Shown: piece after piece, positions 1-32,693 of the stretch | Layout: every line of letters starts with the position of its first letter | Numbering within the stretch: position 1 is the stretch's first letter | NCBI GenBank assembly: GCA_018061825.1 | Contig: JAGOTK010000007.1 | Span: 1 to 32,693, forward strand | Direction of reading: 5' to 3' | DNA: 32,693 nucleotides | Source: Minisyncoccota bacterium | GTDB lineage: Bacteria > Patescibacteriota > Minisyncoccia > Phycocordibacterales > UBA5272 | Position numbers and translations under genes: made by a program | Notes under the pieces: model-generated | Told to the model about the DNA's origin: nothing | Databases searched by the model: none | Seen by the model: the letters and a program-made list of their open reading frames with translations, nothing else

Positions 1-996
<996 letters not shown>

Positions 997-1259
997 ATAT
1001 ACGATTATTCTAAAAATAAAATAGTTTAGACAAAATTTAGACACTTGACTAAAAGGCTTATTTTTTGTAGTATTTGAAAATAAGTTCTTTTAAAACAAAA
1101 GCCAAGATAAATACTTAAATGTAAAAGTTTAAAGATTTTCGGTTTTAATTTTTGAATTATAAAATTCTGTTTTTATATGTCTAAAATTTAGATATATAAA
1201 AATTCTACATATATACATATATTTTTTAAACAAATTTTTCAACCTTAAATTTTTAGATT
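997..1259. other. Intergenic region with candidate promoter and long leader
   Basis: No gene is seen in this 263-base gap. A possible sigma70 promoter reads TTGACT at 1045-1050, a 17-base spacer and TAGTAT at 1068-1073. If it is used, the gene at 1260 has a leader of about 180 bases. The sequence just before the ATG (about 1241-1256) resembles the leader end of the GH25 gene near 16905. A direct repeat, TTTAGACA, occurs twice near 1025-1042. Confidence 0.4.
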
Positions 1260-1913
1260 ATGAAAAAAATAAACAGAATTATTTTTAAGTTCTTCTTGAT
1301 TTCAGTTGTGATTATTGTTTTTATCTTTTTTATAACAGGCATGTCTTTTATTGAAACCAAAGAAGTATTCTTTAGATTAAAAGATTTTTTGAGTGAAAAT
1401 TCAGTTTTCATTCTAATTGGTTTTTTAGTCTGGTTTTTTTATTCCACAGGTTTTATTCAAAGTCTCGTATTTAAAAATATTGAAATAGATCTCGTGTGGG
1501 ACTTATATTCCATTTTTTGGATAATCGTTGTTCCATTGGTTATTTCTATTCAAGAAATTAAAGATAAATCATTTTTGGATAATATAGATTTTTTGAAACC
1601 TTTGTTATCAGATATGATTTTAAGACATTATGTACACTATTTTGTAGTATTTTTTTGCTTTTTTTTCGTTTTAATTTTTCTTTATGTTTTATCACAAAGA
1701 CAAAAAATATTAAATGTAGGCATCTTAATTAACTTTGTCTCATCTTTTTCTTTAGCTTGTTTTTTTTCATTTTTTACTATCATTTTTAGAATGGTTAGAT
1801 TAGATAAATTAGATGATTCATTTGGAGTTTTTTTTATTATTATTATACTTTATTTAGCTATTGATCTAGGCGGTATCTTTAAAAAAGAAAAGATAAAAGA
1901 TGATGATCTTTAA
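1260..1913 (+). CDS. Multi-pass membrane protein, unknown function
   Basis: A 217-residue, very hydrophobic protein. A short basic N-terminus leads into a first membrane segment (about residues 8-28). Further segments lie near 48-70, 85-100, 125-145, 155-180 and 188-206, and the C-terminal tail is charged and Lys/Asp-rich. Phe and Ile are extremely frequent. No family motif is recognised. It stands alone between a long upstream region and a strong terminator, so it is probably a single-gene unit. The ATG at 1260 is the only reasonable start, and there is no Shine-Dalgarno sequence. It could be a channel, a transporter fragment or a lineage-specific membrane protein; the sequence alone does not decide. 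Confidence 0.7.
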   Translation: MKKINRIIFKFFLISVVIIVFIFFITGMSFIETKEVFFRLKDFLSENSVFILIGFLVWFFYSTGFIQSLVFKNIEIDLVWDLYSIFWIIVVPLVISIQEIKDKSFLDNIDFLKPLLSDMILRHYVHYFVVFFCFFFVLIFLYVLSQRQKILNVGILINFVSSFSLACFFSFFTIIFRMVRLDKLDDSFGVFFIIIILYLAIDLGGIFKKEKIKDDDL

Positions 1914-1937
1914 AAGATAAAGCTCCTTAATAATTTT

Positions 1938-1970
1938 AAAACCCTTACAAATTTTGTGAGGGTTTTTTAT
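1938..1970 (+). terminator. Intrinsic terminator after the 1260 gene
   Basis: The stem AAAACCCTTACAA pairs with TTGTGAGGGTTTT (one G-U pair, short AT loop), followed by a T-run. Confidence 0.9.
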
Positions 1971-1990
1971 TTCTCTTTTTCTCAAAAATT

Positions 1991-1999
1991 TGTTAAAGT
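1991..1999 (+). promoter_or_regulatory. Candidate extended -10 box for elp3
   Basis: TGTTAAAGT lies 12 bases before the ATG at 2012; an alternative -10, CATAAT, is at 2003-2008. Either would give a nearly leaderless mRNA. Confidence 0.4.
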
Positions 2000-2011
2000 A
2001 TTCATAATAAT

Positions 2012-3835
2012 ATGAATAATATTTTTGCTAAAGTTTACATAGAAAAAGATCTAAATAATCTAAAACGCCTTATCACAAAAGACGCTGATTTGTACAAAGA
2101 AATTCTCGAAATAAGAGGAGAAATAGCAAAGACTCAAAAATTTTTGGGTGTAAAAACATTAGTTGGTAAAATTTTAAATATAGAAAAAAAGGCTCATGAA
2201 AAAGGGAAAACAAAAACTCCTACAAATAGTGAAGTTTTGATGTTATTTCAAAAAAGATTAGCAGAAGGAAAAGAAAATTTAGAAGAAGATAGAAAAAAAG
2301 AAATAGAGCAAATCTTAAAAAGATTAAAGGTGCGTAGTAGCTCTGGAGTGACAGTAGTATCTCTTCTTACAAAGCCATATCCTTGCCCTGGTAGATGTAT
2401 ATATTGTCCTACAGAGGTAAAAATGCCAAAGTCTTATTTATCCAAAGAGCCAGCAGCAGCTAGAGCTTTAGCAAACAACTTTGATCCATATAAGCAGATG
2501 ACTTCAAGATTAAAAGCTTTAGAAATGAACGGTCACCCAGTAAATAAATTAGAAATCATAGTGATAGGTGGTACTTTTGATTATTATAAAAAAGATTATC
2601 AAGAATATTTTTTAAAAGAAATTTTTAGAGCAGCAAATGAATTTAAGACTTCAGATTTAGAAATTAAAAATTCTAATTTATCTTTTTCCAGCTTGGGTCT
2701 CACAAGTAAAAAACTTTTAAAAGATAATTTAGAATCAAAGTCATTATTAGATCTTCAGACAGAAAATGAGACAGCAAATTGTAGAATAATAGGTATATCT
2801 ACAGAAACAAGACCAGATTATATAAATTTTGAGACATTAAATTGGCTTCGTCATTTGGGTGTGACAAAAATAGAAATAGGAGTTCAGCATCTAGATCAGC
2901 ATGTGCTTGATTTTAATGCTAGAGAGATGACAAAAGAAAGTATAGCAGAAGCGACAGAGATGATGCGTAGTGCAGGATTCAAATTTGTTTATCATATGAT
3001 GCCAAACCTCCCAGAATCAAATATTGAAATGGATGTTCAAATGTTTAAGGATTTATATAATTCAAAAGATTTTCATCCAGATATGCTAAAGATTTATCCT
3101 TGTGTGATATTAAAGACTAGTTATCTTTATAAAATGTTTACAAAAAAAGAATATAAAGACAGAGAGACAAAAGAGTTGAAAGGATTTGATTATCAGCCTT
3201 ATGATGATACGACTTTGATAAAAGTCCTTTCTGATAGTGAAAGGGAAATTAAAAATTACACAAGACTGATAAGAATGATTCGAGATATTCCTGCGACATA
3301 CATTTTAGCTTCTTCAAAGAAATCAAACATGCGTGAGTTGGTAGATGATTATCAAAAAAAGAATGGATTTATTCAGCAAGATATTCGTGCAAGAGAAATC
3401 AGGGATACAGAAGTAGATGATGCAGACTTTAATCTCAGAGTCACAGAATATGATACAAGACATGGAAGAGAGTACTTCTTGGAATATATAAATAAAAAAG
3501 AAAATGATAAGCTTGCAGGATTTGCTAGACTGCGTCTTCAAGATGATTTCTTTGATAAAGAGTTGAAGGGACAAGAAAATCTAAAAGTCCTTGCTGAAAA
3601 TGTTGCTCTTATTCGTGAGCTTCATGTGTATGGGATAGTTAAAAAATTTGGAGAAGCTGGAAATCAATCTCAACATGTTGGTTTTGGAAAAAGACTCATG
3701 GCAGAAGCAGAGAAAATAGCAAAAGAAAAAGGTTATAAAAAAATGGCTGTCATTTCTGGAGTTGGCGTGCGTGAATATTATAAAAAGCTTGGATATCATT
3801 TAGAGGGGACATATATGATAAAAGATCTTATTTAA
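2012..3835 (+). CDS. elp3: Elp3-family tRNA uridine-34 carboxymethyl/acetyltransferase-like enzyme
   Basis: A 607-residue protein with the Elp3 architecture: an N-terminal helical region, a radical-SAM core and a C-terminal GNAT acetyltransferase domain. The iron-sulfur motif is CPGRCIYC (Cys125, Cys129, Cys132, spacing CX3CX2C), followed by CPTE and the IVIGGTF strand. The C-terminal part has the RELHVYG signature and the acetyl-CoA loop QHVGFGKRL, then an EYYKKLGY end typical of the family. Elp3 uses SAM and acetyl-CoA to start cm5U formation at wobble U34 of tRNAs. In eukaryotes it works within Elongator, while archaeal and some bacterial forms act alone. No other Elongator subunit is seen here, so a stand-alone form is inferred. 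The leader is very short. Confidence 0.92.
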   Translation: MNNIFAKVYIEKDLNNLKRLITKDADLYKEILEIRGEIAKTQKFLGVKTLVGKILNIEKKAHEKGKTKTPTNSEVLMLFQKRLAEGKENLEEDRKKEIEQILKRLKVRSSSGVTVVSLLTKPYPCPGRCIYCPTEVKMPKSYLSKEPAAARALANNFDPYKQMTSRLKALEMNGHPVNKLEIIVIGGTFDYYKKDYQEYFLKEIFRAANEFKTSDLEIKNSNLSFSSLGLTSKKLLKDNLESKSLLDLQTENETANCRIIGISTETRPDYINFETLNWLRHLGVTKIEIGVQHLDQHVLDFNAREMTKESIAEATEMMRSAGFKFVYHMMPNLPESNIEMDVQMFKDLYNSKDFHPDMLKIYPCVILKTSYLYKMFTKKEYKDRETKELKGFDYQPYDDTTLIKVLSDSEREIKNYTRLIRMIRDIPATYILASSKKSNMRELVDDYQKKNGFIQQDIRAREIRDTEVDDADFNLRVTEYDTRHGREYFLEYINKKENDKLAGFARLRLQDDFFDKELKGQENLKVLAENVALIRELHVYGIVKKFGEAGNQSQHVGFGKRLMAEAEKIAKEKGYKKMAVISGVGVREYYKKLGYHLEGTYMIKDLI

Positions 3836-3897
3836 TTAAGTCTTTTTAATAAGCACACATTTTTAAATATTGTGAAGTGTCTTGTATTTATTTATTA

Positions 3898-3906
3898 TGA
3901 TATAAT
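3898..3906 (+). promoter_or_regulatory. Extended -10 box for the O-antigen-ligase-like gene
   Basis: TGATATAAT is a perfect TGn-TATAAT, placing the RNA start near 3913 and giving a leader of about 29 bases. Confidence 0.7.
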
Positions 3907-3941
3907 TTTTGGATTATAAAATAAGTTTTTAAAGAATAGAT

Positions 3942-6371
3942 ATGAATATAAATAAATTTTTAAAATTGGTGATTTATGTAGCTTTAGCTATTGTCCCATT
4001 TTTAGCGTTTTATGTTTCTGGATTTGGCGTTGGCACTTCATGGAATGCAATGCTTTTCCCATACATTACTGGAAAGAATTTCGCATTTAGAATTTTAATT
4101 GAAATAGCAGCAGCAGCATGGCTAATGCTTATGATTTTAAATAAAGAATATAGACCAAAAAGATCTATTATTCTTTATGCTTATTCTGCATTTGTTTTCA
4201 TCTTATTATTAGCAGATATATTTTCTGTAAATCCTGTGAGATCTTTCTTTTCAAATTTTGAAAGAATGGAAGGTTTTATTTCTCATATACATATATTTTT
4301 ATATTTCCTACTTATAATTTCTATATTTAATACAGAAAATAAATTTAAAAAATATAAAGAGATCTTATTTGTTTCAAATATACCAGTTTTGGTTTTTGCA
4401 TTCTTGCAACTTTTAGGATTAGAATCTTTTACTCCAATGAAATATTTACCTTCATTGCGTGATGTTATACACAAGTATTTTGCTCCTTCACAAGGAGGGG
4501 CTCAATTGGATTCTTCTCTTGGAAACTCTACTTATTTAGCAATATATGCGATATTCTTTATATTCTTATTCTTTATAAGCTTTATTGAAAGTAAATTTAA
4601 AAAAGATAAAAATTCTTGGATATATCTTTTAATGACAATTTTAAATCTTATTGTACTTTTCTACACACAGACTCGTGGAGCTCAAGTAGGATTTGTTATT
4701 GGAATTTTTGTTTCTGCTTTAATTTTATTCTTTGCCGGAAAAAAATACGAAGATTTGAAAATTCTTCGTAAAGTTTCAATTGGAGTAGTTATCTTTATTC
4801 TTGTTGGTTTTATAGGGCTTATTTCTTTAAAAAATACAAATTTTATTAAGAATTCTAATACTTTAAATAGACTATCTAAAGTATCAAGCTTTGCAAATCC
4901 TTTTTATTTTTTTAATAGAGTTGGAGAGCTGAAAGTTGAGCTTTATAACCCTACATCTACATATCAAAGTCTTCTTGCAGTTTCTGGTGATGGTACATTC
5001 ACTTCAAGACTTTTAAACGTAAAGATGTCTCTTGCTGGATTTAAAGATAGACCAATATTAGGTTGGGGACAAGACAATTATTTTTATGTATTTGCAAAAC
5101 ATAACGATCCTAGAATGTATTCTCAAGAGCCTTGGTTTGATAGGACACATAATGTGTTTATGGATTGGCTTATCGCTGCTGGTATTTTAGGTCTTATTGC
5201 TTATTTATCTTTATATTTTTCAGCTATTTATTCAATGTGGTTTTCAAAACATTCTAAACAGAATAAAAATACAAGACAGGATTTTGTAGAGAAGACATTG
5301 TTGACAGGTCTTTTAGTAGCATATTTTATTCATAATATATTTGTATTTGATAATCTAATATCTTATATATTATTTATATTTGTACTTGCTTATATACATT
5401 TAAATTTTAGTGTTAAAGCAGAAGAAAAAGAAAATATAAATGTCATAAAAGATCAAAAAAGAAAAATCTTAATCTTTGCTCCATTTATAATTATCGCTTT
5501 ATTTACTTCTCTTTATTATTTCAATTTTGTTTACATAAAAGCAAACAGAGCTATTATCCATGGATTGTCTCCAGAAAAAAGAGACGGCGAATCATCTTTA
5601 GACTCTCTTCAAAGAGCATTGGATTCTTTTAGAGAAGCAGTAAAGATCGGAGGAGTTGCAAAGATGGAAAGTAGAGAACAACTTGCTCAATTTAGTCTAG
5701 GTCTTGTAGAGCAAATAAGAAGTGCAAATATCCCACAAACTGAAGAATATTTACCTATATACAAACTAGTTTCAGATTATGTAGAAGCTACAAAGAGTGA
5801 ATATAAAACATTGGTAGATGCTAAAAATCCAGACCCTAGAAGTCTTTCAATTTATACATCTTTCTTAAGAAGTATAAATCAAAATGAAGAAGCTTTAAAA
5901 TATGGAAAAATGGCTTATGATATGGCTCCAAAAAAGCAGACAATTTCTCAAGAGTATATTCAAGCATTGATGGCATCAAATAATTTTGCTGAAGCAAATA
6001 TAGTTGCTGAGAAAGCTTATTTAGATGACACAAGTTATGAATTATCAAAGACATTCTTATCATTGACTAATGTTTATGTTGGTAAATTTGATGAAGCTAA
6101 AGAACTTTTAGAAAGTAATGGTAGATATAATATCAATCAGTCTATAGAGAAAGCTGCTTATTTTACAAACAATCTAAATAAATTGATACCTTTACTTGAA
6201 TCAAATCTAAAGTTAGATAAAGCAGATGTGCAATCAATAATACTTTTATCTAAAGCATATGTAGATAATGATCAAAAATATATGGCCGTAGCATTATTAA
6301 ATGATCTAGCTTTACAAAAGCCAGAATTAAAAGAAGAGATAGAAAATTATATAAAAAGTTTTAATAAATAA
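3942..6371 (+). CDS. O-antigen ligase/polymerase-like membrane protein with C-terminal TPR region
   Basis: An 809-residue protein. Residues 1 to about 530 form roughly a dozen membrane segments with a large extracytoplasmic loop. The TRGAQVGF motif after a hydrophobic strand (about residue 247) and the later GWGQDNY...RTHNVFMDW segment match the Wzy_C/O-antigen-ligase family. This family joins or polymerises lipid-linked glycans, or transfers them to acceptors, on the outer face of the membrane. Residues from about 555 to the end are soluble and helical with TPR-like repeats (for example NQNEEALKYGKMAYDMAP). This fusion is common for such proteins. The likely role is surface glycan or glycoprotein assembly; the substrate cannot be told. 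Bacterial PglL-type oligosaccharyltransferases share the same domain and are an alternative reading. Confidence 0.85.
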   Translation: MNINKFLKLVIYVALAIVPFLAFYVSGFGVGTSWNAMLFPYITGKNFAFRILIEIAAAAWLMLMILNKEYRPKRSIILYAYSAFVFILLLADIFSVNPVRSFFSNFERMEGFISHIHIFLYFLLIISIFNTENKFKKYKEILFVSNIPVLVFAFLQLLGLESFTPMKYLPSLRDVIHKYFAPSQGGAQLDSSLGNSTYLAIYAIFFIFLFFISFIESKFKKDKNSWIYLLMTILNLIVLFYTQTRGAQVGFVIGIFVSALILFFAGKKYEDLKILRKVSIGVVIFILVGFIGLISLKNTNFIKNSNTLNRLSKVSSFANPFYFFNRVGELKVELYNPTSTYQSLLAVSGDGTFTSRLLNVKMSLAGFKDRPILGWGQDNYFYVFAKHNDPRMYSQEPWFDRTHNVFMDWLIAAGILGLIAYLSLYFSAIYSMWFSKHSKQNKNTRQDFVEKTLLTGLLVAYFIHNIFVFDNLISYILFIFVLAYIHLNFSVKAEEKENINVIKDQKRKILIFAPFIIIALFTSLYYFNFVYIKANRAIIHGLSPEKRDGESSLDSLQRALDSFREAVKIGGVAKMESREQLAQFSLGLVEQIRSANIPQTEEYLPIYKLVSDYVEATKSEYKTLVDAKNPDPRSLSIYTSFLRSINQNEEALKYGKMAYDMAPKKQTISQEYIQALMASNNFAEANIVAEKAYLDDTSYELSKTFLSLTNVYVGKFDEAKELLESNGRYNINQSIEKAAYFTNNLNKLIPLLESNLKLDKADVQSIILLSKAYVDNDQKYMAVALLNDLALQKPELKEEIENYIKSFNK

Positions 6372-6407
6372 AAATTTAAATATATTTTTAAATTAAAAAA
6401 CTAAAAA

Positions 6408-6442
6408 TAAAAACTCTGTGAGATTCACAGAGTTTTTATTTT
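6408..6442. terminator. Bidirectional terminator between the ligase-like gene and tsaD
   Basis: AAAACTCTGTG and CACAGAGTTTT form a perfect 11-bp stem with a 5-base loop. T-runs on both strands serve the two convergent genes. Confidence 0.92.
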
Positions 6443-6459
6443 ATCTATTTAATATATTT

Positions 6460-7755
6460 TTAAATATTTTCTAAACTAAAATTGCTATCAGCTTTTATTT
6501 CAGAGATATGAGCTTCTTTTTCATTATTTAAAATGTGAATTATTCCTGCCAATCCTATCATAAAAGCATTATCTCCAGTTAAAAATTTTTCTGGTATATA
6601 TAAATCTATATTTTCTTTTAATACAAATTCTGAAAAACTTTTTCTTATATATGTATTTGCTATTACTCCACCTCCAATTAATAGACTTTTTGCATTTGTA
6701 TTTTCTATGGCATCTTTTATTTTTTTTAATAATATATCTGTGCAAGCATTTTCAAAATCAAGAGAAATTAAATTTTTTATATCTTCTTCTTTTATATTTT
6801 TTTCTTTTAATTTATTTATTTTATAAATAACAGCCGTCTTTAATCCAGAAAAAGAAAAGTTTAGATCTTTAGAGTTTATCATTGGGCGAGGGAGCTTTTC
6901 TGATGCTTCTATTTTTAATCCATTATTTCTCACTTCTTCGGCTATCTTTGATATTTCAGGCCCACCAGGATATGGGAGATTAAGTGATCTTGCTACTTTA
7001 TCAAAAGCTTCACCGACAGCGTCATCTACTGTTTTGCCTATTTTTTTATATTTTCCTAATTCGTCAAAGTAAATTATTTCTGTATGTCCTCCAGAAATCA
7101 AAAGTGCGATAGTGGGAGAAGAAAAATTTTTAATAAAGAATTCACCTTTGCTGGATTTATTTTCTTTATTAACAGGTGATACAAGTGTGCTCATTATATG
7201 TCCCTCCATATGATTGATAGGATAGACTTTTATATCCCAAAATATTGATATTGCTTTTGCAAAATTTATCCCAACCCAGAGTGCTGGAGCAAGGCCTGGG
7301 CCAGCTGTCACACATATTGCATCTATTTCTGGTTTTTCAATTTTTATAAAAAGCTTCGCGAGTTCGCTAAACATTTCTGGCTCTCTTTCAAGAAGTATTC
7401 TAATTTTTTCTACTTTTTCAAAATCAAATTTTGATTTCATTTCTTCAAATATTTCCTCATTTCTTTTTTCTAGATTTATATCTTTTTTTGCTTCATCATT
7501 TTCAACTTCACTTTCTTTTTTTACAAATAGATCTGCCTCTTTTATACATTCTTCAAAAATCCTTACAATATTTTTTGCATGTTCTCTTTTTGCAAGCATA
7601 GGGAATACTCCTCCAAATTCTCTATGGATATTTATTTGAGAGAGGATATGATTTGATAAGACATTGAATTTGATTTCTTCTTTCTGTTCTTTATCAAAAT
7701 CCATTATCGCTATCGCTGTCTCATCGCAACTCGTCTCTATGGATAATATTTTCAT
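6460..7755 (-). CDS. tsaD: tRNA N6-threonylcarbamoyladenosine transferase TsaD (Kae1/YgjD family)
   Basis: A 431-residue protein with an ASKHA fold that transfers the threonylcarbamoyl group to A37 of ANN-reading tRNAs. Visible motifs are IETSCDET near the start, HMEGH with metal-binding His182 and His186, LLISGGHTE, VDDAVGEAFDKVAR, YPGGPEISK, NFSFSGLKT and the LIGGGVIAN phosphate loop. It is about 90 residues longer than a typical bacterial TsaD. Most of the excess is a charged, helical insertion at about residues 78-140, between the AKREHAKN helix and the IDAICVTAGPG strand. The partners TsaB, TsaE and TsaC are not in the window. The start sits 7 bases from a perfect extended -10, so the mRNA is probably leaderless. 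Confidence 0.96.
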   Translation of the reverse strand: MKILSIETSCDETAIAIMDFDKEQKEEIKFNVLSNHILSQINIHREFGGVFPMLAKREHAKNIVRIFEECIKEADLFVKKESEVENDEAKKDINLEKRNEEIFEEMKSKFDFEKVEKIRILLEREPEMFSELAKLFIKIEKPEIDAICVTAGPGLAPALWVGINFAKAISIFWDIKVYPINHMEGHIMSTLVSPVNKENKSSKGEFFIKNFSSPTIALLISGGHTEIIYFDELGKYKKIGKTVDDAVGEAFDKVARSLNLPYPGGPEISKIAEEVRNNGLKIEASEKLPRPMINSKDLNFSFSGLKTAVIYKINKLKEKNIKEEDIKNLISLDFENACTDILLKKIKDAIENTNAKSLLIGGGVIANTYIRKSFSEFVLKENIDLYIPEKFLTGDNAFMIGLAGIIHILNNEKEAHISEIKADSNFSLENI

Positions 7756-7762
7756 GTTTTAG

Positions 7763-7771
7763 ATTATAGCA
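7763..7771 (-). promoter_or_regulatory. Extended -10 box for tsaD
   Basis: On the minus strand the box reads TGCTATAAT. Only 7 bases separate it from the ATG at 7755, so transcription should begin at or next to the start codon. Confidence 0.75.
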
Positions 7772-7786
7772 AAAATGCAATATTTT

Positions 7787-7795
7787 TGGTAATAT
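7787..7795 (+). promoter_or_regulatory. Extended -10 box for rlmH
   Basis: TGGTAATAT ends 6 bases before the ATG at 7802, which implies a leaderless mRNA. It shares a 46-base divergent region with the tsaD promoter. Confidence 0.6.
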
Positions 7796-7801
7796 GGATT
7801 T

Positions 7802-8278
7802 ATGAAATTTCAAATCATTACAATTGGAAAAAAGCATGACAAAGATCTTGAAAATCTTATTTTAGATTTTGAAAAAAGGATCAAGAAAAATTTTGACCTA
7901 TCTTGGCATATTTTAAAAAGTGAAGATGATAAAGATAAGGATGTGCAAAAGAAAAAAGAATCTGAAAAGATTTTAGAATTTTTAAAAAAGGAAATTTCTT
8001 CAAATAGCTTTGTGATACTTCTTGATGAAAAGGGTAAAGAAAAATCTACAAAAGAATTATCAAATCTTTTTGAAGAGAAAATGAATAGAGGAATAGATAA
8101 GATTATTTTTATAATTGGTGGAGCTTTTGGAGTTGAAGAAAAAATATCTGAAAAAGCAAATCTTATTTTATCTTTATCAAAGCTTGTATTTCCTCATCAA
8201 ATAGTAAGACTTATTTTAATAGAGCAGATATATAGATGTATTTCTATTTTAAAAAATGAAAAATATCATCATGAATAA
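7802..8278 (+). CDS. rlmH: 23S rRNA pseudouridine-1915 N3-methyltransferase RlmH
   Basis: A 158-residue SPOUT-class methyltransferase, the normal length for RlmH. It methylates pseudouridine 1915 in helix 69 of 23S rRNA, on the assembled 70S ribosome. Motifs include ITIGK at the N-terminus, VILLDEKGKEKSTKE, the SAM-binding knot region IIGGAFGVEE (Gly106-Gly107), LSLSKLVFPHQIVR and the C-terminal YHH end. It is divergent from tsaD and convergent with tRNA-Val. No terminator is obvious in the 19 bases before the tRNA. Confidence 0.96.
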   Translation: MKFQIITIGKKHDKDLENLILDFEKRIKKNFDLSWHILKSEDDKDKDVQKKKESEKILEFLKKEISSNSFVILLDEKGKEKSTKELSNLFEEKMNRGIDKIIFIIGGAFGVEEKISEKANLILSLSKLVFPHQIVRLILIEQIYRCISILKNEKYHHE

Positions 8279-8297
8279 AATACGAATATTATTTTAG

Positions 8298-8370
8298 TGG
8301 ACGATAGAGGATTCGAACCTCTGACATCTACAACGTCAATGTAGCGCTCTACCAACTGAGCTAATCGTCC
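8298..8370 (-). tRNA. tRNA-Val (GAC)
   Basis: A full cloverleaf on the minus strand: acceptor GGACGAT/ATCGTCC, anticodon loop TTGACGT, T-loop TTCGAAT and discriminator A. The CCA end is not encoded. A TGATATAAT box at 8381-8389 (minus strand) lies directly upstream. Confidence 0.97.
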
Positions 8371-8437
8371 TAATCTTTAAATTATATCAAATATAAAATT
8401 ACTTCACAAATCTAGATTTTGATTTTATTTTTATAAA

Positions 8438-8446
8438 TGTTATTAT
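8438..8446 (+). promoter_or_regulatory. Extended -10 box for the 53-residue gene
   Basis: TGTTATTAT lies about 25 bases before the ATG at 8472. Confidence 0.5.
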
Positions 8447-8471
8447 TTTTTTAGTTAAAAATATAAATAAT

Positions 8472-8633
8472 ATGTACCTATTTCAAACTCTAATTGAGCC
8501 AACAGATTCTTTAACCAAGTTAGGAGAAAAAGAATATAAAGTGGTTGGACAAGATTCATGTTTTCCTGTTGCTTTATTTTTTGGTAATTATGAAAACTGC
8601 TCTAATTATCAAAAAGAAAAAAGTACTTGTTAA
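8472..8633 (+). CDS. Small protein of 53 residues, unknown function
   Basis: An open frame from ATG 8472 to TAA 8631-8633, starting MYLFQTLIEP and ending YQKEKSTC. It has no membrane segment and three Cys (about residues 35, 45 and 53), two of them within the last nine residues. No family is recognised. Support for a real gene comes from context: a TGnTATTAT box about 25 bases upstream and a perfect 12-bp-stem terminator 5 bases after the stop. The unit would otherwise have no product. It might instead be a small RNA that happens to contain an open frame. Confidence 0.55.
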   Translation: MYLFQTLIEPTDSLTKLGEKEYKVVGQDSCFPVALFFGNYENCSNYQKEKSTC

Positions 8634-8638
8634 ATGTT

Positions 8639-8676
8639 AAACAAAGATTTTATAATGAAATCTTTGTTTTTGTTTT
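8639..8676 (+). terminator. Intrinsic terminator after the 53-residue gene
   Basis: AAACAAAGATTT and AAATCTTTGTTT form a perfect 12-bp stem with a 7-base loop and a T-rich tail. Confidence 0.88.
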
Positions 8677-8677
8677 A

Positions 8678-8686
8678 TGATATAAT
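8678..8686 (+). promoter_or_regulatory. Extended -10 box for the SDR gene
   Basis: TGATATAAT ends 6 bases before the ATG at 8693, so the mRNA is probably leaderless. Confidence 0.75.
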
Positions 8687-8692
8687 TTTTGT

Positions 8693-9400
8693 ATGAATAA
8701 ATCTCTTAAAATCTCAGAAAAAATCATTTTAATATCAGGTGGAAGTGATGGACTTGGTCTTGCGACTGCAAAAGCTTTAAATAAAGCAAATACCGTGATC
8801 ATACTTTCTCCAGAAAAAGAAAAATGTGAAGAAGTTAAAAAGTATTTTGATATTGATTATGTGATCACTGATATTACAAAAGAAAATGATATAGAAAAAG
8901 CTATAAAAAGTATAATCAAAAAATATGGAAGGATAGACACTTTAATAAATAATGCAGGGATTTGGATAGAAGGAGATTTGACAGAAAATGATTTTGAGAA
9001 AATAAAGAAAGTTTTTGAAGTAAATGTGCTAGGTCTTATAGATCTCACACAAAAAGTAATTCCTTTTATGAAGAAATTAAAAAAAGGAAGAATTATAAAT
9101 ATAGTTTCCCAGGCAGGACTTTATCCAAAAGCAGAAAGAAGTGTGTATCATGCAAGTAAGTATGCTGTCCATGGATTTACTCAATCTCTAGCTATTGAGC
9201 TTGCTCCTTTTGGTATAAGTGTATCAGGATTTTATCCAGATAAAATGAATACTCACTTTTTTTCAAAAGCTGGATTTGATAAAAATACAAAAAATTATAT
9301 CGAAGTAAATGAAGCTGTGAGAGCTATAGAGTTTATTGTAGAGACGAGTGAGCATTTAAACATTCCAGAGCTAGGAATAAAGAGTTTGGGTGAGTATTAA
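8693..9400 (+). CDS. Short-chain dehydrogenase/reductase (SDR), substrate unknown
   Basis: A 235-residue classical SDR with a Rossmann fold. The cofactor glycine motif GGSDGLG is at residues 16-22, NNAG at 86-89, the catalytic Ser at 139 (IVSQAG) and the YHASK active site gives Tyr152 and Lys156. Such enzymes reduce or oxidise ketone/alcohol groups with NAD(P)(H). Substrates vary too widely to name; fatty-acid, sugar or quinone carbonyls are all possible. It stands alone, with a terminator just upstream and the secA promoter downstream, so the neighbourhood gives no pathway clue. Confidence 0.93.
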   Translation: MNKSLKISEKIILISGGSDGLGLATAKALNKANTVIILSPEKEKCEEVKKYFDIDYVITDITKENDIEKAIKSIIKKYGRIDTLINNAGIWIEGDLTENDFEKIKKVFEVNVLGLIDLTQKVIPFMKKLKKGRIINIVSQAGLYPKAERSVYHASKYAVHGFTQSLAIELAPFGISVSGFYPDKMNTHFFSKAGFDKNTKNYIEVNEAVRAIEFIVETSEHLNIPELGIKSLGEY

Positions 9401-9426
9401 GAAAATTATCAAAAAAATAGCTTTTA

Positions 9427-9435
9427 TGCTAGAAT
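9427..9435 (+). promoter_or_regulatory. Extended -10 box for secA
   Basis: TGCTAGAAT would start a leader of about 95 bases before the secA ATG at 9537. The same 9-mer precedes the SIMPL gene. Confidence 0.6.
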
Positions 9436-9536
9436 ATCTCTATAATTAATCTTTTAATAGAAGCTTTTAGTTTCAATAATAAGGGTTTTTTCCGGATTTT
9501 ATATAAAAATTAATATTAAGTAATTGATGAATATTT

Positions 9537-12149
9537 ATGTCACTGTTAACTAAATTGTTTAAGTCTGAAAATGAAAAATTAATAAATAAATTCTACCCAT
9601 TAGTAGATAAAGTCTTAGCTTTAGAGGATGATCTAAAGCTTCTTTCAGATATAAAATTAAAAGAAAAGAGTTTATCTTTGAAAAATAAAATTCAAGATGA
9701 AATAAAAATAGAAGAAGATATTTTAAAATTAAAAAATCTAAACGATTTAGAATTTAAAAAAGAAGACAAGCACATCATTGAGACTATTTTAGAAAATAAT
9801 TTGATAGAAGCTTTTGCTTTAGCAAGAGAAGCATCAAGAAGAACTCTTGGCATGATGCATTATAGAGTCCAAATAATAGGAGGGATCATGATGCATAAAG
9901 GATACATTGCTGAAATGAGGACAGGAGAAGGAAAAACTCTTGTGGCTACTCTCCCAGCATATTTAAACGCTCTTTCTGGAAAAGGTGTACATGTGGTGAC
10001 TGTAAATGATTATTTGTCAAAAAGAGATGCAGTCTGGATGGGTAGAATATATGATTCACTTGGACTTACTATTGGTATTTTAAATCATGAGGTATCTTAT
10101 CTATTTGATAGAGATGTAGTAGGAAATGAAGATGAAAAAGAAGAAAAGATTAATGATCAAGAAATTAAAATAGAAGGAAATTTTAAAATAGAAAATGAAT
10201 ATTTAAAGAGAGTCACAAGAAGAGATGCTTATCTCGCAGATATTACGTATGGTACAAATAATGAATTTGGTTTTGATTATTTGAGAGATAATCTCGTATA
10301 TGAAAAAGATCAACTTGTACAAAGAGGTCATAGTTTTGCAATTGTCGACGAAGTAGACTCTATTTTGATTGACGAATCTCGTACACCACTTATTATTTCT
10401 TCAGAAGCTCAAGATTCAGATGAATTATACAAAAGATTTGCACGATTTGTAGAGAGATTAGTCGAAGGTGAAGATTATGATAAAGATGAAAAACAAAAAG
10501 CTATCTCATTAAAACCTTTAGCTATTGAAAAAGTAGAAAAAGAATTTAATATTCCAAATCTTTATTCAGCAGAAAATGTAAAACTCGTTCATCATCTTGA
10601 AATAGCAGTAAAAGCAAAAGCTTTATTTATAAAAGAAAAGCAATATGTGATCAAAGATGTTGTAAAAGAAAATGGATTCAATGGTAAAGAAATAATGATA
10701 GTTGATGAATTTACAGGAAGAATGCAGCCAGGAAGAAGATGGAGTGAAGGGCTTCATCAAGCCATAGAAGCAAAAGAAAATGTACAGATACAAAAAGAGT
10801 CAAAGACTATCGCTTCTATCACATATCAAAATTATTTTAGATTTTATATGAAGCTTTCAGGTATGAGTGGTACAGCAAAGACTTCAGAAGAAGAATTTTT
10901 TAAAGTTTACAATATTCCAGTATCAGAAATTCCAACAAATAAAAAAGTTGTTCGTGATGATAAACAAGATCTTATTTTTCAAACAGAAAAAGGAAAATTG
11001 AAAGCTCTCACAAGAGAAGTAAAAGCTTTATTTGAAAAAGGACAGCCAGTATTGATAGGTACTATATCAATTGAGAAAAATGAGATGATTTCTAAATATT
11101 TAGAAAGAGAAAATGTGACTCATAATATTTTGAATGCTAAAAATCACGAAAGAGAAGGAGAGATTATAGCAGGAGCTGGTAAAAAACATGCTGTGACAAT
11201 AGCTACAAATCTTGCTGGTCGTGGAGTGGATATAAAGCTAGGTGGTCCAAATCCAACAGAGTTTGAAAAAGAAGAAATAAATAATCTAGGAGGTCTTTTT
11301 GTGATAGGTACAGAGCGACATGAAGCAAGAAGAATAGATAATCAGCTTCGTGGTCGTAGTGGAAGACAAGGAGACAATGGGGCCACACAATTTTTTGTAT
11401 CTCTTGAAGATGATCTTATGAGAATTTTCGGTGGATCTGGTGTGAAAAATATGATGAATAAATTTGGACTTCCAGAAGATATGCCAATCACATCAAAAAT
11501 GGTCTCAAATATGCTTGAAGGGGCACAGGAAAAAATAGAAGGATTTCATTTTGATGCAAGAAAGCATACACTTCAATACGATGATGTCTTAAATCATCAA
11601 CGTCAAGGTGTATATGAAAGAAGAAGAAAAGTATTACTTGGAGATGAAAAAGAAATAAATGATATTTTAGAAGAGCTTTATTTAGTAAAGCCAGAATTAA
11701 GAGATTTTGTATTAGAAAAAGAAGAAAAATATACAAAAGAAATATTAAACGAAGTGCTCAAAAATATTTATTTACAAATAGTAGATCAATATTTTATGGC
11801 ACATTTAGAACACATGGATCATATTCGCCAATCTGTGAATTTGAGAGCTTATGGACAAAGAGATCCACTTGTAGAATATAAAAAAGAAGCTTTGGCCACA
11901 TATCGCGCAATGCAAGACAAAATGAAAGAAGATTTTTATAATTTTATTACTCATATCGATAATCTGGTAGCAAATATTGAGAGTCAAAAAATTTTAAAAG
12001 AATCACAAATGAGAAACAGTACTTCGTTAGAAAACAAAAATAAAGAAATAGATAATAAAAAAATATCAAGAAATGATCCTTGTCCTTGTAAATCTGGAAA
12101 AAAAGTAAAGAAATGTGATTGTTTAGAATATTCTTATCTAAGAAAGTAG
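9537..12149 (+). CDS. secA: Preprotein translocase ATPase SecA
   Basis: An 870-residue protein of normal SecA length. SecA is the cytosolic motor that drives unfolded preproteins through SecYEG. Visible features are MMHYRVQIIGG, Walker A MRTGEGKT (Gly130-Thr134), TYGTNNEFGFDYLRDN, the DEAD-type VDEVDSILIDESRTPLIIS box, ATNLAGRGVDIKLGG, GTERHEARRIDNQLRGRSGRQGD (motif VI) and a C-terminal SEC-C zinc-binding tail with Cys849, Cys851, Cys860 and Cys862. A charged stretch rich in Glu/Lys (about residues 195-220) lengthens the region after the first nucleotide-binding segment. It is one of only two genes here that end in TAG. The murF promoter overlaps its stop. Confidence 0.98.
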   Translation: MSLLTKLFKSENEKLINKFYPLVDKVLALEDDLKLLSDIKLKEKSLSLKNKIQDEIKIEEDILKLKNLNDLEFKKEDKHIIETILENNLIEAFALAREASRRTLGMMHYRVQIIGGIMMHKGYIAEMRTGEGKTLVATLPAYLNALSGKGVHVVTVNDYLSKRDAVWMGRIYDSLGLTIGILNHEVSYLFDRDVVGNEDEKEEKINDQEIKIEGNFKIENEYLKRVTRRDAYLADITYGTNNEFGFDYLRDNLVYEKDQLVQRGHSFAIVDEVDSILIDESRTPLIISSEAQDSDELYKRFARFVERLVEGEDYDKDEKQKAISLKPLAIEKVEKEFNIPNLYSAENVKLVHHLEIAVKAKALFIKEKQYVIKDVVKENGFNGKEIMIVDEFTGRMQPGRRWSEGLHQAIEAKENVQIQKESKTIASITYQNYFRFYMKLSGMSGTAKTSEEEFFKVYNIPVSEIPTNKKVVRDDKQDLIFQTEKGKLKALTREVKALFEKGQPVLIGTISIEKNEMISKYLERENVTHNILNAKNHEREGEIIAGAGKKHAVTIATNLAGRGVDIKLGGPNPTEFEKEEINNLGGLFVIGTERHEARRIDNQLRGRSGRQGDNGATQFFVSLEDDLMRIFGGSGVKNMMNKFGLPEDMPITSKMVSNMLEGAQEKIEGFHFDARKHTLQYDDVLNHQRQGVYERRRKVLLGDEKEINDILEELYLVKPELRDFVLEKEEKYTKEILNEVLKNIYLQIVDQYFMAHLEHMDHIRQSVNLRAYGQRDPLVEYKKEALATYRAMQDKMKEDFYNFITHIDNLVANIESQKILKESQMRNSTSLENKNKEIDNKKISRNDPCPCKSGKKVKKCDCLEYSYLRK

Positions 12150-12155
12150 TATAAT
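12150..12155 (+). promoter_or_regulatory. -10 box for murF next to the secA stop
   Basis: TATAAT follows the secA TAG (12147-12149) directly and lies 10 bases before the murF ATG. It would give a nearly leaderless murF transcript in addition to read-through from secA. No TG extension is present. Confidence 0.5.
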
Positions 12156-12165
12156 GTAAATTGCT

Positions 12166-13572
12166 ATGAAAAATTATTTTAAAAAAATAGTACTAACAAT
12201 TATAACTTGGCAAGCAAGAGTTATCATCAAAAAAAACAAGCCTACTATTATTGGTATTACTGGAAACTTAGGAAAAACATCTACAAAAGATTTTATTTTT
12301 AGTGTTTTAAAAGATAATTTAAAAGGATCAGATGGTCACACTTTGGTGATTTCAAGTAAAAAGAGTATGAATAGTGAATTTGGAGTTCCTCTCACTATTT
12401 TAGAAGAAGAAAGTGGTTGGGGAAATCCTTTTCTTTGGATAAAGATTATCATCAATGGTTTTGCAAAGATTTTTGAAAAACCATTTTTTAAATATTTAGT
12501 TTTAGAAATTGGAGCAGATGCTCCTGGTGATATAAAGTCTATCTGTGAATATATAAAGCCTGATATAGCTGTACTTACCGGATTTGCAGAAGTTCCTGTA
12601 CACATTGAGTTTTTTGGAGGTGATAGAGATTTGCTCGTAAAAGAAAAGAAATATCTAATAGACAACATAAAGCCAGGAGGTATCTTTATATATAATCTAG
12701 ATGATAAAGATTGTGTAAAAATAGCAGACGAAGTAAAAAGTGATATTTTAAATAGAAATAGAGATATAGTATTGAAATCTTATTCAGTTAAAAGTAATAC
12801 AGCTGATATATATACTAAAAATATAGATTTTATTTTAACAAAAAATGAAAATAATATACAAGATCTAAAAGGAGTATCAGCAAATCTTTTATTTAAAGAT
12901 AAACAAGAGAAAAAAATAGAAATAAATGGAGTGATAGGTGAAGCTCTTGTTTACTCTTTAATGTCATCATTACTTATTGCAAAAGAATTAAACATAGATT
13001 TAGATAAAGCAATACTTGATATTCAAAACACAAGAAGAACAAATGGAAGAATGAGAATATTAAATGGGTTTTATAATAGTATTATAATAGATGACACCTA
13101 TAATTCTTCTCCAAAAGCAGTTGAAAATGGTATCGATACAATTAAAAAGCTAGACATAGAAAAGAAAAAGATTTTTGTATTAGGAGATATGCTAGAGCTT
13201 GGTGATTTTACAAAGAGTGAACATGAAAGAATAGGTAAAATCGTATCCAATTCTTGTGATATTCTTTTGACTTGTGGAATCCGTGCAAAGATAATCGCTG
13301 ATTCAGCAATGAAGAATGGGATGAGTGGAGAAAATATATGTATATGTGGAGATAGTATTGAGACCGGCAAAGAATTACTACGAATCCTAGAAGACTTAAA
13401 AGAAAAAGATTATAAAAATGGAAAAATAGAAAAAGAAATAGGAGGAAATCTTATTTTTGTAAAAGGCTCACAAGGTGCAAGAATGGAAAAGATAGTAAAA
13501 ATGATTTTAGCAGATCATCACAATTCGAATATTGATCTAGTCAGACAAGATAAAGCGTGGAAGGAGAGGTAA
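12166..13572 (+). CDS. murF: UDP-N-acetylmuramoyl-tripeptide--D-alanyl-D-alanine ligase (MurF-like Mur ligase)
   Basis: A 468-residue Mur ligase that adds the D-Ala-D-Ala dipeptide in the last cytoplasmic step of peptidoglycan precursor synthesis. The ATP loop GITGNLGKTST has Lys37. Later motifs are MNSEFGVPLTIL, LVLEIGADAPGDI, TGFAEVPVHIEFFGG, a TRRTNGRM-like segment near residue 295, the IIDDTYNSSPKAVENGI signature and VLGDMLELG. The N-terminal substrate domain is short, as the P-loop comes unusually early (about residue 30, against about 110 in E. coli MurF). A related amino-acid ligase acting on a wall precursor is therefore possible, but the DDTYNSSP and GDMLELG motifs favour MurF. The final codons abut the convergent gene with no spacer. 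Confidence 0.88.
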   Translation: MKNYFKKIVLTIITWQARVIIKKNKPTIIGITGNLGKTSTKDFIFSVLKDNLKGSDGHTLVISSKKSMNSEFGVPLTILEEESGWGNPFLWIKIIINGFAKIFEKPFFKYLVLEIGADAPGDIKSICEYIKPDIAVLTGFAEVPVHIEFFGGDRDLLVKEKKYLIDNIKPGGIFIYNLDDKDCVKIADEVKSDILNRNRDIVLKSYSVKSNTADIYTKNIDFILTKNENNIQDLKGVSANLLFKDKQEKKIEINGVIGEALVYSLMSSLLIAKELNIDLDKAILDIQNTRRTNGRMRILNGFYNSIIIDDTYNSSPKAVENGIDTIKKLDIEKKKIFVLGDMLELGDFTKSEHERIGKIVSNSCDILLTCGIRAKIIADSAMKNGMSGENICICGDSIETGKELLRILEDLKEKDYKNGKIEKEIGGNLIFVKGSQGARMEKIVKMILADHHNSNIDLVRQDKAWKER

Positions 13573-14001
13573 TTAGTATATTGTTCTTTTTCCATCTATA
13601 TAATCCATCCTTCTTTTATTTTTTGGTAAAAGATATTTATAATAAGAGAGCCATTTTCTCTTATTTAAATATTCTTTATTTTGATCATTTTGATGTGCTT
13701 CTTGCTCATGACTCATAAAATAATAAGCTTCTATTTTATTTTTCTTTAATATAAATCTCGCATATAGATATTGTAAGGCTCCTATAATATAGATACCCAG
13801 TATTAGAGTTTCTATGCATTGATAGATATGTATACTTTCATGTCTTATATAATCCTGATTATTCAAGATGTCTTCATCTCTGACTACAATAAAAGGGAAT
13901 AGCATTACTCCCCCAATGGGAACTCCAAAGAAAAAAGCTATAATTTTACATATCTTTTTAGATCTTATAACTGGAATATTATTTTTAAATATAATTTTCA
14001 T
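13573..14001 (-). CDS. Small membrane protein with HExxH motif, putative zinc metallopeptidase-like
   Basis: A 142-residue protein. A basic N-terminus is followed by a membrane segment (about residues 18-40), then HESIH (His54, Glu55, His58), a second membrane segment (about 64-84) and a SHEQEAHQND segment (Glu99/Glu101) that could supply a third metal ligand. The C-terminal tail is basic. HExxH followed later by an E-rich helix suggests a zinc peptidase fold, but no named family is certain and a non-enzymatic role is possible. It begins 6 bases after the tRNA-Glu gene on the same strand, so tRNA processing may release its mRNA. Its stop codon abuts that of murF. Confidence 0.65.
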   Translation of the reverse strand: MKIIFKNNIPVIRSKKICKIIAFFFGVPIGGVMLFPFIVVRDEDILNNQDYIRHESIHIYQCIETLILGIYIIGALQYLYARFILKKNKIEAYYFMSHEQEAHQNDQNKEYLNKRKWLSYYKYLLPKNKRRMDYIDGKRTIY

Positions 14002-14007
14002 TGTTTG

Positions 14008-14079
14008 TGACCCTACAGAGAATCGAACTCTGCTTTTATCCTTGAGAAGGATACGTCCTAACCGATAGACGATAGGGCC
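14008..14079 (-). tRNA. tRNA-Glu (CTC)
   Basis: A minus-strand cloverleaf: acceptor GGCCCTA/TAGGGTC (one G-U pair), D-arm GTCT...GGAC, anticodon loop TTCTCAA, T-loop TTCGATT and discriminator A. The CCA end is not encoded. Confidence 0.95.
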
Positions 14080-14364
14080 ATTTTACCTTTACTTCTTTAA
14101 AATTTTATAGAAGTGGACTTTTGGGAGTCTTTTGAAGATTTTGACACAAAGTAATTCTAGCACATATTTTTAATAAGTCAAAATAGTATTGAAAAATAAG
14201 GCTTTTTTTAGGAGTCTATTTGACAAGTCTATTTTAATGTTGTAGAGTCCTTGACTTTTGTATTGCAATTTGCTAACATATGCACATATGAGCGATAAGC
14301 TCATTTTTCGTTTCTAAACGGAATATACAGATATAGATAGTTCGCGGAGCTAAACCGCAATGTT
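14080..14364. promoter_or_regulatory. Upstream region of the wall hydrolase: stacked promoters and structured leader
   Basis: No gene is seen in this 285-base gap. Two promoters with 17-base spacers point right: TTGACA (14220-14225) with TAGAGT (14243-14248), and TTGACT (14251-14256) with extended TGCTAACAT (14271-14279). A GAGTCt/c..TTGA-like motif recurs near 14125, 14212 and 14245. The leader of about 80 bases holds a perfect ATGAGC/GCTCAT hairpin (14288-14304) followed by Ts. A GCGG/CCGC hairpin (14344-14358) ends 6 bases before the ATG. This is the most elaborate control region in the window. Confidence 0.55.
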
Positions 14365-14916
14365 ATGAAAAAAAAATTACACAATACTCTCTTTGTTATG
14401 GCTTTCATACCTTTGCTAGCCCTATCAACGTTTGAGTTAAATACAGTCCCAAATGATACAGTAGATACCAAAAATAACAGTGTCTCTGTATCTCAGGGAG
14501 AAAAGTTGAGTGTACAAGATATTCAGAGAAAAGAAGCTGCAAAAAAGATAGATACTTATTTTAAAAATAGATCTATGCCACTTGCAGGATATGGAGAACA
14601 ATTTGTGCTTGTAGCAGAAAAATATGGTTTACCATACAATCTATTACCAGCAGTTGCTGTCCGTGAGTCCTCTGGAGGAAAGTTTTTATTAAATAACAAT
14701 CCATTTGGATGGGGGTCTGCAAAGATTAAATTCTCGAATTTCGATGAAGCTATCGAAGTCGTGGGTAAAAATCTAGGTGGTGCTAATCCAAGAACAGCTG
14801 CTTATTATTCTGGAAATTCTGTGCGTACAAAACTTTATAATTATAACGGTGTCGTTATGAATGGATACGAAGATGAGGTTATGGTGATTATGGATATGTT
14901 TGACGATCAAGGTTAA
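14365..14916 (+). CDS. Secreted glucosaminidase/lysozyme-like cell-wall hydrolase
   Basis: A 183-residue protein. It has a signal peptide (basic start, hydrophobic core about residues 8-21, no lipobox), a polar linker, then a lysozyme-fold catalytic region from about residue 75. AEKYGLPYNLLPAVAVRESSGG contains the presumed catalytic Glu (about residue 100), and NNPFGWGS followed by FDEAIEVVGKNLGG is typical of glucosaminidase or LT-like muramidases. Such enzymes cut glycan strands for growth or division. The upstream region is long and structured with two promoters, unlike most genes here, so tight control is likely. A bidirectional terminator follows. A pure binding role is possible if the Glu is not catalytic. 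Confidence 0.8.
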   Translation: MKKKLHNTLFVMAFIPLLALSTFELNTVPNDTVDTKNNSVSVSQGEKLSVQDIQRKEAAKKIDTYFKNRSMPLAGYGEQFVLVAEKYGLPYNLLPAVAVRESSGGKFLLNNNPFGWGSAKIKFSNFDEAIEVVGKNLGGANPRTAAYYSGNSVRTKLYNYNGVVMNGYEDEVMVIMDMFDDQG

Positions 14917-14935
14917 TCAAATCCAATTAATTCCT

Positions 14936-14979
14936 AAAACAAAAACAAGCTCTATGATGAGCTTGTTTTTGTTTTTTTA
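14936..14979. terminator. Bidirectional terminator between the wall hydrolase and mscL
   Basis: AAAACAAAAACAAGCTC and GAGCTTGTTTTTGTTTT form a perfect 17-bp stem around a 6-base loop, followed by Ts. The genes on both sides converge on it. Confidence 0.93.
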
Positions 14980-14981
14980 TA

Positions 14982-15290
14982 TTAATCCTTTTTATCTAAT
15001 TTATTTAAAGGTGATTTTACAAATATCAAATATATAACCAATAATATTGCAAAGAAATCAATAAGTACTGAAGCTAAATTTCCCCATTTTATCACCGCGC
15101 TTGTACCAGGGATTATAAATACATAATCAGCCAGATTGCCAGCCTTTCCTAACAGTACTCCAATTAAAGGGTTGATGAGATCATCCACTAACGCTGACAC
15201 TACTTTTGTCACAGCAGAGCCAGCTATGATACCAACAGCTAGACCAATCACTCCTTTTTCTTTTACAAACTGTATAAATTCTTTTACCAT
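14982..15290 (-). CDS. mscL: Large-conductance mechanosensitive channel MscL
   Basis: A 102-residue protein. The N-terminal amphipathic helix and TM1 (KEFIQFVKEKGVIGLAVGIIAGSAVTKVVSALVDD as separate motifs: the GLAVGIIAG core and the VSALVDDLINP end) are typical. A short periplasmic loop and TM2 (about residues 72-91) follow, then a basic tail. MscL is a homopentamer that opens under membrane tension to release solutes during osmotic downshock. At 102 residues it is shorter than the usual 130-150, mainly through a short loop and no C-terminal bundle helix. An extended -10 TGATATGAT lies at 15318-15326 on the minus strand. Confidence 0.94.
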   Translation of the reverse strand: MVKEFIQFVKEKGVIGLAVGIIAGSAVTKVVSALVDDLINPLIGVLLGKAGNLADYVFIIPGTSAVIKWGNLASVLIDFFAILLVIYLIFVKSPLNKLDKKD

Positions 15291-15434
15291 ATATTTCTTT
15301 TGATTTATTATATTAAAATCATATCATTATTATTTTTACAATACAAAATCTATCTTACAAATTAGACAATAAAATATACCTGTATTATCTACAAGTATAT
15401 TTTATTTATATATTATTCTTCTTTCAGTATTTTA

Positions 15435-16130
15435 CTATTGTGTAGTTGTAAATTTATTATGTACTCCCCATACACTCACATTTCCTTTTGCATCCTTTGC
15501 TACTAATGTGTAATAGTAAGTAGTATTTGGATTTAAATTAGAAATAGTGACTGTCTGATAAGTATTTAAGCTTGAAGTTGTATTTGTAGTTTGTCCACTT
15601 AATACAGAGAATCCTACACTATTTATATCTCCTTCATTAAAAGATAAAGGTGAAGTGCTATATGCTGCGTAAGCAGTAGTAGCTTCATTTGTGTAGAAAG
15701 TAAAAGTTGCTTGATCTTTATTTACAGATTGACTAACAGTATTAAATATAGGTGCGTCTATATCTGTTGTCATGATTCCTCCTGCTAATATTTGTTGATT
15801 TATTTTTGTAAGAGTTAATGGTCCAACACGTCCAGCTTGGCTAAGTCCATAAGTTGCTTGATAATTCATCACAGCTTGTCTTGTCAATGTTCCAAAGTAT
15901 CCTGTCACTAATTGTGATGGATATATTGTAGTATTTGAACTTAAAAAAGCTTGTAAATTTGTCACATTTGTACCTCTATCACCAAAATCTAGCTGACTAG
16001 TTATTGTTGAATAAGTTTGCGCGCTTACTTTTCCTATTGCTAAGATGGATAAGACTGAAAACATTACTGCTGACATGATAGATATATTAAATACCTTTTG
16101 AGAACTTGAGTTTATTTTGTTTTTTGTCAT
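15435..16130 (-). CDS. Secreted protein with peptidoglycan-binding and fibronectin type III domains
   Basis: The frame is open from an upstream ATG at 16199, but the ATG at 16130 is preferred. It gives a 231-residue protein with a normal signal peptide: Lys-rich start, hydrophobic core and an AxA-like site at GKVSA-QT. The mature protein has a PG_binding_1 domain (LDFGDRGTNVTNLQAFL...GYFGTLTRQAV..YQ) and then a fibronectin type III-like domain ending in LNPNTTYYYTLVAKDAKGN and FTTTQ. This pairing suggests wall-anchored surface display. It ends in TAG. It resembles the partial gene at the left edge in having a PG-binding segment plus a beta-domain. Confidence 0.82.
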   Translation of the reverse strand: MTKNKINSSSQKVFNISIMSAVMFSVLSILAIGKVSAQTYSTITSQLDFGDRGTNVTNLQAFLSSNTTIYPSQLVTGYFGTLTRQAVMNYQATYGLSQAGRVGPLTLTKINQQILAGGIMTTDIDAPIFNTVSQSVNKDQATFTFYTNEATTAYAAYSTSPLSFNEGDINSVGFSVLSGQTTNTTSSLNTYQTVTISNLNPNTTYYYTLVAKDAKGNVSVWGVHNKFTTTQ

Positions 16131-16453
16131 ATTTTTATTTATTAGATTATTAAATAAATACATTAGAATAATAATTATATAAATATGTTTTTCAAACAAT
16201 AGGTATGAATTTTTGTTATAATTTATTGGTTCTTGTTACTGAAATGGACAAACATGTATCCAGATCGATAAAATGTAGAAGATTATGTTAAAGGGTCAAA
16301 GACTCCTTAGTTATTAATCATTAACAAAAAGTTACATTCATATTCACTATACTACACAATAATCTTTATACCTAATCAAGATATCTTAAGTTAATTTTTA
16401 AAATATTTTTTTATTTTAAAAAAGAAGTTTTTCATGTTAGAATATTAATCATT
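16131..16453. other. Intergenic region with rightward promoter and no clear gene
   Basis: Minus-strand promoter sequences for the PGBD-FN3 gene lie at its left end (TATAAT on the minus strand at 16174-16179). On the plus strand a perfect TGTTATAAT at 16214-16222 points at about 200 bases with no recognised gene. The only open frame close to it is 15 codons at 16244-16291 and is basic (MDKHVSRSIKCRRLC). Either a small RNA or a tiny peptide is possible. The region ends in T-rich sequence before the tRNA-Ser promoter. Confidence 0.35.
16435..16443 (+). promoter_or_regulatory. Extended -10 box for the tRNA-Ser pair
   Basis: TGTTAGAAT lies 10 bases before the first tRNA-Ser. With only 15 bases between the two tRNAs, they are probably one transcript. 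Confidence 0.65.
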
Positions 16454-16545
16454 GGAGACGTGTCAGAGCGGTCTAACGTACCTCTTTGCTAAAGAGGCAG
16501 GGGTGTCAAAGCCCCTCGCGAGTTCGAATCTCGCCGTCTCCGCCA
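16454..16545 (+). tRNA. tRNA-Ser (GCT)
   Basis: A class II tRNA: acceptor GGAGACG/CGTCTCC, anticodon stem CCTCT/AGAGG with loop TTGCTAA, a long variable arm (AGGGG/CCCCT), T-arm GCGAG-TTCGAAT-CTCGC, discriminator G and encoded CCA. It reads AGC/AGT. Confidence 0.95.
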
Positions 16546-16560
16546 CGTTTTAAAATAAAA

Positions 16561-16650
16561 GGAGAATTGGATGAGTGGTTTAAATCAACGGTTTACTAAA
16601 CCGTCGAACTTGTAAAAGTTCCGTGAGTTCGAATCTCACATTCTCCGCCA
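16561..16650 (+). tRNA. tRNA-Ser with anticodon ACT
   Basis: A class II tRNA: acceptor GGAGAAT/ATTCTCC, anticodon stem ACGGT/ACCGT, loop TTACTAA (anticodon ACT), variable arm GAACTT/AAGTTC with a GTAA loop, T-arm GTGAG-TTCGAAT-CTCAC, discriminator G and encoded CCA. The fold is fully paired, so it does not look like a decaying gene. The long variable arm and G73 fit serine identity. An A at position 34 in a Ser tRNA reading AGT is very unusual, because the normal GCT tRNA already reads AGT and AGC. Confidence 0.9.
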
Positions 16651-16810
16651 CTGCCTCGCAGAGCCTCGGCAACCCTGAAAGAAAAAACACTCCTTGCATT
16701 TCTGATTTGACCGGGGTGAAATTTCTTTTGAAAAAAGGAAAAGGTATTTTTCTTTTAGGGTTCTGCTCTCTAAGTATTCGGGCAGGTAGCGGAACAATTA
16801 TATTTGTATA
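16651..16810. other. Relatively GC-rich block with long imperfect stem-loop, no gene
   Basis: Counting 16651-16800 gives about 43% G+C, well above the surroundings. AACCCTGAAAGAAAAA (16671-16686) pairs with TTTTTCTTTTAGGGTT (16747-16762) over 16 positions with one G-U pair, enclosing 60 bases. CCTCG occurs twice just outside the stem. Short frames are open on both strands but run into the tRNA, and neither looks like a protein. It may be a structured RNA, a non-autonomous mobile element or a remnant of transferred DNA. Confidence 0.6.
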
Positions 16811-16855
16811 TAAAAAATACAAGCATTTAAAGAATTAATTAGCTTATTTGTATAC

Positions 16856-16883
16856 TTGACATATATGTAGTATATGCTATATT
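16856..16883 (+). promoter_or_regulatory. Promoter of the GH25 lysozyme gene
   Basis: TTGACA (16856-16861), a 16-base spacer and TATATT (16878-16883) with a TGC extension. This is the best -35/-10 pair in the window. The leader is about 36 bases. Confidence 0.75.
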
Positions 16884-16925
16884 ATATATAGTCATTCTTT
16901 GTAATTAACCCTTAAATTTTTAAAA

Positions 16926-17723
16926 ATGAAAAAAGTAATTTTCATTGTAGCTTTAATTTCTTTTTTATTTTCTTGCACAGAGCACAACATAAATAAAGAA
17001 GTTGGTAAAAAAAGAGATACCATCGGAATAGATATTTCAAGTTGTCAGGAAATTGTTAATTGGAATCAAGTAAAAACTGATCCTAATTATTTAATTTCTT
17101 TTGTCATTCTTCGTGCGACTATGGGAGATGATAGAAAAGATAAAAGATTTATATCTAATTTTAATGGAGCAAAAGAAGCTAAGATAAAAGTAGGTACTTA
17201 TCATTTCTTTGATTTAAAAGAAGACGGTAAAAAACAAGCTGATAATTATTTAAAAAGCATTTCTAAAATCAGCTCTGATTTTCCTCCTATAGTAGATATT
17301 GAAGTTTTTAAATATGTAAAGCATATAAAAATTATCAAGAAAACTATAATGATTGAAAAAAAGAATAAGAAAGGAATTGTTTTAAAGAATAAAAAAGGTA
17401 AAGTGATTTTTATCAAAAAGACTTTAAATCAAAAAGTTGAGTACATTACTCCATCTGCCGTTGAGATTAAAAAAGCAATAGGCGAGCTTTCTGTATTTTT
17501 AAATATTATAGAAAAAAGAACTGGTCGTAAACCTATGATTTACAGCAGTGCTTCATTTTTCGAACAATATTTAAGAGATTTTAAAGGATATCCTAAATGG
17601 GTATCAGCTTTAAATAAAAGTACAGACAAGATTGATGGAGACATTCATCAGTTTACTTTCTCTCTTTCTGTCAAAGGAATTAAAGGAAAAGTCGATGGGG
17701 ATCGATTTGTTCCAAAAAAATAA
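16926..17723 (+). CDS. GH25-family lysozyme lipoprotein
   Basis: A 265-residue protein. It has a lipoprotein signal peptide with lipobox LFSC (Cys17), then a glycoside hydrolase 25 barrel: TIGIDISSCQEIVNW at the start, FVILRATMG, VGTYHFFD, PPIVDIE with acidic residues Asp124 and Glu126, RKPMIYSS and the closing HQFTFS...VDGDRF. GH25 muramidases cleave the MurNAc-GlcNAc bond of peptidoglycan. A Lys-rich insertion follows the DIE motif (about residues 131-168), which is unusual. The signal peptide style and overall sequence resemble Bacteroidota homologs, so transfer is possible (inference). It lies next to the odd tRNA-Ser and GC-rich block. Its own wall or a neighbour cell's wall could be the target. 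Confidence 0.87.
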   Translation: MKKVIFIVALISFLFSCTEHNINKEVGKKRDTIGIDISSCQEIVNWNQVKTDPNYLISFVILRATMGDDRKDKRFISNFNGAKEAKIKVGTYHFFDLKEDGKKQADNYLKSISKISSDFPPIVDIEVFKYVKHIKIIKKTIMIEKKNKKGIVLKNKKGKVIFIKKTLNQKVEYITPSAVEIKKAIGELSVFLNIIEKRTGRKPMIYSSASFFEQYLRDFKGYPKWVSALNKSTDKIDGDIHQFTFSLSVKGIKGKVDGDRFVPKK

Positions 17724-17813
17724 TTTCCCCAGGTAAATGGACGAAGCCTAAAAATAAAATTCGTCCACATTATTCAGCTCATAAATAAATTTGTGATTTG
17801 ATAGTGAATAAAT

Positions 17814-18695
17814 TTATCTCCTATTCAAATACCCTTTTCTTTCTTTTTCAGGAAATCTTTCTATTGCATAGCGAAGTAAAGTCCTTTTTGTTTTTATTTT
17901 TTCAAAATTTTTATTTAAAAATTCTTTTAATTTCTTTTCATTTATTCTTTTTCCATATTCTCTCAGCATCCAGCCTACAGCTTTTTGTATCAAATCATGA
18001 TTGTTTAATTCATCTTTTTCATTTAATATTTCAATAGCAATTTCAAAGATTATCTCAGGAGAGTATTCATTTTTAAAAGGCTTTTGCATAAAAGAATAAG
18101 TAGATACTATAGCAATTCTCTTTTCCCATAATTTTTCTTTTTTATTTTTAGCAAATTTATTTTCATCTTTTACTAAAGAAATTAAAAATTTTACTCCAGA
18201 GCAATTTTTAGATTTGAGAGAATGTTTTTCTTTTATATAATTTCCAACTATTTTTGGAGCAGAAAAATCTACCAGATCCCAATTATTTATATATTTAATA
18301 TTTTTAAAATACAAATTAAAAATTTCTTCGCGTATTTTATTTTCATTATTTTTTGAAGATTTAGAATTAGATATAGATGCTTCTTGGAATTTATTTATAA
18401 GTATATATAGTGCAAGCAATCTTTCTTCATGAAATTCTGATTTTAAAAGATTTCCTGTTTCTTTTAAATCTAAATCACAAAAAGCTTTAGATATATTTCT
18501 TGTCTGTGGCACTGTGATACCTAAAAATTTATCACCCTCTCCATATTCTCCTTTTTCTGTTTTAAAAAAGTACTTATTTGTATCTGCTCTTTCTGTAGTA
18601 GCAATCTTTAATATATGATTTCTTATTATTTTTAATAAATCTTTTTTTATTTCTTTTTTATTTATTTTATTCATATCTTTTGAATTCATTTTCAA
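17814..18695 (-). CDS. DNA alkylation repair protein (AlkD-like HEAT-repeat glycosylase)
   Basis: A 293-residue, all-helical, Lys-rich protein. The pattern GITVPQTRNISK, HEERLLALYIL, the INNWDLVDFSAPKIVG segment, WEKRIAIVSTYSF and LIQKAVGWMLREYGKR matches the AlkD/AlkC-like HEAT-repeat family. AlkD removes positively charged alkylated bases (3-methyladenine, 7-methylguanine) without flipping the base. The Trp and Asp of NWDLVD and the LREYGKR helix correspond to DNA-contacting positions in the family. Its start overlaps the end of the PAP2 gene by 29 bases; ATGs at 18689 and 18674 are alternative starts, also overlapping. Translational coupling with the PAP2 gene is likely, although the functions are unrelated. 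Confidence 0.9.
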   Translation of the reverse strand: MKMNSKDMNKINKKEIKKDLLKIIRNHILKIATTERADTNKYFFKTEKGEYGEGDKFLGITVPQTRNISKAFCDLDLKETGNLLKSEFHEERLLALYILINKFQEASISNSKSSKNNENKIREEIFNLYFKNIKYINNWDLVDFSAPKIVGNYIKEKHSLKSKNCSGVKFLISLVKDENKFAKNKKEKLWEKRIAIVSTYSFMQKPFKNEYSPEIIFEIAIEILNEKDELNNHDLIQKAVGWMLREYGKRINEKKLKEFLNKNFEKIKTKRTLLRYAIERFPEKERKGYLNRR

Positions 18696-19233
18696 TTTCT
18701 TTTTTCTTTTCTGTGGTAATTTTCTCTACTTTTTTAAATTCCGATTTTAAAATACTTTTTGAAAATATTTTTATATTTAAAGAATAATAATAAATCAAAG
18801 TTGATATTATCAAAGAAGCTATTATGTCATAAATATCATGAACTTTTAAATAAAGTCTTGCGGATATAATTAAGAAAAGCCAGACAATGGCTAAAATTCT
18901 AGAAAAGTTTTTCCAAAACTTATTTTTAATAAATCTTGATAGATAAAAAACTAAAAGTAAAGTAATCATGGCCACTGCAGTATGACCAGAAGGGAAAGCA
19001 TAGCTATTTTCATAGACTAACGCTAGAGGATTTCTTGGTTTTTTTATAATATTTTTTAATATAGTCACAATAGCTATCACACTCATATAATTAAAAAAGA
19101 AAAAGCCGGCCAATCTCTTTTCTTTGTGATAGAAAAATATAATTAAAGCTACTATTAAAGAAGAAATTATCATTATAGTAGCTCCACCAAGTGTAGATAT
19201 TAATACAAAAAAATTAAATAGAAAATTTTGCAT
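18667..19233 (-). CDS. PAP2-family lipid phosphatase (possible undecaprenyl-diphosphatase)
   Basis: A 188-residue membrane protein with about five membrane segments. The three PAP2 phosphatase motifs are present: K...RNP around residues 60-70 (ILKNIIKKPRNP), PSGHT at 81-85 (His84) and the ARLYLKVHDIYD segment with Arg126 and His132. The active site faces outward. Members dephosphorylate undecaprenyl diphosphate, phosphatidylglycerophosphate or related lipids, and recycling of the undecaprenyl carrier is the likely role in a cell that makes peptidoglycan. The C-terminal tail is charged. It is first in a two-gene unit with the AlkD-like gene and diverges from the SIMPL gene. Confidence 0.9.
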   Translation of the reverse strand: MQNFLFNFFVLISTLGGATIMIISSLIVALIIFFYHKEKRLAGFFFFNYMSVIAIVTILKNIIKKPRNPLALVYENSYAFPSGHTAVAMITLLLVFYLSRFIKNKFWKNFSRILAIVWLFLIISARLYLKVHDIYDIIASLIISTLIYYYSLNIKIFSKSILKSEFKKVEKITTEKKKEIENEFKRYE

Positions 19234-19248
19234 AATTTTGACTTTATA

Positions 19249-19264
19249 TGCTAGAATTATAACA
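19249..19264. promoter_or_regulatory. Overlapping divergent -10 boxes (PAP2 and SIMPL genes)
   Basis: The plus strand has TGCTAGAAT (-10 at 19252-19257). The minus strand has TGTTATAAT (-10 at 19256-19261). The two hexamers share 2 bases, so one polymerase should exclude the other. Confidence 0.6.
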
Positions 19265-19293
19265 TTAATAACAAACTAAAACCTTTAAAACAT

Positions 19294-20121
19294 ATGAATA
19301 AATTTAATACCATAATAGAAAAGATAGAAGAATATGTCAAAAGAAAAATTGAAAGTAAAATTTTCCCTTTGATGATTATTTGTGTAGCTATAATTTTAGG
19401 ATTTATTATTTTGGGTTCATCTTTTAAATCTGGTCTTGGTAATATTTCTGTACTTGCAAATGCACAAGGTATAACAGTATCTGGAACCTCAGAAAAATAT
19501 GTCACAAGTGATAGAGCTTCGTTATCTATCAATCTTTTAATAGATAATCCAAATCTTTCAAACGAAGCAAATCTTAAAAAGATAATTGATGCGAGAGATT
19601 CGCTAATTAAATATTTAGTAAATCACGGGATAGATTCAAAAGAAATTGATGTACAACCTACAAGCAATATCCCAATGTGTACTTTGAGAGATAAAAATTC
19701 ATGGGACTCATGTCTTGGTAAAAAATACTCAGAATATATGCTTAATGTTAATATCGCATCTGATGATGTGATGAAAATAAAAGATTTATCTTTAAATATT
19801 AATAATTATATAAATAATGAATTGGGTAGCTATTTTGAAAATGTGAGTTTGAATATAAATACTACCCAGTATTTTTATACAAAATTATCTAATATAAAAA
19901 CTGAAATGCTAAACGAGGCTACAAAAAACGCTTTTGAGAGAGCTGAAGCTATCGCCAGATCAACAGGTAATCATGCAGGAAATGTCATCACTGCTTCACA
20001 GGGAGTATTTCAAATAACAAGTAAGGATAGTGTGGATACTAGTGATTATGGATCTTATGATACCAGTACTATAGATAAGAAAATCACAGCAGTCACAAGA
20101 GTGTCTTTTAAAGTAAAATAA
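19294..20121 (+). CDS. SIMPL-domain (DUF541) exported or membrane-anchored protein
   Basis: A 275-residue protein. A short cytoplasmic N-terminus and one membrane segment (about residues 24-42) are followed by a SIMPL domain that starts ITVSGTSEKYVTSDRASLSI. It contains paired strands, the conserved NEATKNAFERAEAIARSTG helix (about 205-225) and an ITAVTRVSFKVK end strand. DUF541 proteins are periplasmic or surface proteins of poorly known function, linked in some bacteria to oxidative stress. Two Cys (about residues 128 and 140) flank a short loop and could form a disulfide outside the cell. It probably shares an operon with the M3 peptidase, 18 bases downstream. Confidence 0.88.
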   Translation: MNKFNTIIEKIEEYVKRKIESKIFPLMIICVAIILGFIILGSSFKSGLGNISVLANAQGITVSGTSEKYVTSDRASLSINLLIDNPNLSNEANLKKIIDARDSLIKYLVNHGIDSKEIDVQPTSNIPMCTLRDKNSWDSCLGKKYSEYMLNVNIASDDVMKIKDLSLNINNYINNELGSYFENVSLNINTTQYFYTKLSNIKTEMLNEATKNAFERAEAIARSTGNHAGNVITASQGVFQITSKDSVDTSDYGSYDTSTIDKKITAVTRVSFKVK

Positions 20122-20139
20122 ATAATATAAATTTAAAAT

Positions 20140-22197
20140 ATGAAGCAAAAGGAAAATTCTGAAATATTGCCTGATTGGAAATTGATATCAAAAGTACAAA
20201 AATTTAAGAAAGAAGATTTGAATAAAATTCTTAATAAATATATAGAAAATAAAAATAGTATTTATAAAGAAATAAAATCTATTAAAAAAGAAGATAGAAA
20301 TTTTGAAAACACAATACTAGCTTTAGAGTATTGTGATATAGATTTTGATGATATTATTCATCAAATATCAATCTTGTCTGAATCTCATAATAAAAAAGAA
20401 GTTAGAGATCTATTTAATGAATTTAAAATAAATTTAACTGATAAAAGTGTAGATATAGAATTTGATAAAGAGATATATACAGCAGTATTAGATTATAAAG
20501 AAGGTAATTTTAGAAAAGAAAAAAATATTCTTGATGGAAAATTTGGAATTGGTAGTACAAAGTTAGTAGAAGATTTTTATAAAGTATATAAAAGAATGGG
20601 TTTTGATTTATCAAAAAAAGATTTTATAAAATTTAAAGCAAATTTAAAGAAAATCTCCAAGCTTTCAATAAGTTTTTCTGAAAATATAAATAATCACAAT
20701 GATTTTGTATTATGTACAAAAGAAGAAATAATAGGATTGCCAGAAAACGAGATCTCTTTACTTGAAAAAGTGAAGGATGAATATAAAGTATCAATACAAG
20801 ATCATCAATTTATACCTTTTATAAGATTTGTAGAAAGTAGAGAAAAAAGAAAAGAGCTTTATGATAAAAGACAAAATAGAGGAGGAATAAAAAATATAAA
20901 AATATTAAAAAATATAATAGAAATTCGTCATCAAAATGCAAAGATGCTATCTTATAAAAATCATGTAGATTTTGTAGCTGAAAATAGAATGGCTAAAAAT
21001 GAAAAAAATATAAGAGGATTTTTAGAAAATACTATTAAGAAAATAGATAAAAATAGTAAGAAAGAATTAAAAGAATTATTAGCTTTTGCTAACGGAAATA
21101 TAAAAGAATACAAGGATGTAAAAAAACTTGAATATTTTGATTCTTCTTTTGTCGCCAATAAATTAAAAGAATCTATATACTTTTATGATTCTTCAAAAGT
21201 AAAAGAATATTTTGAATTGGATCATGTGATCAAAGAGATGTTTGATATCTTTGGATCTTTGTTTAATTTTTCGGTGAAAGAAGTTGAAGAAAAAGAAAAA
21301 AAAGAAAAAGGAATTGTATTTTTTGATAAAAATTTAAAATTATTTGAATTGAAGGATAAAAATAAAATAGTATCATATTTAATTTTAGATCTATTTAATA
21401 GAGATGGAAAGCATAATGGTGCTTGCTCTGCTGAATTTGTAGACGGAGGAAGTCTGTTTGTTGAAGGTGAATGGAAAAGAAAAATACCAGTAAATTATAT
21501 CTTGTGTAATTTTTCAAAAGGTAATAAAAAAATCCCATCTCTTTTGACTATTAGAGATGTAGAGACTTTATTTCATGAATTTGGACATTCACTTCACTAC
21601 ATGCTCACAGAAGCAAAGCATATCTCTCAAGCAGGGTATGACACAGTTTGGGATTTTGTAGAGACACCTTCTCAATTTATGGAAAATTTCTTTTATGAAG
21701 AAAAATATCTTAAACAAATATCTAAACATTATATTACTGGTAAGTCTTTAGATAAAGATGTTATGAATAAAATAATTTCTTCTAGAGATTTTTTGGCTGG
21801 ATATAATTATCTTGTAGTCTTTATAATGTCTCTGTTTGATTTAAATATTCATTCTGATATTAATATTAAAAATATTGATAAATATTATAATGATTTAATA
21901 AAAAAATATTTTGATTTTGATAATAATAATATTTTTCCAGCTGGATTTCATCATTTAGTAGGTGGATATGATGCAGGATATTATTCATATATGTGGGCAC
22001 TTGTTTATGCAAAAGATTTTTATTCTGAATTTAAAAAAGTGATGAATGATAAAAATAAGTTAAAAGAAATAGGAGAGAGATACAGAAAAGAGATACTTGA
22101 AGTTGGAGGAAGTCGACAAGAGGCAGAATCAGTCAAAAAATTCTTAAAAAGAAGCTCAAACAGTAAAGCTTTTTTAAAAGAAATAGGGGTGAAATAA
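20140..22197 (+). CDS. M3-family zinc metallopeptidase (oligopeptidase)
   Basis: A 685-residue protein of usual length for the M3A group (PrlC/Dcp/thimet-like). The zinc site HEFGH is at His479, Glu480 and His483. The third ligand is Glu508 in WDFVETPSQFMENFF. The C-terminal GYYSYMWALVYAKDFYSEF segment, which closes the substrate channel, is also present. No signal peptide is visible, so it acts in the cytoplasm on short peptides, presumably for amino-acid recycling, which would suit a cell with few biosynthetic genes. The long N-terminal helical half is Lys/Asn-rich, as expected for this AT-rich DNA. It follows the SIMPL gene closely. Confidence 0.94.
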   Translation: MKQKENSEILPDWKLISKVQKFKKEDLNKILNKYIENKNSIYKEIKSIKKEDRNFENTILALEYCDIDFDDIIHQISILSESHNKKEVRDLFNEFKINLTDKSVDIEFDKEIYTAVLDYKEGNFRKEKNILDGKFGIGSTKLVEDFYKVYKRMGFDLSKKDFIKFKANLKKISKLSISFSENINNHNDFVLCTKEEIIGLPENEISLLEKVKDEYKVSIQDHQFIPFIRFVESREKRKELYDKRQNRGGIKNIKILKNIIEIRHQNAKMLSYKNHVDFVAENRMAKNEKNIRGFLENTIKKIDKNSKKELKELLAFANGNIKEYKDVKKLEYFDSSFVANKLKESIYFYDSSKVKEYFELDHVIKEMFDIFGSLFNFSVKEVEEKEKKEKGIVFFDKNLKLFELKDKNKIVSYLILDLFNRDGKHNGACSAEFVDGGSLFVEGEWKRKIPVNYILCNFSKGNKKIPSLLTIRDVETLFHEFGHSLHYMLTEAKHISQAGYDTVWDFVETPSQFMENFFYEEKYLKQISKHYITGKSLDKDVMNKIISSRDFLAGYNYLVVFIMSLFDLNIHSDINIKNIDKYYNDLIKKYFDFDNNNIFPAGFHHLVGGYDAGYYSYMWALVYAKDFYSEFKKVMNDKNKLKEIGERYRKEILEVGGSRQEAESVKKFLKRSSNSKAFLKEIGVK

Positions 22198-22220
22198 TGA
22201 ATTTTTATTATATTTCAGAT

Positions 22221-22250
22221 TTGACTAATACTATATATTCGTGGTATTAT
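22221..22250 (+). promoter_or_regulatory. Promoter of the 140-residue gene
   Basis: TTGACT (22221-22226), an 18-base spacer and TATTAT (22245-22250) with a TGG extension. Confidence 0.65.
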
Positions 22251-22297
22251 TTTAATTCGTTCCTTAAAATATTTTTAACCCATTAAATTCCCACAAA

Positions 22298-22720
22298 ATG
22301 AAAGATTTTTCGTCTTTATTAGCAGAACAATTTGGTAGCCATGTATTACTAAATGAAATTGATATCTCATTGATAGATCATTTAAAATTTAATCCTGTAG
22401 GATTATCTTTTAAAGAACATAAACCTCTCTCTTTTGAGACTTTTACTGAATATGAGTCAATAAAAGCGATGTGTGTAAGGCCTCATTGTTTTACCTTGAA
22501 AGAATTTTTATGTATTCTTCATACAATGTCTTATAAATATGAAGAAAAATGTGTATTTTTAATTAGAATTAATAATTCAATTTTCTCTCTTATTTACTAT
22601 AAATCTAAAAAATCTAGATTTATAGATATTTTAAAGCCAAAAGAAGCTTTAAAAAGAATAAAAGAAGAAAGTTTGAATTTGAAAAATTCTTTGGTATTTA
22701 TTAAAGATTATAAAAAATAA
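22298..22720 (+). CDS. Hypothetical protein of 140 residues
   Basis: A soluble protein with mixed helix/strand character. Cys near residues 62, 67, 73 and 87 lie in the middle (MCVRPHCFTLKEFLC...), and the C-terminus is Lys-rich. The pattern is not a recognised zinc finger. No signal peptide or membrane segment is visible. It has its own promoter and a strong terminator, so it is a single-gene unit between the M3 peptidase and typA. The bases before its ATG (about 22277-22290) resemble those before the GH25 and 1260 genes. Function unknown. Confidence 0.72.
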   Translation: MKDFSSLLAEQFGSHVLLNEIDISLIDHLKFNPVGLSFKEHKPLSFETFTEYESIKAMCVRPHCFTLKEFLCILHTMSYKYEEKCVFLIRINNSIFSLIYYKSKKSRFIDILKPKEALKRIKEESLNLKNSLVFIKDYKK

Positions 22721-22725
22721 TTTTT

Positions 22726-22758
22726 AAGCCCCTTCAATACGAAGGGGCTTATTTTTTT
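22726..22758 (+). terminator. Intrinsic terminator after the 140-residue gene
   Basis: AAGCCCCTTC and GAAGGGGCTT form a perfect 10-bp GC-rich stem with loop AATAC and a T-run. Confidence 0.95.
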
Positions 22759-22776
22759 GCTTTAACTTGACTTTTG

Positions 22777-22913
22777 TGTTATCATTCTTTTATCTTAAAA
22801 GCAGAAATTGCTTTTATTTTTATCGCTAGAGCTCGAAATTTAAAAATTATTTTTTCAAATTAATCCTCTCTCGGCGAATAATTTTTAGAAAAAAATTTTA
22901 AATTACAAAAAAT
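22777..22913 (+). promoter_or_regulatory. typA promoter and structured leader
   Basis: An extended -10, TGTTATCAT, is at 22777-22785. The leader of about 120 bases holds two stems. The first is AAAAGCA/TGCTTTT (22797-22815), followed by a T-rich run like a weak terminator. The second is a perfect 11-bp stem, TAAAAATTATT (22841-22851) with AATAATTTTTA (22877-22887), around a 25-base loop containing CCTCTCTCGG. Attenuation or a temperature-sensitive fold is possible; no known riboswitch is recognised. Confidence 0.45.
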
Positions 22914-24713
22914 ATGAATCAAGATTACAAAGAAATAAGAAATATCGCTATTATCGCCCATGTGGACCACGGAAAGACTACTTTGACTGATGCTTTAATG
23001 AAAGAATGTGGGGTATTGGAAGAAGGATTTTCAATGGATACTAATGATCTTGAGAAAGAGAGAGGAATTACTATTTATGCTAAAAACACTTCTGTAATTT
23101 ACAAAGATACAAAAATAAATATTCTAGATACCCCAGGACATGCTGATTTTGGATCTGAAGTAGAGCGTGTACTTCGTTCTATTGATTGTGTTTTACTTTT
23201 AGTTGATGCACAAGAAGGTCCAATGCCACAGACAAGATTTGTTCTTAAAAAATCTCTTGAGTTAGGTTTAAAGCCTATTGTAGTCATCAATAAGATCGAT
23301 AAGCCAGCTTCTGATTGTCAAAGAGTGCATGATGAAGTTTTTGAATTATTCTTAGAGCTTGGAGCAAATGATGAACAACTTGATTTTACAACTGTATATG
23401 CTGTAGGACGTGAAGGTGTGGCTATGAAAAATTTAGCAGATGAAAGAAAAAATTTAGAGCCTTTACTTGATACTATTTTAAATAAAGTTCCTAAAGCGGC
23501 TGGAGAAAAAGCAAACTCTTTTGTAGCGCAAGTATTTAATCTTGCTTATGATAATTTTCTAGGAAGAATGGCAGTAGCTCGTATATACGAAGGACAAGTA
23601 AAAAATGGAGAAACTATATATGTCAGAGATCAATTTTCAGGAAAAGTAACTAGTGGAAAAATTACAAAAATTTATACTTTTTTTGGTGTTAAAAAGATTG
23701 AATCTGAAATAGCAAGTGCAGGAGATATTGTAATGATTGCAGGATTTCCAAATATTTTTATTGGAGAAAGTTTTTTGAAAGATCCAGAAGGAGAAGGTAA
23801 ACCAGCTATTCATATTGATGAGCCTACTATTTCTCTAAATTTCTTGGTAAATGATTCACCTTTTGCAGGAAGAGAAGGAAAATTTGTCACAAGTAGACAA
23901 ATCAGAGACAGACTCGAAAAAGAGCTTGAAGTCAATGTGGGTCTTAAGGTTGATTTTGATACTGATAAATATTTAGTATATGGTAGAGGTGAAATGCATA
24001 TTGCCGTGCTTCTTGAAAACATGAGAAGAGAAGGATATGAACTTCAAGTTTCTCAACCACAAGTTATTTTCCATGAAAAAGAAAATGGTAAAAAAGAAGA
24101 ACCATTTGAAGAAGTAGTAGTAGATGTACCAACAGAATTTTCAGGAGTAGTCATGGAAAAACTTGGAAGAAGAAAAGGAACAGTGCTTGATATGAATGAG
24201 AGAGAAGGTATAACAAGAATAAAAGCAGAAATCCCAACAAGAGGATTACTTGGATACAGAGGAGAATTTATTATAGATACAAAAGGTCTTGGTATTCTTT
24301 CTTCAAGATTTAGAAAATTTGCAGAATATGTAGGAGCAATTCAAAGAAAGCCTGTAGGATCTATGACAAGTATGGAAGGTGGTAAAGCTTTAGGTTTTTC
24401 ACTTTGGAATCTGCAAGACAGAGGAGTCATTTATATTGGTCCTGGAGTAGAAGTGTATGATGGTATGGTTATTGGAAATACAAGTAAAGGTGAAGAAATG
24501 AGTGTAAATCCAACAAAAGGAAAGCAGCTTTCAAATATGCGTTCTAGTGGAGCTGACGAAGCTATCAATCTTGTACCAGCATGGGAAATAAGTATTGAGA
24601 GAGGTCTTGAAATAATGAATGAAGATGAATATCTTGAAATTACTCCAAAATCTGTACGTTTAAGAAAGCAGCTTTTAAATGAATCAATGCGTGCAAAGTT
24701 GAATAGAAAATAA
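22914..24713 (+). CDS. typA: Ribosome-associated GTPase TypA/BipA
   Basis: A 599-residue translational GTPase of normal length. The G1 loop [10 protein letters not shown] is at residues 15-24, the ERGITI effector region follows, then [12 protein letters not shown] (G3) and NKIDKP (G4). EF-G-like domains II, III and V come next, and the C-terminal BipA-specific domain carries [23 protein letters not shown] and the basic loop near [16 protein letters not shown]. BipA binds 70S ribosomes and helps 50S assembly, mainly in cold or other stress. Its long structured leader is unlike most genes here, which fits conditional control. It is a paralog of lepA, two genes downstream. Confidence 0.97.
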
Positions 24714-24731
24714 TTTTCTTATTAAATAAAT

Positions 24732-24771
24732 AAAAACTACTCTAAAAATAAAGAGTGGTTTTTATTTTTTA
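24732..24771 (+). terminator. Intrinsic terminator after typA
   Basis: AAAAACTACTCT pairs with AGAGTGGTTTTT (one G-U pair), 8-base loop, T-rich tail. Confidence 0.88.
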
Positions 24772-24789
24772 AATTAAAACATATTTTCG

Positions 24790-24798
24790 TGTTAAAAT
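24790..24798 (+). promoter_or_regulatory. Extended -10 box for the DUF192 gene
   Basis: TGTTAAAAT would start a leader of about 48 bases. Confidence 0.55.
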
Positions 24799-24852
24799 AA
24801 ATTTATAAAAAATATTTTTTAATATTTAATATTTAAAAATAAAAATCACTTT

Positions 24853-25515
24853 ATGAAGCATTTAAGAACAAAAAGAAAACCAAATAAAAAAAATATTTTT
24901 AAGTTAATTTTTTATATAGCTTTAGTATTTGTAATTGTAGGAATGATTTTTTCTATAGGAAATATTAAAAAATATAATAATAAAAATATTACCGAGAATA
25001 TCACTAAAGATACTACTGAAAATATTGATATAAAAAAAGATAATAATGAGAGTCTTAAAAAAGATATAGAAGAAAAAGAAAATGTATGGACTTTAAATAT
25101 AGAAAAAAAATTATCTACAAAAAATGGAGACAATATATTTGTAGAAATATCAGATACTGATGCAAAAAGAGAGCAAGGATTATCAGGAAAAGAAAGATTG
25201 AATACATATTACAAAAATGGAAAAACAGAAACAGAAGGTATGCTTTTTGTTTTTGATAATGAGCAAGTTGAAAATTTTTGGATGAAGGATATGAAATTTG
25301 ATCTTGACATTCTCTGGCTCGATAAAGATTATAATGTCGTATATATGTATAGATACGCAGCAGCCAGTTCTTACAATAAAGAAAATCCCTCAAAATCTAC
25401 AATATATTCAAACGGTCAATACCACCTAGCTAAATATGTATTGGAGATAAATTCTGGAATAACTGATAAATTAAATATGAAAGTAGGTGATAAATTTGAA
25501 ATTAAAAATCCTTAA
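24853..25515 (+). CDS. Membrane-anchored DUF192 protein
   Basis: A 220-residue protein. A very basic N-terminus and one membrane segment (about residues 16-36) are followed by an Asn/Lys/Thr-rich linker (37-75) and a DUF192 domain. That domain has VEISDTDAKREQGLSG, MLFVFDNEQVENFWMKDMKFDLDILWLD, and the later YVLEINSGITDKLNMKVGD. DUF192 is a small beta-domain found outside the membrane in many bacteria and archaea; its function is unknown. An insertion (about residues 112-124) separates the usual LSGRxxL and GMLF motifs. It lies between typA and lepA, each with its own promoter. Confidence 0.9.
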   Translation: MKHLRTKRKPNKKNIFKLIFYIALVFVIVGMIFSIGNIKKYNNKNITENITKDTTENIDIKKDNNESLKKDIEEKENVWTLNIEKKLSTKNGDNIFVEISDTDAKREQGLSGKERLNTYYKNGKTETEGMLFVFDNEQVENFWMKDMKFDLDILWLDKDYNVVYMYRYAAASSYNKENPSKSTIYSNGQYHLAKYVLEINSGITDKLNMKVGDKFEIKNP

Positions 25516-25546
25516 TATATAGAATATTCATTTTAAGGCTATTTTG

Positions 25547-25555
25547 TGCTATATT
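25547..25555 (+). promoter_or_regulatory. Extended -10 box for lepA
   Basis: TGCTATATT lies 18 bases before the lepA ATG, giving a leader of only about 11 bases. Confidence 0.6.
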
Positions 25556-25573
25556 TTATAAAATCTTAAACTA

Positions 25574-27361
25574 ATGCAGAACATCAGAAATTTTTCTATT
25601 ATTGCTCATATTGATCACGGAAAGTCTACTCTTGCAGATAGGCTTTTAGAATTTACTCACACAGTAGAAAATAGAAAGATGAAAGATCAAGTCTTGGATT
25701 CTATGGATCTTGAAAGAGAAAGAGGTATCACTATAAAGATGACTCCTGTACGTATGGATTATAAAAGTCATATTTTAAATCTGATAGATACTCCTGGTCA
25801 TATTGATTTTTCTTATGAAGTTTCTAGAAGTTTGAGAGCTGTAGAAGGAGCATTACTTTTAGTAGATGCTACTCAGGGTGTCCAGGCTCAGACTTTGACA
25901 ACTCTTGAAATGGCTAAAAATGCAAATTTAAAAATAATTCCTGTAATAAATAAAATAGATTCTCAGCTTGCAGATATTGAAGGGGTTAAAAAACAAATTA
26001 AAAATCTTCTTGAGGTTGAAGATAATGAGATAATGCTGGTATCAGGAAAAACTGGTCTTGGAGTAGAAGAGCTTCTTGAAGAAGTTATAAATAAAATACC
26101 TCCACCAAATATTGAGATTATAGAAAAAAAGGAAAATACTAAATCTTTTAGAGCGCTTATTTTTGATTTTGAATATTCAAATCATGAAGGAGTTATTCTT
26201 TATGTGAGAATTCTTAATGGCAAAGTGAAAAGAAATGATGAACTTTTATTTATAAAATCCAAACATAGATTCATAGTAAGAAATGTGGGAGTCTTCAAGC
26301 CACAAAAGACAGAAAAAAATGAGATAGAAGAAGGAGAGATAGGATATATTGTGACAGGTATAAAAGAGCCAGGTCTGGCTAGAGTGGGAGATACTGTGAC
26401 TACTTTTTCTCATCCACTTTCAGCTTTTGCTGGATATGAAGAGCCTACGCCACTTGTCTTTGCATCAATTTATCCTGAGACACAAGATGAATTTGATGAT
26501 CTTCGTTCTGCTTTGTTAAAATTGCGTCTATCAGATTCTTCTTTGACTTTTGAAGAAGAAGCTAGTGGAGCGCTTGGTAGAGGCTTTAGATGTGGATTTC
26601 TGGGAATGTTACATCTTGAGATAGTTTCAGAAAGATTAAGAAGAGAATTTGATCAGAATCTTATTATTACGCAGCCTTCTATAACATATGAAGTAGAAAT
26701 GCGCGATCATGTCATAGAAAAGATTTACACTCCTATTCATTTTCCAGATCATGGACAATATTTGAAAGTTCGTGAGCCTTGGATTTTTTTGACAATTATT
26801 TCTCCAAATGATTATCTTTCAAATCTTATGCAGCTTTTTCAAAAGCATGAAGCTAGTATAGTAGATATGAGTGATTGGGGAGAATCTAGAATAAATTTGC
26901 AAGTGTCTATGCCTCTTCGAGAGCTTATGAGAAATTTTTTTGATGAATTAAAATCTGCTTCAAGTGGGTATGCTTCAATATCTTACAAGACAGGAGAATT
27001 GAAAGATGCAGAGGTGACTCGTCTAGATGTGTTTATAACAGAAGAAAGAGTGGCTGCTTTTTCAAGAGTTATTCCAGAATACAGATCAAATGAAGAAGCT
27101 GAAGAAGTAGTGGAAAAACTTTTTAAAATTTTACCAAAAGAAATGTTTAGAGTAAAAATACAAGCTTTAGTGAAAGGTAGAATCATAGCTTCAAGATCCA
27201 TAGCTCCTATGAAAAAAGATGTAGCAGGATATCTTTATGGTGGAGATATAACTCGTAAAATGAAATTACGTGAAAAACAGAAAAAAGGTAAAAAAAGAAT
27301 GCAGAAAGAAGGAAAAGTTTATATTGAGCATGACACATTTCTTCAAATGATGAAAAAATAA
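25574..27361 (+). CDS. lepA: Elongation factor 4 (LepA), ribosome back-translocase GTPase
   Basis: A 595-residue protein, the standard LepA length. The G1 loop AHIDHGKSTL is at residues 11-20, followed by LERERGITIK, DTPGHIDFSYEV and NKIDSQ. Domains II, III and V follow, with GFRCGFLGMLHLEI, and the LepA-specific C-terminal domain is present (SYKTGELKDAEVTRLDV and the basic GGDITRKMKLREKQKKGKKRM tail read as two motifs). LepA acts on the ribosome during initiation or biogenesis and under ionic stress. Unlike typA it has a very short leader. A terminator overlaps its stop codon. Confidence 0.98.
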   Translation: MQNIRNFSIIAHIDHGKSTLADRLLEFTHTVENRKMKDQVLDSMDLERERGITIKMTPVRMDYKSHILNLIDTPGHIDFSYEVSRSLRAVEGALLLVDATQGVQAQTLTTLEMAKNANLKIIPVINKIDSQLADIEGVKKQIKNLLEVEDNEIMLVSGKTGLGVEELLEEVINKIPPPNIEIIEKKENTKSFRALIFDFEYSNHEGVILYVRILNGKVKRNDELLFIKSKHRFIVRNVGVFKPQKTEKNEIEEGEIGYIVTGIKEPGLARVGDTVTTFSHPLSAFAGYEEPTPLVFASIYPETQDEFDDLRSALLKLRLSDSSLTFEEEASGALGRGFRCGFLGMLHLEIVSERLRREFDQNLIITQPSITYEVEMRDHVIEKIYTPIHFPDHGQYLKVREPWIFLTIISPNDYLSNLMQLFQKHEASIVDMSDWGESRINLQVSMPLRELMRNFFDELKSASSGYASISYKTGELKDAEVTRLDVFITEERVAAFSRVIPEYRSNEEAEEVVEKLFKILPKEMFRVKIQALVKGRIIASRSIAPMKKDVAGYLYGGDITRKMKLREKQKKGKKRMQKEGKVYIEHDTFLQMMKK

Positions 27362-27396
27362 AAAACCTATATAATTATAGGTTTTTTATTTTTTTA
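27359..27396. terminator. Bidirectional terminator after lepA
   Basis: AAAAAACCTATA pairs with TATAGGTTTTTT around a short loop, with T-runs on both strands. It serves lepA and the convergent 36-residue gene. Confidence 0.85.
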
Positions 27397-27399
27397 ATA

Positions 27400-27510
27400 T
27401 TAAGAATTAAGTAAAGGTACAAGTAAAAAGCCTACCATGGCTATTGCCATAAGTACTGCAAATACTTTATAAACCTTAGTTACAGTTTTCTTGTGATTAC
27501 TTTTAAACAT
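27400..27510 (-). CDS. Small single-span membrane peptide of 36 residues
   Basis: An open frame on the minus strand from ATG at 27510 to TAA. It has a basic N-terminus (FKSNHKKTVTKVYK) followed by one membrane segment of about 18 residues rich in Ala, Val, Leu and Met, ending LLNS. The layout predicts the N-terminus inside the cell. Promoter support is strong: a perfect TGCTATAAT on the minus strand at 27523-27531, 12 bases before the ATG. It ends just before the lepA bidirectional terminator. No family is recognised. The length is below usual gene-calling cutoffs, so it is easily missed. Confidence 0.65.
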   Translation of the reverse strand: MFKSNHKKTVTKVYKVFAVLMAIAMVGFLLVPLLNS

Positions 27511-27522
27511 AAATTTTTAATG

Positions 27523-27531
27523 ATTATAGCA
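27523..27531 (-). promoter_or_regulatory. Extended -10 box for the 36-residue gene
   Basis: TGCTATAAT on the minus strand, identical to the tsaD box. Confidence 0.7.
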
Positions 27532-27569
27532 TCTCTATTACTTTTTTTAAAGGGCTTGGTTTTAAATTG

Positions 27570-27578
27570 TGTTATCAT
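27570..27578 (+). promoter_or_regulatory. Extended -10 box for the FtsB/DivIC-like gene
   Basis: TGTTATCAT ends 6 bases before the ATG at 27585, so the mRNA is probably leaderless. It is identical to the typA box. Confidence 0.65.
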
Positions 27579-27584
27579 AATTAA

Positions 27585-27971
27585 ATGAAAAAGTATCAAA
27601 AAAAATTCTTTTGGAGAAAATTATTTTACAATAACATTGTAATAATAATACTTTCTATCATGATAATTTTTGTGACAAACGGAGTTATTCATCTTTATCA
27701 AAAATATCAATTTACAAAAGATGATTTTAATTATATAAAAAAAGATGAAATAGAAAATAAGAATAAATTATCTGTTGAGCAAGACAAACTAAACAATATA
27801 AACACTGAAGTAGGAAGAGAAAAGTATATAAGAAATACATATTCTGTAAAAAAAGCTGATGAAAAATTAGTGATAGTCTACGATACAGCTTCTTCGACTT
27901 ATGAAATCCCAAAAGGAGAAAGTTTTTGGGATTCTTTGATAAATATTTTCAAAAACTTGCTTGGCAAATAA
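27585..27971 (+). CDS. FtsB/DivIC-like septum formation initiator protein
   Basis: A 128-residue protein. A basic cytoplasmic N-terminus leads into one membrane segment (about residues 17-36), then a coiled-coil-like stretch (about 40-75). A conserved block follows: EVGREKYIRNTYSVKKADEKLVIVYD, here read as the GREKYIRN and KKADEKLVIVY motifs. This order matches the FtsB/DivIC family (PF04977), small bitopic proteins that link the divisome through their coiled coil. The C-terminal tail is hydrophobic and amphipathic (WDSLINIFKNLLG) and could touch the membrane. It stands alone, not next to other division genes. Family assignment rests on architecture and the GREKYIRN/ADEKLVIVY block. Confidence 0.82.
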   Translation: MKKYQKKFFWRKLFYNNIVIIILSIMIIFVTNGVIHLYQKYQFTKDDFNYIKKDEIENKNKLSVEQDKLNNINTEVGREKYIRNTYSVKKADEKLVIVYDTASSTYEIPKGESFWDSLINIFKNLLGK

Positions 27972-27975
27972 GATA

Positions 27976-27984
27976 TGATATACT
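27976..27984 (+). promoter_or_regulatory. Extended -10 box for the glutaredoxin gene
   Basis: TGATATACT would start a leader of about 58 bases. Confidence 0.45.
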
Positions 27985-28048
27985 ATTATTAATTCAGATA
28001 TTCGAACTTGTGTTATTCAAAGTTAATAATTAAATAATTTATAAAAAT

Positions 28049-28330
28049 ATGACAGAAGAAATAAATATTGCATCAGAAGCCTTACACAATGATAAGAAAG
28101 TAGAAATTTTTAGTACACCTACATGTCACTTTTGTTCTTTAGCAAAAGAATGGTTCAAAGAAAAAGGTGTCAAATATACAGAGCATGATGTAGCAGCAGA
28201 TATAGATAGAAGAAAAGAAATGGTAGAAATGACAGGTCAATTAGGTGTGCCAGTGATAAAAATTGGAGATGAAATAATGATAGGATACAATCCTTCAAAA
28301 ATGGCAGAAATTCTTTCAATTACTCTATAA
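28049..28330 (+). CDS. Glutaredoxin-family thiol-disulfide protein
   Basis: A 93-residue thioredoxin-fold protein. The active site is TPTCHFC (Cys26 and Cys29). The GVPVI segment carries the cis-proline (Pro68), and GYNPSKMAEIL ends the fold. It resembles NrdH/YruB-type glutaredoxins, which accept electrons from thioredoxin reductase or low-molecular thiols. The substrate is unknown, and no ribonucleotide reductase gene is in the window. An N-terminal extension of about 15 residues precedes the first strand. It forms a single-gene unit with a strong terminator. Confidence 0.93.
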   Translation: MTEEINIASEALHNDKKVEIFSTPTCHFCSLAKEWFKEKGVKYTEHDVAADIDRRKEMVEMTGQLGVPVIKIGDEIMIGYNPSKMAEILSITL

Positions 28331-28345
28331 TTATAATAATTATAG

Positions 28346-28383
28346 AAAATAAAACAACTGCTTATAGCAGTTGTTTTATTTTG
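28346..28383 (+). terminator. Intrinsic terminator after the glutaredoxin gene
   Basis: AAAATAAAACAACTGCT and AGCAGTTGTTTTATTTT form a perfect 17-bp stem with a 3-base loop. Confidence 0.93.
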
Positions 28384-28399
28384 ATTAATTTCGTTTTTG

Positions 28400-28408
28400 T
28401 GATAAAAT
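28400..28408 (+). promoter_or_regulatory. Extended -10 box for tRNA-Phe
   Basis: TGATAAAAT lies 13 bases before the tRNA. Confidence 0.65.
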
Positions 28409-28421
28409 TCCTATACCCATC

Positions 28422-28494
28422 GCCGAGATAGCTCAGTTGGTAGAGCATTTCCCTGAAGAGGAAGGGGTCGCCAGTTCGAGCCTGGCTCTCGGCA
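28422..28494 (+). tRNA. tRNA-Phe (GAA)
   Basis: Acceptor GCCGAGA/TCTCGGC, D-arm GCTC...GAGC, anticodon loop CTGAAGA, T-loop TTCGAGC and discriminator A. The CCA end is not encoded. It lies 4 bases from the stop of the convergent 99-residue gene. Confidence 0.97.
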
Positions 28495-28498
28495 CAAA

Positions 28499-28798
28499 TT
28501 AGTTTCCAAATTTATTTAATATATCTTTTACCGCAGACACATCTGACATATTTTGCATTTGATTTGAAATGTTATTAAAAGTAGTATTATTTTCTCCAAA
28601 CAAAGAATTTACAAAAGGTTGAAGGAAATAATAAGCACCAAATACTGAAAGCAATATAAATACCCAATAAACTATTTTAAATATAGAATTAATTTTTTGA
28701 TATTTTTCTAACTTTTTTAATAATTCATTATTTTCTTTTACTAATTCAGATAATTTTTCTAAAGTATCTGTAATGTATTCATCTCTTTCTGTTTGCAT
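28499..28798 (-). CDS. Small coiled-coil membrane protein, unknown function
   Basis: A 99-residue protein. An acidic, heptad-like helix (about residues 8-34, leucine-rich) precedes one membrane segment (about 41-60). An Asn/Ser/Met-rich tail follows, presumably outside. No family is recognised. It has its own TGATATAAT box on the minus strand at 28816-28824, 17 bases before the ATG, so it need not depend on the tRNA-Arg transcript upstream. The end of the gene nearly touches tRNA-Phe on the other strand. Confidence 0.72.
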   Translation of the reverse strand: MQTERDEYITDTLEKLSELVKENNELLKKLEKYQKINSIFKIVYWVFILLSVFGAYYFLQPFVNSLFGENNTTFNNISNQMQNMSDVSAVKDILNKFGN

Positions 28799-28833
28799 AT
28801 TTTTATTATTTATAAATTATATCATTTTATCTG

Positions 28834-28905
28834 TGCTCTCGGCAGGAATCGAACCCACAAACCCTCCTTAGGACGGAGGAGTTATATCCATTTAACTACG
28901 AGAGC
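28834..28905 (-). tRNA. tRNA-Arg (CCT)
   Basis: A minus-strand cloverleaf: acceptor GCTCTCG/CGAGAGC, anticodon stem CCTCC/GGAGG with loop GTCCTAA, T-loop TTCGATT and discriminator A. The T-stem has two G-U pairs. The CCA end is not encoded. A TGATATATT box lies upstream at 28919-28927 on the minus strand. Confidence 0.95.
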
Positions 28906-28932
28906 TATAACAAAGATAAATATATCATAAAC

Positions 28933-28960
28933 TTGTTTTTAAATGAATTTGTGATAATAT
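28933..28960 (+). promoter_or_regulatory. Promoter of the 73-residue gene
   Basis: TTGTTT (28933-28938), a 16-base spacer and TAATAT (28955-28960) with a TGA extension; the leader is about 38 bases. Confidence 0.6.
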
Positions 28961-29004
28961 TTTAAAGGCAACTAATTTATTTTATAACTCTTAAAAAGTA
29001 AACT

Positions 29005-29226
29005 ATGAGTAACAATTTATTTAGTCAAAAAGAATTCTTTGAAAGTCTTGAGCCGGGAAAACTAGTTAAAAGTTATTTCAATCCAGAAAAAATTTTTGAA
29101 GTAAAAGAAGGTAAAAAAGAAAACAAAAAAGGACTAGAGCAAAAACTTGTGCAAGCCACCAATTTCGAAGAAAAAGAATATTGGATAACTGAGACAGATA
29201 TCAACGCTTGCACTATCATGCTCTAA
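29005..29226 (+). CDS. Hypothetical protein of 73 residues
   Basis: A small, charged, soluble protein that begins MSNNLFSQKEFFESL and ends in WITETDINACTIML. The middle is Lys/Glu-rich. No membrane segment, signal or known motif is visible. Support for a real gene is a -35/-10 promoter pair and a perfect 16-bp terminator stem 20 bases after the stop. The C-terminal half may form a short beta-hairpin (EKEYWITETDI). Function unknown. Confidence 0.7.
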   Translation: MSNNLFSQKEFFESLEPGKLVKSYFNPEKIFEVKEGKKENKKGLEQKLVQATNFEEKEYWITETDINACTIML

Positions 29227-29245
29227 TTATTAAAATTATTTTAAT

Positions 29246-29287
29246 AAAAATCCCATCTAGTATTTAAACTAGATGGGATTTTTTTAT
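29246..29287. terminator. Strong terminator between the 73-residue gene and the Hsp20 gene
   Basis: AAAAATCCCATCTAGT and ACTAGATGGGATTTTT form a perfect 16-bp stem with loop ATTTAA. T-runs lie on both strands between convergent genes. Confidence 0.94.
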
Positions 29288-29300
29288 TTCAATTTTTGAA

Positions 29301-29804
29301 TTAAATACCTTTTACTACTATGTTTCTATGTTTAGCTTTATCTATCTTAGGAAGTCTTATAATAAGTAATCCATGTTTTTCTACAGCTTCTACACTTTCA
29401 ATTTCTATTTCATGGGGCAACAGTATACTTCTTGAAAATGAACCCCAATAAAGCTCTTTATAAAAATAGTCGTCATCTGTAATTTGTGTATTTCCATCAC
29501 GTCTACCTTTTATTGTAACCATATCTCTTGTTATAGATAATTGAAGATCTCCAGGTTTTACTCCTGCAAGCATAGCTTCTATAATGATTTCATTTTGAGT
29601 CTGATATACATCTACTGACAACTCTCCATCATCTTCTTCAAATTCTTCTTCTGGACGAAGGTTTGATATTGTCCTCTCTGCGTCATTAAATTTTTTAGAA
29701 CTTTTCTTGTCTATCTCTATTTCTATTTCCTCTTCTTTATCATTGTCTTCTACCATGACTGAGCCAGCCAGTCTTTCGAAGAATGATTTTTTATCTTTTG
29801 ACAT
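29301..29804 (-). CDS. Hsp20/alpha-crystallin family small heat-shock protein
   Basis: A 167-residue protein. An acidic N-terminal arm (about residues 1-60, with an IEIEIDKK stretch) precedes the alpha-crystallin domain (about 61-165). That domain has LSVDVYQTQNEIIIEA, AGVKPGDLQLSI, VTIKGRR, the YKELYWGSFSRSILLP segment and the closing GLLIIRLPK. Small heat-shock proteins hold unfolding proteins in oligomers for refolding by other chaperones. The usual C-terminal I-x-I motif is only approximated by RNIVVKGI. No CIRCE operator was seen. A TATAAT lies on the minus strand at 29868-29873, about 64 bases before the start. Confidence 0.93.
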   Translation of the reverse strand: MSKDKKSFFERLAGSVMVEDNDKEEEIEIEIDKKSSKKFNDAERTISNLRPEEEFEEDDGELSVDVYQTQNEIIIEAMLAGVKPGDLQLSITRDMVTIKGRRDGNTQITDDDYFYKELYWGSFSRSILLPHEIEIESVEAVEKHGLLIIRLPKIDKAKHRNIVVKGI

Positions 29805-29930
29805 AAGTTTAATAATAATTTTTTAAATTAAAAATGTAGAACACGAATCTTTGTAATGATTGTACTAATTATATCTGTTATTTTGATTTCTAACAATTAA
29901 AAAAGGCAAAGTTATCCACAGGCTAAAAAA

Positions 29931-32117
29931 TTAGCTTACCCATTTTGTCACTAAAAGTAAATCATCATCTTCATTTTTAATTTCTTTCCATATTTCTTCT
30001 GTGATAAAAGGCATGAATGGATGAAGAGAAATAATCTGCTCTCGTAGTAAAAGTAGTAATAAGTTTTGAGAAGAAATTTTATTTTCTGTATTATCCATAA
30101 TTTCTTTTTTGCATTCTTCTATCAAAACATCAGCAAATGTATGCCAAAAATAATCATACATTTTTTCACCAGCAAGATAAAATCTGTAATTTTCGAGATC
30201 GGTCGTAATGTCTTTTATTTTTTCAGTCCAAATCTTATAAATTTCTTTATGATTTTGGTTTAAATTTTCATATTTTGCCTTTTGATCAAAGTCTGTAGTC
30301 TTTTCAAGTACAAATCTTGTCGCATTCCAAATTTTATTTCCAAAATGTTTATAAGCTTTTAATTTTTCATCTCCAAGCTTTGAATCATTTCCAGGTCCTG
30401 TACCTACTACAAGAGCCATTCTGAGTGAGTCTGTTCCATATTTTTCTATTATCTCAAGAGGATTCATTGCATTGCCAAGACTCTTACTCATCTTTCTTCC
30501 TTGAGTATCACGAACAAGTCCATGAAGATACACTGTCTTGAAAGGTATTTCATTTAATAAATATTTACTCATGAGAATCATTCTTGCAACCCAAAAGAAA
30601 ATAATATCGTATCCAGTCTCAAGTACATTTGTAGGATGATATTTTTCTAAGTCAGAAGTTTTTTCTGGCCAACCTAAAGTTGAAAACGTCCAAAGTCCAG
30701 AAGAAAACCAGGTATCAAGAGTATCTTCATCTTGAATCCATTCTTCTTCTTTTGGAGCTTCTATATCACAATAAATTTCTTCAGAATCTTTTTTGTACCA
30801 GACAGGTATCCTATGACCAAACCAAATTTGTCTACTTATACACCAAGGCTCAAGATTGTTTATCCAATGTGTATAGATTTTTTCAAATCTTTCTGGTAGA
30901 AATTCTATTTCTTTATTTTCTACTACTTCACGCATTAAATTTTTAAGAGTAGTTTTTCTTTCAAAATGTTGTATCTCTTTTTCTACATCTATAAACCATT
31001 GAAGCTTTGGAAGAGGCTCTATTATTCCTCCTGTCCTCTCAGCAGTGGATACATTTTGAGAAATATCTTCTTCTTTTATCATTAAATCATTTTCAGAAAG
31101 CCAATTTACAATTATCTCTCTAGCTTCAAGTACTTTTTTACCATTAAGATTTTCATCACAATTTACCATTTTAGCGTATTCATTTATAACTTGCTTCTTT
31201 TCTAGATCATGTCTTTCAGCTATGGCCCAATCTATTTTTGAATGTGCTGGAGTAACTCCAAGAGCTCCTGTACCAAAATCTTTTTCTACTTCTTTATCTG
31301 CAATTATTTTTATTTTTATTGGAACATTACAAAAAGTTAATTCAAAAGTTTTTCCTACAAATTCTTGATATCTTTCATCTTCTGGATGTACTGCTACTGC
31401 TGTATCTCCAACTTTTGTTTCTGGTCTTGTAGTGGATATTGGAATAGGGAAATCTTTACTATATTTAAATGTGTATAATTTAGCTTTTCTTTCTTCATAA
31501 ATAATCTCATCATCACTGATAACTGTCTGACCTTTTGGATCCCAATTTACTACTCTATTACCTCTATAAATAAGGCCATCATCATACATTTTTTTAAAGG
31601 CTGTACGCACTGCAAAATTTCTTTTATCGTCTAATGTATATGCTTCACGAGACCAGTCAAGAGAAGCTCCCATTTTTTTTGATTGATTTACTATCACATC
31701 ATGACTTTCTTGAGCAAATTCATTTACTTTTTTTAGAAAATCTTCTCTACCTAAATCATATTTATTTTTTCCTTCTTCTTTTAGTAATTTTTTTTCTACT
31801 ACAGATTGAGTAGCTATAGCAGCATGATCTGTACCAGGTATCCAAAGAGATCTGTGACCTTGCATTCTTTTGTAACGAACCATGATGTCTTGTATAGCTA
31901 GCATTATAGAGTGTCCTGTATGTAGAGTACCTGTGACATTTGGTGGAGGAAGAACTATAGAAAATACTTTTTCTTTTCCATTTACATCTTTATTTATATT
32001 TTCTATTTTAAGATTATCAGGATTAAAATATCCTGAATCACTCCATTCTTTATATATAGAGTCTTCTGTCTCATTTGGGTTATAAGGCTTTAAAAATTTT
32101 TCAGGCAATATTTTCAT
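29931..32117 (-). CDS. valS: Valyl-tRNA synthetase
   Basis: A 728-residue class I synthetase. The HIGH-type motif is HTGH (66-69) in PPPNVTGTLHTGHS. The KMSKS loop is at 542-546. The editing domain is recognisable by STTRPETKVGDTAVAVHPED and GTGALGVTPAHS. WDPKGQTVISDDE and DTWFSSGLWTFSTLGWP are typical ValRS segments. It is clearly shorter than E. coli ValRS (951). The protein ends soon after the anticodon-binding helices, and the C-terminal coiled-coil arm is absent. Reduced ValRS is known in small genomes. The cognate tRNA-Val(GAC) is at 8298, far away. An extended -10, TGATAATAT, lies at 32143-32151 on the minus strand. Confidence 0.97.
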   Translation of the reverse strand: MKILPEKFLKPYNPNETEDSIYKEWSDSGYFNPDNLKIENINKDVNGKEKVFSIVLPPPNVTGTLHTGHSIMLAIQDIMVRYKRMQGHRSLWIPGTDHAAIATQSVVEKKLLKEEGKNKYDLGREDFLKKVNEFAQESHDVIVNQSKKMGASLDWSREAYTLDDKRNFAVRTAFKKMYDDGLIYRGNRVVNWDPKGQTVISDDEIIYEERKAKLYTFKYSKDFPIPISTTRPETKVGDTAVAVHPEDERYQEFVGKTFELTFCNVPIKIKIIADKEVEKDFGTGALGVTPAHSKIDWAIAERHDLEKKQVINEYAKMVNCDENLNGKKVLEAREIIVNWLSENDLMIKEEDISQNVSTAERTGGIIEPLPKLQWFIDVEKEIQHFERKTTLKNLMREVVENKEIEFLPERFEKIYTHWINNLEPWCISRQIWFGHRIPVWYKKDSEEIYCDIEAPKEEEWIQDEDTLDTWFSSGLWTFSTLGWPEKTSDLEKYHPTNVLETGYDIIFFWVARMILMSKYLLNEIPFKTVYLHGLVRDTQGRKMSKSLGNAMNPLEIIEKYGTDSLRMALVVGTGPGNDSKLGDEKLKAYKHFGNKIWNATRFVLEKTTDFDQKAKYENLNQNHKEIYKIWTEKIKDITTDLENYRFYLAGEKMYDYFWHTFADVLIEECKKEIMDNTENKISSQNLLLLLLREQIISLHPFMPFITEEIWKEIKNEDDDLLLVTKWVS

Positions 32118-32142
32118 GTTATTAATGTTTGTTTATAAGACT

Positions 32143-32173
32143 ATATTATCATATTTTCATTTTATGATAAAAT
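32143..32173. promoter_or_regulatory. Divergent extended -10 boxes for valS and the SET gene
   Basis: Minus strand TGATAATAT (32143-32151) points to valS. Plus strand TGATAAAAT (32165-32173) points to the SET gene. The -10 hexamers are 19 bases apart and do not overlap. Confidence 0.6.
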
Positions 32174-32217
32174 AGGATCTAATCTAAGTCTTATTAGTTA
32201 TTAGATTTATTATAAAT

Positions 32218-32693
32218 ATGAAAAAGCAAGATAAAATATTAAAAAAAGTTTCTCCACTTAGTAAAAACATAAAAACAAAAGTAACTAAAAAGACTTCAGC
32301 AGTAGAAAAACATTTTCTACCAGATCATCATTTTAAAATGGTAAAAGTAAAAAAAGGTTTAAATGGACTGGGGCTTTTTGCTGGTGAAGATATAAAGAAA
32401 GGTGAAATGATAATAGAATACATAGGAAATATTTTAACTGATAAAGAAACAGACAATATACCTGATAGTAGATACATATTTTCAATATCTAAAAACCATA
32501 ATATAGATGGTACTCCAAGATGGAATCTAGCAAGATATTGTAATCATTCATGTAATGGAAATGCAGAGAGTGAAGTAAAGAAAAAAAGAGTCTTTATGAG
32601 AGCTGTAAAAAATATAAAAAATGGAGAAGAGATAGTCTATGATTATGGTGAGGAATATTTTACAGAGTTTCTTTTAGGTAAATGTATGTGTGG
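32218..32693 (+). CDS. SET-domain protein, putative protein-lysine methyltransferase (3' end missing)
   Basis: The frame opens at ATG 32218 and runs off the right edge after 158 codons. A Lys-rich, disordered N-terminus (about residues 1-38) precedes a SET domain. GLFAGEDIKKGEMIIEYIG is the first signature (residues about 51-69). RYCNHSCNGNAE holds the NHSC pseudoknot motif, and GEEIVYDYGEEYF the second half of the active site with the YDYG tyrosine. The last visible residues, GKCMC, could begin a post-SET cysteine cluster. SET enzymes use SAM to methylate lysines in proteins. Bacterial targets are poorly known; ribosomal or DNA-binding proteins are candidates. Confidence 0.9.
   Translation, partial: MKKQDKILKKVSPLSKNIKTKVTKKTSAVEKHFLPDHHFKMVKVKKGLNGLGLFAGEDIKKGEMIIEYIGNILTDKETDNIPDSRYIFSISKNHNIDGTPRWNLARYCNHSCNGNAESEVKKKRVFMRAVKNIKNGEEIVYDYGEEYFTEFLLGKCMC

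What the first reader, a model, noticed from the sequence alone, without database searches (positions are those of the whole stretch)
16561..16650. Intact tRNA-Ser with anticodon ACT in tandem with normal tRNA-Ser(GCT)
The anticodon loop reads TTACTAA in a fully paired class II tRNA with G73 and CCA. A34 reading AGT is almost never used in bacteria, since GCT tRNAs read both AGT and AGC. Possible explanations are dedicated AGT decoding, a new TadA-type A-to-I substrate (the loop U33-A34-C35 matches the tRNA-Arg(ACG) target, but position 36 differs) or a non-translational role. The two tRNAs differ in all stems, so this is not a simple duplicate with a sequencing error.
Basis: partly seen in the sequence, partly recalled or inferred. 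Interest (0 to 1): 0.72.

Follow-up and report, generated by a model that had tools for sequence, protein, structure and literature searches.

The report
Conserved AGU-reading serine tRNA, unmodified A34
This tiny Patescibacterium really carries an extra serine tRNA whose anticodon (ACU) should read only the codon AGU, a kind of tRNA that is almost undocumented in bacteria but is conserved in many of its relatives and in phages, in a lineage with no detectable enzyme that could turn the unusual base into inosine.

Summary
The tRNA-Ser(ACT) at 16561-16650 (+) is real. ARAGORN and Rfam both call it, and it scores better than the adjacent tRNA-Ser(GCT). It is not an error: 22 other genomes of the same order carry a full-length homologue, all with anticodon ACT. 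A scan of 84,980 species gave 115 tRNA-Ser(ACT) loci among 118 matches, mostly Patescibacteria. In 109 distinct sequences nearly every stem pair is kept, with compensatory changes, so it is under selection as a folded tRNA. Its body resembles tRNA-Ser(UGA), not its GCT neighbour.

The inosine idea is not supported: this genome has no detectable TadA, 0 of 286 genomes of the class pass the TadA cut-off, and the Arg tRNA is GCG rather than ACG. Best explanation: a serine tRNA with unmodified A34 reading AGU, beside tRNA-Ser(GCU). AGU outnumbers AGC four to one here, and in E. coli a published ACU tRNA reads AGU but not AGC or AGA. Codon-usage support is suggestive but confounded by GC content. 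The gene is patchy (absent from two same-genus genomes), hence dispensable. The same tRNA is common in phage tRNA arrays. New variant of a known kind.

The parts
16561..16650 (+). tRNA-Ser with anticodon ACT (class II, CCA encoded)
   Evidence: ARAGORN; Rfam tRNA 55.9 bits; homologues with the same anticodon in 22 other genomes; covariation in 109 distinct sequences
16595..16597 (+). anticodon ACT (A34 C35 T36) in loop TTACTAA
   Evidence: direct sequence; ARAGORN anticodon position 35
16454..16545 (+). companion tRNA-Ser(GCT), able to read AGC and AGT by G-U wobble
   Evidence: ARAGORN; Rfam 43.7 bits; a GCT gene lies near the ACT gene in 88 of 125 Patescibacteria loci, median gap 137 bases

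Best explanation
It is a functional serine tRNA that keeps an unmodified adenosine at wobble position 34 and pairs Watson-Crick with AGU. It supplements tRNA-Ser(GCU), which reads AGC and, by G-U wobble, AGU. It is tolerated in the split AGN box (Ser AGY, Arg AGR) because these bacteria lack TadA and decode Arg CGY with tRNA-Arg(GCG), so nothing is known that would turn A34 into inosine, which would be expected to misread AGA. Shown here: the gene, its predicted fold, its conservation, no detectable TadA, the GCG Arg tRNA, AGT being the main AGY codon and still aligning to serine. Inferred: serylation, unmodified A34, AGU-restricted reading in vivo and a benefit tied to AGU-rich, AT-rich coding.
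For: Gene and fold. Conserved ACT anticodon in 23 of 61 genomes. 115 of 118 genome contigs matches are tRNA-Ser(ACT). In 109 distinct sequences the acceptor, D, anticodon and T stems are paired in 98-100% of cases, most positions with compensatory pair types, and every variable arm has a 4-7 pair stem. TadA: no PF14437 match and no NF008113 match in this genome; 0 of 286 genomes of the class pass the NF008113 cut-off. tRNA-Arg is GCG in 30 of 30, as reported for the Candidate Phyla Radiation in PMC8629427. AGT 499 versus AGC 115 codons in 96 gene proxies. AGT codons align with Ser in relatives 51% of the time (AGC 45%, TCN 53-72%), so no reassignment. PMC11066159: an orthogonal ACU tRNA in E. 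coli reads AGU at 9.4%, AGC and AGA below detection, AGG 0.36%, with no inosine seen. Carriers are more AT-rich (GC3 0.30 versus 0.40, p=0.001) and shift AGY towards U relative to their own Phe/Tyr/His/Asn/Asp boxes (p=0.003; family means p=0.019).
Against: The codon shift is not significant once GC3 is a covariate (p=0.15) and not within the own family (p=0.21). In this genome AGY is less U-biased than the other boxes. G001 and G002 of the same genus lack the gene, so it is not needed to read AGU. No expression, charging or modification data were available. Eleven carriers from other phyla have TadA or a strong TadA-like protein (10 above cut-off), so absence of TadA is not a requirement.
Confidence: 0.75

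Rival explanations
1. A34 is deaminated to inosine by an unrecognised deaminase, so the tRNA reads AGU, AGC and possibly AGA.
For: The loop U33-A34-C35 matches the TadA target; some relatives carry deaminases of the same superfamily scoring 60-87 bits against the TadA model.
Against: No deaminase of PF14437 or NF008113 in this genome. The five deaminases of relatives that were scanned against NCBIfam score far below the TadA cut-off, two of them closest to ComEB or dCTP deaminase models. AGA codons align with Arg (82%) and almost never Ser (1.2%). E. coli TadA did not modify an ACU tRNA (PMC11066159).
Confidence: 0.05
2. The tRNA is selected mainly as a spare that escapes tRNA-cleaving toxins or defence nucleases (A34 instead of G34); it still decodes AGU. 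It was exchanged with phages.
For: Cultured jumbo phages (Salmonella Munch and 7t3, Klebsiella fENko-Kae01, Erwinia Hallingskeid) carry a tRNA-Ser(ACT). PMC10264068 reports phage tRNAs evading anticodon nucleases. Patchy distribution in the family.
Against: No nuclease that separates GCU from ACU tRNA-Ser is known to me; PMC10264068 names tRNA-Ser(gct) as not targeted. I saw no phage genes beside the tRNA in this window. Viral stretches are partial, so a GCT gene may lie elsewhere. The viral loci were selected by the ACT pattern.
Confidence: 0.12
3. The tRNA has a non-translational role (cell-wall aminoacyl donor, regulator or integration site).
For: Dispensable and patchy; a GH25 muramidase-like gene lies downstream.
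Against: All translation features are kept: G18G19, TTCGAAT T-loop, paired D and T stems, U33, A37, CCA. The recurrent neighbour is the GCT tRNA.
Confidence: 0.06
4. Sequencing or assembly error at base 34, or a decaying pseudogene.
For: None found.
Against: 22 independent genomes have the same anticodon and the stems covary.
Confidence: 0.01

Closest known systems
Bacterial tRNA-Ser(UGA) and tRNA-Ser(GCU)
   Same: Class II body, G73, long variable arm; the ACT body is closest to UGA bodies (mean best identity 0.85)
   Different: Anticodon ACU with A34; expected to read AGU only
tRNA-Thr(AGU) of Mycoplasma with unmodified A34 (as summarised in PMC11066159)
   Same: A natural A34 tRNA without inosine in a reduced genome
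   Different: That one serves a four-codon box and reads several codons; this one sits in a split Ser/Arg box and lies beside a G34 isoacceptor
Mollicutes without TadA (PMC3711424)
   Same: TadA not found, reduced genome
   Different: The Mollicute case concerns how tRNA-Arg reads CGN codons; here tRNA-Arg is GCG and the A34 tRNA is serine
tRNA-Leu(IAG) in Lactobacillales families (PMC13249217)
   Same: An additional A34-encoded tRNA in bacteria
   Different: Four-codon box with inosine formed
Phage-encoded tRNA-Ser(ACT)
   Same: Same anticodon and mostly the same loop
   Different: Carried by phages, usually in arrays without the GCT tRNA nearby

Membership tests
Functional class II tRNA-Ser | Cloverleaf with long paired variable arm | tested here: met
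   variable-arm stem of 6 pairs, 4-7 in all homologues
Functional class II tRNA-Ser | G73, GG in D-loop, TTCGAAT T-loop, CCA end | tested here: met
   direct sequence
Functional class II tRNA-Ser | Charged with serine by SerRS | not testable with these tools
   needs aminoacylation assay
TadA-dependent I34 tRNA | TadA-type deaminase in the genome | tested here: not met
   no PF14437 or NF008113 match in G000; genome is 93% complete, so a gap is possible, but 0 of 286 in the class pass the cut-off
TadA-dependent I34 tRNA | Anticodon ACG (Arg) as the usual bacterial target | tested here: not met
   anticodon ACU; tRNA-Arg of the genome is GCG
TadA-dependent I34 tRNA | Inosine at position 34 | not testable with these tools
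   needs tRNA sequencing
Natural unmodified-A34 tRNA (Mycoplasma Thr AGU type) | A34 encoded and no deaminase detectable | tested here: met
Natural unmodified-A34 tRNA (Mycoplasma Thr AGU type) | Serves a four-codon box | tested here: not met
   split AGN box; GCT, TCT and CCT tRNAs also present
Staphylococcal-type non-proteogenic tRNA | Loss of G18G19 in the D-loop | tested here: not met
   GG present in all 23 aligned sequences; the defining feature itself is from my own knowledge

The most novel reading that the evidence does not exclude
Patescibacteria and many phages share a dedicated AGU reader, tRNA-Ser with unmodified A34. It would be a natural, conserved case of A34 in a split codon box, letting AGU and AGC be served by separate tRNAs, and in phage arrays it stands in for the GCU tRNA.
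Probability: 0.45. Interest if true: 0.7.

Novelty: new variant of a known kind. Interest (0 to 1): 0.55.

Why it matters
[quoted passage not shown] A conserved A34 tRNA in a split box, in bacteria with no detectable TadA, gives natural material to test why A34 is avoided elsewhere: risk of inosine misreading, or poor decoding by A34 itself. The same tRNA in cultured jumbo phages, whose hosts are expected to have TadA, makes the question testable in laboratory strains. It also adds to evidence that Patescibacteria use a wobble strategy unlike typical bacteria.

Tried and rejected
TadA substrate: rejected on genome content. Sequencing error: rejected by 22 independent homologues. Duplicate of the GCT neighbour: rejected, the body is nearest UGA tRNAs. 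Codon reassignment of AGT: rejected. Codon usage as proof of AGU decoding: tried on 68 genomes; the signal is confounded with GC3 and left as suggestive. Literature searches for a described tRNA-Ser(ACU) in bacteria or phages found none in the held library, but key papers (Rafels-Ybern 2018, 2019) are not held, so absence of a report is not established. Similarity hits to named phages by the window tRNA were checked and the five opened were UGA, not ACT.

Full report
OBSERVATION. The window is contig C7 of a 537 kb, 17-contig, 93% complete genome. Relatives found with the same tRNA are named Nomurabacteria, Kaiserbacteria, Taylorbacteria and similar, so it is a Patescibacterium. ARAGORN reports tRNA-Ser(gct) 16454-16545 and tRNA-Ser(act) 16561-16650, both +. 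Rfam scores the ACT gene 55.9 bits and the GCT gene 43.7 bits. The loop is TTACTAA, the discriminator is G and CCA is encoded. The RNA folds better than all 200 shuffles. Among 37 anticodons seen in the held loci of this genome, ACT is the only one starting with A.

NOT AN ERROR. A search of 61 related genomes with the tRNA found full-length homologues in 23 including its own. Every one has anticodon ACT, loop TTACTAA, a class II body and G73. This set was found by similarity, not by the loop, so the identical anticodon is informative.

DISTRIBUTION. Most carriers are Patescibacteria: Nomura-, Kaiser-, Taylor-, Zambryski-, Lloyd-, Adler-, Yanofsky-, Magasanik-, Roizman-, Levy-, Ames- and Collierbacteria. 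In a sample of the class, 21 of 286 genomes match; five matched strings do not look like tRNAs, leaving 16: 11 of 23 in this order and 5 in one other family. In a sample of the phylum 25 of 381 match. These are lower bounds, since the pattern demands one anticodon stem. The gene is patchy: the two same-genus genomes G001 (95% complete, 6 contigs) and G002 have no full-length homologue, nor do G004, G008, G009, G012, G013 and G018 of the same family. Outside Patescibacteria it appears in Planctomycetota, Verrucomicrobia, Bacteroidota and a few others.

SELECTION ON THE FOLD. In 109 distinct Patescibacterial ACT sequences the acceptor, anticodon and T-stem pairs are standard in 98-100% of sequences, with up to four pair types per position. 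Corrected D-stem pairs are standard in 108 of 109, and every variable arm has a stem of 4-7 pairs. The D-stem rows used wrong columns; one search replaces them. The body is closest to tRNA-Ser(UGA) (0.83 for the window, 0.85 mean) rather than the neighbouring GCT (0.65 same-locus mean). A GCT gene lies in the same stretch in 88 of 125 loci, median gap 137 bases.

NO TADA. PF14437 has no match in this genome. NF008113 (TadA) has none either, and no genome among 286 of the class passes its cut-off. That cut-off is strict, since only 5 of 14 control genomes pass although 12 ring, so the fairer statement is that the best score in the class is 87 bits. By comparison, 10 of 11 carriers from other phyla score 154-212 bits and the eleventh 130.5, while seven Patescibacterial carriers score 68 bits or less. 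Five deaminases of relatives scanned with NCBIfam all fall far below the TadA cut-off, two of them closest to ComEB or dCTP deaminase. The usual TadA target is missing as well: tRNA-Arg is GCG in 30 of 30 genomes. That replacement is already reported for the Candidate Phyla Radiation (PMC8629427). The 11 non-Patescibacterial carriers show that TadA and tRNA-Ser(ACT) can coexist.

HOW IT PROBABLY WORKS. A34 pairs with U, so the tRNA should read AGU. In E. coli an orthogonal tRNA with anticodon ACU reads AGU at 9.4%, with AGC and AGA below detection, AGG 0.36% and no inosine (PMC11066159). Inosine would be expected to pair with A as well and misread the Arg codon AGA; with no TadA that risk is absent. 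In 96 gene proxies of this genome AGT makes 21% of serine codons and AGC 5% (499 versus 115). AGT codons align with serine in relatives like other serine codons and AGA with arginine, so the code is standard.

CODON USAGE TEST. Among 68 genomes of the order, carriers have lower GC3 (0.30 versus 0.40, p=0.001). Their AGY box is shifted to U relative to their own Phe, Tyr, His, Asn and Asp boxes (p=0.003; family means p=0.019). The effect is not significant with GC3 as covariate (p=0.15) or within the own family (p=0.21). I count this as suggestive only. Carrier labels outside rest on the exact pattern. The stronger test on ribosomal-protein genes could not be run.

PHAGES. Named cultured jumbo phages with an ACT anticodon are Erwinia Hallingskeid, Salmonella Munch and 7t3, and Klebsiella fENko-Kae01; the Munch loop reads CTACTAA. 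Their hosts are expected to have TadA (established knowledge of enterobacteria). Exchange between phages and Patescibacteria is possible but not shown.

VERDICT. Dedicated AGU decoding by unmodified A34 is the most likely function (0.75); serylation, the state of base 34 and in vivo decoding are inferred. No description of a bacterial tRNA-Ser(ACU) was found in the held library, with the caveat that the main surveys of A34 tRNAs are not held.

Noticed in passing
G000:C17:22227-22300 (L005): The genome has tRNA-Ile(UAU); only two distinct CAU tRNAs (apparently initiator and elongator Met) were seen, and the TilS family scores only 26.6 bits against a 93.6 cut-off. Ile AUA seems to be read without lysidine.
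   Followed up: partly
window 2012-3835 +: Elp3-like protein (radical SAM plus GNAT acetyltransferase domains), a candidate wobble-uridine modifier, in a genome without detectable TadA.
   Followed up: partly
window 16926-17723 +: GH25 muramidase-like protein with a lipoprotein-type signal, next to the tRNA pair; possible acquired gene.
   Followed up: no
L037, L256, L261 and others: Two distinct types of tRNA-Ser(GCT) body occur in this order (loops TTGCTAA and CTGCTAA).
   Followed up: no
L236 (JAFECS010000004.1): 8 kb stretch of a Proteobacteria MAG with about 50 tRNA genes including Val(AAC), Pro(AGG), Leu(AAG), Arg(ACG) and Ser(ACT); looks like a phage tRNA array.
   Followed up: no
L434 (IMGVR_UViG_3300028654_000213): A viral tRNA array in which ARAGORN calls a tRNA-Pyl(CTA) beside tRNA-Ser(ACT).
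   Followed up: no
L130, L183, L199, L207, L210, L227: Planctomycetota lineage with a nearly identical chromosomal tRNA-Ser(ACT) and conserved neighbourhoods; L183 is labelled Chitinophaga but is syntenic with the Planctomycetota contigs, so probably mislabelled.
   Followed up: partly
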